Part shown: positions 1 through 64,000 of the stretch, piece after piece
Position numbering within the stretch: the first letter of the stretch is position 1
Layout of the letters: every line of letters starts with the position of its first letter
From: Chloroflexota bacterium
GTDB lineage: Bacteria; Chloroflexota; Anaerolineae; Aggregatilineales; J027
DNA length: 64,000 nucleotides
NCBI GenBank assembly: GCA_013112715.1
Contig: JABFGB010000003.1
Location: 124,001 to 188,000 of the forward strand
Direction: 5' to 3'
The notes under the pieces: generated by a model
The model's database searches: none
The model's input: only the letters and a program-made list of their open reading frames with translations
What the model was told of the DNA's origin: nothing
Program-made: the position numbers and the translations under genes

Positions 1-282
1 TGCCATCGCTCGTTCGGTGGATTCGCCAACGCGAGTCAGCAAAATGACGGGTGTCCAATTACCGGATTGGCGCAGGCGGCGTAAGGCTTCGCGTCCATCT
101 ACATTTGGCATCAGGACATCCATCACGATGAGGTTGGGTTCGAAATGACTGGTTTTATCGAGAGCCTCTTGTCCATCAGTGGCGATTTCGACAGTGAACC
201 CAGATCGCCCAAAGAAGGAAGCCAAATTGGAGCGGATGGCTTCTTCGTCATCTACCAAGAGGATTTTCGGTTTTGTATCCAT
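1..282 (-). CDS. Response regulator receiver domain, 3' end cut by window edge
   Basis: The minus strand reads from an ATG at 282 to the window edge, giving 94 codons of a CheY-like receiver domain. Visible marks are the acidic pair in LLVDDEE (residues about 8-14), the phosphoacceptor Asp in VMDVLMPNVDG (about residue 55) and the conserved Thr in LLTRVG. The output domain lies outside the window, so it may be a DNA-binding regulator or a single-domain protein. The start is supported because the receiver fold begins within a few residues of it. A cognate kinase is not visible here. Confidence 0.88.
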   Translation of the reverse strand, partial: MDTKPKILLVDDEEAIRSNLASFFGRSGFTVEIATDGQEALDKTSHFEPNLIVMDVLMPNVDGREALRRLRQSGNWTPVILLTRVGESTERAMA

Positions 283-512
283 GCTGTGAATCCTTTAGTC
301 TGTTTATTAGTGCTGCCCCACCAAACAGACACTGTCTTACCTGTTATTGTAGTCGAATATGGCGAGAGGTAAAGTGAACCCTACTCCCTATCTTATCAAC
401 CTCTAAATATAGCGTAAGACTGTTGCGCCGTTAGGATGGGGTTGTTACAAGTCCGCAACACCTTGTTACGATTCCGAAAAAGCGCAGTGTGGGGCGATAC
501 ACGGGTGAAGGC

Positions 513-518
513 TATAAT
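513..518 (+). promoter_or_regulatory. Possible -10 box for the SDR gene
   Basis: A perfect TATAAT lies 37 bases before the chosen SDR start in the 272-base divergent gap (283-554). I see no good -35 box at 16-18 bases, so this is a weak call. Nothing else is recognisable in the gap. Confidence 0.3.
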
Positions 519-554
519 AAAATCCTATCCATCTCAGATTCGGGAGCGAAAACT

Positions 555-1346
555 ATGGATTTAGGACTGGCTGGAAAAAAAGTGTTTGTAGCTGCAAGTC
601 GCAGTGGACTAGGGGCCGCTACTGCGCGACGCTTTAGCCTTGAAGGGGCATCGGTTGCTATTAATGGCCGCAACCTTGAAACGCTGACGGAAACGGCGCA
701 GATGATTGAGCGCGAATCCGGGCACACTGTTTGGCCGATTGATGGGGATATTCACCATGAAGTTGGGGCCAAGCACGTGATTGAGGCGGCCATTCAAAAA
801 TTGGGTGGGCTGGATGTTTTGGTGACAAACGCAGGAGGGCCGCCCCCCGGCAATTTTGAAAAATTCCAGATGAGTGATTGGGAAAGTGCCTATCGTTCGT
901 TGATGGCTGCTCCCATACAGATGATCCAGACGGCTTTGACCGCCCTACGCCAATCGGCAAGCCCAGCGATTTTGCTGATTACTTCCCTGACGACCAAGCA
1001 GGCGGGGGATAACTTGATTTTGTCGAACGTGATGCGGGCAGGGTTGGCAGGGTTGGTCAAATCGCTGGCGAACGAGCTAGGGCCAAGCGGGATTCGTATC
1101 AATGCCATCTTGCCGGGATGGACAGAGACGGAACGGGTGACGCAGATTTTGTCGGTGGTGGCTTCATCCAGCGGGTCAACAATGGACGAAGAACGGGTCA
1201 AACGCCAAGTCAGTATACCGTTGCGGCGGATGGGCCGACCCGAGGAGTTTGGCAATGTGGCGACATTCATCTGTTCCCCAGCGGCGGGTTTTATTCATGG
1301 GGCGCTGATTCCGGTGGATGGTGGTGAAATTCGGGCAACGATGTAG
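555..1346 (+). CDS. Atypical short-chain dehydrogenase/reductase (BKR-like)
   Basis: 263-residue Rossmann-fold protein of the SDR superfamily, resembling 3-oxoacyl-ACP reductases. The dinucleotide loop reads AASRSGLG, lacking the first Gly of the usual TGxxxGxG, and NAGG follows at about residue 92. The catalytic YxxxK is replaced by SNVMR just before AGLAGLVKSLANELG, so both Tyr and Lys are missing. This matches a recognised SDR-like subgroup with imperfect cofactor and tetrad motifs, so activity should not be assumed. I chose ATG 555 because GGGAG lies 8 bases upstream; a longer frame begins at 489. It faces the cytochrome gene tail to tail. Confidence 0.85.
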   Translation: MDLGLAGKKVFVAASRSGLGAATARRFSLEGASVAINGRNLETLTETAQMIERESGHTVWPIDGDIHHEVGAKHVIEAAIQKLGGLDVLVTNAGGPPPGNFEKFQMSDWESAYRSLMAAPIQMIQTALTALRQSASPAILLITSLTTKQAGDNLILSNVMRAGLAGLVKSLANELGPSGIRINAILPGWTETERVTQILSVVASSSGSTMDEERVKRQVSIPLRRMGRPEEFGNVATFICSPAAGFIHGALIPVDGGEIRATM

Positions 1347-1362
1347 TACAGGAAATTGTAGA

Positions 1363-1391
1363 AGGGGATAGGGATTTTATGCTATCCCCCT
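1363..1391. terminator. Hairpin between convergent genes
   Basis: AGGGGATAG pairs with CTATCCCCCT across about 10 loop bases. It sits between the convergent SDR and cytochrome genes and could end transcripts from either side, but neither side has a strong T-run. Confidence 0.5.
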
Positions 1392-1403
1392 TGATAGCTC
1401 AGG

Positions 1404-1832
1404 TTATTGATCTGCCAGCGATATGATAAACGCAACGATAGCGTCTACTTGTTGATCGTTCAGGCGTACTCGATAATCAGAGGGATGGATGCCGCGTGCA
1501 TAGCCGTCCGGGACTTTGGCACGGGGTTCAAGGATAGATTCCCGTAAATAGGCTTCGTCGGCAATGATTATATTTTCATTCGTTAGGAGGCGTTCGGAAT
1601 TGTATAAACCATTAAACGCGGCAGCAGTACGGCTACCAACATAATGACAGCCGATACACCCATAATCGTAGGCAAGGCTTTGGCCGCGTGCAATCGTGTT
1701 GGGGTCGAGTGGCAGTGTAGTAGAGGTAGTTTCATCCGAGTCCGTAAAGCCCGAAAAAATTCCGGTGAATAAGACAAGGGCCGTCAACACAGCCATGATG
1801 CTGGGTAGACAGGCGGAATCGGTGGTGCTCAT
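1404..1832 (-). CDS. Membrane-anchored monoheme cytochrome c
   Basis: 142 residues: an N-terminal hydrophobic segment (about 12-28) acting as signal anchor, then a class I cytochrome c domain. Heme attachment is CIGCH (residues 59-63). The C-terminal half resembles the cytochrome domain fused to some cytochrome oxidase subunit II proteins (SILEP...GYARG..P...). Where those have Met-Pro as distal ligand, this one appears to have His116-Pro117, so bis-His ligation is possible. It probably carries electrons outside the membrane. I chose ATG 1832 because the longer frame to 1925 would run into the divergent gene and puts 31 residues before the signal anchor. Confidence 0.8.
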   Translation of the reverse strand: MSTTDSACLPSIMAVLTALVLFTGIFSGFTDSDETTSTTLPLDPNTIARGQSLAYDYGCIGCHYVGSRTAAAFNGLYNSERLLTNENIIIADEAYLRESILEPRAKVPDGYARGIHPSDYRVRLNDQQVDAIVAFIISLADQ

Positions 1833-1976
1833 GATTTCCCAAAAATCCTTGTATGTGAAATGCCACACAAATAAATAACATAGTCCGAACTTGCCACCCT
1901 GTATAGTTTGCCTCATAATCGCCATAGGGTGTTGAAAGTCATCTATTTTTTCACAGAAGAAGGGCTAACATTCTTC

Positions 1977-4058
1977 GTGTCCCATATATTTGTCAGTTAT
2001 TCACGCCGAAATCTTACGTTTGTAACGCAGTTGGTGAAGGACTTGCAGCAGGCAGGTTTATCTGTCTGGTTTGACCAAATCAGCATTCAACCGGGTGATA
2101 TTTGGGAAGCGGCTATTGAGAAGGGCCTCAAAGAAGCGATTGCGGTAATTGTAGTTATATCACCGGACTCAATGGCGTCAGAGTATGTGCGGAAGGAAGT
2201 CAATTTTGCACAGGAGTCTGACCAACTAATTCTGCCCGTTTTGTATCAGCCCGCCCAACTGTTTCTCAATTTGCAGACGATCCAATGGGTGGATTTGAGC
2301 AGCGAGGCGGTGTATCCAGCCAATCTACAAAAACTGATTGCGGTGTTGAATCGGGAGCCGGGTTTATCTGGCAATTCAACGACTCCGCCGGAGGAAGCTA
2401 CGGCGGTAGGTGATACGCGAAAACTGAGTCTGGCCCTGTTACAGCATTACCTCCATATTGTTACCCTGATTGCTGAACAGACTGCTGGACATCTGGGGTG
2501 GCGGCGATTGGCAGGGAGTATCAGCACTGCCAGCCAGATCAATCCGGGAGCACAAGCATTGGCTCTCACTCGCCTCAATCCACCAACCTTGAGCCGCCTT
2601 GCTGCTTTGCTGGCTACTAGTCCCTCCGCACAAATTCTGCACCTGATTTGCCGTATCGAGAATGACCTATTTTTCGTGGAGGATGAACAAGGGCGGGATA
2701 TTGAACTCTCAATCGAGGATTTAGCGCGTATCTTGCAACGTAGCCCCGTAAAAGTGCTGGTCATACAAGGGCTAATCTCGACAGTGGGGATTCAGAAATT
2801 ATTGGAACAATCCTCGTTGCAAGCCGTCCTAACCATAGGGGCATCGGAGGTCGCACAGCAGTTGTTTGCTGAACATTTTTATGCGACCCTTGCCATCGGC
2901 AAGACGGTGCAAGAAGCATATCAAACCGCTTTGAATCGCTTTGGGATTGACGATACCCACGATTTTCAACTGGTCGCCAAACATGATGCAGTGTTGTTGG
3001 ACTATCCACCTATCGAAAAGCAGGCCGTGCAGCCAATTATTGACCCCGGTTTGCCACCGATGCGAAATGTGCCGATCAATCCTGATTTTGTAGGGCAGGG
3101 ACAGCCGCTTTTGGAGCTTGGTGAAAAACTCAATAGCAGCCGACAGCTTATGATTTATGGCCTGAGCGGGATAGGCAAAAGTTGGCTGGCAAGTGAGTTT
3201 ATCTCCCGCTATGGTTGGCGCTTTTCAGATGGCATTGTCTGGGTACAAGTGTCGGAACAGACCCGCGCAGAGGACATTTTTAACCAATTGCGGTTGCTAT
3301 TGGAGTTGCCGCTGAGTACCCCCTTAGTGGAATTAGAAAATATCCTGCGTCAACGGCGTGTGCTGATGGTACTTGACCAAGCCAATGACTGGGGGAATGT
3401 GGCAGAATTAAGTGAACTCGCCCAATTTATTAGCCGACTGGACCCGATGGGTGGGACACGGGTGATGTTGACGTCGTGGGAGAGCATCTTAGGTTTGTCG
3501 GATATGAGCGGGGCACGTGATCTGACATTGGTCGAAATGCAGCCTGCCGATGCGGAAACATTGATCCAAAAGCTGATTGTTGACCATGACCTAACTGCTG
3601 AGTTTTCAGATGCTACGGTGCTGCGTCAATTTGTCGAAAAAACGGCCTTTACCCCTTGGCTAATTAAAGAGGCCCTACGCTTGGCGCAGCTGGACGGGCT
3701 AGAAGCAGCATTGGAAGATTTGGAGACCCTTACTGCGGATACCACGCGCTTATTTGAGCGTCATGTTGGGGTGCAATATCAGAAATTATCTGCTCCGACT
3801 CAAGCCTTTTTGTGCCGGCTACAAGGGCTGTCCGATGGGTTTGACCGCCGACTGGTACAGGCGATTGATTCCCAAAGCCGCGAACATTTGCGACAATTAA
3901 TCCAGCGTCAGTTATTGCGCCGTGAGGATCGGTTATATACCATCCCGCCAACGGTGCGGCTCTATCTGCGGCAACGGTATCCGTTAAGTGAAGCCGAGCA
4001 AGACACGATTGACCAACAAGTTATCCGCTATTGGGTGCAGGCTGGGGGAGCAAAATAG
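1977..4058 (+). CDS. TIR / degenerate CHAT / NB-ARC STAND protein
   Basis: About 693 residues. A TIR domain opens the protein (residues 1-115, starting SHIFVSYSRR; candidate NADase Glu in the YVRKEV helix). Residues about 150-345 resemble a CHAT peptidase domain, but the His is replaced (HLICRIEN) and the catalytic Cys position reads QG (VLVIQGLIS), so it is probably inactive. An NB-ARC NTPase follows, with Walker A GLSGIGKS at about 395-402, Walker B VLMVLDQ at about 462-468 and a sensor-like RVMLTSWE, then a winged-helix-type end. There are no C-terminal sensor repeats; TPRs are encoded by the next gene 2 bases downstream. I prefer GTG 1977 because TIR proteins typically begin this way and AAGGG lies upstream; TTG 1908 is the longest alternative. 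A role in conflict-triggered NAD+ depletion or signalling is inferred. Confidence 0.85.
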   Translation: MSHIFVSYSRRNLTFVTQLVKDLQQAGLSVWFDQISIQPGDIWEAAIEKGLKEAIAVIVVISPDSMASEYVRKEVNFAQESDQLILPVLYQPAQLFLNLQTIQWVDLSSEAVYPANLQKLIAVLNREPGLSGNSTTPPEEATAVGDTRKLSLALLQHYLHIVTLIAEQTAGHLGWRRLAGSISTASQINPGAQALALTRLNPPTLSRLAALLATSPSAQILHLICRIENDLFFVEDEQGRDIELSIEDLARILQRSPVKVLVIQGLISTVGIQKLLEQSSLQAVLTIGASEVAQQLFAEHFYATLAIGKTVQEAYQTALNRFGIDDTHDFQLVAKHDAVLLDYPPIEKQAVQPIIDPGLPPMRNVPINPDFVGQGQPLLELGEKLNSSRQLMIYGLSGIGKSWLASEFISRYGWRFSDGIVWVQVSEQTRAEDIFNQLRLLLELPLSTPLVELENILRQRRVLMVLDQANDWGNVAELSELAQFISRLDPMGGTRVMLTSWESILGLSDMSGARDLTLVEMQPADAETLIQKLIVDHDLTAEFSDATVLRQFVEKTAFTPWLIKEALRLAQLDGLEAALEDLETLTADTTRLFERHVGVQYQKLSAPTQAFLCRLQGLSDGFDRRLVQAIDSQSREHLRQLIQRQLLRREDRLYTIPPTVRLYLRQRYPLSEAEQDTIDQQVIRYWVQAGGAK

Positions 4059-4060
4059 GC

Positions 4061-5350
4061 ATGGGTACGACAATTAATCCATTGGCACTAACACGCGAAC
4101 AACAGGCGGCGCTCAATAATCTACGCGGTGTTTTGGGTCGCCAACTACGGCCTGCCAGCAAGACTGACCCGACCCTATTGGCAGAGTTGATTCTGCAAAA
4201 CGCTCTGCTGATGCGCGAAAACGGCCTCGCCAGCGAGTTATTAGATTATCTTCAGCGGGTGCGCGAAAAGCTGGATGGCGAAAATCCTCTGTATGCCCGC
4301 TTGGGTATCGAGATCGCCGTGACGTTAGATGCCATTGATGGACGGCAGCAGGAGGCGGGGGAGATTTTCCAAACCACATTGGCTTGGTATCGGGCGCACC
4401 CGATACCATTGGCAGAGGGGCAGGCTCGCATCGCCTATGGCCGTTTTTTGATTCATCGCAGCCAACTCCAAGAGGCAATGGTGCAGTATCAGCAGGCACT
4501 TGAATTATTGAAGGATCATCCTGTAGAAGCCGCTATCGCTCAAGGCGAAATGGGTAGGGTGTTAGTAGGGCAGGGTAAATTCAGTGAGGCAGTCAGTCGT
4601 TTTGAGAAAGCCTATGCACTATCCAGTGGAGATGGTAAAGCAGGAGTACGCCTAGTGAATGATTTTGCAGCGGCACTCATTGAGTTGGGGGAGATGGAGC
4701 GGGCCGAAAGATTACTCATTGAAGGTGTAGAAACCGCCACTCAGCAGGGGTTATGGTTAGTGCGAGCCAATCTACGCCGCCAAATGGCTTATATTTATCA
4801 CCTACGGGCAGAGAAATCTCATGATGCGGTATCGGCACAGCCATATCTGGATGAGGCTGAACGTCTGCTCCACCAAACGATAGCCGAAATGCTGCCACTG
4901 CAAAACACACTGGATTTGGCGGTGGTGTATCATGATTTGGCTCGGATCGAGACCCAACAACGCCAATTCTCTGAAGCTGAAGCCCACCTGCGCTTGAGTC
5001 TCGAATTGTTCCAGCGATTGGGCAATTTGCGGAATGAGGCGGTGGCGGAAATAACACTGGGCACACTGGTGGTGTTAAAAAATGGGGATATTGCGGCGGG
5101 GAATGAGCATCTCCATCGCTCACTCCAATTGGCAGACAAGGTGGGGGATGGGTTTACCCTGCGCCAAGCGGCTGAGACCTTGACCCGCCTGCATCAGCTT
5201 CAGGCGAATTGGGCCAAAACACAACCCCGCGAAATTCGTATACAGGTTATTGACCAGCTTTCCTTTAGTCGAGCAAAACTGGTTGACTATGGATTGCCAG
5301 AGGCCGCCCAAGTGATGGCAAGTATGATGACGGAACTTGAGGCGTTATAG
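4061..5350 (+). CDS. TPR-repeat protein, partner of the TIR/NB-ARC gene
   Basis: 429 residues, almost wholly helical, with tetratricopeptide-type repeats visible from about residue 100 (ARIAYGRFLIHRSQLQEAM, GEMGRVLVGQGKFSEAVS, YHDLARIETQQRQFSEAEAH). No enzymatic motif is seen. ATG 4061 is 2 bases after the upstream stop, with GGGGGAG about 12 bases ahead, so the pair is almost certainly co-transcribed. In many STAND proteins TPRs form the C-terminal sensor; here they seem detached into their own protein. A sensor or adaptor role is inferred. Confidence 0.85.
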   Translation: MGTTINPLALTREQQAALNNLRGVLGRQLRPASKTDPTLLAELILQNALLMRENGLASELLDYLQRVREKLDGENPLYARLGIEIAVTLDAIDGRQQEAGEIFQTTLAWYRAHPIPLAEGQARIAYGRFLIHRSQLQEAMVQYQQALELLKDHPVEAAIAQGEMGRVLVGQGKFSEAVSRFEKAYALSSGDGKAGVRLVNDFAAALIELGEMERAERLLIEGVETATQQGLWLVRANLRRQMAYIYHLRAEKSHDAVSAQPYLDEAERLLHQTIAEMLPLQNTLDLAVVYHDLARIETQQRQFSEAEAHLRLSLELFQRLGNLRNEAVAEITLGTLVVLKNGDIAAGNEHLHRSLQLADKVGDGFTLRQAAETLTRLHQLQANWAKTQPREIRIQVIDQLSFSRAKLVDYGLPEAAQVMASMMTELEAL

Positions 5351-5367
5351 TTGGTAAAGCGAGAACA

Positions 5368-6207
5368 ATGACGACTGATTTGGATTTTCCATTTGACAAT
5401 GAGACAGTGTATTGCGAGAACCATCCTGATCGGGCGGCGATAGAACACTGCGAAGTCTGCCAAAAAGCCCTGTGTGGCTACTGCCTCTATTACACGGTAG
5501 ATGGACAGCGGCTTTGTAAAGAACATGCCATGCAAGCCGAGGCCCAAGGGGTGCAGGTCATTTCGCCTGCCATCTATGCCGCAGGCATTATTCCGGCGCA
5601 GGCCCGTGCTACCGAATCGGCAGAAAAGGTCGAGGAAGGGGTGCGTAAGGCAAAAGGGGCGATTGCTGGCAAAAAGGTGATGTATCAGGCCAATAATAAC
5701 GATGTGATGGCGTTCGTTGCCTTACTGGTTTCAGTCATCACTGTGCCAAGCCTTTGCTGCATGGGCGGGGCGTGTTTGCCATTGGTCGGGTTTTTGCTGT
5801 CCGTGTTAGCACTGGTTAATGCCAAAGATGCGGTAGATACTAAACGTACCCGACAGCAGGCGTTTATCGGGTTAGGCGTATCTGGGGTGTTTGGGTTAGG
5901 CATTGCGGCCTGTATTGCGTTTTATGCCGTAGCGATGGCAGGGGCTTTTCAGTCGAACTCGTCGTTCAACTATTACTTCCCGACCTCCAACCCGACCTAC
6001 TATTATTATCTGACACCAAGCGTTCAACCCATTGCAACCTCAACGCCGCGCCAAACGGCTACACCATCACCGAGCGCGACTTCACGGGTGCAAACGAATC
6101 CCACCAAAGCGGCATCCCCCCAACCTAAACTCGGTGATGGGGAGGTCGAATGGTGGGAGGCTCTTAGCCAAATATTCGATAGGTCAGCACCAGTGGGATT
6201 TGAGTGA
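5368..6207 (+). CDS. B-box zinc-finger membrane protein (DUF4190-like)
   Basis: 279 residues. The N-terminus has a B-box-like zinc site (CENHPDRAAIEHCEVCQKALC, then C and CKEH; residues about 12-50). A linker follows, then two hydrophobic hairpins (about 112-152 and 167-195) resembling DUF4190-type membrane domains, and a Ser/Thr/Pro-rich tail probably outside the membrane. It starts 17 bases after the TPR gene and its 3' end overlaps the convergent gene by 44 bases. B-box fingers mediate protein contacts, so it could be the membrane anchor of the upstream module; that link rests on position alone. DUF4190-like proteins are common in Chloroflexota and may be unrelated. Confidence 0.75.
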   Translation: MTTDLDFPFDNETVYCENHPDRAAIEHCEVCQKALCGYCLYYTVDGQRLCKEHAMQAEAQGVQVISPAIYAAGIIPAQARATESAEKVEEGVRKAKGAIAGKKVMYQANNNDVMAFVALLVSVITVPSLCCMGGACLPLVGFLLSVLALVNAKDAVDTKRTRQQAFIGLGVSGVFGLGIAACIAFYAVAMAGAFQSNSSFNYYFPTSNPTYYYYLTPSVQPIATSTPRQTATPSPSATSRVQTNPTKAASPQPKLGDGEVEWWEALSQIFDRSAPVGFE

Positions 6208-8215
6208 AATCAGGATGGTCGGGCTGGGCATCGGTACGGAGCAGACGTCTGCCGTCCGGGTAATGATACACACCGATGCGTAGACTTAGACCCTCTTGAT
6301 CCAAAACACTGGTATCAGTCAGTGGAATGATATGCTCATCACGGATGATGTCGCCGGAGCGCCACCACGACATATGGAATTGATCGTTTTGCGGCTGGCT
6401 GTCGTGCTGCGAAATCTGTGTGCCATCTGCCCCGATTAGATGCACAAAAATGTGATAGTCAGCGTTGGGCTGCTCATGGGCTTGCCACCACAGGGTCACT
6501 TTTAGACCTGCGGGGGTCTTTTCGGCGCGATAACTCAACAATTCCACCCCGTCTTGGAAATTAGCCTGAATCGGTAGGGCGTCATCTGGCGCGGCCACCA
6601 AAATGGGCCAGTTTCCCCACATGGGCCAATAGATAACCATTTCACCACCTGCAATCACCGTTGGGCCAGTGATGGCAAATACTGTAAATGGTTGCAGCGC
6701 ACCGGGCCATGAGGTCAGACAGGGATAGAACCATGGAAACACCCCAATAAACGCTGGCGGTTGTTTGAGCATTAGCCGGGCCAATTGCAAATCGTGGGGA
6801 CAGGTTTTGTCCTCGGTGTCGCGGGTCGCATCAATCACTTCCGGCGAAACCAAGCCCTCCAAATCAAGGACGCGGCGGTTGGAAATATGGGCAATCGCGC
6901 CGACATCATTTAGGGCGATGATTTGGTCGGGGGTGGTGTGATCTCTAAACCAGAAACCCGCGGCGACGTGCATTTTGCGTAATTGCCCAACATCATTCGC
7001 CACTTGATCAGCGTTATAAAAACCACGTTCAAAGACCAGACCCGCTACGAGAATGGTCAAAAATGCAGGCAAGCCCACTTGGGTAAATCTCTGAGGCAGG
7101 CGTAGCGATTTGAGACGTTCCTGCTGCAAGAATTGGACGATGGCCCAAATACCCAACGCGGCGGCAAGTGCATGGAAGGGAATGGCGGGGGAGACATAAC
7201 GTCCATGATTAATCCAATATCGCTGCGACCCCAAAAATAAGACTCCTAAGACAAAGGCAATGGGCCATAGGGGATAGGCGAGTCCAAAGCCATCACGTTT
7301 ACGCGCCTGCCAGAACAGCCAAAATGTGCCGATAATGGCTAGGCCAACCAATAACCAGCCATGATCTTTAAGGGGCGTCCAAAAAAAATCATGCGGGAGG
7401 TTGGGCCATTCCTTACCGAGAAAGGATTTGGCGCGAAAGGTGTTGGGTAGGGGGTGTCCATCAATCAATAGGCAAGCGAGGGGATAAGAACCCGCCAGCA
7501 GAATATATGCGATGATTCCACGCCATGCCACTCTAAATTTGAGCAGAATGCCACGCGGGGAGGCTTTTTCGAGCAGCGCGATATAAAAAAATCCATCAAA
7601 GCCGATTAAGAGGGCAAGTAGATAGGCTTCGGGGCGTCCGAGAGTGGCAAGGCCCGTTAAGATACCAGTTGTCCAGCTAAAGGCACGTCCAAGCCGAATA
7701 TCGTGGAGATGACTCCATAGGGCGAGAATGCACAGGGTAGCAAAAGCGGTAGTCTCCATGCCCGACAAGCCCATCCACAGATAGCGTCCGGTCAGGGCAG
7801 TAAATAGACCTGCGATGATGCCAATCCAAGCGCGGCGGGTCAACCACCAACCGAAGCCAGTAATCGTCAACACCGAAAGGACATGCCAGATCGCGCTCAG
7901 GGAAATCGCAATATCTACTTGGGTCATCAGGGGTGGGTTGGTGACGGCGTAGATCGCGGCCAGCATCAATACCCACAGCGGGCTAGTCGCGCCAGCGGTC
8001 AAGGTTGTGCCGTTGTAGGATAGGCCATCACCATTGGAGAGCTTATCGGCAAAGCGGACGTGAATCCATGTATCGTCCAATAGCGCCCCCACATGCCCAT
8101 CATTTTGGTCGAGGGTGAGTTGGACGGTGTAGAGCAAATAGGTCAACGCCACCAGCGCAACCGGGATTAACACCAGTGCGGCGCGGCGCGGATTTTCTTT
8201 CATGACATCAAACAT
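6164..8215 (-). CDS. Large GT-C-type membrane protein with C-terminal beta domain
   Basis: 683 residues with about ten or more transmembrane helices (residues about 14-420) and a soluble C-terminal region. The first loop carries an acidic motif (LLDDTWIHVRFADKL), as in GT-C glycosyltransferases that use polyprenyl-phosphate sugars. After about 540 the sequence looks like an extracellular beta-sandwich (repeated W, HIFVHLIG, LRIGVYHYPDGRRL). Probably transfers sugars to cell-surface or lipid acceptors; the substrate cannot be told. It leads into no downstream minus gene and follows the GNAT gene by 6 bases. ATG 8215 is retained. Confidence 0.72.
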   Translation of the reverse strand: MFDVMKENPRRAALVLIPVALVALTYLLYTVQLTLDQNDGHVGALLDDTWIHVRFADKLSNGDGLSYNGTTLTAGATSPLWVLMLAAIYAVTNPPLMTQVDIAISLSAIWHVLSVLTITGFGWWLTRRAWIGIIAGLFTALTGRYLWMGLSGMETTAFATLCILALWSHLHDIRLGRAFSWTTGILTGLATLGRPEAYLLALLIGFDGFFYIALLEKASPRGILLKFRVAWRGIIAYILLAGSYPLACLLIDGHPLPNTFRAKSFLGKEWPNLPHDFFWTPLKDHGWLLVGLAIIGTFWLFWQARKRDGFGLAYPLWPIAFVLGVLFLGSQRYWINHGRYVSPAIPFHALAAALGIWAIVQFLQQERLKSLRLPQRFTQVGLPAFLTILVAGLVFERGFYNADQVANDVGQLRKMHVAAGFWFRDHTTPDQIIALNDVGAIAHISNRRVLDLEGLVSPEVIDATRDTEDKTCPHDLQLARLMLKQPPAFIGVFPWFYPCLTSWPGALQPFTVFAITGPTVIAGGEMVIYWPMWGNWPILVAAPDDALPIQANFQDGVELLSYRAEKTPAGLKVTLWWQAHEQPNADYHIFVHLIGADGTQISQHDSQPQNDQFHMSWWRSGDIIRDEHIIPLTDTSVLDQEGLSLRIGVYHYPDGRRLLRTDAQPDHPDFTQIPLVLTYRIFG

Positions 8216-8221
8216 AGGTAA

Positions 8222-8773
8222 TTATGGATTAAGGGCCTGCCATTCATCACGCAGGATGCCCATGATATGAATATCAAAATACTGCCCGTCGCGGAAAGCG
8301 GCTTGGCGTTTGACCCCCTCTAGTTGAAAACCTACTTTTTCATAAGATTTGATGGCGCGGGGGTTGGTGTTGTAGACATATAACTCAATGCGATGGAGGT
8401 TGAGTTCAAGGAAGGCATAACGCAAAATGACCCGGGTGGCGTCTGTGCCATAACCTTGACCCCAATAATTTGAGTCGCCGATGGCAATACCAAACACCGC
8501 CGAACGATTTTTCCAGTCCGGGGCTTTGATCGCAACGCTGCCAATCAACTGATTATGGTCGAGGGTGCGAATAGCAAAATCATAATCATCGCTTTTTCGC
8601 ATTCGTTCAAACCACTCGGTTTCGTCTTCCTGTGTCTGGGGGAAAACAGCGTCTGTCCAAAGATAGCTGAGAAGTTCCAAGTTCCCAAACCACCGCCCGA
8701 ACTGGGGTATATCTTCGCGGGTGATGGCGTTCAGGTAGACCTTTTCCCCTTGTAACAACTGATTGCCGAGCAT
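8222..8773 (-). CDS. GNAT-family N-acetyltransferase (RimJ/RimL type)
   Basis: 183 residues with the GNAT fold. The acetyl-CoA loop is YWGQGYGT (about residues 105-112), preceded by the beta-4 strand SAVFGIAIGD and followed by NTNPRAIKSYEKVGF, the usual motif B of RimJ/RimL-like enzymes. Probably acetylates a small molecule, antibiotic or protein N-terminus; the substrate is unknown. It lies between the DUF1385 gene and the GT-C gene with small gaps, consistent with a minus-strand operon. Confidence 0.9.
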   Translation of the reverse strand: MLGNQLLQGEKVYLNAITREDIPQFGRWFGNLELLSYLWTDAVFPQTQEDETEWFERMRKSDDYDFAIRTLDHNQLIGSVAIKAPDWKNRSAVFGIAIGDSNYWGQGYGTDATRVILRYAFLELNLHRIELYVYNTNPRAIKSYEKVGFQLEGVKRQAAFRDGQYFDIHIMGILRDEWQALNP

Positions 8774-8792
8774 GGCAAGCCCTCTTTCTTGG

Positions 8793-9758
8793 TTAATCGG
8801 CGGCGGTGCTTCCGTCCATCGCGGCTAATGGCATGGATGGATTTTCGGCAGGGTGGGTAGATGGTTTAGCAAGTTTTTCGGATTCCAGCACCCGTTCTAG
8901 CGCGGCAATGGCAACCTCGATCATCGCGTCATCGGGTTGGCGGGTGGTCAAATGTTGCAGCCACAGATTGGGGGTAATGACCAGTTTCACCAGCGGGTTT
9001 TCGGCATGACGGGCGGTGAAACGGAGGATTTCATAAGATAGACCTGCAATCGCCGGAATGAGTAAAACGCGGGAGGTCAAGAGTGCAAAGAAATTGCTGG
9101 GCCGTCCGACTAGGCCGCCAATAAAAATGCTGAGAACCACGACGGTTAACAAAAAGGCCGTTCCACAGCGGGGGTGTTCAATGGGTTGGGTCTGAACTTC
9201 GTTCGGGACTAAATTGCGGCCCGCTTCGTAGGCATTGATGGTTTTGTGTTCCGCGCCATGATAGCCAAACAGCCGTTTGACATCGGGCATGAATCCGATA
9301 ATCCCCAGATAACCCAGAAATAGCGCTAATTTAATCGTGCCTTCAATCGTTTCGAGGGCGAAATGATTGTCAATGCCAAACAACTCTTTTGCGCCAGTAG
9401 TGGCCGCTGTTGGTAGGACAAAAAAGAGGCCGATGCCAAGACTGAGCGATACAATCACCAAAGCTGTTGCTGTCTTACCTGTAATGACTTCTTCCTCTTC
9501 GCCGATGGCAACGTTGGCGCTCCAAATGAGGGCTTTTGTGCCAAGACCCAACGCATCCCACAAGCCAATTAAGCCACGTACAAAGGGGATTTTGCTGATT
9601 CGCCCGCGATACAACGCCGAGTTGAGTTTTTCCTCACGCACGACGATTTTGCCTTCGGGGTCACGCACAGCAATCGCCGCCAGATGGACACCGCGCATCA
9701 TCACGCCTTCCATCACCGCCTGTCCGCCATAGTTAAATTTTGGTTTTGTGGGTGCCAT
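8793..9758 (-). CDS. DUF1385 membrane protein (YqhQ-like)
   Basis: 321 residues. The signature NYGGQAVMEGVMMRG opens the protein (residues about 9-23) and FGYHGAEHKTINAYE with HPRCGTAFL lies mid-protein, both diagnostic of DUF1385. Four or more hydrophobic segments occur around 100-260. Function is unknown; the His/Cys cluster (HGAEHK, HPRCG) could bind metal. The C-terminal 40 residues are polar. It overlaps the upstream GT-C gene by 26 bases, suggesting coupled translation. Confidence 0.9.
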   Translation of the reverse strand: MAPTKPKFNYGGQAVMEGVMMRGVHLAAIAVRDPEGKIVVREEKLNSALYRGRISKIPFVRGLIGLWDALGLGTKALIWSANVAIGEEEEVITGKTATALVIVSLSLGIGLFFVLPTAATTGAKELFGIDNHFALETIEGTIKLALFLGYLGIIGFMPDVKRLFGYHGAEHKTINAYEAGRNLVPNEVQTQPIEHPRCGTAFLLTVVVLSIFIGGLVGRPSNFFALLTSRVLLIPAIAGLSYEILRFTARHAENPLVKLVITPNLWLQHLTTRQPDDAMIEVAIAALERVLESEKLAKPSTHPAENPSMPLAAMDGSTAAD

Positions 9759-11178
9759 TTTTCAATCCTATACTGACTCGGACAATCCAACCACTACTGA
9801 GTAGCCATATGATAATCACGCTACTATGGATGATTCGCAGCCAATCGCCGGGTAAACCAGTCGTTTCCAGCCGGAAAATCGCGGGGGTCTCCCATTTACC
9901 AATACTAGCCCGCTGCCATGCCCCAACCAGCGGGGAATGGGCAGGCGAGTAGTGTACCATAGCATAGCCCGTTTCGTCATCGGGATTATTGTCGCCGAAG
10001 ACCTTCGCATAATGCGGGGTGACATCCGTGAATGTCCCCAAAATTTGCACGATCACTCCTAATACACACATGACCAGCATTAGGCTTGCCCAATTTCGGC
10101 GTGGGGGAAGCATCGCCAATGGTAGACACCACAGGGGGACGAGCGGCACCAAAAAGCGCGGTCCCCAGACCCATCCGCCATGCCATGCCCACCATGCCCC
10201 ATAAAAAATGAGGGCCGTCCCAGCTGTTATGATAAGCGTCCATGCCAGAGGGGGATTGTTGTGGCGGAGTTTGGCCCACAAAGTAAGGCTCAAAATCAAC
10301 GGTGGGCTATAGAGAAAAATGCTTTTGCCGGGACTGAATAATAAGCCGACTATGCCTTCAATGGGCAGCCAGTGGAAGGATTCACCTTCATATCCTGTAG
10401 TCATGAAACTATGAAAACGCAGATAATTGTTTATGGCAAGGGCAATGATAGCGAGTAGTGGGCCAAATCCAAATAGGCCTAAGTGCTGTCGGCGGTGGGG
10501 AGTATTTTTCCAAATCAAATATGCAAAGGCAGGCAGATAAATGATGGCGCTAGCACGGGTCAAGATGGCAAGACCCATGGCACAGGAGGAGAGTATGATG
10601 CTGCGTGTCGAAATTTTGTCCCACAGGAGGGCGATAGCAAGGGTCATGCAGCCAGCGAGTACCGCCTCGGCGAAATAGAGACGGGCATAGGGCCATGCTA
10701 AGGTGCAGAATCCACCCATAAACGTCACGAGCAGGGCACGAGGGACAGCATAGAGGCAACTGGCGATATGAAATATTCCGGCAAAGGCGACGCTCATAGC
10801 AGCAGCGGGAATTAACTGAACGGCAATCGCGGCAAGGGCATAACGATTGGATTGGGTCGCCTTGCCCAGTTCATCAGCAGCAAACACTATAGGGGCAGAC
10901 AGCAGGGGCAGGCCGGGGTCATATTTGCTATAGGTGCGTCCATCATGCCCGACTATGGTCTGGGGGAGGTCGCTGGGTGGAATGGCAAGAGTATGCTGCA
11001 AGGCGATGGCACGGGCGGTTTCATACATTACCTGCCCGTCGCTGCTATAGAAGGGAGTGCCGATGGAAAAAATATAGACCGAAAAGAAAAATAGGCCAAT
11101 GGCAAGTGTGGTGAGGTGCAAGGGGCGCGGATGTGACACGCCCCCTGCGAAGTTCAATTTAATTAAGCTGGAGTGCAT
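9733..11178 (-). CDS. Polytopic GT-C-like glycosyltransferase candidate
   Basis: About 481 residues with around ten transmembrane helices. An acidic residue in the first loop (FYSSDGQVMYETAR) and the following loop with GHDGRTYSKYDPGLP resemble the dolichyl-phosphate-mannose mannosyltransferase/ArnT group. WWAWHGGWVWGPRFLVP, an aromatic-rich loop before a late helix, also fits. Probably a cell-envelope glycosyltransferase or integral membrane protein. ATG 11178 is chosen over TTG 11187; both overlap the end of the upstream secreted protein. Shine-Dalgarno support is weak. Confidence 0.68.
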   Translation of the reverse strand: MHSSLIKLNFAGGVSHPRPLHLTTLAIGLFFFSVYIFSIGTPFYSSDGQVMYETARAIALQHTLAIPPSDLPQTIVGHDGRTYSKYDPGLPLLSAPIVFAADELGKATQSNRYALAAIAVQLIPAAAMSVAFAGIFHIASCLYAVPRALLVTFMGGFCTLAWPYARLYFAEAVLAGCMTLAIALLWDKISTRSIILSSCAMGLAILTRASAIIYLPAFAYLIWKNTPHRRQHLGLFGFGPLLAIIALAINNYLRFHSFMTTGYEGESFHWLPIEGIVGLLFSPGKSIFLYSPPLILSLTLWAKLRHNNPPLAWTLIITAGTALIFYGAWWAWHGGWVWGPRFLVPLVPLWCLPLAMLPPRRNWASLMLVMCVLGVIVQILGTFTDVTPHYAKVFGDNNPDDETGYAMVHYSPAHSPLVGAWQRASIGKWETPAIFRLETTGLPGDWLRIIHSSVIIIWLLSSGWIVRVSIGLKNGTHKTKI

Positions 11179-12610
11179 TAGTGCCAACAGCCGCCCAAAC
11201 GTGGCGAGGTTCGCCTTCCAAGATCAAAATGCGAGGGGATCCGCCGATAATTACATTACCGTTTGCATCAGGTACAGCGGGTGGGGTTTCGATGACATGT
11301 ACATTGAGACCATCCGGCCCAACACCAATGCGTGGGGTAGGCAGGGCATTACCAAATGAATCCAAAACGGTTGGCTCGTCGCGGAATTTGGACTCGACCC
11401 AAAAATTAACCGCTTGGGTATGGGCCGTCCAAACGATATACAGGGTGCGACCTGCCTGCTGCAAAATGACCAAACGCCCATTTTGGCTGCGGCTGGCAGT
11501 GGCGGTGAGGGTGGTATTAAACAATTCGATAGCAAGGGTATAGGTATCAAAGGCGAGGCGGCGGCTGTTGTCGGGCCGCAATAATCCATAGGGAGGGGTC
11601 GTACCTGTTGTGAAATTTGAATCGAACAATTTATAGACAGCTATCCTTGATGCTCCTGCGCCTAATGCCATAGCTGTCCCTTGAATCATAAAATCGGCCT
11701 GCTGCTCCAACGAGATTTGCAGTGGGGCATCTGGTAGACCACCATCAGGATCAGCGGTAGGAACGGCATTCAATTCTGTCACCCAAATGGCTTTATCCTC
11801 AAATCCAGCCTGATCTAACATTGTGCGGACGCTGCTGGTGATGTCGCCTGCGCTATCGGAGGTGATGGTGATACCGGGCAGTGGGGCGGGGGGAATCACA
11901 ATATTCAGCGTCACACCCTCAAAAAAATCATTGTTGTCAGCGGCGGAGGGGTCATCTGCCACAATGCTCAAAAACTGCTGCAAAAATAACTCGCGTCCGG
12001 CAGCAATGTCGTTCCACCAGACGAGACCGCCGACATAAATACTCGCTTTGCTATTGACCGATTTGATGGTCTGATTAGCGACTTTCAGTAAGCGATAATA
12101 ATCTTGGGCCGAGCCTGCGAGAGTGGCGGGCTGGCCGGGGTCATCGGTGCGAATATCGGGTTTATCCCAAATAATCCAGCGACGGATATTGGTGGTCATG
12201 CGTTGGGCCATCAATTCGCGCAAAAAAATAGCCCACAGATTATTGGGGCTATCAATGGGTTCGTATAGTCCGGAAGGGACACCATTAGTTTGTCCATTGG
12301 CGCTGGCCCAGACGGGTGTCCCAATAATAACCCCAACCACCTCACGACCCGAAGAGACTGCTTTTGTAATCCATTCCTCACGCATAGCACTTGGCTCAAA
12401 AGTGCCCGGCCCCTGTGGTTGCAGCTTAGACCAGTCGAATGTGATGCGTTCCCATGAGATACCTAACTCTTCAGCGTCATCAGGCCGCCAATAACCATCC
12501 ACGACACCAAAAACGCGAATGGGGTCTTCGGATTCTTGGGCAAGCGACGGGGTGTTCCATAGGCTCGAAACCACAACGAGCAGCAGGCAAAGACCGGCTA
12601 GCCTTTTCAT
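11159..12610 (-). CDS. Secreted glycoside-hydrolase-like TIM barrel, acid/base lost
   Basis: 483 residues with a signal peptide (MKRLAGLCLLLVVVSSLW..., cleavage near residue 24). The body looks like a clan-A (GH39/GH5-like) TIM barrel: ITFDWSKLQP early, a strand ending WIIWDKPD at about 144-152 where active enzymes have WNEP, and IWVTELNA with Glu279 at the nucleophile position. The usual Asn-Glu is Asp-Lys here, so the acid/base is missing. A C-terminal beta domain follows (about 375-483). It may bind polysaccharide or use a different mechanism. Its 3' end overlaps the GT-C gene and its start overlaps recJ's stop by 4 bases. Confidence 0.7.
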   Translation of the reverse strand: MKRLAGLCLLLVVVSSLWNTPSLAQESEDPIRVFGVVDGYWRPDDAEELGISWERITFDWSKLQPQGPGTFEPSAMREEWITKAVSSGREVVGVIIGTPVWASANGQTNGVPSGLYEPIDSPNNLWAIFLRELMAQRMTTNIRRWIIWDKPDIRTDDPGQPATLAGSAQDYYRLLKVANQTIKSVNSKASIYVGGLVWWNDIAAGRELFLQQFLSIVADDPSAADNNDFFEGVTLNIVIPPAPLPGITITSDSAGDITSSVRTMLDQAGFEDKAIWVTELNAVPTADPDGGLPDAPLQISLEQQADFMIQGTAMALGAGASRIAVYKLFDSNFTTGTTPPYGLLRPDNSRRLAFDTYTLAIELFNTTLTATASRSQNGRLVILQQAGRTLYIVWTAHTQAVNFWVESKFRDEPTVLDSFGNALPTPRIGVGPDGLNVHVIETPPAVPDANGNVIIGGSPRILILEGEPRHVWAAVGTNALQLN

Positions 12611-14337
12611 TTACCACGCTCCGTAGGGTGAATGTCAAGCACTTGCATTTGCAGGGTAAGACGGTCGTTCCATTCATTCACTTGCAGATGATAGGCCATG
12701 TCAATCACAGGGGGCAAATCGCTGAACCAATGACCCTGCCCAAAGGCGATCGCATCCATGCCAAATGGCCCATCCCCCACACGCAATTTTAGATGATTAT
12801 TCTCCTTGCCGACGAGACGCGCTTCTCGCACGCGCAGCCTACGGGTAACAAACACTGGTTCGGGATTTTCAGTCCCTGTTGGCTCTAAGGCTTGAAGTTG
12901 ACTGACCAAATCCATTGTGAGGCTTGACATCGGGACATCGGCATCAACCAAGAGTGTAGGCCGCGAGTCGTGCTGTGAGAGTTCCGTCTCGGCGATTTCA
13001 GCCAAGCGCTGTTGCAGCACAGGGATGTTTTCATTTTGGACCGTGAACCCCGCTGCTTGGGCATGTCCCCCATGCCGCAACAACAAATCGGCACAGCGAT
13101 CTAGGGCGGCGGTGATATTAAATTCGGGGATGCTGCGGCATGAGCCATGTGATTCGGTCTCGCCCATTTCGACCACGACGGACGGGCGATAAAACTCCTC
13201 AGTGAGACGTCCAGCCACCAAGCCCACAATCCCCGGCAAAAATTCGGGATGGGCGGCGAAAATCAGAGAAGGCGTGCTTCCGTTGCCATTATTCGTGTTT
13301 AAGGCCATTTCACGGGCCAGTTCATAAGCAGCCAATGTATATTCTTGGCGGCGAGTGTTCAGGCTTTGAAGCTCTTTTGCTAGTTCAGTCGCTTCTTGCC
13401 AATCCTCAGTGACTAGCAGTTTATAGGCAGTGGTGGCGCTTTGCAGGCGTCCGGCGGCGTTGAGGCGTGGGCCGATAATAAACCCGATAGTCGTAGTCGT
13501 GACGTTTCCGGGCGAGACACCCGCTTCCTCCAATAATTTATATAGACCGGGGCGGCGGGCTTTGGAAAGTTCATTCAGACCCAACTGAACTAATTTGCGA
13601 TTTTCGGCACGGGCAAGAGGGGCGAGGTCAGCAACCGTGCCAACCGCCACCAAATCCAATAAATCGCGCTGGGAAATAGGAGGTGGGGTGCGATCTTGTT
13701 CAGAAAAAACTTTTAATAGAGCGGAGGCTAATTTAAAGGCGATGCCGACCCCCGCCAACATGTCTTCGGGATAGGAGCAGTTGGTCTGTTTAGGATTCAG
13801 CACGGCATAGGCAGGCGGGATGATTTCACCGATGGAGTGATGGTCGGTCACAATAATGTCGAGTCCGGCATCGCGGCCTGCTTGGACTTCTTCAACGGAG
13901 CGGATGCCGCAGTCTACCGTTACGACCAATTTTGTGCCGCGTCGGGCAAGTTCGAGCAGGGCCGGGGTATTGAGGCCGTAGCCCTCATCAATTCGATTGG
14001 GGATGTAATGTTCAACCACCCCCCCTAGAGCACGAAGGGTTGTGACCAAGACGGCGGTACTGGTGACGCCATCGGCATCAAAGTCACCATAGACGACGAT
14101 TTTCTCCTTGCGTTTAATGGCTTGACGGATACGACCAACCGCTTTACCCATCCCCAACATTTGCATGGGGTCATGGAGTGGCAAATCACCCATCAGAAAA
14201 CTACGGGCTACTTGAGGGGTGGTAAGGCCGCGATTGTAGAGCACCTGCGCTAAGACTGGCCCTAGATCGCTTAGAGCATTGATAAAATGGACGGGGGCGG
14301 CGGGCGCAAACTGCCAGCGTTTTGGCTGGTGACTCAC
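12607..14337 (-). CDS. recJ: Single-stranded-DNA-specific exonuclease RecJ
   Basis: 576 residues. DHH phosphoesterase motifs are present in order: VVYGDFDADGVTSTAVL (about 80-96), VTVDCGI, VTDHHSIGE (DHH motif) and LDLVAVGTVADLAPL. The DHHA1 region has GRLNAAGR and GGHAQAAGF. RecJ degrades ssDNA 5'-3' in recombination and mismatch repair with Mn/Mg. The length is typical of compact RecJ. Its last bases (ATGA) overlap the start of the secreted protein gene, so they are co-translated. Confidence 0.95.
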   Translation of the reverse strand: MSHQPKRWQFAPAAPVHFINALSDLGPVLAQVLYNRGLTTPQVARSFLMGDLPLHDPMQMLGMGKAVGRIRQAIKRKEKIVVYGDFDADGVTSTAVLVTTLRALGGVVEHYIPNRIDEGYGLNTPALLELARRGTKLVVTVDCGIRSVEEVQAGRDAGLDIIVTDHHSIGEIIPPAYAVLNPKQTNCSYPEDMLAGVGIAFKLASALLKVFSEQDRTPPPISQRDLLDLVAVGTVADLAPLARAENRKLVQLGLNELSKARRPGLYKLLEEAGVSPGNVTTTTIGFIIGPRLNAAGRLQSATTAYKLLVTEDWQEATELAKELQSLNTRRQEYTLAAYELAREMALNTNNGNGSTPSLIFAAHPEFLPGIVGLVAGRLTEEFYRPSVVVEMGETESHGSCRSIPEFNITAALDRCADLLLRHGGHAQAAGFTVQNENIPVLQQRLAEIAETELSQHDSRPTLLVDADVPMSSLTMDLVSQLQALEPTGTENPEPVFVTRRLRVREARLVGKENNHLKLRVGDGPFGMDAIAFGQGHWFSDLPPVIDMAYHLQVNEWNDRLTLQMQVLDIHPTERGK

Positions 14338-14396
14338 AGATACCTCTATTTTTTGGCGCGGTCTGAATTACTCCAATTTTTAAATAGCACACTTCA

Positions 14397-14951
14397 CTAT
14401 TGGGCTGGTTGTGGTGGTTCGATCCACCCTTGTGATTCGGCAAAATTAGTTAAGACAGGAATACGTGGGCGCTTGCCGCTATAGGCTTGAAAACCCAAAA
14501 ACCACGAATAGAGCCAGAGCAGGGGGGACAGCGGGAATAGGATAATCATGACGACCCATAACATACGGGCGTTGATCATATTATGACGCGTAAAAGAGGT
14601 GTCCCAGTCCTGCACCATGCCGCCGAAAAAAGCTATCAGGGGAACGGGATAGAATAGGGCACTGACGGCAAAATCGGTGGTGGTGCGACGATCCGCTTGG
14701 CGTTTATATTCACGGCGTGGCATGGGGGCGACCCCTAGACCACGTACCTGCCCACCGATGGATTTCGCTTGACGATTCGCATTATAAAGCGGGTTGAGGG
14801 CTTGATTTTTGGCCTGTCGTGCTTCCCGTCCGGGGGCATTGATAAGTTGGCGGCCTTTGCTTTTGGCCTGTCCCAATTCACGCCTCGGCATATTTTGAAT
14901 ATCTTGAGCTTTGCGTTGAGAGTTTCGTAAATCACGCAGCGGGTCTGGCAT
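14397..14951 (-). CDS. Unrecognised membrane protein with basic N-terminus
   Basis: 184 residues. The first 90 are polar and strongly basic with many Arg/Gln/Lys and repeated QAK and RRE units, predicted cytosolic; two transmembrane helices follow (about 100-118 and 132-155) and the tail has PPQPAQ. No known family is recognised. I chose ATG 14951 because GGAG lies about 9 bases upstream; ATG 14966 lacks a ribosome site. It sits 59 bases downstream of recJ's start side and faces away from fmt. Confidence 0.72.
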   Translation of the reverse strand: MPDPLRDLRNSQRKAQDIQNMPRRELGQAKSKGRQLINAPGREARQAKNQALNPLYNANRQAKSIGGQVRGLGVAPMPRREYKRQADRRTTTDFAVSALFYPVPLIAFFGGMVQDWDTSFTRHNMINARMLWVVMIILFPLSPLLWLYSWFLGFQAYSGKRPRIPVLTNFAESQGWIEPPQPAQ

Positions 14952-15024
14952 AATCCTATGCTCCATGCAATCATAGTTGATGTGAACACTTTGATTATAA
15001 CAGCTTTACGAGGTAATCAGCTAA

Positions 15025-15969
15025 ATGACCCGACGAGTTGTTTTTATGGGGACACCGGAATTCGCTGTTCCATCGCTACAAGCCTTGATAGATGCTCCCG
15101 ATTTTAAGGTGGTGGGGGTGGTAACACAGCCAGACCGCCCCGCCGGACGTGGCAAACTGCTTCAACAAAGCCCGGTCAAGCAACTAGCCCTACAACATGG
15201 GATTGAAGTGTTTCAGCCCGAAAAATTGCGTGGAACGGAGGTCATGGCAAAACTGCGTTCATGGTATCCGCATCTGCACGTAGTCGCGGCCTATGGACAA
15301 ATTTTGAAGCAGGCCGTTCTGGATTTGCCGGAATTTGGCAGCATCAATGTTCATGCCTCCCTGCTTCCGCGCTGGCGGGGAGCAGCCCCCATCCAAGCGG
15401 CGATTTTGGCGGGCGATGCTGTGACAGGCATCACGATTATGCAAATGGATGCTGGCTTGGATACTGGCCCGATGTTGAGCCAAGCGCAGGTCGAAATCTT
15501 GCCCTATGATACGGGGGAAACCCTACATAATAAGTTGGCGGCAGTGGGTGGGCCACTGCTGGTCAATACTCTGCGTGGATTTTTGAGCCACGACATTTTG
15601 CCGCTACAGCAAGAGGATGGGCTTTCGACCTATGCCCCACGTATCAATAAGGAAGATGGCAAAATCAATTGGGCCGATTCTGCTATAGCAATTGATCGGC
15701 GGGTACGGGCATTTAATCCTTGGCCCGGTACATTTACTACTCTCAATGGGCAGACCTTAAAATTACATTTGGGAGTTCCATTGAGTGGAAATCCGCATCA
15801 ATTAAAGGCAGGCCAAATTTCGATTCATGATTCGGATGCGCCGCTGGTGATTGGGACGGGCGAGGGCCGCTATGCCCCCTCGCGCCTGCAATTGGAAGGG
15901 CGCAAGGCAATGGGGGTGTTGGATTTCCTCAATGGAGTACCGGATATGGATGGGGTGATTTTGGAATAG
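15025..15969 (+). CDS. fmt: Methionyl-tRNA formyltransferase
   Basis: 314 residues. Formylates initiator Met-tRNA with 10-formyl-THF. The hallmarks are MGTPEFAVPSL at the N-terminus, INVHASLLPRWRGAAPIQ (about 107-124, containing the catalytic Asn and His) and MQMDAGLDTGPM with the catalytic Asp. An Fmt C-terminal beta-barrel follows (RAFNPWPGTFT...). The length is normal. No deformylase gene is adjacent, unlike the common def-fmt arrangement. Confidence 0.96.
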   Translation: MTRRVVFMGTPEFAVPSLQALIDAPDFKVVGVVTQPDRPAGRGKLLQQSPVKQLALQHGIEVFQPEKLRGTEVMAKLRSWYPHLHVVAAYGQILKQAVLDLPEFGSINVHASLLPRWRGAAPIQAAILAGDAVTGITIMQMDAGLDTGPMLSQAQVEILPYDTGETLHNKLAAVGGPLLVNTLRGFLSHDILPLQQEDGLSTYAPRINKEDGKINWADSAIAIDRRVRAFNPWPGTFTTLNGQTLKLHLGVPLSGNPHQLKAGQISIHDSDAPLVIGTGEGRYAPSRLQLEGRKAMGVLDFLNGVPDMDGVILE

Positions 15970-16008
15970 AAGCAGGGGAGGAATGACAAAATCCTCCCCA
16001 ATTGCTTC
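15969..16008. terminator. Hairpin between convergent fmt and aldo/keto reductase genes
   Basis: GAAGCA plus GGGGAGGA pair with TCCTCCCC plus TGCTTC around a 9-base loop, a 14-bp interrupted stem at the convergent junction. There is no T-run, so termination is likely by structure or shared between strands. Confidence 0.5.
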
Positions 16009-16957
16009 ATTCGGTAAAGAGGGCTTCTATTTTTTCTACAACACCGGTATTCAATCTGATATCAACCGACTTAAGTGTTTCTTCGAGTTGTTCAACACGG
16101 GTTGCCCCAGTGATCGCACTTGTTACGGCAGGATCGCGCAGTGTCCATGCGATGGCAAGCTGGGAACGGGTTACATTTAATTCATCGGCAATCGTCTTAA
16201 ATTCTTTGATCCGTGTTACGACATCCCGATCACTGTCTAGCCAGCGATTGCGTAGCCATTCCAACTGACCTAAGCGGCTGTCGGCAGGTACACCGTTGTC
16301 GTATTTGCCGGTCAGCAAGCCGCTTGCTAATGGCGACCACACGACCAGCCCCGCACCATTTTTCTTGGCAACAGGCAGCACATCGTCTTCAAATTTCTCC
16401 CGTACCAAGATGCTATATTGGGGTTGCTCGACCTGTGGTTTATAGAGATTGTACTTTTCGCAGAGATCAAAGGCGGCTTGGATTTGTGCCCCTGTCCATT
16501 CACTCGTTCCCCAATAGAGGATTTTGCCTTGATGGATGAGGTCGTCCATTGCGCGGATGGTTTCTTCAAGTGGGGTGTCGTCGTCGTAGCGATGGCAGAA
16601 GTAGAGGTCGAGATAATCCGTGCCGATGCGCTGGAGTGATTTATGCACACTTTCCATAATGTGCTTGCGTGAAAGTCCTCGATCATTGACATCATCGCTC
16701 ATCGGCCAGAAAAGTTTGGAAGAGATGACGAGAGTATGGCGCGGAAATTTCGCCAAGACTTTACCCATCATGCGTTCGGATTCGCCCATCGCATAAACGT
16801 CGGCAATGTCAAAAAAGTTGATGCCCGCGGCATAGGCCCGTTCGATAATTTTGGTGGTGACGCCTTGATCTTTGACCAGTTCGCCAAAGGTTGTCCACCC
16901 ACCGAGACTGAGTGCGCTAATTTTTAATCCGGAGTTACCTAGACGCCGATATTGCAT
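16007..16957 (-). CDS. Aldo/keto reductase
   Basis: 316 residues, NADPH-dependent (beta/alpha)8 barrel oxidoreductase. The catalytic tetrad is visible: Asp in FFDIADVYAMGESE (about residue 51), the Tyr four on, Lys in ISSKLFWP and His in LYFCHRYDDDTPLEE. The latter region resembles the Kv-beta-like/YajO group. ATG 16957 is preceded by GGGAG at 8 bases; a TTG at 16963 is a weaker alternative. The physiological substrate cannot be inferred. Confidence 0.92.
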   Translation of the reverse strand: MQYRRLGNSGLKISALSLGGWTTFGELVKDQGVTTKIIERAYAAGINFFDIADVYAMGESERMMGKVLAKFPRHTLVISSKLFWPMSDDVNDRGLSRKHIMESVHKSLQRIGTDYLDLYFCHRYDDDTPLEETIRAMDDLIHQGKILYWGTSEWTGAQIQAAFDLCEKYNLYKPQVEQPQYSILVREKFEDDVLPVAKKNGAGLVVWSPLASGLLTGKYDNGVPADSRLGQLEWLRNRWLDSDRDVVTRIKEFKTIADELNVTRSQLAIAWTLRDPAVTSAITGATRVEQLEETLKSVDIRLNTGVVEKIEALFTE

Positions 16958-16990
16958 GAACAATGCTCCCTTATCGTAGAAATTAGTCCC

Positions 16991-17045
16991 AAAAAGCCCA
17001 GTGTAACGTCAAGGCCTTTGCAGCTAACCCTAACAACGACTGGGC
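16991..17045 (-). terminator. Terminator of the propeller gene
   Basis: On the minus strand GCCCAGT (17045-17039) pairs with ACTGGGC (17002-16996), followed by a run of five T. The 36-base interior may fold further. It lies about 75 bases downstream of the propeller gene stop and reads in the same direction. Confidence 0.6.
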
Positions 17046-17065
17046 AGTGATTAAATCGTCTCCTT

Positions 17066-17107
17066 GGAGCGCCGCCTGAGCTTGGGTCAACAGGACGCGG
17101 ACGCTCC
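17066..17107 (-). repeat. GC-rich hairpin after the propeller gene
   Basis: GGAGCG and CCGC on one side pair with GCGG and CGCTCC on the other. It lies between the propeller stop and the T-rich terminator, so the mRNA end may have two stacked stem-loops. It could protect the 3' end; no T-run follows. Confidence 0.45.
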
Positions 17108-17120
17108 TAAAGTTAACGAT

Positions 17121-18914
17121 CTAGTTAGTTGGTGTGCTGCTTTGCACTGCGACGGGCTGCCACACTGCTTGGGTATCAAAGGCCGGATGATTGCTGAGAT
17201 TACGTGGATTGCTACCGTCAGAGTTCATCAGGTATATCTCATCATTACCATCGCGCCTAGATGTAAATGTAATTTGCGCCCCATCGGGCGACCAGTCGGG
17301 AGAAAATTCATAGACGCGGTCATCGGTGAGGCGGCGGACGTTGCTGCCATCCACATTCATCACATAGACTTCACCGAAATCGGTGTCTTGCTCCGATAGG
17401 AATACAAGTTGCGCTCCGTCCGGTGACCAAGCCGGTTCGCCATCGAAGTCTCTGTTATTGGTAAGGCGACGGACATTGCTACCGTCGGCATTCATCACGT
17501 AGATTTCATTTCTACCATCCCGACCAGACACAAAGGCTATTTGTGTTCCATCTGGTGACCAAGCCGGAGAGCCATCCCAAGCATTGTTTTGCGTGAGATT
17601 GTGTAGATTGCTGCCATCGGAGTTCATGATGTAGATCTCTCGATTGTCGTTAGTGTCAGACGACATAAACGCTAGGTACATCCCATCTGGTGACCACACT
17701 GGAAAGCGATCATCGTAGGGGTTGTTCGTTAGGCGAGCGAGATTACTGCCATCCGCGCTCATCACATAGATTTCAAAGTTGCCATCCCGGTTAGACTCAA
17801 ACGCCAGTTGTGTCCCATCCGGTGACCAAGCTGGGTCGTAATCGTCCGCACTATTATTGGTCAGATTACGTGGATCGCTGCCATCACCATTCATCACATA
17901 GATTTCTGCGTTGCCATCGCGTCCAGATACAAATGCAATCTGTCCGCCCGAGGTCTCGGTGCTGGCAGGTGGCGTCTCTGAGACACCAACCCTACCATCG
18001 CTTTGCGCTGCGACTGGCGACCACACCGGATTCATATCGTTGGCGCTATTATTGGTCAGATTACGGGGATCGCTACCATCGGCATTCATCACATAGATTT
18101 CTTCATTGCCGTCGCGGTACGTGCCAAAAACGATCTGAGCACCATCCGGCGACCAAGCGGGGGCGTAATTAGCAGAGAAAGCTTGGGTTAGATTGATAGG
18201 GTTGCCGCCATTAGTATTCATCAGGTAAATATTCTCGTAGCCATCACGATCGGACGCAAAGGCAATCCGTGTCCCGTCTGGCGACCAAGCGGGAAAGTCA
18301 TCCCTTTCACTGTTATTGGTCAGATTACGGGGATCGCTGCCATCGGCATTCATCACATAGATTTCCCAATTACCGTCACGGTCAGATGAAAACGCAATTT
18401 GTGTCCCATCCGGTGACCATTTTAGGGAGCCGTCGGAAGCACTGTTATTCGTTATATTGCGTTGGTTGCTGCCATCGGCACTCATGAAGTAAATCTCCCA
18501 ATTGCCATCGCGGAAGGAGGTGAAGGCAATCTGAGCGCCATCGGGTGACCACACTGGCGAGCTATCGGACTCAGTATTGTTGGTTAGATTGCGCTGGTTG
18601 CTACCATCTGCGTTCATGATATAGATTTCCCGATCGCCGTCGCGGTCAGACACAAATGCGAGTTGTGCTCCGTCCGGTGACCAAGATGGCCTAGAATCTG
18701 TAGCAGTATTATTCGTCAGATTGCGTGGGTCACTTCCATCGGCGTTCATCACATAGATTTCATAGTTGCCATCACGCTCGGACGTGAACGCAATCTGCCC
18801 ACCCGTCCCCTCCTGCGCTTTCAACTTCTGGGTAGCAGGCAACCTCCCACCCCAAAATGTGTACATCAACAAAACAAACATCATCACAATAACTCTGGTT
18901 ATGGCTTTCCTCAT
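17121..18914 (-). CDS. Exported TolB-like protein with two six-bladed propellers
   Basis: 597 residues. A signal segment ([18 protein letters not shown]) is followed by twelve PD40 repeats of about 43 residues with consensus [15 protein letters not shown], NLTNN and WSPDGxQIAF. Repeats 1-6 and 7-12 are separated by a Ser/Thr/Pro linker (about residues 293-320), and both halves end alike ([10 protein letters not shown] versus [10 protein letters not shown]). This suggests two complete six-bladed propellers arising by whole-domain duplication. ATG 18914 follows GGAGGAA at 6 bases. It probably acts outside the membrane as a protein-binding or sensing scaffold. Repeat DNA is highly similar and may be prone to assembly collapse. 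Confidence 0.85.
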
Positions 18915-19276
18915 GAAATATTCCTCCATGTAGCGAAGTGAATAAGGGTAACAAGAATGGGGATTTATCTTAACCATTTTATCCAAGTAGATAATACTTC
19001 TCCAAATATCTAGTGAAGGGTGATTGCATCAAAGTCTGTTTGAGCTTATAAAGGTCTCTTCAAAATCACTATCATCTCAACCAATCGGACGACTTTTACA
19101 AACCCATTGCATATTTTGGTATGTTATGGGTTTATGAAAGATCAAAATAGTTTTGATGCGATTGTCCTTAGTATGACACATAGATATTCGCAACTTCACG
19201 GGTGTTGTGGCAAAATGGAACTGTCTGCAATTCATCTGAAAATTACACGGGATTTTGACTACCGGAGGGTAAACCC
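18915..19276. other. 362-base divergent intergenic region
   Basis: No gene is supported here. It must contain the divergent promoters of the propeller gene and the HhH protein. The only strong structure is the hairpin at 19100-19133; I found no convincing -35/-10 pair. Short frames on both strands lack ribosome sites and family resemblance. Confidence 0.5.
19100..19133. repeat. 34-base near-perfect palindrome
   Basis: AAACCCAT at 19100-19107 and ATGGGTTT at 19126-19133 are exact complements. The inner GCATA/TATGT also pairs (one wobble) around a TTTTGG loop. It sits mid-way in the divergent gap, so an operator or structured leader is possible. No T-run follows on either strand. Confidence 0.5.
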
Positions 19277-20176
19277 TTGGCTTTACACGACCCATTTAAA
19301 CCTGAAGAATATTTGGTCGCGGCGGTTGGCGGTTTGGGCTTGACTGCGGCGATGGTTGGTGCGGCGATGTCGGTAATGGACGTTCGGCCTGATGACGCAC
19401 GTATCGCGGTGTATGCTGGACTGGTCATCATTGCCGGGGCGGTGGCCTTGTGGCTGGTGCTGCTTAAGCCGTGGCTCCAATTTGATGATTTAAAGACGCC
19501 CCACTACACCGGGCACCATCACGATCATGATGAGGAACACCATGAAGAGGGGCAGGGTGAGGGCTTGGCGACGGCATCACCTGCTGAAGTCGCAATTGGC
19601 GTGGCTCAGGCGGCCCAAGTTGCCCACGATACCCACAAAGCAGCCCCCGTAGCCCCACAGCCGAAAGGTCCCGTTGCAGATGATCTGACGATTATTGAAG
19701 GCATTGGCCCGAAGATTGCCGCTGCTTTGAGCAGTGCTGGCATCACCAGCTTTGCACAGGTCGCCGCCAAAACGCCCGCCGAATTAGCCGACGCCGTTAA
19801 AGCGCAAAATGTTGATCTGGTAGGTGACGCGAAGACATGGCCGCGTCAGGCAAAATTGGCTGCTGCGGGTGATGCGAATGGCCTTGAAGATTTGAAGCGC
19901 CGGGTCAAAGAAGGCAAAGCATATGATGATTTGACCTTGCTGGAGGGGATTGGCCCGAAACTTCAACAACTGCTGCGGGATAATGGCATTATCTCATTTG
20001 CTGATCTGGCGGAGGCTGATGTTGAGCATCTGCGCCACCTCGTCCGTGCCGCCAAACTCCCGACCATGCCCGATACATGGCCCAAACAAGCTACTTTTCT
20101 GGCAAAGGGTGACTTAAACGGTTTTGAGCAATACAAGAAACAGCTTAAAGGCGGACGTGAGGCATCATCCGACTAG
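19277..20176 (+). CDS. Membrane protein with His-rich linker and two HhH domains
   Basis: 299 residues. Two transmembrane helices (about 13-33 and 43-63) precede a His/Asp/Glu-rich stretch (residues about 76-92, GHHHDHDEEHHEEG). Two copies of a helix-hairpin-helix unit follow: LTIIEGIGPKIAAAL (about 143) and LTLLEGIGPKLQQLL (about 223), each ending in a Trp-Pro-containing helix. HhH units usually bind DNA without sequence preference or mediate protein contacts. The TTG start is supported by GGAGG 8-9 bases upstream. A membrane DNA-tethering role is a possibility only. Confidence 0.82.
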   Translation: MALHDPFKPEEYLVAAVGGLGLTAAMVGAAMSVMDVRPDDARIAVYAGLVIIAGAVALWLVLLKPWLQFDDLKTPHYTGHHHDHDEEHHEEGQGEGLATASPAEVAIGVAQAAQVAHDTHKAAPVAPQPKGPVADDLTIIEGIGPKIAAALSSAGITSFAQVAAKTPAELADAVKAQNVDLVGDAKTWPRQAKLAAAGDANGLEDLKRRVKEGKAYDDLTLLEGIGPKLQQLLRDNGIISFADLAEADVEHLRHLVRAAKLPTMPDTWPKQATFLAKGDLNGFEQYKKQLKGGREASSD

Positions 20177-20184
20177 AAGCAGAG

Positions 20185-20215
20185 CAGGGGGACTTTACCC
20201 CCTGTTTTTATTTTT
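20185..20215 (+). terminator. Rho-independent terminator of the HhH gene
   Basis: CAGGGGG pairs with CCCCCTG around ACTTTA, followed by TTTTTATTTTT. It is a canonical plus-strand terminator 9 bases after the stop, overlapping the 3' end of the convergent channel gene. Confidence 0.88.
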
Positions 20216-21050
20216 GCGGACGTAGATAGACAAACCAATAGATAATGGCAACCATAACCGACCCGCCGATGATATTGCCAATGGTCACAGGCAGCAGGTT
20301 GTCAATCACAAACGATTGAACTGTTAAATCCGGCGCGCTCAACCCCTGAGCCGCCGCAAAATCGCTATCAAATTGTTTGATGAGCAGGGCAAACGGAATG
20401 TAATACATATTGGCGATACTGTGTTCAAATCCAGCACTGACAAAGGCGGTAATGGGAAAGATGATCGCCATAATTTTGTCGGTAGTGCTGCGTGCCCCAT
20501 AGGTCAGCCAGACGGCCACACACACCAGCGCATTACACATCATGCCGAGTGCCACTGCCTGCATAAACTCTAGGTGGACTTTATCGTTGGCGATATTGAG
20601 GGCGGCTTTCCCAACCGCGCCGCCGCCTGCCGCATATTGCTTGGTCAGGTACATCAGCCCAGCGGTCAAGATTGCTCCAACAAAATTGCCAGCATAAACC
20701 AATACCCAGTTTCTAACGAGTGCTTTGGTACTGACCTTGCGACTAGCCCATGCCATCACAATCAGATTATTGCCTGTAAAAAGCTCACCCCCTGCGACGA
20801 CGATCAAAATCAGGCCTAAAGAGAATACCACCCCTGCTAGTAAACGGGTTACACCGTAGGGCAAAATTCCAGCGGCCCCGCTCACCGTCGTCGTGGCAAA
20901 CACCGCTCCGACACCTACAAATCCGCCAGCCAGTAGCGCAAGCGTAAAGACGGAGGCGGCATCCATCCCCGCTTTTTTAATCCCCACTTGCTCGGCTCGT
21001 TTGGCAATATCAGGAGGGAGCAGTGCGTCAATTCCGTTTGATTCGTTCAT
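20208..21050 (-). CDS. Formate/nitrite transporter family channel
   Basis: 280 residues with six transmembrane helices typical of the FNT family. Signatures include GGELFTGNN in the first half and GFEHSIANMYYIP (about 206-218) with the pore His, as in FocA and NirC. The protein probably passes formate, nitrite or hydrosulfide across the inner membrane; the substrate is not decided by sequence. The operon with mdh is broken by a terminator at 21074-21104, so it has its own promoter. Confidence 0.93.
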   Translation of the reverse strand: MNESNGIDALLPPDIAKRAEQVGIKKAGMDAASVFTLALLAGGFVGVGAVFATTTVSGAAGILPYGVTRLLAGVVFSLGLILIVVAGGELFTGNNLIVMAWASRKVSTKALVRNWVLVYAGNFVGAILTAGLMYLTKQYAAGGGAVGKAALNIANDKVHLEFMQAVALGMMCNALVCVAVWLTYGARSTTDKIMAIIFPITAFVSAGFEHSIANMYYIPFALLIKQFDSDFAAAQGLSAPDLTVQSFVIDNLLPVTIGNIIGGSVMVAIIYWFVYLRPQK

Positions 21051-21073
21051 AGTCTCCTAAACCCTAGCGGAAC

Positions 21074-21104
21074 AAAAAAGGGCAGATGGTCAGTACCTGC
21101 CCTT
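21074..21104 (-). terminator. Rho-independent terminator after mdh
   Basis: On the minus strand AAGGGCAG pairs with CTGCCCTT around an 11-base loop and is followed by TTTTTT. It lies about 40 bases downstream of the mdh stop and upstream of the channel gene, so the two are separate transcripts. Confidence 0.85.
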
Positions 21105-21141
21105 GCAAAATTTTCAATTTACTCACCAGCACGCCAAGGAA

Positions 21142-22128
21142 TTACATCATGGATGCTACATCGGCGCGTTCTTCCAGCAGTTCCTTCTCAGTCGCTTTGA
21201 TCTTCTCGCGGGCATAGGCGCTCAGTTCCAGACCCGCGACAATCTCATAGCTACCATCGCCTTTGACGCGCAGGGGGAAGGAGAAAATTAGCCCTTCGGC
21301 AACGCCATAAGGATTGCCATCGGATGGAATGGCGATGCTTGTCCAATCGCCCGCTGGGGTGGGATTTAGCAGGCTGCGGACGGTATCAATCGCAGCGTTG
21401 GCGGCACTGGCAGCAGAACTCTTGCCACGCGCTTCAATGATGGCTTTGCCGCGCTGTTGCACAGTTTTCATGAAGTCACCTTCAAACCATGCTCGGTCAG
21501 TAATCGCTTGCGGAGCGGGTTTACCCTTTACCAGCGCATGTTCAAAATTGGGGAACTGGGTGGCGCTGTGGTTGCCCCATACAGCCAAATTGGTTACATC
21601 ACCGACCAACACGCCAGCTTTTTTAGCAATTTGCGTTTTGGCGCGGTTTTCATCGAGACGGGTCATCGCAAACCAACGATTGTGGGGAATATCGGGGGCG
21701 TTCTTCATCCCGACGAGTGCGTTGGTGTTGCAAGGATTCCCGACGACCAGAATCCGCACATCGCTAGCGGCATGGTCGTTCAAAGCGCGACCCTGACCAA
21801 CAAAAATCTTGCCATTGTCGGACAACAGTTCTTTACGTTCCATGCCCGCAGTACGGGGTTTGCTGCCGACCAAGAGTGCCCAGTTGGTATCCTTAAACGC
21901 GACGTTGGGGTCGTCGGTTGGGATAATGTCGTGTAGTAGGGGGAAAGCACAGTCTTCCAATTCCATTACCACGCCACGCAGGCCATCCATCGCTTGGGGG
22001 ACTTCCAAAATCTGCAAAATGACAGGTTGGTCCGGGCCAAAGGTTTCACCATTAGCCAGACGGAACAGCAGGCTGTAGCCAATTTGACCAGCCCCGCCTG
22101 TCACCGTTACACGGATTGGGGATTTCAC
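21142..22128 (-). CDS. mdh: Malate dehydrogenase
   Basis: 328 residues, NAD-dependent oxidation of malate to oxaloacetate in the TCA cycle. The Rossmann loop is [11 protein letters not shown] (about 10-20), the substrate Arg lies in [14 protein letters not shown], Asp/Arg in [10 protein letters not shown] and the catalytic His in [10 protein letters not shown]. The glycine pattern and length match the cytosolic-type MDH found in many bacteria rather than the LDH-like type. It ends in a good terminator. Confidence 0.96.
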
Positions 22129-22234
22129 GGTAAATGCTCCTTGAGTTTATTGCATGTCGTTGCACATAGTCTCACCAGTCTACCGCGTTCCTTTTCGAAA
22201 CAATAGGCCATTCTACTTTAAATCTCTTGCAAAT

Positions 22235-23281
22235 TTACACGCCAGATCTAAAGGTGGCGATGACTTCCCATTCATCAATAGGCGTTTCCTCAGATTCGCG
22301 CTCCTCGATTTCTTCTTCATCCAGCACGGGGGCCCGCAGTAGTTCAATCGCTTCAACCGTCCATGCCTGTTCCTCAAAATTGCGCTGCAAAAAGCCGACC
22401 AGCGGTGGCAGGCGGTCAGGCGGGATGGTGGCTTTGATGGGGATGACAGCGCGGAAAGTAGCGGGAGCATCAGGTTCGGGCTGAATGCTGGCAGCCAGTT
22501 GAGTAGTGAGGGCATTTTGGGCGGTATGAAGGGCTTCATTATTTTCCAACCGCCAACCGACAATATAGGTTTGCGCTCCAACAACCTCACTGTGGACGCG
22601 CTCTAGGCCCGTCTTAATGGGTAGGAACTGAGTGGCCCATCGGTCTAATATGCTGGCAATGGCGTGCGGCTGATCGGTGCGAAAGGGAGCTTGCCATTGG
22701 AAGAGGCCGCTATCGGGTAATCCCATGTCAACGGCTTTGAGGGCCGCGCTAATCATGGCGTCAATTTCTGTTGGCAAGGTGGCCGCGATGCGATAACGAT
22801 AGACTGGCGGCGTTTCTTCGACAACTTCTGGTGTTGCAGAATCAGCAGTAGGCGAACTTGTAACACCCCCTTCCTGAAGTAAGTCGGGCACACCATCCAA
22901 ACTTTCACGCGGATTCGCATCCGGCTTAGGCAGGGTCAACTCCTCGCTTGAGTCACGGGCATCCTCTACCGCTGCCAAATTGTCATGGGTGGAGGTTTGC
23001 GGCATGATTTTTTCGAGCGTATCCAATAGTTCGGCTGTCCCTGCGCTGACGGCTTTGGCTTCGCCTTCGAGTTCATCATCTAGGCTGTCGAGGAGGGCTT
23101 GGGTCTTGCGATCTATTACCACCTCTTGCTGGCTATCTAGCAGACTGTCGGAAACCTCATCACTTGTGTGATCAATAGCGAGAGGGTGTGGTTCATCACT
23201 TTGGATCCGTGGCAGTTGGTTAGCCTCTTGGCCCGTTTTGCGGCGGTCATTATCAGGACGAGGCATGTTGTCTTCTTGCAT
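22235..23281 (-). CDS. Unrecognised acidic protein, possible degenerate 2H fold
   Basis: 348 residues. Residues 1-160 are acidic and low-complexity, likely disordered. The C-terminal 180 residues are a compact alpha/beta domain whose end (AWTVEAIELLR ... EWEVIATFRSG) resembles 2'-5' RNA ligase/2H phosphoesterases, but the two His-x-Thr motifs are absent. The fold suggestion is tentative. ATG 23281 follows GGAGGGG at 6 bases, a strong ribosome site; TTG 23302 would precede it. It lies 25 bases downstream of the YdjC-like gene and is probably co-transcribed. Confidence 0.7.
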   Translation of the reverse strand: MQEDNMPRPDNDRRKTGQEANQLPRIQSDEPHPLAIDHTSDEVSDSLLDSQQEVVIDRKTQALLDSLDDELEGEAKAVSAGTAELLDTLEKIMPQTSTHDNLAAVEDARDSSEELTLPKPDANPRESLDGVPDLLQEGGVTSSPTADSATPEVVEETPPVYRYRIAATLPTEIDAMISAALKAVDMGLPDSGLFQWQAPFRTDQPHAIASILDRWATQFLPIKTGLERVHSEVVGAQTYIVGWRLENNEALHTAQNALTTQLAASIQPEPDAPATFRAVIPIKATIPPDRLPPLVGFLQRNFEEQAWTVEAIELLRAPVLDEEEIEERESEETPIDEWEVIATFRSGV

Positions 23282-23306
23282 GGCGACCCCTCCAATGCTC
23301 AATTAC

Positions 23307-24164
23307 TTAATTTTCGGCAAATGCGGCAAAAGAAACGAGTTCGATGTTGAGGCGCTCAATGACCTCACGGGTGGCTGGGTGGGTCAAAGCGTTGAGTTCA
23401 CGCTGTTTTTGTTCACCATTGGTAATGAGTGGGTCATCTTGGCGTCCGGGGTGACACATAATTTCAACAGGGCGCTTCGTAAAAACGGTATCGGTGAGGA
23501 TGTTGAGCAGATCGCCCAATGTGTTATTTGGCGCAGCGTAGCGGCTTTCAAAAGTGGCCGGGTAGCGAGGGGCCGGACTGTGGGCATAGGCCGCTTGAAG
23601 TTGCTGTTTGAGGCCGAGGATAAATTCAGTTGGCATGAACGGCATAAAAAATTGTAGCCCCGCAATGAGTTCCTCGTCGGAAACGTTCAGATTGCTTTCC
23701 CGCAGAGGCAGACGATATTCGTCGGCGAGGGCGAGGGTGGCTTCGAGGGCGAGCGGGTGAATGAAGGCCATGTGGTAATGGGAATCGAGATGGGTCGGCG
23801 GGCCTCCGGTAATCGAAATCAATCGTTCCACTTGGGCCGCGATTTCTTGGTACAGTTCGTCGCCATCAAATTTACTAGCTGCCGCGATCAATTTGTCTGG
23901 CAAAAAGAACTGTCCATTTTCGTCAACGAGGGACGGAATTGTACTAGGGGGTAAGATGGGATGACCGTGTGTAAGGTTGATATGTAGACCGATGCCTAAT
24001 TTAGGGGCTTGCCGCATAACTTGTTGAAGGCCTTCTTCAGCGTAAGGCATGTTAATCATCACAGTGGTCGAGGTCACAATCCCCTTTTGATGAGCCTCAA
24101 TAATGGCTGAATTGATGCTGGGGGTATACCCAAAATCATCCGCATTAACAATCAGGGTTGGCAT
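23307..24164 (-). CDS. ChbG/YdjC-like carbohydrate deacetylase
   Basis: 285 residues. Family motifs are all present: NADDFGYTP at the N-terminus, GLHINLTHG, THLDSHYHMAF (metal-binding HxDSHxH) and MCHPGRQDD. YdjC enzymes remove acetyl groups from N-acetylated sugars such as chitobiose using a divalent metal. The sugar specificity here is unknown and no transport or PTS genes adjoin it. Divergent from the TPR gene at 24389. Confidence 0.92.
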   Translation of the reverse strand: MPTLIVNADDFGYTPSINSAIIEAHQKGIVTSTTVMINMPYAEEGLQQVMRQAPKLGIGLHINLTHGHPILPPSTIPSLVDENGQFFLPDKLIAAASKFDGDELYQEIAAQVERLISITGGPPTHLDSHYHMAFIHPLALEATLALADEYRLPLRESNLNVSDEELIAGLQFFMPFMPTEFILGLKQQLQAAYAHSPAPRYPATFESRYAAPNNTLGDLLNILTDTVFTKRPVEIMCHPGRQDDPLITNGEQKQRELNALTHPATREVIERLNIELVSFAAFAEN

Positions 24165-24310
24165 TCCATCCTCAATCTTGGTTCTTGGCCGCGTGGATTT
24201 TCTGTTAAATTTTGGTCAGAGTCTTTGTAAAAATCTAAACTTGGTGTCTATAATCGCTATCAACTTATTGAGCATATCCAATTTAGGGTACGTTTAGCAA
24301 CCGCCGACTG

Positions 24311-24333
24311 AACGCTAACAACCTCTGAGCGTT
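24311..24333. repeat. Small inverted repeat upstream of the TPR gene
   Basis: AACGCT and AGCGTT flank an 11-base spacer in the 224-base divergent gap. It could be an operator or a leader hairpin; evidence is its position only. Confidence 0.3.
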
Positions 24334-24388
24334 GGAATGGGTAATACATTTTGAATTGAATGGTTTTTTCAGAAGCACGGGAGCCTCT

Positions 24389-25357
24389 ATGGTAGCTACA
24401 CAGCCTATTTATGATAAAGAACCGACGCCGGAGTTTAATGAACGGTGTTTAGCCATTCTTCAACAGTGGCAGGCCGGGGCGCTTCCCTTTCAAGAGGCCT
24501 CACACCAACTGCATGAGATGGCAGAAGCGACGGGCGAACACCTAGCCAATCTTGGACGAGTGGAAATTCTACTTGGGGTGATGCAGGGTTATCGCGGCAA
24601 CCTCAACATCTGTATTCGGCATTTTGAAAAAGCCCGGGATCTGTTTGCCGAGGTCGGCAATGACCTACGTGTTGTTAAATGTGACCTTAACTTAGGCGAG
24701 ACCTATCGGCAAAAAGGCGATTTTGGTAAAGCGCGGGAGTTGTTTCAAGGGGTCTATGAAACCGCAACCCAGCTAGGTGATATTCAACTCCAAGCTATGG
24801 CATTGGGTAATGCCGGGCAGATGTTGTTGAGTATGAAACAGGTGGATGATGCCGAAGCCACCCTAAAAAACGCTATATCATTAGCGGCACAGTGGCCTTC
24901 AGAATTTGCGAAAAGCCAAGCTGGATTTTTGTGCGAAGTCCATCATGCACTGGCCGTCGTTTATCTTTCAGCTAAACGGATGGAGCAGGCGTTGGAACAG
25001 GCCCAGAACTCGCTGCATTATGCGCGGATTAGCCAGCAACCGCTGAGTATCGGGTTCGCCAATCGAACAATGGGCGAAGTGATGGCGGGTTTTGATGTGA
25101 TCCCTGCCGAACTGCTGAATGAGGGTTTTTCGGCTGACCCCGGCGATTATTTCCGCGCCGCATTGGAAGCCTTTTCCGAAATTGATGCCCAAGGTGAACG
25201 TGCCCGCACCATGCACGCCCATGCCAAATCGCTTGCTAAACAAGGACGTCGGATGGCTGCGGCTCGTATGTTACAACAGGCGATGTTGACGTTTGCAGAA
25301 TTGGGTATGGTGGATGATTCGGCAAAGGCGGCTGAATCACAGGCCGCGATTTTCTAA
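24389..25357 (+). CDS. TPR-repeat protein
   Basis: 322 residues. Consecutive helical pairs fit TPR units (VEILLGVMQGYRGNLNICI, LNLGETYRQKGDFGKARELF, GNAGQMLLSMKQVDDAEATL, RTMHAHAKSLAKQGRRMAAA). No catalytic motif. It lies alone on the plus strand. ATG 24389 follows GGGAG at 6 bases; an upstream ATG at 24332 lacks a site. A scaffold or regulatory role is inferred. Confidence 0.83.
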   Translation: MVATQPIYDKEPTPEFNERCLAILQQWQAGALPFQEASHQLHEMAEATGEHLANLGRVEILLGVMQGYRGNLNICIRHFEKARDLFAEVGNDLRVVKCDLNLGETYRQKGDFGKARELFQGVYETATQLGDIQLQAMALGNAGQMLLSMKQVDDAEATLKNAISLAAQWPSEFAKSQAGFLCEVHHALAVVYLSAKRMEQALEQAQNSLHYARISQQPLSIGFANRTMGEVMAGFDVIPAELLNEGFSADPGDYFRAALEAFSEIDAQGERARTMHAHAKSLAKQGRRMAAARMLQQAMLTFAELGMVDDSAKAAESQAAIF

Positions 25358-25365
25358 GTAGATAT

Positions 25366-25393
25366 GAGGCGAGAACACAATCACACTCGCCTC
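25366..25393. terminator. Hairpin between convergent genes
   Basis: GAGGCGAG pairs perfectly with CTCGCCTC around a 12-base loop, 8 bases after the TPR stop and 13 before the stop of the convergent copper protein. There is no T-run. Probably a shared terminator. Confidence 0.55.
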
Positions 25394-25406
25394 TCTCCAT
25401 GAACCT

Positions 25407-26819
25407 CTATCGAGTAGCTTGGCGGGTGATGACTGCGCCCAAACACATCTCGTCTTCCGTGCCCTCTCCCCAAAAGATATAACGCAGATTTTCACCCCAT
25501 GTGTTATCCCAGACGCAGGTAATACGTACCGTGTCGCCGCGTTTGAGCAACAGGGGTTCTTGTAGAATATAGCCGCCTTGCCAGTGGAAATCCCAGTCGG
25601 GGATGTCCAAAATCACCTGCCCGTCGGATTCATCGGGGTTGCTTTCGATGCGGATGCTCTTGCCACGCAGGTGCATATGCGCCAAGACCGAAATCACCTC
25701 TAGGTTATAGGGGACAGGATATTCACATGTGCTGGTGACATTGGCAGCATCTTGGTGAATATAATCGTCAAGAGAGCGCTGGCACATACCCATAAAATCA
25801 CCACCTGCATGGCGCCCAGTTTGTTCAAATACGAGTCGAAGCGCTGTATCCCGATCACATTCCGGGTTGGTGGCGTCGGCGGGGCAGGGGATTTCAACCG
25901 GGGCATATAGGCTGTAGGTAGTCAGTGGTTGAATTTCAGCATCGGCAGGGGCAAGCTGTAAAATCGTGCTGGTTTGGTCGGGCAGTGCGCCAGCCGAGAG
26001 ATTGTAGTGAACTTGCATAATGATGAGACTACCACCAATCAAGCGAACACCTGTGCCCTCCGGGAAAATGGTAGGGAATGTGCCGGGTGTCCATGAGCCG
26101 ATAGAATTTTCAAGGCCGCCATCTACCCCAGCGACATCTGGCCCTCCAAAACACTGCCAACCCAACCCTTCATCTTGGGCATCGCGGCGTTCGGCCTGTG
26201 CGCGTCCCCAACCTTCGATTTGATAGAGCAAGACATGATGCACGACACTTGGTTGACCGGGCTGCACTGTATAGGCCGTGACATAGCGATCTTCATCAAC
26301 TTGTGGATCAATAAGAAAACAGCGGTAATCATCGCGCAGTGTCGCATCAGGGGTGTATTCCGGCATGGTGAGCACGACATCTTGGCGAATGGAGGGAATT
26401 TCGGTGGGGTTGACTTCGACTGCTTCACTAGGATCGCCGAGGGGGGCGTCGGCTCTGGCCCACTCTGCCAGTAGCGTGATTTCCTCTTCAGTCAATTTGC
26501 GCTCGTGCAGCATAGCAGGGGATTCTGGCCCCGGCATCCAAGGTGGCATGTCTCCAACCGCAACAGTCAGGGCGATTTTGGCGGCGTTTTCAACTGCCGA
26601 TTCGGGAGTATCCAGTGCGACAGTTCCTATCCCGCCTTCGGTGTGACACATTAGACAGTGTTGCGCGATGATGGGTGCGATGTCGTGATAATAGGTGGGG
26701 GGACTACCGGGGGGATGCGCCATTGAGGTGGTGGGTGTACCACCCGAATGGCTGCGAACCACCAATACGCCCGCGAGTATCAATACCAGTAAGCCTAAAT
26801 TTCGCCAGTTTTTCAACAT
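25407..26819 (-). CDS. Exported heme c / copper type II monooxygenase-like protein
   Basis: 470 residues. A signal anchor (about 8-22) is followed by a cytochrome c-like domain with CLMCH at 55-59 and Met-rich DMPPWMPG as distal region. The remainder resembles the PHM/DBH copper monooxygenase fold: HHVLLY and QVHYN as the first copper site, AHMHLRG and a late Met in EDEMCLG as the second. The enzyme would hydroxylate an organic substrate with ascorbate or heme-delivered electrons. The heme domain could replace ascorbate as donor, which is an inference. Substrate unknown. It may be expressed separately from the suf operon. Confidence 0.8.
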   Translation of the reverse strand: MLKNWRNLGLLVLILAGVLVVRSHSGGTPTTSMAHPPGSPPTYYHDIAPIIAQHCLMCHTEGGIGTVALDTPESAVENAAKIALTVAVGDMPPWMPGPESPAMLHERKLTEEEITLLAEWARADAPLGDPSEAVEVNPTEIPSIRQDVVLTMPEYTPDATLRDDYRCFLIDPQVDEDRYVTAYTVQPGQPSVVHHVLLYQIEGWGRAQAERRDAQDEGLGWQCFGGPDVAGVDGGLENSIGSWTPGTFPTIFPEGTGVRLIGGSLIIMQVHYNLSAGALPDQTSTILQLAPADAEIQPLTTYSLYAPVEIPCPADATNPECDRDTALRLVFEQTGRHAGGDFMGMCQRSLDDYIHQDAANVTSTCEYPVPYNLEVISVLAHMHLRGKSIRIESNPDESDGQVILDIPDWDFHWQGGYILQEPLLLKRGDTVRITCVWDNTWGENLRYIFWGEGTEDEMCLGAVITRQATR

Positions 26820-26900
26820 AGACCCTCGATAAACTCACTAAAATTATTTATATGGATAGTAGCGCGAAAAGACCAAAAAAGTTGTGGGGATTGTGCCAAG

Positions 26901-26926
26901 AAAAAACGGGCCATATATTGACCCGT
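26901..26926 (-). terminator. Terminator of the suf operon
   Basis: On the minus strand ACGGGTC pairs with GGCCCGT around AATATAT, followed by TTTTTT. It begins directly at the Rieske stop, so the long minus-strand suf transcript should end here. Confidence 0.88.
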
Positions 26927-27265
26927 CTAGTAAGGAGATTGAACATCAATCTGAATAGTGTTGCCCTCAATGCGGACAGGATAGCGCTTGATGGGGACTA
27001 CCGCTGGAAAGGTTGGTTTACCCGTCTTCAGTTCAAAAGTCGCGCCGTGCCGATCACATTCAATTTTAGGATTATCGGCGTCCTCGATCAGCATTCCCTC
27101 TGCCAGTGGGCCGTCATCGTGAGTACAGGCATCTTCAATGGCATAGATCGTACCCCCCACATTAAATACCGCAATATAGTTTTCATCTACTGTGACCACG
27201 ATGCGTTCACCGGGGGGAAGCTGCTCGGTTGTGGCAATTGTTCTGAAATCGGACAAGTTAACCAA
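26927..27265 (-). CDS. Rieske [2Fe-2S] ferredoxin
   Basis: 112 residues. The cluster ligands are CTH (Cys47, His49) and CDRH (Cys70, His73), spaced as in Rieske-type ferredoxins of dioxygenase systems and of SUF operons. No transmembrane anchor. Probably donates electrons to an oxygenase or supports cluster assembly. It is the last gene of the suf operon, 6 bases after the M50 protein gene. Confidence 0.9.
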   Translation of the reverse strand: MVNLSDFRTIATTEQLPPGERIVVTVDENYIAVFNVGGTIYAIEDACTHDDGPLAEGMLIEDADNPKIECDRHGATFELKTGKPTFPAVVPIKRYPVRIEGNTIQIDVQSPY

Positions 27266-27271
27266 TCCTCT

Positions 27272-28711
27272 CTAATCTGAGTTCCCAAAAATAGCATAAA
27301 ATTGCTGGAGGCCCTCACGCATCTCATCGCGTTCAATGTCAAAATTCTCGGTCAACGTGGCGGCCTGATTAGCAAATTCACGTCCCAAAGTGGAGCCTGT
27401 GCTATTGGTTGGCACACGAAGTATAAAAATGATCAATAACAGTGTGATGATCCCCATAGGTCGCAGGCTTGCGGCAATATCTTCTGGTAAGAATGGTTCG
27501 ATAATACCAAAACCATCTAATGGTGGAATAGGTAACAAATTGAGCATAATCGCCGTGACTTGGATAAACACTAGAGCAGCCAGTGGGTACCATAGGTTGC
27601 CCCGTGTACTCAATTGTTCTGGCGTGACCAACCCCAACCAAAAAGGTGCGGAAAAAACAATGGCGCAGATCAAATTTGCAAATGGCCCAGCAGCGGATAC
27701 AGCACTGCCCCACCATTTGCTGCGGAGGCGATGTCGTTCAATATAGACTGCCCCACCCGGAAGGCCGATTCCGCCTGCCAATAAGATGACAAGCGGGATA
27801 AAAATGCTTACAAGAGGATGGGTGTACTTAAGTGGGTTCATGCTTAGATACCCTTTTTCGACGACTGTGTGATCACCACCGAAATAGGCTACTAAGGCAT
27901 GGGCAAATTCATGGAGGGTGAGTGAGATGATCCATCCCCCAATGACAATCACAAGCGGCACCGTTACATCGGGTCTGATGACGGCTCCATAGGCGACCAT
28001 CACCACGATAGCTAACCCTATTAACGCGATGTGCCACGTCGAAAGACCTGTGCCACGTGGTTGGGCCGTTGTTCGGCGGGGGACGGGTCTGGCAGCGCGG
28101 GCAGCAGTCGTCACGCTGGTGCGGTTTCCTTGTGGTGTTGAAGCTGAACGGAGGGAACTTATACCCCGTGCTTGCGAATTGGCATTGGAAGGAATGCCAA
28201 GCCCTGCAAAAACATCGGCGAATTCCCATGTGCTGGGCCGCCATTTTTTACTAAAGATACCCGATGGCTCTTCCACATTGGCTTGGATATAAGCACGGAT
28301 TTTTACCACATCGAATTTGGGAAGGTCCTTAAAAATATTCTCCAAGAAGGCACTTGGTCGCTCTAATACCCCCAAAAGGATATGGCTGCTGCATAAAAAA
28401 TCATGCCCCATCTGATGAGCCTCGCGTCCCGCTTGAGCGAAATTTAAGCGGGCTTCGCTGGTCAGCCCTTTGGTTGTATTGAGGGGTTCATCCCGAACAA
28501 CGCTCAACTGACTGGTAACTGCCGTCGTCACTTGGTCTGGCGATAAGCCGCCTACGAGGAGGGCTTGGCGTGCCAATTCATTGCTCAACATCCCGATCAA
28601 CAGGTGCTCGCTATCCAAATAGGGATTGTGGCGGGCACGGGCTGTATTGACCGAGATTTCCAATGAATGTACGGCATCGGGCGTGAGGGCGTCCAAAAAG
28701 GTGCTACTCAT
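27272..28711 (-). CDS. Clp-N domain fused to M50-type membrane metalloprotease
   Basis: 479 residues. The N-terminal 150 residues contain two Clp N-terminal repeats (DSEHLLIGMLSNE; SSHILLGVLERP), usually an adaptor or substrate-binding module of ClpA/C. A Ser/Arg-rich linker leads to several transmembrane helices with the M50 zinc motif HEFAH at about 267-271, a following MNPLKYTHP loop and PIPPLDG, the third-ligand motif. Such intramembrane proteases cleave membrane anchors. The fusion, and its place inside a suf operon, is unusual. ATG 28711 overlaps the sufU stop. Confidence 0.83.
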   Translation of the reverse strand: MSSTFLDALTPDAVHSLEISVNTARARHNPYLDSEHLLIGMLSNELARQALLVGGLSPDQVTTAVTSQLSVVRDEPLNTTKGLTSEARLNFAQAGREAHQMGHDFLCSSHILLGVLERPSAFLENIFKDLPKFDVVKIRAYIQANVEEPSGIFSKKWRPSTWEFADVFAGLGIPSNANSQARGISSLRSASTPQGNRTSVTTAARAARPVPRRTTAQPRGTGLSTWHIALIGLAIVVMVAYGAVIRPDVTVPLVIVIGGWIISLTLHEFAHALVAYFGGDHTVVEKGYLSMNPLKYTHPLVSIFIPLVILLAGGIGLPGGAVYIERHRLRSKWWGSAVSAAGPFANLICAIVFSAPFWLGLVTPEQLSTRGNLWYPLAALVFIQVTAIMLNLLPIPPLDGFGIIEPFLPEDIAASLRPMGIITLLLIIFILRVPTNSTGSTLGREFANQAATLTENFDIERDEMREGLQQFYAIFGNSD

Positions 28712-29093
28712 CTTCACCCGTCCAACGTTCTACATTATAGGCGGCGGCTTTGGCGACCTTGAGCGATAACAGGGCACATTTGCGGCGGCTCATGGTGATT
28801 GGGATGCCCAATAATTCCATGACATCATCGCTGGTGATGTGTTTGATTTCGTCGAGCGATTTGCCGATTAGCTCGTCACCTAAAATAGAGGCGGTGGCTT
28901 GGCTAATCAGACAACCTTGACCGTTCCAGCCGACCTGTTGGACGATGTTTTGTTCGTTTACTTTGAGGGTCAACTCAAGCTGATCCCCGCATAAAGGATT
29001 TTCGTCTGCGGCGTGCAGTTGATAGTCGGGCAGCAACCCCCAGTTATGTGGATGCTGACCGTGATCTATGATGTTTTCTTGATAAAAATCCAT
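28704..29093 (-). CDS. sufU: Fe-S cluster scaffold, short SufU/IscU-like
   Basis: 129 residues. Three conserved cysteines are in place: NPLCGDQ (35), GQGCLISQA (61) and RRKCALL (106), with Asp37. The spacing between the second and third Cys (45) resembles IscU and the short Thermotoga-type scaffold, not Bacillus SufU, which has an extra insertion of about 20 residues. It accepts sulfur from SufS and builds or traffics zinc/Fe-S. ATG 29093 follows GAGGG at 4-5 bases; the longer frame to 29138 would overlap sufS. Confidence 0.9.
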   Translation of the reverse strand: MDFYQENIIDHGQHPHNWGLLPDYQLHAADENPLCGDQLELTLKVNEQNIVQQVGWNGQGCLISQATASILGDELIGKSLDEIKHITSDDVMELLGIPITMSRRKCALLSLKVAKAAAYNVERWTGEDE

Positions 29094-29106
29094 GTTTCCC
29101 TCGCCC

Positions 29107-30363
29107 CTATTTCCGACTGAAACGTCGTTTGGCGACATACAGTGCCTCTACCAGTTTATCCACTTCTGTCAAAGAATTGTAGAGGTAAAAACTAGCGCGG
29201 CTGGTGGCGGGGACATTGAAATGTTGATGCAATGGCATGGCACAGTGGTGTCCGGCCCGGACGGCCACCCCTTCGCTATCTAAAATCTGAGCCATATCAT
29301 GGGCATGGATGTCATCGAGGGTGAAGGTGGCAACCGAACTGCGGTAGGGAGCATCGGGATTAAACAAACGCAAACCGGGCACTTCGGCAAGGCGGTCATG
29401 CAAATAATCGGCAATTTCGCGTTCGTAGGTATGGACTCGATCCATGCCTAAATTACTCAAGTAATCCACCGCTGCCCCCATCCCAATCCCCTCAGCGATG
29501 GCGGGGGTGCCAGCTTCAAATTTATGGGGCAGATCGTTGAAGGTTGAGCCTTCCAGTGTAACGCGGCGAATCATATCCCCGCCACCCATCCACGGGGGCA
29601 TGGCTTCGAGCAAGGCTCTTTTGCCGTAGAGGATACCAACCCCGGTTGGCCCACACATTTTGTGTCCACTAAAGGCATAAAAATCTACGTCGAGTGCCTG
29701 CACATCCACTGGCATATGTGGGACACTTTGCGCCCCGTCGCCAATCGCAATCGCCCCGGCTGTGTGGGCCAGTCGGACAATTTCGGCCATCGGGTTGATG
29801 GTCCCCATGACGTTGCTGACGTGCATGATGCTGACGGCCTTGACGGGTTCCTCGCGCAGAATTTGCTGATAGGCATCCATGTCTAGCCGAAAATCAGGCG
29901 TGACTGGGACATAACGGATCCTAAAGCCTTTTTCATGCTGCAAGATGTGCCATGAGGTCAAATTGGCATGGTGTTCCATTACACTCAAGACTATCACATC
30001 ATGCGGGCCGAGATTGACGCGACCCCATGTCTGCACGATCAAGTTCATGCTTTCGGTGGTGTTGCGCGTGAAGATCACTTCTTTGCGCGAGGCGGCATTG
30101 ATGAATTTTTGGACTTTATCGCGTGCCCCTTCGTAAAGTTCGGTGGCGGCTTCACTCAAAACATGTACCCCCCGATGGACATTGGCATGGGTGTGGCAAT
30201 AATAGTGATTCATCGCCTCAATGACTTGGATGGGTTTTTGGCTGCTGGCAGCGCTGTCCAGAAACACCAGCGGTTTGCCGGGATGAACTTCCTGATCCAG
30301 AATCGGAAAATCAGCCCGTACAGCGTCAATATCCCATGCGGTGGGGGGTGTTAATGTGGTCAT
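29107..30363 (-). CDS. sufS: Cysteine desulfurase SufS
   Basis: 418 residues, PLP-dependent. Marks are FLDSAASSQKP, ANVHRGVH, the PLP Lys in FSGHKMCGPTG (about 237) and the catalytic Cys in RAGHHCAMPLHQHF (about 374). It removes sulfur from cysteine for cluster assembly. Starting ATG overlaps the sufE stop by 4 bases (ATGA), ensuring equal translation. Group II desulfurase type. Confidence 0.95.
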   Translation of the reverse strand: MTTLTPPTAWDIDAVRADFPILDQEVHPGKPLVFLDSAASSQKPIQVIEAMNHYYCHTHANVHRGVHVLSEAATELYEGARDKVQKFINAASRKEVIFTRNTTESMNLIVQTWGRVNLGPHDVIVLSVMEHHANLTSWHILQHEKGFRIRYVPVTPDFRLDMDAYQQILREEPVKAVSIMHVSNVMGTINPMAEIVRLAHTAGAIAIGDGAQSVPHMPVDVQALDVDFYAFSGHKMCGPTGVGILYGKRALLEAMPPWMGGGDMIRRVTLEGSTFNDLPHKFEAGTPAIAEGIGMGAAVDYLSNLGMDRVHTYEREIADYLHDRLAEVPGLRLFNPDAPYRSSVATFTLDDIHAHDMAQILDSEGVAVRAGHHCAMPLHQHFNVPATSRASFYLYNSLTEVDKLVEALYVAKRRFSRK

Positions 30364-30818
30364 TCGGATTTCTGTTCCTTTTGCGTCAGGTCAGCAAAAT
30401 ATTTGAGCAGGGCGACCATGCCCAATAGCCCTTCGCCCTTGCCCATTGAAATGCGTTTACCAAACAGCCGAAACACAATATCATGCGGGATGGCCTTGAT
30501 GGTCTCAGCTTTTTCACCCATCAGTGATTCTTGTAAGATGGCAGCCAACGCCTTTGCTGATACCCCTTGTGGATTTTCGACGGCGAAATAGAAATTAATC
30601 CCGCCCCCGGCATTGGGTTCGGTAAAAACATACGCCTCTGATTCGCAGCGCTGGACACGGTGATCTTCGGGGAAGGGACGTTGGGCAATGTAGCTGGGGA
30701 CTTCCTGAAACCGACTGCTGTAGTCCAACAGAATTTCGGCCCGTCCGTGTTCATCAATGTCTTCGAACATCTCCATTACATCGCGCAGAGCTTCGGGATA
30801 TTCGCTGATATCTGCCAT
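30360..30818 (-). CDS. sufE: Sulfur acceptor SufE
   Basis: 152 residues. Accepts persulfide from SufS on Cys58 in HRVQRCESEAY and passes it to SufBCD. The FPEDHRVQ and KAETIKAIP regions fit SufE. It is odd that a SufU-like protein is also present in the operon; usually one or the other partners SufS. Confidence 0.9.
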   Translation of the reverse strand: MADISEYPEALRDVMEMFEDIDEHGRAEILLDYSSRFQEVPSYIAQRPFPEDHRVQRCESEAYVFTEPNAGGGINFYFAVENPQGVSAKALAAILQESLMGEKAETIKAIPHDIVFRLFGKRISMGKGEGLLGMVALLKYFADLTQKEQKSE

Positions 30819-30833
30819 CTTTCATTCACCTTA

Positions 30834-31685
30834 CTATTTTTCGATTGGCACACCGACAGAATTACCCCATTCCGTCCAACTGCCATCATAGTTGCGTACT
30901 GTAGGATAACCGAGCAAGTAGGTCAAGACAAACCATGTATGCGCCGAACGTTCCCCAATGCGACAGTAAGTGATGATATTTTGGCTGGGGGCGAATCCGT
31001 TGTCCTGCTCATAGAGAGCTTTCAAATCATCGGGTAACTTAAATGTGCCATCTGGTTGGACAGCCTTGCTCCAAGGAATACTTTTGGCTCCGGGGATGTG
31101 TCCGGCCCGCAACGCACCCTCTTGGGGATAATCCGGCATGTGGGTCAATTCACCCTTAAATTCGCCGGGACTGCGCACATCAATTAAAGGCAGTTGGCCG
31201 TTCACGTGGCCTAAGACCTGATCGCGGAAAGCCCGTATCTTATAATCGGAGCGTTCCTGAGCGTGATAGGTCGAAGCGGGATAATGTGGCACTTCTTTGG
31301 TTAGGGGACGCTGTTCTTCGACCCATTTGAGCCGTCCACCATTCATAATCGCGGCGTTGGTGTGCCCGAATAATTGGAACACCCAGAACGCATAACACGC
31401 CCACCAATTGTTTTTGTCCCCATAAAACACGACTTTGGTATTGTTGCTGATTCCGTGTTTGGACATTAGGTTCTCAAAGGATTTGCGGTCAAGATAATCA
31501 CGGCGGATTTGGTCGTTTAAGTCAGTTACCCAATCAATCTGAATCGCACCGGGGATATGACCAGAAGCATAAAGCAGGGGGTCTTCATTGGATTCGACAA
31601 TACGCACGGCTGGATCGTTTAGATGCTGTGCGACCCACTCTGTATTCACCAGAGCATCCGGGTGAGCGTAGCCAGAATTCGACAT
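30834..31685 (-). CDS. Thiosulfate sulfurtransferase, tandem rhodanese
   Basis: 283 residues in two rhodanese domains. The C-terminal domain carries the active Cys loop [11 protein letters not shown] (about 246), typical of bacterial thiosulfate sulfurtransferases; the N-terminal domain is inactive, with [11 protein letters not shown] and [10 protein letters not shown] in place of the Cys loop. It moves sulfur from thiosulfate to thiols or cyanide. Placement inside the suf operon suggests a sulfur supply role, an inference. Confidence 0.93.
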
Positions 31686-31706
31686 GTTGGTTCTCCCTAG
31701 AATGTA

Positions 31707-31729
31707 TAAAGGCAGGTGATTGACCTGCC
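31707..31729 (-). terminator. Intercistronic hairpin between sufD and the rhodanese gene
   Basis: GGCAGGT pairs with ACCTGCC around CAATC (minus-strand sense), followed only by TTTATAC. A weak terminator or processing site that could reduce expression of downstream genes. Confidence 0.5.
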
Positions 31730-31746
31730 CCTATTGATAACAACGT

Positions 31747-33114
31747 TTATTTGTTCTTGGCGGTGTGCATTCCGAGTAATTTACGGTCCACATCCGCCAG
31801 CAAACGATTCTGCACATCCTCAAAGGGGATGCGCTCCAATACGTCCCAGAAATAGCCATTGAGGAACAGGCGCTCGGCCTCAATGCGTGGGACGCCGCGT
31901 GTCATCAAGTAGAAGATGTATTCCTCTTCCATCTGCCCAACCGTCGCAGCATGGGTGCAACGCACGTCATCGGCCTCAATCTCCAAACCGGGGATGCTGT
32001 CGGCGCGGGCGGTGTCACTCATGAGCATATTGCGATTGGCTTGGAAGCCGTCGGTCTTAATCGCCCCCGGCATCACACGGATATTGCCACGCCATACACT
32101 GTGAGCTTCATCTTTGAGGGCGGCTTTGAACAGCAAATCACTGGTGGTGTGAGGAGCGGCGTGTGTTTGATAGGTGTCGTGATCCAGCAGTTGTGTGCCG
32201 TCAGCGAAGAACATGCCACTCATGCGACCCCATGCACCCTGTTCATCCAGCGAGATTTGCATGAATGACTTGGTGAGTTTGCTGCCCATGCTGCCCACAA
32301 TCCAGTCGAGTTGACCATCACGGGAAACATGCCCCCGACCATGACTAAACTCGTACATGTTGTGGCCCCAGCTTTGCAGGCTGACATAACGCAAATTGGC
32401 GGCTCGTCCGACCAATAATTCCGTCCCGCCGATATAGCTGGTATGGTTATCGCCTTCGGGGGAGAGATATTCATGCAAAATGGTGGCCTGTGCGCCTTCT
32501 TCCAACACAATCAAGACGTGGCCCAATGTTGCACCCGTCTGTTCACTATAGAAAATGCTGTGCAGGGGGAGTTCAACCACCACATTACGCGGTACATACA
32601 TAAATAGGCCATGTGTCCATGCGGCGGCGTGCAGAGCGGCAAATTTGCCCTCGGATGGTCTAAGGGCTTTTTGGAACAGGTGCTTTTTCACCAAATCGCC
32701 ATGATCGCGGAGGGCCGTATGCAAATCGGTGAAGACCACACCCTGCTTGGTGATTTTTTCATTTAATTCGCGGTGAACAAGTGTGCCATCTACCCACGCA
32801 ATCAACCCCCCTTGCTCGTCGCCAATCAATGGGGCACGATTTTCGGCGGGGATATGCTCCACCGTTGCGCCATTGGGGATGGCATAATGTCCGGCGCTGT
32901 TCCAATTGATATGGCTGTAATCAGTGCGTCGCCAAGCCTCATCACGTTGGTTTGGCATCGGCATGGATTCATAGATAGCCCATGCTTGCCGGCGGAGTTC
33001 AATGACCCAATCAGGTTCGCCAGCAGCCCGCGCACGTTCCAGAATGACTGACCATTGGAAGGGCGGGGCAACAATTTCACGTTTGGCTCGGCGACTAACA
33101 GTTGTTGTCGTCAC
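31747..33114 (-). CDS. sufD: Fe-S assembly protein SufD
   Basis: 455 residues. A SufB/D-family beta-helix protein: LPLHSIFYSEQ, NLRYVSLQSWG and the C-terminal GVPRIEAERLFLNGYFWDVLERIPF are characteristic. Forms SufBC2D with SufB and SufC. The His used by SufD for cluster transfer is plausibly in DVRCTHAATVGQM. Separated from sufB by a hairpin but probably in the same transcript. Confidence 0.94.
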   Translation of the reverse strand: MTTTTVSRRAKREIVAPPFQWSVILERARAAGEPDWVIELRRQAWAIYESMPMPNQRDEAWRRTDYSHINWNSAGHYAIPNGATVEHIPAENRAPLIGDEQGGLIAWVDGTLVHRELNEKITKQGVVFTDLHTALRDHGDLVKKHLFQKALRPSEGKFAALHAAAWTHGLFMYVPRNVVVELPLHSIFYSEQTGATLGHVLIVLEEGAQATILHEYLSPEGDNHTSYIGGTELLVGRAANLRYVSLQSWGHNMYEFSHGRGHVSRDGQLDWIVGSMGSKLTKSFMQISLDEQGAWGRMSGMFFADGTQLLDHDTYQTHAAPHTTSDLLFKAALKDEAHSVWRGNIRVMPGAIKTDGFQANRNMLMSDTARADSIPGLEIEADDVRCTHAATVGQMEEEYIFYLMTRGVPRIEAERLFLNGYFWDVLERIPFEDVQNRLLADVDRKLLGMHTAKNK

Positions 33115-33152
33115 GGTTATTCATTACTCCAAAAATTGATGTCCAATGCAAG

Positions 33153-33177
33153 AAGGGCGATTTTGAAAACCGCCCTT
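33153..33177 (-). repeat. Hairpin between sufB and sufD
   Basis: AAGGGCG pairs with CGCCCTT around 11 bases, with no T-run in the suf direction. Could act as an mRNA processing or stability element. Confidence 0.5.
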
Positions 33178-33185
33178 ATAAAATA

Positions 33186-34616
33186 CTAGCCGACAGTACC
33201 TTCGAGTTGAATCTCAATCAGGCGGCGTAGTTCCAACGAAAATTCGATGGGCAGTTCTTTCGCTAGCGGTTCGATAAAACCATTGACGACCATCGTATTC
33301 GCTTCGGACTCGCTGAGGCCACGACTCATGAGATAGAATAACTGCTCCTCACCGACCTTGCTGACACTGGCTTCATGCCCAATCGTCACGTCGTTTTCTT
33401 CGACCTCGATATAGGGGTAGGTATCGGAACGGCTTTCTGGATTCAGCAACAAGGCATCGCACACGACATTGCTGCGCACGCCTGTCGCTCCCTCATGCAC
33501 TTTCAGCAGACCGCGATAGCTGGCCCGACCATTGTCCTTAGAAATAGATTTGCTGATAATGCGACTGGTGGTATTGGGGGCAACATGCACAATCTTGCCA
33601 CCCGCGTCTTGATGTTGACCACTGCCTGCAAAGGCAATACTCAACACTTCGCCATGTGCGCCGGGTTCCAACAGATAGACCGCCGGATATTTCATAGTCA
33701 CTTTGGAGCCGAGATTAGCATCTACCCATTCCATCGTGGCATTTTGATAGGCGACGGCGCGTTTGGTGACGAGATTGTAGACGTTGCTTGACCAGTTTTG
33801 AATGGTGGTGTAGCGGCAGCGTCCACCCTTTTTGACGATGATTTCGACCACCGCACTGTGTAGACTGTCGCTTGACCAAATAGGAGCGGTGCAGCCTTCG
33901 ACATAATGGACGAATGCGCCTTCATCCACAATGATGAGGGTACGCTCAAATTGGCCCATATTTTCGGTGTTGATGCGGAAATAGGCTTGCAGCGGCAAAT
34001 CTACATGCACCCCCGGCGGGACGTAAATGAAACTGCCACCTGACCAGACAGCGCTGTTAAGGGCGGCAAACTTATTGTCAGTGGGGGGGATGATGGTGCC
34101 GAAATATTCCCGTACCAATTCGGGGTGTTCCCGCAGACCCGAATCCATATCAAGGAACAGCACGCCCTTATTTTCGAGGTCTTCACGGACTTTGTGATAG
34201 ACCATTTCGGATTCATATTGAGCGCCGACCCCACTCAAGAATTTTTGCTCGGCTTCAGGAATGCCTAGCTTATCAAAAGTATCTTTGATTTCACTGGGCA
34301 CTTCGTCCCACGAACTTTCCTGCTTTTCAGTGGCCCGGACGTAGTATCGAATGTCGTCGAAATCAATGCCTGTGAGGTCAGCACCCCACGACGGCATGGG
34401 TTTGCTCATAAACGTGCGATAGGCGCGGACGCGAAATTCAGTCATCCATTCCGGTTCGCCTTTAATAGCACTAATCCAGCGCACCACGTCTTCATTGAGT
34501 CCCTTATCACGCTTGATGGCGTAAAAGTCCTCCGGGTCGTGGAAGCCGTATTTGGTCAGATATTCGTTGTTGAGATGACGTAATGCCTGCTCTTCGGGGG
34601 TCAGCCGGTCACTCAT
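33186..34616 (-). CDS. sufB: Fe-S assembly protein SufB
   Basis: 476 residues. Typical SufB with [32 protein letters not shown] (abbreviated motif: [18 protein letters not shown]), EGCTAPI with a conserved Cys, [20 protein letters not shown] and [21 protein letters not shown]. It carries the nascent cluster in SufBC2D. GGAAC and AGGA precede ATG 34616. Confidence 0.95.
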
Positions 34617-34645
34617 AGTCCTGTTCCTTTTCTTTGCTTCTCAGC

Positions 34646-35428
34646 TTATTCTTCCGTTGCTTCAACGCCATGTTTTTCAAAGAACGGCTTGTAACCTGCG
34701 AGTTCCACTTCTTCTGCTAATTCCGGCCCACCGCTTTCCACAATTCGCCCATCCATCATCAGGTGGATGTACTGCGGCTGCAAGTAATCCAACATGCGTT
34801 TGTAGTGCGTAATCACCAAAATGCCGAGATCAGGCCCTTTGAGCTTGTTCACGCCATCTGCCACAATCCGCAAAGCGTCAATGTCGAGGCCAGAGTCCGT
34901 TTCGTCAAGGATGGCAACGCGCGGCTCAAGCGTGGCAAGCTGCAAAATCTCATTACGTTTCTTTTCGCCACCAGAGAAACCTTCATTGAGATAGCGACCC
35001 GCAAATTTGTGATCAATTCCCAGCAAATCCATTTTTTGCGTCAGCAGTTTGCGAAATTGGGGAATGCTGATCCCTTGATCTTCGGGGTTCTGTGATTTAC
35101 GGCGAGCATTAATGGCACTGCGCAGGAAATTGGCTACTGAGACTCCCGGCACGGCAACCGGGTATTGGAAGGCAAGGAATAGACCGAGGCGGCTACGTTC
35201 ATCCGCTTCCATTTCCAACACTTCTTCGCCATCAAAAATGACCTGTCCCGCGTCTACCGTATAGGCGGGGTGGCCCATCAGTGCGTAAGCCAGCGTACTT
35301 TTGCCAGAGCCATTTGGCCCCATCAGTGCATGTGTCTCGCCCTGATTAATCGTCAGATTCACCCCTTTAAGAATAGGTGTGCCATTGATACTGACGTGTA
35401 AATTTCGGATTTCGAGGGTCGCACCCAT
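34646..35428 (-). CDS. sufC: SUF ATPase SufC
   Basis: 260 residues, ABC-type ATPase. Walker [10 protein letters not shown] (about 37-45), signature SGGEKKRNE and Walker [17 protein letters not shown]. Drives conformational change in SufBC2D. First gene of the operon; AGGAGGA lies a few bases before its ATG. The 5' leader is about 170 bases and could fold (AACTCG/CGAGTT). Confidence 0.96.
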
Positions 35429-35601
35429 AATACTTGAAGTCCTCCTGAGATATTGGAAATTTAGTCAAACTCGCGTACCGAGTTGGGAATTTCGTTTGGG
35501 TAGTGTTGGGGAAACCTATCACTATGCCTTAATTTCGGGGAAAAGTATACCAGTTTACCCAACATAAATCAATAAGTGAAAAATTCGTTCAACTAATTCT
35601 A

Positions 35602-35631
35602 ATTTAGCACGCTGCTGCACTATCTGTCAAT
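35602..35631 (-). promoter_or_regulatory. Predicted sufC operon promoter
   Basis: Minus-strand -35 TTGACA (35631-35626) and a -10 candidate TAAATT (35607-35602) 18 bases away. The -10 is weak (4 of 6), which is typical of a regulated promoter. It would give a leader of about 170 bases. Confidence 0.5.
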
Positions 35632-35661
35632 AAGTTGAAAAAATATTCAAATAATTGACAC
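35626..35661. promoter_or_regulatory. 36-bp operator-like palindrome spanning both suf -35 boxes
   Basis: TGTCAATAAGTTGAA (35626-35640) and TTCAAATAATTGACA (35647-35661) form an inverted repeat matching 13 of 15 positions around AAAATA. The outermost six bases on each side are perfect TTGACA -35 boxes reading outward (sufT on plus, sufC on minus). A dimeric regulator bound here would cover both promoters. I do not recognise the half-site as a known SufR or IscR site. Confidence 0.72.
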
Positions 35662-35684
35662 ATGGCTTGAGCAGTGGTAGACTG
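35656..35684 (+). promoter_or_regulatory. Predicted sufT promoter
   Basis: Perfect -35 TTGACA at 35656-35661, exactly 17 bases, then TAGACT (4 of 6) at 35679-35684. Transcription would start about 30 bases before the sufT ATG. Confidence 0.6.
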
Positions 35685-35722
35685 ACCCTAAGAGTGCTGG
35701 AAACTATTTGGAGCATTTTGTG

Positions 35723-36031
35723 ATGAGCGACGCCGTTCAAACGATGGAAGATAAAGTTCGGGACGCCCTGCGTACAGTGGTTGACCCCGAAATTGGCATG
35801 GATGTTATTCAATTGGGTCTTATCCGAAAAATTGATGTTAGCGAAAATCGCCTGCATCTGATTATGATTTTGACGACCCCCTTCTGCCCGTATGCCCCAC
35901 AGTTGATGGAACAGGTGCGCCGTACCGCTCAAACGGTATCGGGACTAACCACAACCATCGAGATGGGCCTCGAAATTTGGGACCCCTCGATGATGGAAGA
36001 GGGTGCTGCCGATGATTGGGGACTATTTTAA
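35723..36031 (+). CDS. sufT: SufT/DUF59 (MIP18-family) Fe-S maturation protein
   Basis: 102 residues. DUF59 signature RTVVDPEIGMDVIQLGLIRKI with the conserved Asp-Pro-Glu and TPFCPYAPQL containing the conserved Cys. SufT proteins help cluster maturation. ATG 35723 has GGAG 9 bases upstream. It is divergent from the suf operon and shares its regulatory region, so it should respond to the same signal. Confidence 0.9.
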   Translation: MSDAVQTMEDKVRDALRTVVDPEIGMDVIQLGLIRKIDVSENRLHLIMILTTPFCPYAPQLMEQVRRTAQTVSGLTTTIEMGLEIWDPSMMEEGAADDWGLF

Positions 36032-36063
36032 ATTTTTGACCGCATAACCAAGCTTGGATGACG

Positions 36064-36094
36064 AAACAGGGCGGTCAAAGGCCCTGTTTTTGTT
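36064..36094 (+). terminator. Rho-independent terminator of sufT
   Basis: AAACAGGGC pairs perfectly with GCCCTGTTT around 8 bases, followed by TTTTGTTT. It closes the sufT transcript 33 bases after its stop. Confidence 0.9.
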
Positions 36095-36125
36095 TGCCTG
36101 CTCCATAAATTAGACAAGGTGACCT

Positions 36126-36902
36126 ATGCGTGAATATACCTGTATCGTTGGATTCGACGAGCCTGAATCGGGCATTTTGCAACAACGCCTAGATATGCCC
36201 ATCATCGCCCATGACGTCTTGCCGGGGATAATGCTGAAAGATGGACAGTTATGGGTGGAGGGCGGACGCAGTGCGCGGATGCTGCCTGTCTCGAAAATGG
36301 TATTTCATGGCATTTTTGAAAATGACCTCGATTTTTTGACGGGTTTGGCCCTGTGGGGTGGGCCATGTTTACCTAACGCACGAGCCATGATGGACTGCCG
36401 CCTGAAATTGCCGTGTTTGATACGAGCGCTTGATTACACACGTTTTGGTACATCACCGCGCGGTTATGTTGGGCCATATGTGCGCTTTGATTCGGATACC
36501 GAACGGGTAGCGAAGTGGGGTAATTGGCATTGCGGGGAAAATAAAGCTCGTTTCACCGGGGTATGGTCAAGCGAAAACCCGGCCATCATTGAGCACTATC
36601 TCAAGGGGCAGGCAGTGCGTGTTGTAGTCATTGGAGATCGCTATTGGCAGATTCGGTTGGAGGGGGATGATTGGTTAAAGTCTATTCACCATGCCGACGC
36701 TGCATTGATGGAACTAGATGGGGAACTGCTAGATGATACCCTCAATGTGCGCGACGGGTTTGGGCTAGAAATCATGGCGAATGATTATATTGTAGCCGAG
36801 GATGGCACCAAACACCTGCTTGAAGTCAATCATATTCCCAACGTTACGCGCTTCTTAGAAATATGGGAGGCGTATTGCGATTATGTGGTGGAATGGATTT
36901 GA
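36126..36902 (+). CDS. RimK-like ATP-grasp protein
   Basis: 258 residues. The C-terminal half matches the ATP-grasp core: VGPYVRFDSD, GQAVRVVVIGDRYWQI (strand-turn-strand) and the metal-binding GLEIMANDYIV...LLEVNHIPNVTRF with Glu and Asn. The N-terminal pre-ATP-grasp region is shorter than in RimK. It would ligate an amine to a carboxylate with ATP, acceptor unknown. It follows sufT after a terminator and stands as a single gene. Confidence 0.72.
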   Translation: MREYTCIVGFDEPESGILQQRLDMPIIAHDVLPGIMLKDGQLWVEGGRSARMLPVSKMVFHGIFENDLDFLTGLALWGGPCLPNARAMMDCRLKLPCLIRALDYTRFGTSPRGYVGPYVRFDSDTERVAKWGNWHCGENKARFTGVWSSENPAIIEHYLKGQAVRVVVIGDRYWQIRLEGDDWLKSIHHADAALMELDGELLDDTLNVRDGFGLEIMANDYIVAEDGTKHLLEVNHIPNVTRFLEIWEAYCDYVVEWI

Positions 36903-37055
36903 CATGACGGCGAAAACTAGCCTTATAATAACCCTAAATTTGGGGCTGTAGATGGTTGTCAGAAATATGTTAGGATGTTTTAAAAGCTCTTAAATTGCGT
37001 TGAACAACAAAACAGAGGGCCTTATACTCCTCTTAATCAATAGAGGTATGATCGC

Positions 37056-38114
37056 GTGACATTATTTTCAACCAACATCATTAAATTAACAAGCCTAGCA
37101 GGGGCAGCGGGTTGTGCTGCCAAGTTGGGAGCAGGTGATCTATCGGAAGTCGCTTTTCCGTTGGGACGGCTTTTCGATAGTTCCGCCCATCCCAATTTAA
37201 TGGTGGGTTTGGCTGAACCCGATGATGCTGCGGTCTATAAACTGAACGACACGCAGGCGATTATCAGCACCACTGATTTTTTCCCACCTGTCGTAGATGA
37301 CCCTTATTGGTTTGGGGCCATTGCCGCCGCCAACGCCATGAGCGATGTGTATGCAATGGGTGGCGAAGTGTTAATGGCGATTAACCTATGTGCTTTTCCC
37401 GCCAGCCTTGACCTTGCCATTCTGGGTGAGATTTTGCGGGGTGGGGCAGAAAAAGTGCGTGAGGCCGGGGCCGTTATCGCAGGTGGACACACGATTATGG
37501 ATAACGAGCCAAAGTATGGCTTGGCGGTGACGGGTGTGGTGCATCCCGACCGTGTATTGACCAAAGGCGGGGCGGAACCCGGTGATGTGCTGATTTTGAC
37601 CAAACCACTCGGAGCAGGCGTGATTACGACGGCGCTTAAGCAAGGCAAAGCCCATGATAACCATGTGGAAAACGCCATGATGATCATGGCAACGCTTAAT
37701 CGTGCAGCGGCGTATGTGGCCCAACAAATTGGTGTTCATGCCATGACGGATGTGACTGGTTACAGCCTGTTGGGTCATGGGCGAGAAATGGCTCATCTGA
37801 GCGGGGTTAATCTGCATATCCACCCTGAATCTCTCCGGTGGATGGATGGTGTATGGGACTATGCGGAGCAGAACATTTTCCCCGGTGGGATGGGCCGCAA
37901 TCGTGGCTTTTATGGTAGATGGGTACAGTTTGCGGACAGCATTGATGAGACAACCCGCAAATTGTTGTTTGACCCACAAACGTCGGGCGGCTTGCTCATG
38001 GCGGTGGGAAGCGAACAGGCCGGTTTGTTGCTAAGGGCTTTAGCACAACAGGGGATCAATGGTCAGCGTATAGGAGCAGTGACAGAGGGTGATGGTCTGA
38101 TAGTCGTTGATTAG
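37056..38114 (+). CDS. selD: Selenide, water dikinase (selenophosphate synthetase)
   Basis: 352 residues. Catalytic Cys20 and Lys23 are seen in AGAAGCAAKLG; the second Cys of E. coli SelD is Ala. Metal-binding Asp clusters are in GLAEPDDAAVY and STTDFFPPVVDDP and the phosphate loop region GGHTIMDNEPKYGLAV is intact. It makes selenophosphate for selenocysteine or 2-selenouridine. The GTG start has AGAGG 9 bases upstream. No selA, selB, tRNA-Sec or mnmH lies in the window. Confidence 0.95.
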   Translation: MTLFSTNIIKLTSLAGAAGCAAKLGAGDLSEVAFPLGRLFDSSAHPNLMVGLAEPDDAAVYKLNDTQAIISTTDFFPPVVDDPYWFGAIAAANAMSDVYAMGGEVLMAINLCAFPASLDLAILGEILRGGAEKVREAGAVIAGGHTIMDNEPKYGLAVTGVVHPDRVLTKGGAEPGDVLILTKPLGAGVITTALKQGKAHDNHVENAMMIMATLNRAAAYVAQQIGVHAMTDVTGYSLLGHGREMAHLSGVNLHIHPESLRWMDGVWDYAEQNIFPGGMGRNRGFYGRWVQFADSIDETTRKLLFDPQTSGGLLMAVGSEQAGLLLRALAQQGINGQRIGAVTEGDGLIVVD

Positions 38115-38164
38115 GGTGCGCGTCTGTGGGATATGATAGGCGCTGCCAAAAAAGGGACGGGGCA

Positions 38165-38629
38165 ATGAATATACAAGAGCTTGGGATCGTCAACGAGATA
38201 TTTGTGACAAGCCGACCAGATGGAAACTCACTTATTGTTGGGGGAACCCTTTTGACCACCCCCAATGAGGATTCCAATAAATGGACCCGGGTTTTGAGCC
38301 ATCGCGCTGGTCAAATTTTATGGTATCGTCTAACACTGCTTCTGTTTCCAGAGCGTGCCTCGGAGGTGACAGCCCGTGTTTCTACTGCGCCGCTTCGCCC
38401 AACCGGAAGTTTACCGACTGTGACGACGCATGTTGAGGTAGCTGCGGGCAAGGATGATACGTATCACATTAAGGGCACGGCGGGTGACGATAGATGGATT
38501 GTAACGGTTAGTGGGATGGAAATTCGTCGGATGTGGGCTGCCCTAGATGTGGCGCTGTATCCGGCTGGTTGGGAAGGTGGGGAGCGAGATACTTCTCGAC
38601 TACCCAAACCACGTCAAAGTTATCAATAA
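38165..38629 (+). CDS. Unrecognised small protein downstream of selD
   Basis: 154 residues, predicted mostly beta strand (SLIVGGTLLTTP, TARVSTAPLRPTG, THVEVAAGKDDTYHIKGTAGDDRWIVTVSG). No signal peptide or family recognised. ATG 38165 follows GGACGGGG at 3-7 bases; the frame can extend to 38126. It lies 50 bases after selD, possibly the same transcript, and ends in a terminator. Confidence 0.65.
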   Translation: MNIQELGIVNEIFVTSRPDGNSLIVGGTLLTTPNEDSNKWTRVLSHRAGQILWYRLTLLLFPERASEVTARVSTAPLRPTGSLPTVTTHVEVAAGKDDTYHIKGTAGDDRWIVTVSGMEIRRMWAALDVALYPAGWEGGERDTSRLPKPRQSYQ

Positions 38630-38662
38630 TTATCAAATCTGGCCTTATAGGGTTTTCAAAAG

Positions 38663-38683
38663 ACGGGCTAAGGCTCGTTTTTT
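38663..38683 (+). terminator. Rho-independent terminator
   Basis: ACGGGC pairs with GCTCGT (one G-T) around TAAG, followed by TTTTTTG. It ends the selD-hypothetical transcript before the phosphoesterase gene. Confidence 0.75.
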
Positions 38684-38834
38684 GTTTGAATTTGTTCCAT
38701 AATTATTAGGAGGTTAAATCGTCAAAACCCTCACAATTCAATTTGTGCAAAGTGCTGATTGAATTGAGACGGGCTTGTACAAAATTCCAAAAATTAATTC
38801 TCCCCTATAGCCATGAAGTGAACTATAAACCATA

Positions 38835-39452
38835 ATGAAAATATTGGCAGTGAGTGATAATCGGCAACCACAGTTTCTAAATAGTGAGTTCTTGAAACAG
38901 CACTACGGCCATGTAGAAATTCTAATCAGTTGTGGCGACATGGATCCAGATTATTTAGATTTTATCGCGTCCATTTTGTCACTACCGCTGTATTATGTAA
39001 AAGGCAACCATGATCATCAATATACCTCTGAGACACCCGGCGGCATTGATCTCCATATGCGGACTGCCGAGTATAAAGGGGTGGTGATGGCAGGCCTGCA
39101 AGGGTCTATACGCTATAACAAAGGCGACTTGCAGTATTCAGAGTTTGAAATGACATCAAGAGTGCTCCGTATGCTGCCGGGGCTGCTGGCACGACGGATG
39201 GCAAAGGGTTATGGAGTTGATATTTTTGCAGCCCACAGTCCACCCCGCCATATCAATGATGGGAAAGATTATGCCCATCGGGGGTTCCGTGCTTTTCGAT
39301 GGTTAATTCGTTGGGGACAACCACGTTACTTAATTCATGGTCATGTTGATCTATACGATCAGCGTGCCCCCCGCGAAGCTCAATTTTTGAAGACGAGTGT
39401 CGTTAACATTAATCCAAGTCGAGTAATTACCATCGAGGACGAAGCGGTCTAG
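38835..39452 (+). CDS. Metallophosphoesterase
   Basis: 205 residues of the calcineurin-like superfamily. Metal ligands: Asp8 in VSDNRQP, Asp in SCGDMD, GNHDH (about 58-62), His in AAHSPP and HGHVD. The usual first His (DxH) is replaced, reading SDNR, as happens in some bacterial subfamilies. Substrate unknown. It is followed 13 bases later by the ParB-like gene and may form an operon with it. Confidence 0.88.
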   Translation: MKILAVSDNRQPQFLNSEFLKQHYGHVEILISCGDMDPDYLDFIASILSLPLYYVKGNHDHQYTSETPGGIDLHMRTAEYKGVVMAGLQGSIRYNKGDLQYSEFEMTSRVLRMLPGLLARRMAKGYGVDIFAAHSPPRHINDGKDYAHRGFRAFRWLIRWGQPRYLIHGHVDLYDQRAPREAQFLKTSVVNINPSRVITIEDEAV

Positions 39453-39465
39453 GAAGGTGAACCTA

Positions 39466-40335
39466 ATGAACGATATGGAAGCCCAAGATGCGGTGCTTAA
39501 TTCAGCCGCACAACGCGATTTCGCTGATGCGCGTATGAAGGCTTTTTGGCAGGGAATTTGGTCGCTAGTGAATCGCAAGCCGAATGAACTGCTCGATTTT
39601 GAGGAAGTCAAACAAAAATTGCGGCTCGAGGGCGGAGAACGCTGGCTCGGCCTACAAAATATTCCCCTCGACAAAATTGTGGGGAGTGTGGGGCGCTACA
39701 ACGACTTTACCCGTTCCTTCTTGCCACGCAAAAGTGTGGATGAAGATCGCTGGCGTCGGGTCAATGCGCTGGCACGCGGGGCCTACGGTCTGCCTCCCAT
39801 TGAAGCCTATAAGGTTGGTGATGTTTACTTTGTCATTGATGGCAATCATCGCGTATCGGTAGCTCGTCAATTAAAAGCTAAAACGATTGAAGGCTACGTG
39901 CGTGAGATTCCGACTCCAGTTTCAATTGACCCGGATGACACTCCGGAGGAGATTTTTCTTAAAGGGGCATATGCTGAGTTTCTGCGCCGAACGCGGTTAA
40001 ATTTGGTTCGACCCGATAGCGATGTGCTGTTGACTGAGCCGGGATACTATCCGCAAATTTTGGAGCATATTGACGCCCACCGCTATTTCAAAGGAATAGA
40101 TGAAGACCGGGAAGTTCCCTATGAAGAGGCCGTCGCCAGTTGGTACGACAACGTATACTTGCCAATGATTGAGGCCATCCGCAAATATGACCTGCTGCGC
40201 GAATTCCCTGACCGTACTGAAGCTGACCTGTATGTATGGTTAATTCGCCATCAGGGAGCACTGCGTGATAACTATGGCGGGGAATGGCTGTCGGCGGAAG
40301 AAACGGCCCGTGATTTCGCCGCCAAATTGTCATAA
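39466..40335 (+). CDS. Protein with ParB/sulfiredoxin-like nuclease fold
   Basis: 289 residues. The central segment PPIEAYKVGDVYFVIDGNHR with VSVARQLK and a following beta strand (EGYVREI) resembles the ParB N-terminal/Srx fold, including the GNHR motif. The flanks are helical and aromatic-rich. I cannot name a specific family. AGGAAGG lies 8 bases before ATG 39466. Such domains act as CTPase or DNA-binding modules, or in kinase-like partners, so function stays open. Confidence 0.7.
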   Translation: MNDMEAQDAVLNSAAQRDFADARMKAFWQGIWSLVNRKPNELLDFEEVKQKLRLEGGERWLGLQNIPLDKIVGSVGRYNDFTRSFLPRKSVDEDRWRRVNALARGAYGLPPIEAYKVGDVYFVIDGNHRVSVARQLKAKTIEGYVREIPTPVSIDPDDTPEEIFLKGAYAEFLRRTRLNLVRPDSDVLLTEPGYYPQILEHIDAHRYFKGIDEDREVPYEEAVASWYDNVYLPMIEAIRKYDLLREFPDRTEADLYVWLIRHQGALRDNYGGEWLSAEETARDFAAKLS

Positions 40336-40352
40336 GATTTCAAAATTGGGGG

Positions 40353-40381
40353 ATGACAATCCCTCGATATTGTGTTATATT
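40353..40381 (+). promoter_or_regulatory. Promoter of tRNA-His
   Basis: -35 ATGACA (5 of 6) at 40353-40358, 17 bases, extended -10 TGT-TATATT (40376-40381). It lies 12 bases before the tRNA, ideal for direct initiation. Confidence 0.72.
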
Positions 40382-40392
40382 AAACATCGCAT

Positions 40393-40466
40393 GGTGGATA
40401 TCGTCTAGCGGTTAAGACATCTCACTGTGGATGAGAGGAGCGTGGGTTCGAATCCCACTATCCACC
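40393..40466 (+). tRNA. tRNA-His (anticodon GTG)
   Basis: Cloverleaf with acceptor GTGGATA/TATCCAC, D arm GTCTAGCGGTTAAGAC, anticodon loop CTGTGGA and T arm GTGGGTTCGAATCCCAC. The extra G at 40393 opposite discriminator C is the hallmark of tRNA-His. CCA is not fully encoded (CCC). Confidence 0.96.
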
Positions 40467-40468
40467 CC

Positions 40469-40508
40469 AAAAAAAGGACCCTTCTACATGAGGGGTCTTT
40501 TTATTTTT
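40469..40508 (+). terminator. Terminator of tRNA-His
   Basis: GGACCC pairs with GGGGTC(T) around about 10 bases, with an A-run before and TTTTTATTTTT after. Standard tRNA terminator. Confidence 0.82.
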
Positions 40509-40516
40509 GTGACTGA

Positions 40517-41962
40517 TTATTCTGTCGGGCTAGTGGTATTGGCCGCTTCTGGCGCAACGGGTGGACGCACCTTGAGGCGGCGTTGGCGCTGACGCAATCG
40601 CAATCCAGCATTTGGACGCTGGGGTACACGAGCAAACGTTTTGATTGTGCCACTTGCACTGTGGGGCAAGGGTGGTTCAGTCGCTGCTAGCCAAGCATCT
40701 AATGGGGTCAGGCGCGGGGCCGTTTGTGCGGGTGAGGCGGTCACAACCACCTCTGTTATCGTTTCTGGCAAGGCGGAGGGAATAGGTGGTTCCGATTTTG
40801 CCGATTCTTCCTCTGAGGGTGGTTCGACAACGGGCCGACTCATGCCAAAGACTTCCCAAATACTCACTTCTCCGGTATCTAGCTTGCCTGTTGGTGGAGG
40901 CAAATCGGGTCGCGGCGGGTTCTCGCGTTCGACTTCTTCGGCAATTGGACGCAGCGGGGGTTTTGAGACTTTGGCAGTCGTAAAAGCCGCTTTCAATTCA
41001 TCCGATTTTGCAGGATCAACGGGCAGCGCTGTGGATTTGAGAGGTGGCGTCGGCTCAAAATCCTTCGTCGCAGGCGGTTCTTTGGATGCAGGAGGGGTGG
41101 GGGACTGCCCAACCACGACCGCTGGATTGGGCCGTGTATCCTCATTCTCTTCAGCAGGTGGCACACTCACAACGGGAATTTCTTGACTCTTGCGAGTGTT
41201 GGGTTTTTCCGTTGGCAGTGGCGTCATTAGCGCTTCAACGATAAAGGATGGCGGCGCTACTGGCCGGATGCTCGGTGTATCGTCGGGTTTGATTGGCGGC
41301 TCAACAATACCCAAGCTGTTACTGGTTGTTTGGGCTGGTTGTGTTGGTGTACTCGACTGAGGCGGGATAGGCGCTTCAACAATCGGTGTTCCCGAGGGTG
41401 TCTGCTGTTGGGCTATCAATTTTGCGCCATATTCCTGACGTGAATTCGCGTCCGGGCTAGGGCGCACGCCTACTTTTTCGCGGTAGTGCTCGTCAACCTT
41501 GACCCCCATACCCTCAATATAACGGCGTAATTGACGTAGGCTTTCGGCGGAGGCTTTTTCTAAGCGGCGGCGGCGACGGCGATTTCCCAATAATGTCCCG
41601 AATGGGCCGCGTGTCTCAAACGAAATTGTCCATTGCACGATTGTACCATCGGGGGTTGGCTGTAAACGCAGGCGGGCCGTGTAACTTTTGAACACATTCG
41701 CCCCATCTATCAGGCGATATTCATAACCCAGCCCATCATACCATGCGATGGTTTCTTCGATGATGTCTTTGCCCTTATTCGGGGTGATGCGGCGGCGCAT
41801 TCCCACGCCATCAGCACGGGTGCTGAGGAGAGACACCGCTTTACAATCCTGCCGCCAGCGGGGAAGTTGACTGTGATTGGCGATGACGCTCCATACAACT
41901 TGAATGGGCGCGGGGACTAAAATGCGCTGATCAATCAGCGTCACGGGAAAAATCCTATCCAA
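40517..41962 (-). CDS. SRPBCC-domain protein with long Pro-rich tail
   Basis: 481 residues. Residues 1-160 match a START/SRPBCC-type fold (DQRILVPAPIQVVWSVIANHSQLPRW, ETIAWYDGLGYEYRLIDG, VQWTISFETRGP). The next 300 residues are low-complexity, rich in Pro, Glu, Thr, Ser and Val, probably disordered, with a basic end (LRLRQRQRRLKVRP). The domain binds hydrophobic ligands or lipids. The tail suggests a scaffold role or envelope linkage. It overlaps no neighbours and lies 22 bases from the DUF3307 gene upstream. Confidence 0.78.
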   Translation of the reverse strand: MDRIFPVTLIDQRILVPAPIQVVWSVIANHSQLPRWRQDCKAVSLLSTRADGVGMRRRITPNKGKDIIEETIAWYDGLGYEYRLIDGANVFKSYTARLRLQPTPDGTIVQWTISFETRGPFGTLLGNRRRRRRLEKASAESLRQLRRYIEGMGVKVDEHYREKVGVRPSPDANSRQEYGAKLIAQQQTPSGTPIVEAPIPPQSSTPTQPAQTTSNSLGIVEPPIKPDDTPSIRPVAPPSFIVEALMTPLPTEKPNTRKSQEIPVVSVPPAEENEDTRPNPAVVVGQSPTPPASKEPPATKDFEPTPPLKSTALPVDPAKSDELKAAFTTAKVSKPPLRPIAEEVERENPPRPDLPPPTGKLDTGEVSIWEVFGMSRPVVEPPSEEESAKSEPPIPSALPETITEVVVTASPAQTAPRLTPLDAWLAATEPPLPHSASGTIKTFARVPQRPNAGLRLRQRQRRLKVRPPVAPEAANTTSPTE

Positions 41963-41983
41963 TAATTTCTTCTAAAACACCCT

Positions 41984-42670
41984 CTAAATATATCCTAAAA
42001 TCTTCCATAATCCCAACCCCAAAACAACACTCAGCAAAAAACCAGCGGCGACCTCGGTCATTTGACTGCGATTGTGCCAGATGGGTTGCCCCTCTTGTTT
42101 GGATTTCCACAGACGGGGGAGGAGGCATAACAGCGCAGGGATAATGGCAAGTGGGCCAAGCCCACCAACCAAGAACAAGATAGTCGTGCGCTCAATATAG
42201 CCCCACAAAGCCCAACGTTTTGTATAGGCCCGTAGACTGGGATAATTGGCAATGAGGGTAATTTCAAAGAACCGCGTAACCACGATAAATGAACTGGCAA
42301 AAATATAAAGGAATAGTTCGAAGTCACTAGGTTCAGGGTCAAGCCGATTACCCACAATCAGTTGGACAATCAAAATCCCGGCAAGGTGGAAAAGTTGATC
42401 TAAAAAATAGAACGCGACGCCGTTGGTGGGAAAACGTCGTGTGATGCGGATTTTGCCGGAGTCTTGCAGAATATGCTCAATCGACAGTAGGGTTATCGGA
42501 ATAAACACGGCATCCCAATGCCGATAGAGAACTATTAAGGATGTGACCCAGAAAGTCCCGCCATGTAAAATAAGGCCGGGCCAGCCTTTGGTTTTCATCC
42601 GAACGACCCAATTGGTTTGCAGCACATAATCGGTCAAGAGGTGGGTAAAAATCAGATGGGGAACCAACAC
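41984..42670 (-). CDS. DUF3307 membrane protein
   Basis: 228 residues, six or so transmembrane helices. It opens with LIFTHLLTDYVLQT, typical of DUF3307, followed by LHGGTFWVTSL and SIEHILQDSGK with conserved His/Asp. Function unknown. Divergent from the small membrane protein at 42828. Confidence 0.82.
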   Translation of the reverse strand: MLVPHLIFTHLLTDYVLQTNWVVRMKTKGWPGLILHGGTFWVTSLIVLYRHWDAVFIPITLLSIEHILQDSGKIRITRRFPTNGVAFYFLDQLFHLAGILIVQLIVGNRLDPEPSDFELFLYIFASSFIVVTRFFEITLIANYPSLRAYTKRWALWGYIERTTILFLVGGLGPLAIIPALLCLLPRLWKSKQEGQPIWHNRSQMTEVAAGFLLSVVLGLGLWKILGYI

Positions 42671-42827
42671 ATTCGTTGCTCCAAAGGTGACATAATAAAA
42701 TTGATCTATCTATTTAGTCGCTGGTGTGGCGGGTCTGTGCTACACTAAATCCGCATTGTACCATTAATTAACTTTCTGAGCCGCAGTCTTTTATGGGAAT
42801 ACCTGTTATCAAACAAGAGTCTAACCG

Positions 42828-43076
42828 ATGCCCGGTCCTTCCATTGTTTTTGGTTTTGTGATTGCCACCCTCTACGGTTCGCTTTTCCACTTTGTTACAG
42901 GAGGGGATGCGCGGCGATTGGCGGTGTTTCTATTAGCCAGTTGGATCGGTTTCGCATTGGGCCATATCACGGGTGATCTCTTGAATGTCAACTTTTTGGA
43001 TATTGGCTCGCTCAACATGTTGAATGCGACTCTTGGTTCTGTCGTGGCTCTTGTCGTGGCCCGATTCTTAACGTGA
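42828..43076 (+). CDS. Small three-helix membrane protein
   Basis: 82 residues: three hydrophobic helices (about 5-22, 30-48, 62-81) with a GGDARR loop. No known family. It is first of a plus-strand trio with short gaps (12 and 11 bases), all membrane-linked. Confidence 0.68.
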   Translation: MPGPSIVFGFVIATLYGSLFHFVTGGDARRLAVFLLASWIGFALGHITGDLLNVNFLDIGSLNMLNATLGSVVALVVARFLT

Positions 43077-43088
43077 TGGGGACAGTCT

Positions 43089-43652
43089 ATGCCTGAAAAC
43101 AATACTACCGCCAAAGCGGATGAAACCAACAATTCGACGCCCAACGGCGCTGATTCTGTATCCGAAGAATCTAAGGGATTTTTCAAGAATCGTGGATGGC
43201 AGTTTTATGTTATTTTGGGAATTGGTGGAGTCATTGCCATTCTGTTCATCATCTTGGTGATTGCAGGGATCATCGGATATGCATCTGGCAAAACATCCGA
43301 CACAGCATCGGCGGTTGCGATTGTCCGCGACCTGTTTATTATCCTGCTGACCCTTGAAGGTATTCTCATCGGGGTAGCGCTCATTGTGTTGATCGTTCAA
43401 CTCGCCAAGCTGGTCAATATTCTGCAAAATGAGATTCAACCAATTGTGGACAGCGCACAGGAAGCCGTTAGCACGGTCAAGGGTACGGCGGAATTTATGA
43501 GCAAAAACGTCACGACCCCGGCCATTAAAGCGAGCAGCTATCTTGCGGGGGCAAGAGCTTTTATACGCGAGATGAGGGCCATTAGCCGCTTGACCAAGCC
43601 AACCTCATCGAAAGCCGTTTCGCGTTCAGAGTCGGATCAGGACTCAAATTAG
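43089..43652 (+). CDS. Two-helix membrane protein with coiled tail
   Basis: 187 residues. An acidic Ser/Thr N-terminus, two transmembrane helices (about 37-61 and 76-103), then an amphipathic helix (LVNILQNEIQPIVDSAQEAV) as in DUF948-like stress proteins. No catalytic motif. Middle gene of the trio with a YtxH-like partner, which is typical of Gram-positive-type envelope stress pairs. Confidence 0.72.
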   Translation: MPENNTTAKADETNNSTPNGADSVSEESKGFFKNRGWQFYVILGIGGVIAILFIILVIAGIIGYASGKTSDTASAVAIVRDLFIILLTLEGILIGVALIVLIVQLAKLVNILQNEIQPIVDSAQEAVSTVKGTAEFMSKNVTTPAIKASSYLAGARAFIREMRAISRLTKPTSSKAVSRSESDQDSN

Positions 43653-43663
43653 GGGAGAGTCAC

Positions 43664-43972
43664 ATGGAAAATCAAGCACCTGTAAATCAGCCGAATGATA
43701 CGCCGACCTTTGTCTTGGGCATGATGATGGGGTTTGTGGTCGGCAGTGTCCTCGCCGTGTGGATGGCCCCGCGCAGTGGTAGAAAAACGCGCGACGAGAT
43801 ACGCCATAATGTCATTACCCTGCGTTTGCGGGCAGGTAATTCAGTGAAGCAGGTCGTCGAGAAGGTGCAGGGGGAGAGCGTCGAAGATTCGATTGAACAG
43901 GGCAAAGCCATCGCCCATCAGAAAAGGGCCACCTTAGCCGAGCAGGTCAATGGCAATAACAAAAAAGGATAA
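43664..43972 (+). CDS. YtxH-domain protein
   Basis: 102 residues. One N-terminal transmembrane helix with MMMGFVVGSVLAVWMAPRSGRKTRDEI, the YtxH signature (glycine-rich helix then APxSGxxxR), followed by a helical basic tail. Membrane-linked, often stress-induced; exact role unknown. Converges on the transcarbamoylase gene. Confidence 0.82.
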   Translation: MENQAPVNQPNDTPTFVLGMMMGFVVGSVLAVWMAPRSGRKTRDEIRHNVITLRLRAGNSVKQVVEKVQGESVEDSIEQGKAIAHQKRATLAEQVNGNNKKG

Positions 43973-43981
43973 CCCGTGTGG

Positions 43982-44890
43982 CTAACTAACTCTCCCTGCC
44001 AGCATTTCCATAATCGCGTTTTGGCTGTGGAGCAGATATTCTTTTGCGGCGTAGTTCTGGCATAATGGCGAGCGCATGGCCTCAGCAGAAACCTCTTCGC
44101 CACGTGTGACAGGTGGACAGGGCAAAAATAATGAATTCGCTTTTAGCTGGGAGAGATGATTTTCTGCAATTTGATACGGCAAGAATAGGACGCGAATTTG
44201 TTCTTTGGTGATGCTGTTATTAGGTTTCGGCCAACAATCGGTATAGACCAAATCGGCATCGGCAATAACTGATTCTAAATCCGTAGTACAGCTAATTGAT
44301 CCCATTGCTTGACTGTTCAATTCAGCAATCATACTTGGGTTGGCAAGGAATTTTTCTGGTGCAACCTGCGTCACCTGAATCGGGAAACGGGCGGCGGCCT
44401 CGAACCAACTCATCCCCAGATTGCTGACCTCACCCACGAATACCGCCTTTAACCCATCAAGACTGCCGCGATGACGCCGAATGAACTGCAAATCCCCCAT
44501 AATTTCACAAGGATGGCTGAAATTCGTGCGGGCATTAATTACAGGGATACGAGTATGTTCGGCAAGATACACCAAGTCTTCATGACGGGCCGCGCGAACA
44601 ACCAACAGCGTGAACCAGTTCTCCAAATAATAACCGATGTCCTCCAGCGGCTCCTGCACACCCAAGTCGCCGGGGATATAGGCGACTTGTCCACCCATTG
44701 CCCGCGCCCCAATCTCGAAGGCAAGGCGATTTCGAAAACCTTGCCCCAAAAACCACAGGCCAATTTGGTGATTGGACAGAGCCGGGGGCATTTGATTTTG
44801 TTTCCATAAGGTATGCAGCGCGTCAGCCCGATCCAGAATCTGGACGAGGTCTTGATGGGTATAGTCCAATAGGGAAATAAAATCTTTCAA
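43982..44890 (-). CDS. Aspartate/ornithine transcarbamoylase-family paralogue
   Basis: 302 residues with the two-domain transcarbamoylase fold. The carbamoyl-phosphate loop, normally STRTR, reads GFRNR (51-55) before LAFE; HPCQ reads HPCE in NFSHPCEIMGDL; and the C-terminal HCLPxxRGxEV reads PCPPVTRGEEV. The substitutions sit exactly in the substrate sites, so substrate or activity is probably changed. It is unlikely to be the main arcB/argF or pyrB enzyme. No arginine or pyrimidine genes adjoin it; nnr is next. Confidence 0.82.
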   Translation of the reverse strand: MKDFISLLDYTHQDLVQILDRADALHTLWKQNQMPPALSNHQIGLWFLGQGFRNRLAFEIGARAMGGQVAYIPGDLGVQEPLEDIGYYLENWFTLLVVRAARHEDLVYLAEHTRIPVINARTNFSHPCEIMGDLQFIRRHRGSLDGLKAVFVGEVSNLGMSWFEAAARFPIQVTQVAPEKFLANPSMIAELNSQAMGSISCTTDLESVIADADLVYTDCWPKPNNSITKEQIRVLFLPYQIAENHLSQLKANSLFLPCPPVTRGEEVSAEAMRSPLCQNYAAKEYLLHSQNAIMEMLAGRVS

Positions 44891-44916
44891 CCTTCGCCCC
44901 CTGCGAAAATGAATTA

Positions 44917-46632
44917 CTAAGTCACAGCGGCAAGTGCTTTGGGTAGGGCTTCTAACACGTCGCTGGCAATAACACTGGCTGCGGTGAAATGGCTTCCTTC
45001 GGCGGCTTCCTCACCTGCATAGCCATGCAGCCATGCCCCGGCAATCGCGGCTTTGGCGGGTTCAACGCCTTGTGCCAATAGGCTTACAATTACCCCGGCC
45101 AGTACATCGCCTGTTCCAGCGGTGGCAAGCGCGCTGGTGGCAAAGGGCAGCAACGTGACATGCCCGTTCGGTTCGGCAACGGCGGTAAATGCACCTTTGA
45201 GTACCACCACCGCGTTCCATGCTTGAGCATACTTCGCAGCAAGACTGATTCGATTGGCCTGTACCTGTTCGATGGCACTTGGCCCCTTTTCTTCATCCTT
45301 GAGACCCGCTAACCGCGCAAACTCACCGGGGTGGGGGGTCAGGATGGTGTTGGGGGGCAACAGCGTCCACCAATCAGGGATTTCCGCCAATAAATTGAGA
45401 CCATCGGCGTCAATCACCATTGGGGGTAGTTTAACCTGATCTTTTGCTTCGACGGCTTTAGGTTCTTCTGGTACATTGAAACGGAAACCGATATGTTTTT
45501 GTGTCGCGGGATGCTGCGGTTTGCCAGATTGCAACACCAATTCGGTAAATCGCTTGGCGCTGTCTTCGGTGCTGAACCCCGGCCCCATCAAGAGGGCGTC
45601 ATATTGCTCAATTTCTTCGCGCAGAATCGGCACGGCGTTTTCATGCACGACCCCCATTTCGTGCGGCAGCAGCAACCATGTTGCTTCTGGTAACATCGCG
45701 GCAAGGGTGGGGATAATGGCTTGGGGTGCGCCAATTGTCACCAATCCTGCTCCGGTTCGATAGGCAGCTTTGCCCGCAAGATAGGCCGCCCCGATGTAGT
45801 TAAGGCTACCTGCGATAACCATTGCTTTGCCGAATGTGCCTTTGTGCGAATTACGCTTGCGAACGGGTAGGGTGCTTTTGACGAATTCGCTATCCGCCAA
45901 ATTGAGACCCACGTTTACCAACTCAGGCAAATCTTGAGGTAGGCCTATATCGGCAATCACCAATTCGCCGACTGCTTCCGCGCCGGGAAATAGGAATAAA
46001 CCGGACTTGGCGGCTGCAAAAGTGACGGTGACATCGGCATGGAGCGCCAACGGATCAAGTTCGCCTGTGTCACAGTCCAGACCACTGGGGCAGTCGCAGG
46101 CGATAATGATGGGTTTTTGATTCGGGGCGGCGCTTCCGGCGGGATTCACAATGGCAGGGCGTTCAGTAGATTTGTCCACCGCGGCGTGGACTTGGGTTAA
46201 TAATGTGGCAGCATTGCCTTCAATGGGCAGCCGTGCCCCGATACCAAATAGGGCATCCACAATGAAATCAGTATCAGCGATCAACTCATGCAGGCCCTGA
46301 AACTTATTTTTGGCATCACTCGGATAATCCGCCAATGTGACACCAGCTTCTTGGACGGCTTTGATAAGGGGATCGGTCTTTTTGCGGGTTTCAAGCAGGT
46401 AGGCCGTTACATTGGCCCCAACTTCGCTGGCGAGATATTTAGCTGCGACTAGGCCATCTCCGCCATTGTTCCCCGGCCCAACCAAAATCAAAATGTTGGC
46501 ACCACTATAGGGGATTTGTTCGGCTAGGCCATGCCCCGCTAAGTCCATCATTGCAGCATACGAATGCCCTGCTTTGTCGGCGGCGTCTTCAATCGCCCGC
46601 ATCTCGGCAACCGATACGATCTTAATTCCCAT
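44917..46632 (-). CDS. nnr: Bifunctional NAD(P)H-hydrate epimerase/dehydratase
   Basis: 571 residues. The N-terminal YjeF-N epimerase half has VGPGNNGGDGLVAAKYL and FIVDALFGIGARLPIEG; the C-terminal ADP-dependent dehydratase half has NSHKGTFGKAMVIAGS, LTPHPGEFARLAG and ATAGTGDVLAGVIVSLL. It repairs hydrated NAD(P)H. The length fits the fused type. Its start overlaps the stop of the upstream epimerase-like gene by one base (TAATG). Confidence 0.94.
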   Translation of the reverse strand: MGIKIVSVAEMRAIEDAADKAGHSYAAMMDLAGHGLAEQIPYSGANILILVGPGNNGGDGLVAAKYLASEVGANVTAYLLETRKKTDPLIKAVQEAGVTLADYPSDAKNKFQGLHELIADTDFIVDALFGIGARLPIEGNAATLLTQVHAAVDKSTERPAIVNPAGSAAPNQKPIIIACDCPSGLDCDTGELDPLALHADVTVTFAAAKSGLFLFPGAEAVGELVIADIGLPQDLPELVNVGLNLADSEFVKSTLPVRKRNSHKGTFGKAMVIAGSLNYIGAAYLAGKAAYRTGAGLVTIGAPQAIIPTLAAMLPEATWLLLPHEMGVVHENAVPILREEIEQYDALLMGPGFSTEDSAKRFTELVLQSGKPQHPATQKHIGFRFNVPEEPKAVEAKDQVKLPPMVIDADGLNLLAEIPDWWTLLPPNTILTPHPGEFARLAGLKDEEKGPSAIEQVQANRISLAAKYAQAWNAVVVLKGAFTAVAEPNGHVTLLPFATSALATAGTGDVLAGVIVSLLAQGVEPAKAAIAGAWLHGYAGEEAAEGSHFTAASVIASDVLEALPKALAAVT

Positions 46633-47627
46633 TACTTTTTTGTCTCCTTTGGCTTCCAGACACCAATCTCACGATACCATGCCAGCGTCTCACGCACGCC
46701 ATCCCGAAAAGGGGTTGGCTCAAAACCAAGTTCGCGCTGGGCTTTGGCGGTGGATACGCGCCAGTTATTGAAAATATACGACCTCAAGGTGATCGGGTAG
46801 TAGGGTTCGCGGCCCGTGATATAACCCAGTACGGTTAACAAGCGGGCGAATGGAATCATGATAGAGCCGGGGAAGTATAAACGGAAGGCGGAAATTCCAG
46901 CTTCCTCAGCTAGTATCTGATCTACCTCGCGGTGGTGCAAATATTGACTGCAAATGTTGTAAATCTCACCGGGGCGGCCTTTCTCAACCGCCAAAATGAC
47001 AGATTTAGCGACATCTTTGATATAGGCTGGGAAGGTAATCAGCTTGCCGCCATTCACCCCGACAGGCAACCCACGCAGAGGGTCTTCAAAAAACAGGCGA
47101 TTAAAGGCATAACGACCATAGGGGCCATAAAACGCACCGGGGCGTAGGATGACGACTGGTAAGCCTTTTTCGGTGTAATGACGCACGGCCAATTGTTCGG
47201 CGGCATACTTGGAATGTTGATAGGCATCCATTGGATGAGCCGGGTGCGTTTCGTCAATTTCATGGGTGGATTCGGGCTTACCGATGACCACTATAGTCGA
47301 AATGTGGACGAATTTTTGCACCCCTGCCGCCAGTGCTGCATCCATCACATTGTTGGAGCCTTGCACATTGGTTCGTTCAAACTGTTCTTGTTTGCCCCAA
47401 AATCGGAAACGCCCCGCGCCATGTACCACAAAACGACAGCCCTGCGCGGCCTCAAACATGGCATTACGGTCTGTGACATCAGCATGGACGATTTCGACAG
47501 GCAGGTCTTTGAGCCAACCATGTTCATCCGGATGGCGGGTAACGACCCGTACATGATAACCCGATGCAACCAACATCGGCAGCAGATTGTGACCGAGAAA
47601 TCCAGTCCCCCCTGTGACCAAGATCAT
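46632..47627 (-). CDS. Extended SDR (NAD-dependent epimerase/dehydratase)
   Basis: 331 residues. GGTGFLGHNLLPML at the N-terminus binds NAD; the catalytic YxxxK appears as YQHSKYAAEQL (about 145). The later region is typical of 3-beta-HSD/sugar epimerase-like enzymes. Substrate uncertain: sterol-like, flavonoid-like or nucleotide sugar. Possibly co-translated with nnr. Confidence 0.87.
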   Translation of the reverse strand: MILVTGGTGFLGHNLLPMLVASGYHVRVVTRHPDEHGWLKDLPVEIVHADVTDRNAMFEAAQGCRFVVHGAGRFRFWGKQEQFERTNVQGSNNVMDAALAAGVQKFVHISTIVVIGKPESTHEIDETHPAHPMDAYQHSKYAAEQLAVRHYTEKGLPVVILRPGAFYGPYGRYAFNRLFFEDPLRGLPVGVNGGKLITFPAYIKDVAKSVILAVEKGRPGEIYNICSQYLHHREVDQILAEEAGISAFRLYFPGSIMIPFARLLTVLGYITGREPYYPITLRSYIFNNWRVSTAKAQRELGFEPTPFRDGVRETLAWYREIGVWKPKETKK

Positions 47628-47642
47628 AGATTGTCTATCTTT

Positions 47643-48290
47643 TTAGTCGTCGCGCCCGGAATGGGGGGGCAGGGTAAGATGGAGTTTGTCCAATGGGCCG
47701 TCAATTGCCAATGGGCCGTAGTGAGCAGGTAGTTCTTGAATATATTCCGCGATTTTCCAGCGGCGGACATGAGTATCATATTCCATTCTATAGACGATGA
47801 CAGTATCTTCCAAATGTTGCGTATGCACCCGCCGTTTTGACCAATAATGATAGGTCGCCAGACGGCGCTCGGTTTGATAATCCAACAAAATGCAGGCAAG
47901 GCCGTCATCTGCAAAATAACGCACCCGTACCCGATGATCGGCACGCAAAATATCAATGAGCCGGAGGGTATCCTGATGCAGACGGGCATCAATCGTCGAG
48001 CGTTGATTTCTTAGGTACCCACCGGTCATATATTTATCAAGGTCACGTGCATACGACACATACCCTTTGGGTAGGGTATTGATGGCGTATTGCACCCCTT
48101 CCAGATAATGTTGTACTACTTGATCTATCACTTCGGTTGGGGCAATCCATTCACTCTTATGACGTTGGCCGGGGTTGACCCGCCGCATTTTATCCAGCCA
48201 TGGCGTAAGTTCACTTTGGCTAGAGGCGGCTAAAAAGCCAAGCACGATTGCTATCACGATGAGGCCCATAATAAATAGCGCCCAGATCAT
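47643..48290 (-). CDS. Membrane-anchored protein with NTF2-like domain
   Basis: 215 residues: an N-terminal transmembrane helix (MIWALFIMGLIVIAIVLGFL), then a soluble domain. The C-terminal strand pattern RVRVRYFADDGLACILLDY ... DTVIVYRMEYDTHVRRWKIAEYIQEL resembles NTF2-like/ARC6-IMS folds. No active-site motif. Function unknown. Confidence 0.65.
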   Translation of the reverse strand: MIWALFIMGLIVIAIVLGFLAASSQSELTPWLDKMRRVNPGQRHKSEWIAPTEVIDQVVQHYLEGVQYAINTLPKGYVSYARDLDKYMTGGYLRNQRSTIDARLHQDTLRLIDILRADHRVRVRYFADDGLACILLDYQTERRLATYHYWSKRRVHTQHLEDTVIVYRMEYDTHVRRWKIAEYIQELPAHYGPLAIDGPLDKLHLTLPPHSGRDD

Positions 48291-48332
48291 GATTTGTTCC
48301 TATAAAACTAGCACGTCATCTATTTTAGCGTT

Positions 48333-49340
48333 TCATACCATTAATGTCGTGTATTGGTTCAATACCCGCCAGATTTTGCGCCGAATACGCTCAGGATAAA
48401 CGGGTTTCATGACAAAATCTACCGCATTTGCAACATTAAAGGCCAATGTCCGGTCTTTATCGGTATCCAAAGTATTCAGAATCAAAATTGGGATGCGCGA
48501 GAGTTCGGGGTCGTTGCGCACCGCTGCCACCACTTTATAGCCATGCATATCCGGCATATCGAGGCTGACGAGCAATAGGGCCGGGTCAACATCTTGGAGC
48601 AGGGCAAGGGCCTCGTGGACAGTGAACGCCGAAACCATTTCCTGCCCCAATACCTCAACCACTTCACGCACGGTGGTGTGGGTCTCCATCTCGTGATCTA
48701 CACAAATCACCGTTTGCAGCTTAATCTTGGGTTCCAATTTCCGGACAAGGGGATGGTTGGGAATGTCACCAAATAGGCGACCCGATACCAGCATGGGCAG
48801 TTCTTGGGCATTGAAGCGCACCGCCTCTACCTTGAGTTTTGCCCCCAGATTGGTTAAGGCGGGCATGACCAAAGTTTCAGCGTCCTCCGCTGAACCCAAC
48901 CGTGAAAATGGCTCATCATGGGCGTGGATGATAATGACATTGTTCTGACGCTCCGATGCTCGATAGCGGTCTGCAAGCCCAATTTCATCGAGGTGTTCTT
49001 GGACAAGCTCTAATTGGCTAACATCCAAGCCCGTTTGAACAAAATAATAAACGGCCACCCCCAATGTTTTTTGCAGTGTGCTGGTGGGGACGACAATCTC
49101 ATTCTGAGGGTCTTCATGCAGCCAAACGAATGAATCATCATAACGGTCTATGACGCCCTGTGCCTTGAGGAGTTCAAGTTCCAAATCCTCGATTTCAAAG
49201 CTAATATCAAGGCTACTGTAGGTGCGTTCTGCCCCGGTGAGGAGTTCTTGGACACGATCCATGCCACGCTGTACCACCCATGTGCCATCCTCTAAGGTGA
49301 AAAAATAGTGGCGTGGAATCGGGGCAGAACGCGGGTTCAA
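48333..49340 (-). CDS. Regulator with degenerate receiver domain
   Basis: 335 residues. An N-terminal alpha/beta region is not recognised; the C-terminal 120 residues are a CheY-like receiver (VICVDHEMET ... LILNTLDTDKDRT ... VDFVMKPVYPERI). The phosphoacceptor position reads Ser in LLVSLDMPDMHG (only Asp-Met-Pro) and the acidic pair is Asp-His, so conventional phosphorylation is unlikely. ATGA overlap with the upstream AAA ATPase gene indicates a coupled pair. Confidence 0.82.
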   Translation of the reverse strand: MNPRSAPIPRHYFFTLEDGTWVVQRGMDRVQELLTGAERTYSSLDISFEIEDLELELLKAQGVIDRYDDSFVWLHEDPQNEIVVPTSTLQKTLGVAVYYFVQTGLDVSQLELVQEHLDEIGLADRYRASERQNNVIIIHAHDEPFSRLGSAEDAETLVMPALTNLGAKLKVEAVRFNAQELPMLVSGRLFGDIPNHPLVRKLEPKIKLQTVICVDHEMETHTTVREVVEVLGQEMVSAFTVHEALALLQDVDPALLLVSLDMPDMHGYKVVAAVRNDPELSRIPILILNTLDTDKDRTLAFNVANAVDFVMKPVYPERIRRKIWRVLNQYTTLMV

Positions 49341-50683
49341 TTACTGCCTCCGGTGGTAACGGGCTTGTATTCACCCGATAGATTCACAAAGTAGGCGTCG
49401 GCGGCTTTATCAATCAAATCTTTGGTCAATTGCGGCGGGCGATTGAGATAACGGGCGATGTCCAATAATTGGTCAAGGATGTCCCGCGGATGGACGGAAC
49501 GCAGCGGGCGGTTATATTTCAGATACCACTCTTGGATGAGATAGGCCAGTGCTTTTTCATCATAGGGCACACGCTTGACTTGGCACATACGTTTGAAGAT
49601 TTCACGGAACTGCTCAAAGGTGGGGTCACCAATCTCAATCTTGTGCGGAATACGGCGTAGAAAAGCCTCATCTACCAGATTAGCAGGTGGGAGGTTAGTG
49701 CTAAACACAATCAGCACGTTAAACGGGATTTCAATTTTGCGTCCGGTGCTGAGAGTCAAGAAGTCAATGCGGCTTTCCAGCGGGACAATCCAGCGGTTCA
49801 ACAGGTCTTGGGGGCGCATTTGTTGGCGACCAAAGTCGTCAATGAAGAACATGCCACAGTTGGCTTTGAGTTGGAAGGGTGCTTCGTAATATTTGTTGAT
49901 GGGGTCATATACAAGGTCAAGCCCTGCCATCGTCAATTCACCACCAACCATAATAACTGGACGTTTGATTTTGATCCAACGCGGGTCGCGCCGGACGCCC
50001 GTTTGGGTGCGATTGATTTCTTCGGGGATTTCGACAATTTCATGGTTGACGTTATCGTAGACGCGAATCACCTGACCGTCTACGTCAATCGCATAGGGAA
50101 TCCACAAATCTTCGCCCAACACAAAACGGGCGGCGCGGGTGGCAAAAGTGGTCTTCCCATTTCCGGGTGGGCCGTGCATAAAAATGGCTTTGCCAGAGTT
50201 GATAGCGGGACCGATTTTATCTAGCATGGCGTCCCCGACGACCAAATCTTCAAAGGCTTTGATCAGCCCTTCGCGCTGCACCAATGGGCGATTGTACTGT
50301 GCCTTGACTGCATAGACGTATTGGGCCAGCGTAACCGGACACGGGCCAGCATACATATTGCGTTCGGTGGCTTCTTGGGCTTTGGATGAGCCTTTCTGGG
50401 AAATGAGGTATTCGTAGGACGCTTCACTGATACCCGCCGCACCGCGCACCTCAATCCATTTTTCGCGCTTCATAAAATCAATAATACGATCCACGACGCC
50501 GGTGTAGGGCAAACACATTCGGTCAGCAAGTTGCTGTCCACTGAGATAACCTGAAAAATAAATCGTCTTAATAGCAAGGTCGGTCAAGATACCCATGTTG
50601 AGTCCGGTATCTTCCACCGTCCGCATGGCAGGCGGATTCCACTGTTTTTTAGCGCCAAGCGAACCTGTTCCGGGTGAACTCAT
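49337..50683 (-). CDS. MoxR-like AAA+ ATPase
   Basis: 448 residues. A helical N-terminus with winged-helix character precedes the AAA core: Walker A GPPGNGKTTF (about 168), Walker B MFFIDDFGR (Asp-Asp variant), sensor 1 IVFSTNLPP and an Arg-finger region FLRRIPHKIE. MoxR-type ATPases act as chaperones or assemble metal or surface complexes. AGGAGAG lies 8-9 bases before ATG 50683. Confidence 0.85.
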   Translation of the reverse strand: MSSPGTGSLGAKKQWNPPAMRTVEDTGLNMGILTDLAIKTIYFSGYLSGQQLADRMCLPYTGVVDRIIDFMKREKWIEVRGAAGISEASYEYLISQKGSSKAQEATERNMYAGPCPVTLAQYVYAVKAQYNRPLVQREGLIKAFEDLVVGDAMLDKIGPAINSGKAIFMHGPPGNGKTTFATRAARFVLGEDLWIPYAIDVDGQVIRVYDNVNHEIVEIPEEINRTQTGVRRDPRWIKIKRPVIMVGGELTMAGLDLVYDPINKYYEAPFQLKANCGMFFIDDFGRQQMRPQDLLNRWIVPLESRIDFLTLSTGRKIEIPFNVLIVFSTNLPPANLVDEAFLRRIPHKIEIGDPTFEQFREIFKRMCQVKRVPYDEKALAYLIQEWYLKYNRPLRSVHPRDILDQLLDIARYLNRPPQLTKDLIDKAADAYFVNLSGEYKPVTTGGSN

Positions 50684-50707
50684 TGGCGGCTCTCCTGTGT
50701 AATGGGT

Positions 50708-51907
50708 TTATGATGGCTGGGCAGCAGATGATAAATATTCAAAAAATCGTGCGCTGTCCTGTTGGTTATTATAGCAATGTAGCGACAGACGCAAAAATGG
50801 ATGACCCTCTGCGTCCAGATGTTTGACGGTTGGGATTTCGTGATCTGCTAGGTATTTGACAATCCGATCCGTTTCTTCGGATGTTTCAGCTGCTTTGAAG
50901 GTGACAATCGGGCCATGTAGGGCGGGATCGCGGGGGGTGAGGATTTCATAACCACGTGCATCTAACTCATCCATAAAATGCCCCGCGAGTTGGGTGGTAT
51001 AGGCGTCAATATGGTGAACCCCCAGTTCATTGATAAGTGAGAGGCTACTGACGACAGTAAAAATCCCCGGCACATTAAACGTTCCGGTCATGAACCGTAA
51101 TGCCCCTTGACGCGGGGTCATATCGTATTTCAACCAATGCTCCCACCCTTCAACATTATTGGCCCCGACAAAGGAAGGCTGCATTTGTTCGGCCACTTCG
51201 GGGCGGATATATAAAAAACCGATCCCCGTCAGGGCCAGTAATGATTTTTGCCCACCACAGGCCAAAATATCAATATTCATGGCTTGTACATCAATCGGAA
51301 TATGCCCGACGGATTGAATTGCATCTACTGAAAATAAGATGTCGCGTTCCCGACAATATGCACCGAGAGCAACCAAATCCGCACGTGCCCCCGTGAAAAA
51401 TTGCAGCGAACTGACGGCGACCAAGCGCGTATTTTGATCTACGGCGGCGTCTAGTGCTTCGACAGTTAATGTCCCGTGCTGGGGTGGGATAATCTTGCAT
51501 GTTACCCCTTGTCGTTCCAGCGCCATCCAAGGATAAGCGTTGGCGGGAAATTCGACATCACAAAAGATGATGTTATCCCCACGCCGCCAATCAATCGCGC
51601 CCGCTACCAAATTAAATGCCAGCGAGTTGCTTTGCACCGGACAGATGTCGGAGGCGTGTTCGGCATTGATATAGGCCTTCAATTCATGGTGAAAACGCTC
51701 TAACATGGGGATGCCATCCGTCCCGAAAAATTTGCTGGCATTATGGGCCATGTGGTCAATCGTATATTGGGTGGCACGGCGGCTGCGTTCTGGTAAGGGT
51801 GAGATGCCCGCATGGTTGAGATAGGTCACGACCTCAGTGAGTGGAAATTCGTCGCGGCGGAGGGCAGTAATATCGTAAACGGGGGTCACGGAAGTAGAAA
51901 TCGTCAT
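50708..51907 (-). CDS. Class V aminotransferase
   Basis: 399 residues, PLP-dependent. FLNHAGISPLP-like start (YLNHAGISPL), PLP Lys in ACGGQKSLLALTG (about 240) and SVDAIQSVGHIPIDV fit the isopenicillin-N epimerase/selenocysteine-lyase-like group. No catalytic Cys like SufS is seen, so desulfuration or deselenation is not implied. ATG 51907 follows GAAGGAAA at 8 bases; the longer frame to 51952 has no site. Confidence 0.86.
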   Translation of the reverse strand: MTISTSVTPVYDITALRRDEFPLTEVVTYLNHAGISPLPERSRRATQYTIDHMAHNASKFFGTDGIPMLERFHHELKAYINAEHASDICPVQSNSLAFNLVAGAIDWRRGDNIIFCDVEFPANAYPWMALERQGVTCKIIPPQHGTLTVEALDAAVDQNTRLVAVSSLQFFTGARADLVALGAYCRERDILFSVDAIQSVGHIPIDVQAMNIDILACGGQKSLLALTGIGFLYIRPEVAEQMQPSFVGANNVEGWEHWLKYDMTPRQGALRFMTGTFNVPGIFTVVSSLSLINELGVHHIDAYTTQLAGHFMDELDARGYEILTPRDPALHGPIVTFKAAETSEETDRIVKYLADHEIPTVKHLDAEGHPFLRLSLHCYNNQQDSARFFEYLSSAAQPS

Positions 51908-52039
51908 GCAAAATTTTCCTTCGTTGTCAGCCAAGAGTTGAGCTTGCGCCATTGATTTTAACGCGCTGCTCTGATATAACCTAAACCGCCTTTATCCATA
52001 GGGGGATATTCATCGGTAACTTTATCTTGAGAGGTCATT

Positions 52040-52669
52040 ATGATCGAGCATATCCATTGGTTAGGACATGCCAGTTTTCGTATTGACGGGCCGACCTGCA
52101 TCTATATTGACCCCTTCCGTATTCCTGCTGACTGCCCGCCTGCTGATGTTATTTTGCTCACGCATGAACATTACGATCACTGTTCACCGGCTGACATTGA
52201 TCGCATCCTTGCACCCCACACTCGCATTATTGGAGGAGAGGGTGTTGCCGAATTTCTAAAAGATGAATATCCGGTGATGGTACTGCGGCATTGGCAGAGT
52301 GTGAATGTGGGTCGGGCCAACATCAAAGCCGTTCCCGCCTACACCTATACCAATCATCATCCGGCAGCGCGGGGTGATCTCGGCTTTGTCATTGCGATGA
52401 ACTTTCAAGACATCTACTATGCCGGAGATACCGATTTCGTTGCGGAACTCAAGCGGGTACGCTGTGACATTGCGATTCTGCCAGTCAGCGGTAAAGACGG
52501 CATTATGACAATGGATAGCGCCAAAGACCTCGTAAAAACGATGCGCCCCAAATATGTCATCCCAAGTCATTTTGGCTCGGTAGAAGGCGGCACACTCTTA
52601 GATGCGAAAGCATTAGAGACTACTTTGAGTGACTTGGCAAAAGTGGTCTGGTTACAGGCAACGGTCTAG
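52040..52669 (+). CDS. Metallo-beta-lactamase-fold hydrolase (UlaG-like)
   Basis: 209 residues. Zinc motif LTHEHYDHCSP (about 38-48), further His in YTYTNHHPAARGD, Asp in YAGDTDF and a late His in PSHFGS. Probable zinc/manganese hydrolase of unknown substrate. It converges with the next phosphoesterase gene, overlapping by 4 bases at the 3' ends. Confidence 0.9.
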   Translation: MIEHIHWLGHASFRIDGPTCIYIDPFRIPADCPPADVILLTHEHYDHCSPADIDRILAPHTRIIGGEGVAEFLKDEYPVMVLRHWQSVNVGRANIKAVPAYTYTNHHPAARGDLGFVIAMNFQDIYYAGDTDFVAELKRVRCDIAILPVSGKDGIMTMDSAKDLVKTMRPKYVIPSHFGSVEGGTLLDAKALETTLSDLAKVVWLQATV

Positions 52670-53205
52670 GCTAGGTCTGCCAAGTTGACCAAACGCCCCG
52701 TGTGCGTGTTGGGGTCATAAATCCCGAAAGACGCTACCCCTGTACCGGGATTGGTCATTTCCAAGAGCGTACCGGGGTTCATACTCAAAACGTTGCCCAC
52801 CAACTCGACTTTGGCGATGTGGTTATGCCCATAGAAGACCACATCATAATCCCCACATTTGACCAATGCCTCGACCAATTTCGGGGCCGTGCCATGATAG
52901 ACCGCGATACGCTTGCCATATTCATTCAGCGACAAAAAGGTATCTTCCATTGTCAAGCGTAATCCAGCATCTTTAACCTGAGCGCCAACGCCCCGGTGTC
53001 CCCATTTTTCGCCATCGTTATTTCCAAAAACTCCATACAGCGGCGCATTGAGTTTGGTGAAGTAGCGCAGGGTAAAGGGCGCGACCCAATCCCCGCAATG
53101 GATGACCAATCCGACCTGCTGGGCATTAAAATAAGCCACTACTTGATCGAGATAATGTACTTGATCATGCGAATCGGACAGAACGCCAATGAGGGGATAG
53201 GCCAT
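52666..53205 (-). CDS. YfcE/MJ0936-type metallophosphodiesterase
   Basis: 179 residues. GVLSDSHDQ, HCGDW, FGNNDG and FYGHNH are the four metal motifs in order, followed by NPGTLLE. Small phosphodiesterases of this group hydrolyse cyclic or bis(p-nitrophenyl) phosphates in vitro. Followed by no minus-strand partner; ends into the convergent gene. Confidence 0.92.
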   Translation of the reverse strand: MAYPLIGVLSDSHDQVHYLDQVVAYFNAQQVGLVIHCGDWVAPFTLRYFTKLNAPLYGVFGNNDGEKWGHRGVGAQVKDAGLRLTMEDTFLSLNEYGKRIAVYHGTAPKLVEALVKCGDYDVVFYGHNHIAKVELVGNVLSMNPGTLLEMTNPGTGVASFGIYDPNTHTGRLVNLADLA

Positions 53206-53255
53206 CGTTTATTCTCCCTATCATGTTTTTAGAATGCAATTATAGGGGGATAATG

Positions 53256-53289
53256 AAAAACGGCACAATTGTCTACCGCTTTGTGCCGT
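53256..53289 (-). terminator. Strong terminator after the DsbA-like gene
   Basis: On the minus strand ACGGCACAA pairs with TTGTGCCGT (9 bp) around 12 bases, followed by TTTTTC. It sits 12 bases after the TAG at 53301, the stop of the restored DsbA reading frame, supporting that longer frame as the original gene. Confidence 0.88.
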
Positions 53290-53300
53290 CGAGCCACTAT

Positions 53301-53399
53301 CTAATTTTCAATCTCTAGGAGAAGCGCATCAATCTGTTGAGTTAACGCATCAAAACTTGCTCCGGGAATACGATAGCCATTTACAAAGAAGGTTGGTGT
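53301..53399 (-). pseudogene. 3' part of DsbA-like gene in shifted frame
   Basis: In the frame one base off, the minus strand reads TPTFFVNGYRIPGASFDALT then QQIDALLLEIEN and stops at TAG 53303-53301. This is the missing C-terminal end of a DsbA-like thioredoxin fold, including the cis-Pro loop TPTFFVNG. One missing base near 53399-53402 (a run of G) restores the gene. It is either a sequencing or assembly error or a true inactivation. Confidence 0.8.
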
Positions 53400-53986
53400 C
53401 CCACTTGATAGGTTTCACCGTCGGCCTTATCTCGATTGACTTCATCTGTAAATACGCCATTCCCCATACATTCATTAAATTCATCAACATCTAACCCTAA
53501 TTGGTTAGCATATTCTGGCAAGAATTCGGCAGCAAGCTGATTTTGATTGGCAAATAGAAGATCGTGCATTTCCCAAAATTTCCCTTGACTGCCTGCACAC
53601 TGAGCGGCCTCTGCTGCTTTGGGAGCGTTCGGAAATTGGGGATAGTCTCGATAGACAAATAGTATCTTGCCTTCATAGCGAGCCAATATTTCTTCGACAT
53701 CCCCTGCGGCTTGAGCGCAATAGGAACATTCATAATCTGAAAACTCAACGATTGTGATGGGGGCACCGATAGTTCCCTTGCTAGGGTCATCATCCACTGA
53801 GACGTTTTCGACATACGCTGGCAATGATTCGGTTTGATTGATACTTTGGGCAGTGAAAGTTCGTTGATTGATGGTTTCTTCTAAATCATTTAGCTGCCTC
53901 ATAAGGGCTGCTGAGAATCCAACTTGTACAAACAAGAGAGCAACAATGAGGCCGAAAAATATGGTGATTTGCCGGCTTGCCATCAT
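53381..53986 (-). CDS. DsbA-like thiol oxidoreductase, frameshifted near its end
   Basis: As read, 201 residues: a signal anchor (about 6-28), then a thioredoxin/DsbA fold of the BdbD/Thioredoxin_4 type, with the redox motif CSYC (87-90) in FSDYECSYCAQAAG. The C-terminus past GETYQVG is out of register; the true end lies at 53301. The active site is intact but the cis-Pro loop is lost in this frame. ATG 53986 overlaps the upstream stop by 4 bases. It probably forms disulfides in exported proteins; the Cys-rich peptide upstream is a candidate client. Confidence 0.82.
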   Translation of the reverse strand: MMASRQITIFFGLIVALLFVQVGFSAALMRQLNDLEETINQRTFTAQSINQTESLPAYVENVSVDDDPSKGTIGAPITIVEFSDYECSYCAQAAGDVEEILARYEGKILFVYRDYPQFPNAPKAAEAAQCAGSQGKFWEMHDLLFANQNQLAAEFLPEYANQLGLDVDEFNECMGNGVFTDEVNRDKADGETYQVGHQPSL

Positions 53987-55149
53987 TCAGCCTCCAATCG
54001 CTCCGGATTATATTTGATAGATTCAGCAATCTGTGTCAGTTGTTCTTCAAAGTTGACAAGTCCGCCTTCTCCGCTACGGGCTGAGAAAATGGCATATGCA
54101 CCATCACCAAAATCATAGGCCATAATAAAACCCTCAACCTTTTCATCTTCGGTTATGACTACTAATCGGTAGACAGGTATAGCATTAATGGTCATCTGTG
54201 CGATTGTGCCATTAGGATACAGCCCTTCGGCTATTGCGTATGTTTGCAAGATTTCTTCAGGGGTTGCCATTGGGTCAAAATTACCAATGAAGAAGGATGG
54301 TAGTTGGGTAGGGGAGATTACTTCTACCGCTATTTGTTCTGAAGAAAGGGTATCATTGAGGGAATGAACTCTTTTCGCCTCCTCGTTATTGAAAAGTTGT
54401 ACCTGCTCCGAACGTACTATAGTACGCCATTCTGGAGAATAATTGAAAGTGAAAACACAATTTTTTTCAAAATATGTTGCTGGTGGGGCTACATACCCTG
54501 TTTCGTCAAAATTAGGTGCAGGACGTGTTGACACCATAGATTCAGCTAAGGAAAAAACGACAGATTCTAAATCGGTCGCATTTTCGTCACGGGTCTCGGC
54601 ATCTATCATAACATCTGTATTGCCCACTTCTATCACTAAGAGTAACCCTTCCTTGATGAACCCGTATTGGTTACGAGTAAAATAGGTCATGACCCCTCGT
54701 TGCTGATTAATATTTATATCTGTCCATGTGTATTCGCTACGACCTGAGTTTCGACTCATAAATGAGGGGTCGCCAAAGTTACCTATTAGATCAATAGGGG
54801 CTGTTCTTTCCCATTCTGCTGTAGTTGATGCCCGACTATACATTGGTTCAATTTCACGAATGTAAATTTTAGATTTGCGATCAAGTGAAACTAGTCTGAT
54901 TTCAGATACAGGCTTCTCAGTGAAACCAACTTCTGATAGATCGCCAGAGGTAATGTTGACCATCATTACCTCTAGTGTTTGTTCATCGACTGACCAGCCT
55001 TGTGGATACCTAAAACTTAAAGTGCCGTCGCTTGCACAACTAATATATAGGTGTCCAGAATCTCCTTGAGCGTGACTTATTTGATAAGACAGGGGAATTA
55101 TGTTTAGTACAATTAACATTAGTGTTAAAACTCTTATTCGAGGTATCAT
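53983..55149 (-). CDS. Exported protein of unknown function
   Basis: 388 residues with a signal peptide (MIPRIRVLTLMLIVLNIIPL...). The body has two similar parts, each with a Cys near its start (SCASDGTLSFRYPQGW and NCVFTFNYSPEW), suggesting a duplicated beta domain with a disulfide partner. No known family. ATG 55149 has GGGG 6 bases upstream. It is coupled to the DsbA-like gene by ATGA. GC is lower than neighbours. Confidence 0.72.
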   Translation of the reverse strand: MIPRIRVLTLMLIVLNIIPLSYQISHAQGDSGHLYISCASDGTLSFRYPQGWSVDEQTLEVMMVNITSGDLSEVGFTEKPVSEIRLVSLDRKSKIYIREIEPMYSRASTTAEWERTAPIDLIGNFGDPSFMSRNSGRSEYTWTDININQQRGVMTYFTRNQYGFIKEGLLLVIEVGNTDVMIDAETRDENATDLESVVFSLAESMVSTRPAPNFDETGYVAPPATYFEKNCVFTFNYSPEWRTIVRSEQVQLFNNEEAKRVHSLNDTLSSEQIAVEVISPTQLPSFFIGNFDPMATPEEILQTYAIAEGLYPNGTIAQMTINAIPVYRLVVITEDEKVEGFIMAYDFGDGAYAIFSARSGEGGLVNFEEQLTQIAESIKYNPERLEAE

Positions 55150-55172
55150 GGAATCCCCTTTTGAAAATTCAG

Positions 55173-55296
55173 CCAATTGGATTAATGATGTTGTTGGCGA
55201 ATGTCGCAAACGGTTTGGATACACGCTAGATTCAGCACGGTGGCTTTAGCCCCGTGTCACCCAAAACGGTTCGCCAACAACATCATTAATTGGGTG
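55173..55296. repeat. Long foldback element, MITE-like or structured RNA
   Basis: A 21-base perfect inverted repeat (55181-55201 and 55270-55290, beginning ATTAATGATG and ending CATCATTAAT), extended imperfectly outward by CCAATT/AATTGG. The 68-base core pairs further (ACACG/CGTGT, GGC/GCC). It lies between the Cys-rich peptide gene and the exported protein gene. No transposase and no clear target duplication are visible. Confidence 0.72.
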
Positions 55297-55325
55297 CCTC
55301 TCAAAAGAAAATCAGTCGCTAAATA

Positions 55326-55616
55326 TTAGCAAGGAGAACAAGAAGTAAAATCTGTCCAAGGCCCACAGGAGCCGGTACACTTGTTACAAATTCTTATTTG
55401 ACCTGAAGTATATCTGCCATATGGAGGATTCGAACAGGTACCACAAACATCCAAGAAAAGATTGCGAATTTGGCGATCTTCACAACCCGGACCCGGTGGT
55501 TCTTGATCTGCATTGGCTACGCTGGGTTCTTGAAAAATTGCTATTGCAGTTATCACGATGGACGAAATGAACAAAACTACCAGCACAGAGACTGTGAATT
55601 TATACAGCTTATTCAT
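55326..55616 (-). CDS. Small exported Cys-rich peptide precursor
   Basis: 96 residues. A signal or anchor helix (about 6-28) is followed by a 60-residue exported domain with eight cysteines, ending GSCGPWTDFTSCSPC-like (short motifs CGTC, CNKC, CSPC). The Cys pattern suggests four disulfides or a metal knot. No family recognised. It lies in AT-rich DNA with a foldback element downstream, then the exported protein and DsbA-like genes. It is a plausible substrate of that oxidoreductase. Confidence 0.68.
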   Translation of the reverse strand: MNKLYKFTVSVLVVLFISSIVITAIAIFQEPSVANADQEPPGPGCEDRQIRNLFLDVCGTCSNPPYGRYTSGQIRICNKCTGSCGPWTDFTSCSPC

Positions 55617-55746
55617 TTTTCCCTCTCTTCTTCTAAGGTTTGAATTTTGCCTTGAGAAGCACCCGACCTCGATATTATCTTTTTTTTTACTAATGTCAAA
55701 ATTTTGTATGTTAATAATAAGTTATGCAAAAAATGCTTCATAAAAC

Positions 55747-55797
55747 AAATAGCTCTATACTCATTATCGAAAGACGATAAGTTGCATAGAGCTATTT
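55747..55797 (-). terminator. Terminator of the clp operon
   Basis: AAATAGCTCTAT pairs with ATAGAGCTATTT (12 bp), and inside it TTATCG pairs with CGATAA. In the minus direction it is followed by TGTTTTATG. It lies 69 bases past the clpX stop and separates the clp genes from the Cys-rich peptide locus. Confidence 0.78.
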
Positions 55798-55865
55798 AAA
55801 CAGTATATTTAAATGTTAAGCTAACATAATTACACTGGGAATCTTAGACGACTGCTGACTTGGCT

Positions 55866-57152
55866 CTAGGCCGCCGTAGCAGTTTCAAGCTCTAGGCCGT
55901 TGTCTGTCCACTTGAGGGTAGTGCCTTTGGTGTCCACAATCACAGGCCGGGATTCATGGCGAACGGCTTCTTCAGTGACGACGACTTTGGCGATGTTCTT
56001 GCTGGAGGGGATTTCAAACATCACATCCAGCAGGACACTTTCCAAGATCCCACGCAGGCTGCGCGCGCCAGTTTCATATTTCATGGCGAGTTCGGCAGCA
56101 GCACGGAGGGCCTCGTCGGTGAAGGATAATTCGACATTATCCAGCGCGAATAGGCTTTGATATTGTTTAATCAGCGCATTCTTGGGTTCTTGCAGGACAC
56201 GAATCAGCGCGTCTATCTCAAGGGGTTCGATATGACACAATACGGGGAGGCGTCCCACCAATTCAGGGATTAAGCCGAATTCCATTAGGTCATCGGCCCG
56301 AATGTGCTTCAATACATCCGATTTGTTGCCAGAACCGCTGGGGCCAGTGGTCGAGCCAAAACCCATCGCGCCCTTCACACCGATACGATCTGCAATGACT
56401 GCTTCGACACCGGAGAACGTGCCCCCACAGATGAACAGGATGTTGTCCGTGTTAATCTGGATGAATTCTTGGTGTGGGTGTTTGCGGCCACCCTGCGGCG
56501 GAACATTGGCGAGCGTCCCCTCAATAATTTTGAGGAGGGCCTGCTGCACGCCTTCACCACTCACATCACGGGTGATGGAAGGGTTATCGCCACTCTTGCG
56601 GGCAATCTTGTCAATTTCGTCAATGTAGATGATGCCTTTTTCGGCGCGGCTAATGTCAAAGTCGGCGGCTTGGATGAGGCGCAGTAGGATATTTTCTACG
56701 TCCTCACCTACATAACCTGCTTCCGTAAGGGCAGTGGCATCGGCGATGCAGAAAGGCACATCCAGCAGACGGGCCAGCGTTTGGGCCAGTAGCGTTTTAC
56801 CGCAGCCGGTTGGCCCAACAATCAAGATGTTGCTTTTTTCGATTTCAACATCATTAAAATTGCCGCCGGAATTGATGCGTTTGTAATGATTATAGACCGC
56901 TACACTGAGAATGCGTTTGGCGCGACTTTGCCCAATGACATAATCATCCAGATATTTCTGAATTTCACGCGGAGTCGGAATAGACTCGATGTGAAATTCA
57001 CTGGTGGTTACTTCCTGACTGAGGATGTGTTCACACAGGCGGACACATTCATCACAAATGAATACGCCGTCTGGCCCTGCAATCAGGCGGTTAACTTCAT
57101 CAGGCGATTTGCCGCAAAATGAACAGCGCGGCGGCCCACTTTCCTTGTTCAT
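55866..57152 (-). CDS. clpX: ATP-dependent Clp protease ATPase subunit ClpX
   Basis: 428 residues. N-terminal zinc finger (CSFCGK and CDECV), Walker [16 protein letters not shown], Walker [13 protein letters not shown], pore loop [11 protein letters not shown] and RKHPHQEF. Unfolds substrates for ClpP. Lies 9 bases after clpP, an operon with tig. Confidence 0.97.
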
Positions 57153-57161
57153 GATCCCGTC

Positions 57162-57785
57162 TTATTTATGATTATTCTTGGTTGGCGGTTCGAGAATGGT
57201 GTCAATCAAGCCATATTCCAAAGCCTGTTGAGCGGTCAAATACACGTCACGATCCGTATCTTGTTCGATACGTTCTAGTGGTTGCCCCGTCGTTTCTACA
57301 AAGATGCGGTTCAGCAAATCGCGCTGACGCAGGATTTCGCGGGCCTGAATTTCGATGTCGGTTGCCTGACCACCACCACCGGATTGCCACGGTTGGTGCA
57401 TATGGATGGTCGCATTGGGCAGGGCCATACGACGGCCTTTGGTGCCACCTGTTAGCAGGACAGTGCCAAAGCTGGCGGTCAATCCGACGGCAACGGTACG
57501 GATGGGATTGGTAATCGAGCGCATGGTATCCAGAATCGCCAAACCGGAATAGATCACGCCGCCGGGGCAATTGATATAAATCTGGATTTCTTTTTCGGGG
57601 TCTTGTTGATTCAGATAGAGCAGTTGGGCCACAATCAAGTTGGCGATTTGGTCGTGGATTGCGGAACCAAGAATGATGATGCGTTCCTTCAAGAGCAGTG
57701 AGTAAATATCATAGGCACGTTCACCACGTCCACTCTGCTCAATGACCATCGGAATAACACCACTATAGATTTGCGTTGGGTTCAT
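57162..57785 (-). CDS. clpP: Clp protease proteolytic subunit ClpP
   Basis: 207 residues. Catalytic triad: Ser in [14 protein letters not shown] (the usual SMA/SMG loop is SFG), His in IHMHQP and Asp in [10 protein letters not shown]. The early segment [23 protein letters not shown] is diagnostic. Tetradecameric serine protease. Confidence 0.97.
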
Positions 57786-57888
57786 ATGTCGTCTACCGCA
57801 TCATTGTTGCCGTAATCAAACCGGCAAACTTCGACGCTTTTCTCCCTTTCTTGTTGATACCCTATAGACACTCTAACGTTACATCACC

Positions 57889-59367
57889 TTACTCAGTGGC
57901 TTCGCTGGCGGCGCTCTCAGTAACTTCGGCGGTTTCTTCAGCCAGCCCGGTGGTAGATTCATGTTGGCCCGCGCCGGCCTCTTCGGAGCCAGTCGCAGGA
58001 TTCAACCCTTTAGCAATATCAATTAGGCGGCGGACAGTGCGCTGTGAGACCAGATCAATGGCAAGATTGCGCCGATTTTCGTCTTGGTACAAAAATTGAC
58101 GGAACATCTCACTTTGCACACCAAATTGCTCAAGGCGTTTTTCAATTTCGGCATCAACAGCAGCATCATCCACCGTAAGCCCTTCTTGATTCGCCAGTTC
58201 ACTTAAGATGAGAGAACGACGCAGCCGATCAACTGCTCGTTCACTATACTCTTGCCGGAATTCATGCTCCGACTTGTTGATGAGCTTGAGATAATCGGTC
58301 AAGGGCATACCCACCCGTTGACGCAGGCTTTGATCTAGATCGTTGAGCATGTCATCAATGTAATCTTCCAGCATCAAATTGGGGTAGGTGATTTCGGCGG
58401 TTTCTAACAGCTTATCAACGGCCTGGACGAAATATTCTTCATCTGCCATGCTGACCATTGCTTCACGCAGATCTACTCGCAATTTGTCGCGCAATCCATC
58501 GAGTGTCTTTACTTCGCCGTTGGTGGCAAGTTCGGCCAGAAAGTCATCTTTACCCGGCAGAATCATGCTTTCGACTTTGTTAACGGTGATTTCAAAATTG
58601 ACAGGGCGGCCTGCCATCTCCTTATTTTCTTCATCTTCAGGGATGCTGAGGGAGAATGATTTTGTTTCTTCTTCGGTCAGACCTACCAACTGTGCCGAAA
58701 ATTCTGGCAGCAAATCGCGCTTGGGGTCGTCGCGCAAAATCACTTCATAATTGGCCTCATCTATGAACACTTCGGCATGGTCATGATCGTGTTCATGGTG
58801 ATGTTCTTCGTCCTCGGCGTGTTCATGGTCATGGACATGACCTTCGCTGTCGGCAAAGACGCCACGAATCTTGAGCATCACTTTATCCCCCATTTGGGCG
58901 GGGTGTTCGGCGGATTCGGCCACAGCCAACGTTTCACGGGTGCGATCCACTGCATTTTCCACTGCTTCTTCTGTCACATTGGGTTCTTTATAGTCGAGGC
59001 GCAGTGCCCGATAATCGCCTAATTTAACTTCGGGGCGCTTAGGCACAGTGAAGGTCAGGGTTAGCCCGTCTTCTACGTTGAGGTCGGTAATCTCACCTGC
59101 TGCATACGGTTGAATACCACTTTCGTCGAGGGCTTTGCCATAAATATCGTCGCCAATGTCTTCAATGGCTTCACGAATCAATCCCTCGCGGCCCACCAAA
59201 TTGAGTACCACATGATATGGGGCTTTGCCGGGACGGAAACCGGGAATGCGTAACTCTTTTGAGACTTTGCGGGCGGCCCCACGCATGGCCTGTTCGACCC
59301 GTTCGGGGTCAACCTTTACCTTGAGTTGCGCGGTATGATCAGCGAGGTGTTCGACTTGCAGTTCCAA
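57889..59367 (-). CDS. tig: Trigger factor with His-rich insertion
   Basis: About 492 residues. The ribosome-binding signature GFRPGKAP is near residue 43-50, the PPIase/FKBP domain spans about 155-245 and the helical C-terminal domain follows. The FKBP domain contains a 21-residue insertion (about 177-197) with ten His and many Asp/Glu, likely metal-binding. Chaperone for nascent chains. The start is TTG: 59367 has AAGGA 9 bases upstream, while TTG 59376 is directly adjacent to it. Forms an operon with clpP and clpX. Confidence 0.93.
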   Translation of the reverse strand: MELQVEHLADHTAQLKVKVDPERVEQAMRGAARKVSKELRIPGFRPGKAPYHVVLNLVGREGLIREAIEDIGDDIYGKALDESGIQPYAAGEITDLNVEDGLTLTFTVPKRPEVKLGDYRALRLDYKEPNVTEEAVENAVDRTRETLAVAESAEHPAQMGDKVMLKIRGVFADSEGHVHDHEHAEDEEHHHEHDHDHAEVFIDEANYEVILRDDPKRDLLPEFSAQLVGLTEEETKSFSLSIPEDEENKEMAGRPVNFEITVNKVESMILPGKDDFLAELATNGEVKTLDGLRDKLRVDLREAMVSMADEEYFVQAVDKLLETAEITYPNLMLEDYIDDMLNDLDQSLRQRVGMPLTDYLKLINKSEHEFRQEYSERAVDRLRRSLILSELANQEGLTVDDAAVDAEIEKRLEQFGVQSEMFRQFLYQDENRRNLAIDLVSQRTVRRLIDIAKGLNPATGSEEAGAGQHESTTGLAEETAEVTESAASEATE

Positions 59368-59514
59368 CGTTTGCAATCCTTAAAAATGGGGTCTATTGTC
59401 TGTTAATGGATTCAGTATTATACACGCCCTGTAAAGGGGTATCTAGCACGATTTTGCGTTCTGATAAACTTTTTATGTTGAGGTGAAAGAGGCCTAAATG
59501 AAGTAGAAAAAGTA

Positions 59515-59599
59515 TGGTGCGGAAGGTGGGACTCGAACCCACACGGATTACTCCACATGATCCTAAGTCATGCGCGTCTGCCAATTCCGCCACTCCCGC
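59515..59599 (-). tRNA. tRNA-Leu (anticodon TAG)
   Basis: Minus-strand cloverleaf with acceptor GCGGGAG/CTTCCGC, D arm GGCGGAATTGGCAGACGC, anticodon loop CTTAGGA, long variable arm (TGGAGTAATCCG), T arm GTGGGTTCGAGTCCCAC and encoded CCA. The variable arm confirms class II Leu. Confidence 0.96.
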
Positions 59600-59612
59600 G
59601 TGGCTGTGTAAC

Positions 59613-59641
59613 ACTATAGCAGAAACCCCTGTCCCTGTCTA
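59613..59641 (-). promoter_or_regulatory. Promoter of tRNA-Leu
   Basis: -35 TAGACA (5 of 6) at 59641-59636, exactly 17 bases, extended -10 TGC-TATAGT at 59618-59613. It lies 13 bases before the tRNA. Confidence 0.72.
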
Positions 59642-59657
59642 GGCTGATAGAATCGTC

Positions 59658-60890
59658 CTAGACGCTGTCGGAATCGAGATCCGCGATTGGCAACAACAGC
59701 GAAAAAGTGCTGCCCTGCTTGGGGCGGCTTTTCAGTTCAATATCACTGCCCATCCCACGTGCCAACATACGGGCCAATGCCAGACCCACCCCCGCACCGT
59801 TATAGCGTTTGGCGGTGCCGCTGTCCACTTGGAAGAACGGCTCAAAGATTCTTTCCTGATATTGTTTGGGAATGCCAATACCCTCATCTTTGACACTGAT
59901 GCGCACAAACGAATGCCCCAGATGATTTTCAAGGTTTGTAAAGATATAGACCGGGGTATCATTCGGGCTGAATTTGAGGGCATTATCCAGCAGCAAGATT
60001 AAAATGCGAGAGACGGCTCGGCGATCCGCAAATACAGGCAAGATTTCTTCCGGCACAAACTGGACACGCCTAAAATCGTCGCGGTGTGACCAACTGCGGC
60101 GCAAATTATTGATGGCTTGGTAGATGGCATCGTTGAGCATGGTCGGAGTGGGTTTGAGATTTTCGACTAGATGCAGTTCCGAAATATTGCTTACCAGTTC
60201 TTCCATGCGGGTGACTGCCCCGGTTGCCATGCGGGCAATGGTTTGGTCGCGCTCAAAACTTGATACTTCTTTAATTACTTCTACCAGCATGGAGACAGCC
60301 GTCTTAATTTGCAACATAGGTGTCCGTAATTCATGGTTGACGCTTTCCATGATGTGGTTTTTTAAGACTTCGGCTTGTTGGGCCATCTCAAGGGCGCGTT
60401 CCAATTCAAGGTTTCGTTTGCGTAGATCTTCGGTTAGATCGTGATTTTTCTGAATCAGGTCGTCGAGTTGAAATTTCGTTCGCAACAGGGCCTGTACGCG
60501 CAGCAGCAGGTCTTTCTCTACAACGGGTTTACGTAAATAATCGTCCGCACCAGAGAGCATCCCGGCCAGTCGTTGGCGTTCGGCCTCCACTTCTGTGACG
60601 ACAATGACCGGCAAATAACCCAGCGAGGCATCACCACGAATCCGTTGGCAGACCGCTAGACCATCTAGATCGGGCATGGAGAGGTCAAGGATTACCAAAT
60701 CGGGGTGCAGGTGAAAGATAATTTCGAGCGCATGGCTACCGCTATAAGCCACGCTGATTTTGTAGCCCATGCGTTCCATATATGCCTGTAGGTTGTGAGC
60801 CTCTTTGGGGTCATCATCCACAATGACAAGATGAGGCGGCTCATCACGAATTACAGCGTCCTCGAGGCTTGTGGCAGCTACATGTACCAT
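59658..60890 (-). CDS. Response regulator/histidine kinase hybrid
   Basis: 410 residues. Receiver domain at the N-terminus (VIVDDDP; phosphoacceptor in LVILDLSMPDLDG, about 70), HisKA with NHELRTPM (about 195), HATPase with LLLDNALKFSP, DEGIGIP and GVGLALARML. No transmembrane segment, so it is a soluble hybrid sensor kinase. A receiver first, kinase second layout fits a phosphorelay. Partner unknown. Confidence 0.92.
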   Translation of the reverse strand: MVHVAATSLEDAVIRDEPPHLVIVDDDPKEAHNLQAYMERMGYKISVAYSGSHALEIIFHLHPDLVILDLSMPDLDGLAVCQRIRGDASLGYLPVIVVTEVEAERQRLAGMLSGADDYLRKPVVEKDLLLRVQALLRTKFQLDDLIQKNHDLTEDLRKRNLELERALEMAQQAEVLKNHIMESVNHELRTPMLQIKTAVSMLVEVIKEVSSFERDQTIARMATGAVTRMEELVSNISELHLVENLKPTPTMLNDAIYQAINNLRRSWSHRDDFRRVQFVPEEILPVFADRRAVSRILILLLDNALKFSPNDTPVYIFTNLENHLGHSFVRISVKDEGIGIPKQYQERIFEPFFQVDSGTAKRYNGAGVGLALARMLARGMGSDIELKSRPKQGSTFSLLLPIADLDSDSV

Positions 60891-60997
60891 GTCATTAACC
60901 TTGTAACCATGCGCGAATTTAGAGCGTGTATTGTATGCCGAAAATTTTTCGTTGGAAAACGATACCCCTAACGTACTCCTTTTCGTTTGAAAATGGC

Positions 60998-62224
60998 TTA
61001 TTCACACTTACCAAGTGTTTGGCAAAGTTGGTTAATATGCAGGCGGTCATGTCGGGCGGTGAAGGATGCCATCTCCAAAAAGCTAGTTGGGCCAAACACA
61101 CTATGTCGCGCTGGACGCCCCCACGCCTCGGCGGATAGGCCATTGATCAATTCCAATGTGATGGCCCGCTCGGCTGCAAATTCGAGGGCAACCTTTGTTC
61201 CATCCAACCCTTGTAATTGCTGCTCTCCGGGGCGGGGCGGGGAAGGTGGCGGCACAAGGAACGGATCATCTTCGTGCAAAATACGTTCTAGGCGGGGCCG
61301 CTGCACGCGGGATTCACTATCCCGTAGATGCACCACAATTTCCATTGGTGACCATTCGTTTGGGTCAGGGCGTTGATGCCAATAGTGAGTCGGGATGTCG
61401 CTGACCATGCCCAACAAGGCACTGATATTGCCCATCATGCGCGGGGCGATTTGGTTTGGCACAAGTGGTTTGGGGATTAGGTCTTGCAGCCAATTTTCTT
61501 CGGTGATAAGTCGGAAAAAATCGGCGAGTGTACCTTCACCATCCGGCTGTACAGATTCTTGGCGAATATCTACGGTTTCATTATGATGATTGCGAATCCA
61601 AAAGGTGTTAAGGCCCGCCTGCGATGCCCCTACCATGTCGTTAGCCCAATCGTCCCCAACCATGACGGCTTCGTCGGGTTCAAAACCGAGCCGGGTCAAA
61701 ATCTCCTCATAGTAATGGGGCCACGGCTTGGAATAGTGCATATTGTCTAGTGAGGTCACAAACCAAAAACCTGTTTCTGGCATAGGCAGGCAGGCCCATT
61801 CGAGGCGCTGTTCAACTGCTTGATGTTGAAAAAGGGGATTGGTAGCGACGGCGACGGCATACCGATGATCCAATAGCCATTTAACCACTAGCGGTGCTGT
61901 CTCAATAGGCGTCGTTACCTGCTTCAGGGATGGATGCACTTTTTCAAAAAAGGTTTTCATTAAATCTTGGTGGTCGGCAAGTGAAAGGTCGGTGACCTCG
62001 TGAAAGGCAGTATAAAAGACCTCTGAATTCAGCCGCAGAGGGTCGCAATTCTTGATGACGCTGCGGATCCCATTAATAATTCCAGCCTCCAATTTATCCA
62101 CTGTCAAAGTAGGAAAGGCCTCGGTCAACAAAGGCAGCAAGGCTTTTTTGTAGTGTTGGACAAATTCATTGGCAGGATTGGTCAGCAGGGTGTCATCCAA
62201 GTCAAACAGGATGGCTTTAATCAT
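60998..62224 (-). CDS. HAD hydrolase fused to DinB-like domain
   Basis: 408 residues. Residues 1-230 are a HAD phosphatase (FDLDDTLLT nucleophile, VGDDWANDMVGA). Residues about 255-408 look like a DinB_2/YfiT-type four-helix metal protein (WSPMEIVVHLRDSE, FTARHDRLHINQL with His ligands). Such fusions are not common. It might couple hydrolysis with thiol-S-transferase chemistry; unknown. ATG 62224 has AGG at 9 bases; ATG 62233 is the alternative. It overlaps the upstream gene's end. Confidence 0.82.
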   Translation of the reverse strand: MIKAILFDLDDTLLTNPANEFVQHYKKALLPLLTEAFPTLTVDKLEAGIINGIRSVIKNCDPLRLNSEVFYTAFHEVTDLSLADHQDLMKTFFEKVHPSLKQVTTPIETAPLVVKWLLDHRYAVAVATNPLFQHQAVEQRLEWACLPMPETGFWFVTSLDNMHYSKPWPHYYEEILTRLGFEPDEAVMVGDDWANDMVGASQAGLNTFWIRNHHNETVDIRQESVQPDGEGTLADFFRLITEENWLQDLIPKPLVPNQIAPRMMGNISALLGMVSDIPTHYWHQRPDPNEWSPMEIVVHLRDSESRVQRPRLERILHEDDPFLVPPPSPPRPGEQQLQGLDGTKVALEFAAERAITLELINGLSAEAWGRPARHSVFGPTSFLEMASFTARHDRLHINQLCQTLGKCE

Positions 62225-62576
62225 CGTTGTCATCCTGTTCTAACGCCTGTGCGAATAGTTTTAACCCCGGACGCTCCTCATTGCATTTTGGACAGCCGAC
62301 GTAGGGGTCTTCAATAGGGATGTCATGTCGATCACACCATGCCTGCACCAGCATTTTGCGTCCAAATCCTAGCAGGGTCTGTTTAATGGTCAGTTCCATT
62401 TTAAGGTAGGGGCTGGCATTGGCCCGCAAAATCTCTGGTACAGGACACTTGGCGCAGTATTCAGGCTTCCAATGAGCCGAGATTTCATTTTTGGGAATCC
62501 GGCATTCTTCAACCTCACGCCCACGAAAATAGTCGCTGTAGTAAAAGGCGCATTCACGGCCATCGGGTGTTCTCAT
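62217..62576 (-). CDS. Small Cys-rich protein, probable metal site
   Basis: 119 residues with seven cysteines (9, 25, 41, 44, 81, 95, 98) and His84. Pairs CAKC and CPKC suggest zinc or Fe-S binding. No signal peptide. Not recognised as a known family. It is translationally coupled with the HAD-DinB gene (8-base overlap). Confidence 0.7.
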   Translation of the reverse strand: MRTPDGRECAFYYSDYFRGREVEECRIPKNEISAHWKPEYCAKCPVPEILRANASPYLKMELTIKQTLLGFGRKMLVQAWCDRHDIPIEDPYVGCPKCNEERPGLKLFAQALEQDDNDD

Positions 62577-62642
62577 AGCAGCTTCTTATCCTCCCCGAAA
62601 AATTCGCTCGTACCAATATAACGAATCACCGCGTCTCTGAGC

Positions 62643-62669
62643 AAAAACAAAGAGGCATTGACTGCCCCT
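62643..62669 (-). terminator. Terminator of efp
   Basis: On the minus strand AGGGGCA pairs with TGCCTCT (one G-T) around GTCAA, followed by TTGTTTTT. It lies 39 bases past the efp stop. Confidence 0.72.
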
Positions 62670-62707
62670 TGCTACCATTTCTATACACTGGAAGTGAAAA
62701 GTTGGAT

Positions 62708-63265
62708 TTAGACGCGGGTGACGTAGCTACCATCTTCGGTCTTGATGCGGATTTTATCACCGACATTTACGAACAGCGGTACCATCACTTCAAGGCCTGT
62801 CTGGGTTTTCACCTTTTTGTTGGCGTTGGTGGCTGTGTCACCAGCAATCGCCATCTCAGCATCTACAATCTCATGCTCAACAGTGCTGGGCAGTGCGTAG
62901 TCAATGATTTCATCCTGCCATTGGTTCAAGACCAACTTCAGTCCTTCAATGAGATAGAGGTAGTCGTCGCCAAAAATATCGCGGCGCAGATGGGGTTGGT
63001 CGTAGGTTTCCAAGTCCATGAAGGTCAGAAACTCATCGTCGGCATACAGATATTCGACTTCACGGCCTTCTACCCGAATATCTTCTACCCGGTCACCAGA
63101 GCCAAAGGTCATGGTGGTTACCGAGCCGCTGCGAAGGTTGCGGACGGTGGTACGAATGGTCGCATTACCACGGCCCGGTTTGTGATGGTGATAGTCAAGC
63201 ACTTTATAAATTTCGTCATCCAAAGTAAAGGTTGTGCCCTTACGTAGTTGATTCACGTCAATCAT
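62708..63265 (-). CDS. efp: Elongation factor P with Arg at the tip
   Basis: 185 residues, three beta domains. Relieves ribosome stalling at polyproline. The tip loop reads HHKPGRGNA, giving Arg32 where Lys is usual (PGKG). It lacks the Pseudomonas-type SGRN pattern but shares the Arg. No modification enzyme (EpmA/EpmB, EarP, YmfI) lies in the window. Normal length. Own promoter at 63314-63344. Confidence 0.96.
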   Translation of the reverse strand: MIDVNQLRKGTTFTLDDEIYKVLDYHHHKPGRGNATIRTTVRNLRSGSVTTMTFGSGDRVEDIRVEGREVEYLYADDEFLTFMDLETYDQPHLRRDIFGDDYLYLIEGLKLVLNQWQDEIIDYALPSTVEHEIVDAEMAIAGDTATNANKKVKTQTGLEVMVPLFVNVGDKIRIKTEDGSYVTRV

Positions 63266-63313
63266 GGGATTTTCAATTATGCCTTAGGTTTTGATTTTTG
63301 CGTTGCGGATTTT

Positions 63314-63344
63314 ATTATAGCAAAAGGGAAGTCAGAGGCGTCAA
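63314..63344 (-). promoter_or_regulatory. Probable efp promoter
   Basis: Extended -10 TGC-TATAAT (63322-63314 in minus sense), with TTGACG at 63344-63339, 19 bases away. The long spacer is compensated by the perfect extended -10. It would start about 40 bases before the efp ATG. Confidence 0.6.
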
Positions 63345-63360
63345 GGCCGATTTGTGCGAA

Positions 63361-63411
63361 AAAACAAGGAGCCGGGGGGAATTTGCATCAAGTGAGTCCC
63401 CGTCCCCCGGC
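63361..63411 (-). terminator. Terminator after the last membrane protein
   Basis: GCCGGGGG pairs with CCCCCGGC around about 25 bases, then TCCTTGTTTTTT in the minus direction. GC-rich and strong; ends the transcript of the gene at 63471. Confidence 0.75.
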
Positions 63412-63470
63412 CCTACACTATATATACTAATCATGGATGAAAAGGTTCAACTGCGTGGGAAATGCCTTTC

Positions 63471-63968
63471 CTAACGCCGCATTCCTTCTAATGGAGGGCG
63501 ATCATAGGCCGCCAGCAAAGCATCCAATAGCAACCGATAGATGCGCCGTTCGATGAAATAGAACGTTGCACCCACCACTGGAACTACGGCACAGGCCACG
63601 CTGATGAGCAGCGTCCATGTAAAATGGGGTGGGGGCCATCGCGGGATTTGCATAGCGACCCAGTAGGGAAACAGTAATGAGATAAACGTCAAAGGCCAGC
63701 CGATGCCGCGTGAAACAAAGACCACCCGCGAAATTTCTTCGTGACCCTCGACTTTTTCAAAATGCCCTTCAAGTCGTGTTAAAAAGGGCCGAATCCACTC
63801 GTTTTTCTCCCAACCCTGAATCGCTAACACAAAACGACGGCGGGCATCGGCTTTTCCAGCCAGATTTGTTTCAAGCCCGACACTGCCGGGGCCACGTTTG
63901 ACAAATTCTGCTACATACCGATCACGGGTTGCCTCAATTGGCATTTCGACCACGAAACTATTACGCAC
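63471..63968 (-). CDS. Unrecognised two-helix membrane protein
   Basis: 165 residues. A soluble N-terminal 85 residues (VVEMPIEATRDRYVAEFVKRG, HEEISRVVFVSRG), then two transmembrane helices (about 92-108 and 118-138) and a cytosolic Arg-rich end. No known family. It ends in a strong terminator and may belong to an operon continuing past the window. Confidence 0.7.
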   Translation of the reverse strand: MRNSFVVEMPIEATRDRYVAEFVKRGPGSVGLETNLAGKADARRRFVLAIQGWEKNEWIRPFLTRLEGHFEKVEGHEEISRVVFVSRGIGWPLTFISLLFPYWVAMQIPRWPPPHFTWTLLISVACAVVPVVGATFYFIERRIYRLLLDALLAAYDRPPLEGMRR

Positions 63969-64000
63969 GTTTCATCCAGTCCTTTGCTGCCAGTGGTAAT

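Follow-up and report, generated by a model that had tools for sequence, protein, structure and literature searches.

Introduction

The AP-ATPases of the STAND family that use a TPR sensor, represented by PH0952, MalT and AfsR and, by fold, by Apaf-1 and the plant NLRs, share an NB-ARC domain with intact Walker motifs, a winged helix and a TPR superhelix. In STAND proteins the sensor repeats usually form the C-terminal part of the same chain, although this is not strictly defining.

Variants on this plan have been reported. Kaur et al. (2020; PMC7159879) described a TIR-AP-ATPase that is encoded apart from, and next to, partners with TPR, found inactive caspase-like effectors to be frequent in the wider VMAP class, and listed Chloroflexi among the hosts. 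Taken singly, then, the STAND-TPR chain, the TIR-AP-ATPase, the inactive caspase-like domain and the TPR partner in a separate gene are all known (PMC7159879). A second relevant precedent is a locus and not a protein: in Actinobacteria, FhaA, FhaB, RodA and PbpA are neighbors in the fhaA-fhaB-pstP-rodA-pbpA-pknA-pknB locus, which functions in division and in the synthesis of the cell wall (PMC6554272).

Herein we analyze three consecutive genes, termed A, B and C, from a Chloroflexota bacterium (GCA_013112715.1, contig JABFGB010000003.1); the window is the whole stretch of DNA that was analyzed, 64,000 nucleotides in length. An initial sequence-only reading had proposed that they form a split STAND module and the strongest candidate for an undescribed system in the window. 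The genes resemble the AP-ATPases described above, and differ from them in that the TPR of the window's family is a separate gene and that a TIR and a dead CHAT domain are stacked at the N-terminus of the ATPase.

Results

Domain Anatomy of Gene A

The features of the locus, all on the forward (+) strand, are as follows.

489..1346, +, short-chain dehydrogenase (SDR), the conserved upstream neighbor in both families
1977..4058, +, gene A, TIR - pseudo-CHAT - NB-ARC, 693 aa, GTG start (Pfam, AlphaFold model, orthologues in eight family genomes)
1977..2342, +, TIR domain, gene A residues 1-122 (Pfam, AbTir alignment, fold match)
2427..2981, +, degenerate CHAT, gene A residues 151-335 (homologue alignment, fold match)
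3081..4055, +, NB-ARC plus winged-helix/C-lobe, gene A residues 369-693 (Pfam, model, fold match)
4061..5350, +, gene B, separate TPR protein, 429 aa (Pfam; collinear with residues ~603-1030 of one-chain relatives)
5368..6207, +, gene C, B-box-like zinc finger, three predicted membrane segments and a Pro/Thr/Ser-rich tail, 279 aa
5413..5526, +, gene C residues 16-53, zinc ligand motif C-x2-H-x8-C-x2-C-x4-C-x2-C-x10-C-x2-H, invariant in 17 sequences

Five species of the window's genus have conserved copies of genes A, B and C, which are therefore real genes. An alternative in-frame start of gene A is the TTG at 1908. A small cytochrome c gene (1404-1925, - strand) lies between the SDR gene and gene A in the window's genus, divergent from the latter, and its start overlaps the region of this possible TTG start.

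The Pfam scan of gene A gave TIR_2 at residues 4-121 (E 3e-27), NB-ARC at residues 388-555 (E 4e-8, above the cut-off) and nSTAND6 (E 4e-9). Both Walker motifs are intact (Walker A, GLSGIGKS, residues 395-402, 3159-3182; Walker B, VLMVLD, residues 462-467, 3360-3377), and in the AlphaFold model, which was built from 24 relatives (pLDDT 83), residues 363-690 have the fold of MalT (Z 15.9) and also match PH0952, Apaf-1 and NRC2. Gene A thus encodes an NB-ARC-type P-loop NTPase with Walker A, Walker B and a winged helix. The model ends in a helix (residues 672-691) and, as the sequence-only reading had it, has no sensor repeats; those that fused relatives carry in the same chain are found here in gene B. 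Gene A nevertheless belongs with the STAND proteins, since the family is defined by its NTPase.

Residues 1-127 match SARM1 (Z 17.6) and AbTir (Z 16.2), which establishes the TIR fold. The residues that have been tested in AbTir include E208, D167 and S140, and the Trp of the WxxxE motif is essential in AbTir and not in TcpC (PMC11374754). By alignment, Glu74 (2196-2198) is the equivalent of AbTir E208 and the catalytic Glu, while Asp33 aligns with D167 and Ser7 with S140, both being kept. An alternative placement of the catalytic Glu, in the WE of GDIWEAA, was rejected because the AbTir alignment puts it at E74. The WxxxE motif reads YVRKE, in which Tyr70 replaces Trp204 and Glu74 is present, and the Trp is replaced throughout. 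In the sister genus g4 (G007 and G009) an Asp stands in place of the Glu, and the domain of G007 is further degraded. Given the Tyr for Trp and the Asp for Glu in the sister genus, NADase activity is uncertain or limited to certain lineages; in the window's genus the residues retained make it plausible, and in g4 it is doubtful. As for the refuting condition set by the sequence-only reading, a TIR that lacks NAD-binding residues, the window's TIR keeps the catalytic Glu and that of g4 has Asp there. The two loci that have lost the TIR Glu (L040 in G009 and L041 in G007) are also the two members of the window's family that have A/B without gene C, a hint of correlated loss. The window's genome (G000) is TIR-rich, with TIR domains encoded at 18 places, of which the present locus is the one that was compared for synteny.

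The Pseudo-CHAT Domain Is Retained without Its Dyad

Pfam gave no CHAT match for gene A itself at E ≤ 1. The fold is recognizable nonetheless, as residues 157-349 align to the CHAT protein 8tl0 (Z 17.2, 180 residues, 3.1 Å) and the region aligns to outgroups that Pfam does recognize, and a misreading of the domain is ruled out by these homologues and by the fold. The position of the catalytic His is occupied by R226 (2652-2654) and that of the Cys by L266 (2772-2774), so that the degenerate CHAT first noticed in the letters is, on sequence grounds, a pseudo-CHAT and not a peptidase.

The dyad is complete in none of the eight members of the window's family, seven having neither residue and one the His only. 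Among 16 sister-family members, seven have both, six the Cys only, two the His only and one neither, whereas His and Cys are both present in all seven outgroup sequences, with Pfam CHAT matches of 5e-13 to 4e-21 in the four that were scanned. Judged by these residues, the window's family has a dead CHAT and the sister family one that is dying.

Within the window's genus dN/dS is 0.02-0.07 for TIR, 0.08-0.13 for NB-ARC, 0.07-0.15 for TPR (gene B) and 0.12-0.24 for pseudo-CHAT. The dead CHAT and the TPR are hence still under purifying selection and the TIR is the most constrained part. Because selection acts on a pseudo-CHAT that has no dyad, the domain appears to be kept for its structure. Of the two roles that had been suggested for it, that of a non-catalytic scaffold agrees with retention in the absence of catalysis, and nothing favors that of a decoy.

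The TPR Sensor Has Been Separated from a Single Chain

Gene B follows gene A after 2 bases (TAG-GC-ATG) and precedes gene C by 17 bases, all on one strand, and it matches TPR_12 (E 3e-15), in agreement with the gene order and TPR content originally read from the sequence. The members found in f1, the family of the window, all carry A and B as two separate, adjacent genes. The complete genes of the sister family (f4) encode a single chain of ~1014-1056 aa (1143 in L043, which has a long upstream start), usually followed by gene C. The first ~600 residues of this chain match A from residue ~151, without the TIR, and the remainder matches B; across 16 sister-family loci, gene A residues ~151-688 and gene B residues ~10-429 are successive halves of one chain. 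A TPR is adjacent or fused at every A locus of the two families in which the downstream end is covered.

A model of a fused relative (pLDDT 86, pTM 0.83) places the A/B break point in a linker with low pLDDT at residues 602-604. Its residues 265-975 align with the STAND-TPR protein PH0952 (6mfv) over 609 residues (Z 23.1), which is most of that protein, and the alignment with MalT scores Z 25.1. In other orders the homologues, wherever complete, are single CHAT-NB-ARC-TPR chains, and those at L148-L154 have the same CHAT, NB-ARC and TPR in succession, differing from gene A in their canonical His/Cys dyad and the lack of a TIR. Because the sister family and the distant outgroups are fused, and the outgroups have the canonical dyad, sequence comparison indicates descent from a single-chain CHAT-NB-ARC-TPR ancestor, with gain of the TIR, loss of the CHAT dyad and detachment of the TPR in the window's lineage. 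Fusion and an active CHAT would be ancestral by parsimony, on a tree drawn with midpoint rooting. The notion that the sensor had been split off, first drawn from the letters, is thereby borne out.

A frameshift or sequencing error at the junction was considered and rejected, as A and B are separate in all eight genomes and their junctions differ. These read TAG-GC-ATG, TAG-TT-ATG, TAATG or TAAAATG, and the relative frame is not always the same; this variation makes a programmed frameshift unlikely as well.

Gene C Encodes a Conserved, Putative Membrane Partner

The third gene had been read as a B-box/DUF4190 protein. Both Pfam matches fall under their cut-offs (zf-B_box E 4e-4, 20.9 bits against 24.1; DUF4190 E 0.16), yet all 17 homologues compared share the eight Cys/His ligands, which have B-box-2-like spacing but end in a C-x2-H pair and are here termed B-box-like. 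The hydrophobic segments are conserved, three of them in nearly all homologues. The predicted topology would place the tail on the side of the membrane opposite the zinc finger.

Genes A and C co-occur among 101 genomes (both in 22, A only in three, C only in two, neither in 74; Fisher p 6e-17, a value that overstates independence because relatives share ancestry), and where either gene is present C accompanies A in 22 of 27 genomes. The exceptions are G007, G009 and G073, with A/B and no C, and G056 and G008, with C and no A/B. At L085 (G056, family f8), gene C lies inside an FhaA-FhaB-MTAP-RodA-PbpA cluster with a PMT-like/mannosyltransferase-like membrane glycosyltransferase in the place of A. 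At L084 (G008, f1) it comes immediately after a GAF/PAS histidine kinase; the contig is short, and the genome, in which A/B was not found, is 69% complete. A class-wide search with gene C reached B-box/DUF4190 proteins that are more distant; among the loci inspected, no A homologue lay close to them, a weak NB-ARC match in L141 excepted, and at the threshold used gene C was not found in the outgroup genomes that carry CHAT-NB-ARC-TPR (L148-L154).

The Module Resides in a Cell-Wall Cluster and Is Vertically Inherited

A search with gene A among 101 relatives (E ≤ 1e-30) found it in 25 of the 101 genomes. The window's family contributes 8 of its 10 genomes and the sister family 17 of its 18, and the gene was found in none of the other listed families of the order. 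The gene tree separates the two families with 100/100 and 99/98 support and follows the taxonomy, as vertical descent predicts. Full-length relatives were absent from the plasmids, phages and viral contigs searched. A mobile origin was rejected, there being no matches in phages, one TIR-only match on a plasmid and one weak NB-ARC match in the viral contigs. Island or mobile location and patchy distribution, which are usual and not strictly defining traits of defense systems, are therefore not seen here. Five sister-family loci of the genus g8 (L050, L051, L054, L055 and L056) have a Walker A that ends in GVGKR and not GKS/T, and a Walker B in which Asp is changed to Glu or Gln; their STAND ATPase looks degenerate, and the chain is nonetheless kept.

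In the sister family the order is FhaA-FhaB-SDR-[CHAT-NB-ARC-TPR]-C-MTAP-RodA-PbpA, on one strand and with gaps mostly <300 bases. That of the window's genus is RodA-PbpA-(one further gene)-CpXC-histidine kinase-FhaA-FhaB-...-SDR-A-B-C, and in the loci of the window's family no MTAP was seen next to the module. At least one cluster gene (FhaA, FhaB, SDR, MTAP, RodA or PbpA) adjoins the module in 21 of 25 loci; in G005 the module is apart from the FHA genes. The family f5 has FhaA-FhaB-SDR-MTAP-RodA-PbpA without the module, as do f2 and f3 in near forms. The setting of the sister-family module resembles the actinobacterial locus (PMC6554272) in the adjacency of FhaA, FhaB, RodA and PbpA, and differs from it in that SDR and MTAP replace pstP and the kinases and that a STAND module is inserted. 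No pkn-type kinase or phosphatase was found among the neighbors scanned. A serine/threonine kinase beside the cluster was likewise looked for and not found, the 617-aa protein after PbpA being an Exo_endo_phos protein. The other nearby genes in the window are housekeeping genes (RecJ, Fmt, GNAT and DUF1385).

The sequence-only reading had called for a check of placement in defense islands, and a defense-island system is not supported: the module is near-universal in two families, vertically inherited, absent from the phages and plasmids searched and placed in a cell-wall cluster.

Discussion

Relation to Described Systems

The FxSxx-type VMAP ternary systems (PMC7159879) are similar in having a TIR-AP-ATPase gene apart from its TPR-bearing partner, and inactive caspase-like domains. 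Gene A scores 39.9 bits against FxSxx_TPR, for which the cut-off is 300, and vWA, MoxR and VMAP were not found among the neighbors scanned by Pfam or labeled by homology. In the accessible literature, which leaves most subscription papers outside, we found neither this combination of domains nor the documented output exchange, nor did we find the B-box membrane partner or an FHA-RodA-PbpA locus that contains a STAND module. The claim of an undescribed system holds only in part, as a separate TIR-AP-ATPase next to TPR partners and inactive caspase-like effectors have been described previously (PMC7159879).

A Proposed Mechanism and Its Alternatives

We propose that A, B and C constitute one NLR-like STAND module with its TPR in trans, a membrane partner in C, an envelope trigger and a TIR output, a reading that we regard as almost evenly balanced, leaning slightly to the doubtful side. 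The TPR of gene B would act in trans as a sensor or clamp that keeps the NB-ARC of A at rest with ADP bound, just as the fused TPR would in cis, and the membrane zinc-finger protein C may tether the complex to the cell envelope or feed an envelope signal to it. On triggering, the NB-ARC would exchange its nucleotide and oligomerize, the dead CHAT might be a rigid spacer, and the TIR domains, once clustered, could hydrolyze NAD+ (or signal), leading to cell arrest or death. Faulty growth or division of the envelope would be a likelier trigger than phage in particular, since the module is near-core, vertically inherited and a resident of the FhaA-FhaB-RodA-PbpA locus, although its location in the cell-wall cluster may be passive.

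A rival reading, in line with the defense role considered in the sequence-only reading, is a phage-defense (abortive infection) STAND, in which B senses a phage product, A oligomerizes and the TIR depletes NAD+. The structural resemblance of TIR and NB-ARC to SARM1, SPARTA and the plant TIR-NLRs, the match of PADLOC TIR-effector models to the TIR of gene A, and the prediction that related architectures in multicellular bacteria are antiviral (PMC7159879) all speak for it. We consider it unlikely, as a module that is near-universal in two families and vertically inherited, that has housekeeping neighbors (RecJ, Fmt, GNAT and DUF1385) and lies in a cell-wall cluster, and that has no full-length relative on the plasmids, phages and viral contigs searched, does not behave as phage-defense systems usually do.

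A slightly less probable alternative is that TIR and CHAT are non-enzymatic, protein-interaction domains of a MalT-like switch that regulates envelope growth or gene expression and kills nothing. In its favor, the CHAT dyad is broken in 8 of 8 members of the window's family and in 9 of 16 of the sister family, the TIR Glu is Asp in g4 and the WxxxE Trp is replaced throughout, Walker A and B are degenerate in the sister genus g8, and MalT is among the best fold matches of the fused chain. The TIR is, however, the most constrained part, with Ser7, Asp33 and Glu74 kept in the window's genus, and no DNA-binding domain was found in the Pfam scan of the module. That an old conflict system landed in the cluster by chance and persists as a passenger functionally unconnected with the cell-wall genes is very improbable: the clusters of f2, f3 and f5 that are empty of it and its dissociation from the FHA genes in G005 would fit, but every domain is under strong purifying selection, the placement is on the same strand with gaps mostly <300 bases, and the module has been kept across two families.

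Implications

The proposal of an envelope-triggered module can be put in a more specific form, which we offer tentatively: the three genes could be a core, NLR-like switch for cell death or arrest, one that stands guard over cell-wall growth from within an FHA-RodA-PbpA locus, with its sensor in trans, a membrane zinc-finger partner and an exchanged output, in which a CHAT peptidase has given way to TIR and the dead peptidase is kept as a spacer. The fused chains with an active-looking CHAT, the fused chains with a decaying CHAT, and the split genes with TIR and a dead CHAT form a natural series, along which an NLR-type receptor acquires a different output and its sensor passes to a second gene. 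Should the association with the FHA-RodA-PbpA locus prove functional, it would become possible to test whether some NLR-like switches of bacteria are guards of the cell envelope and not sentinels for phage.
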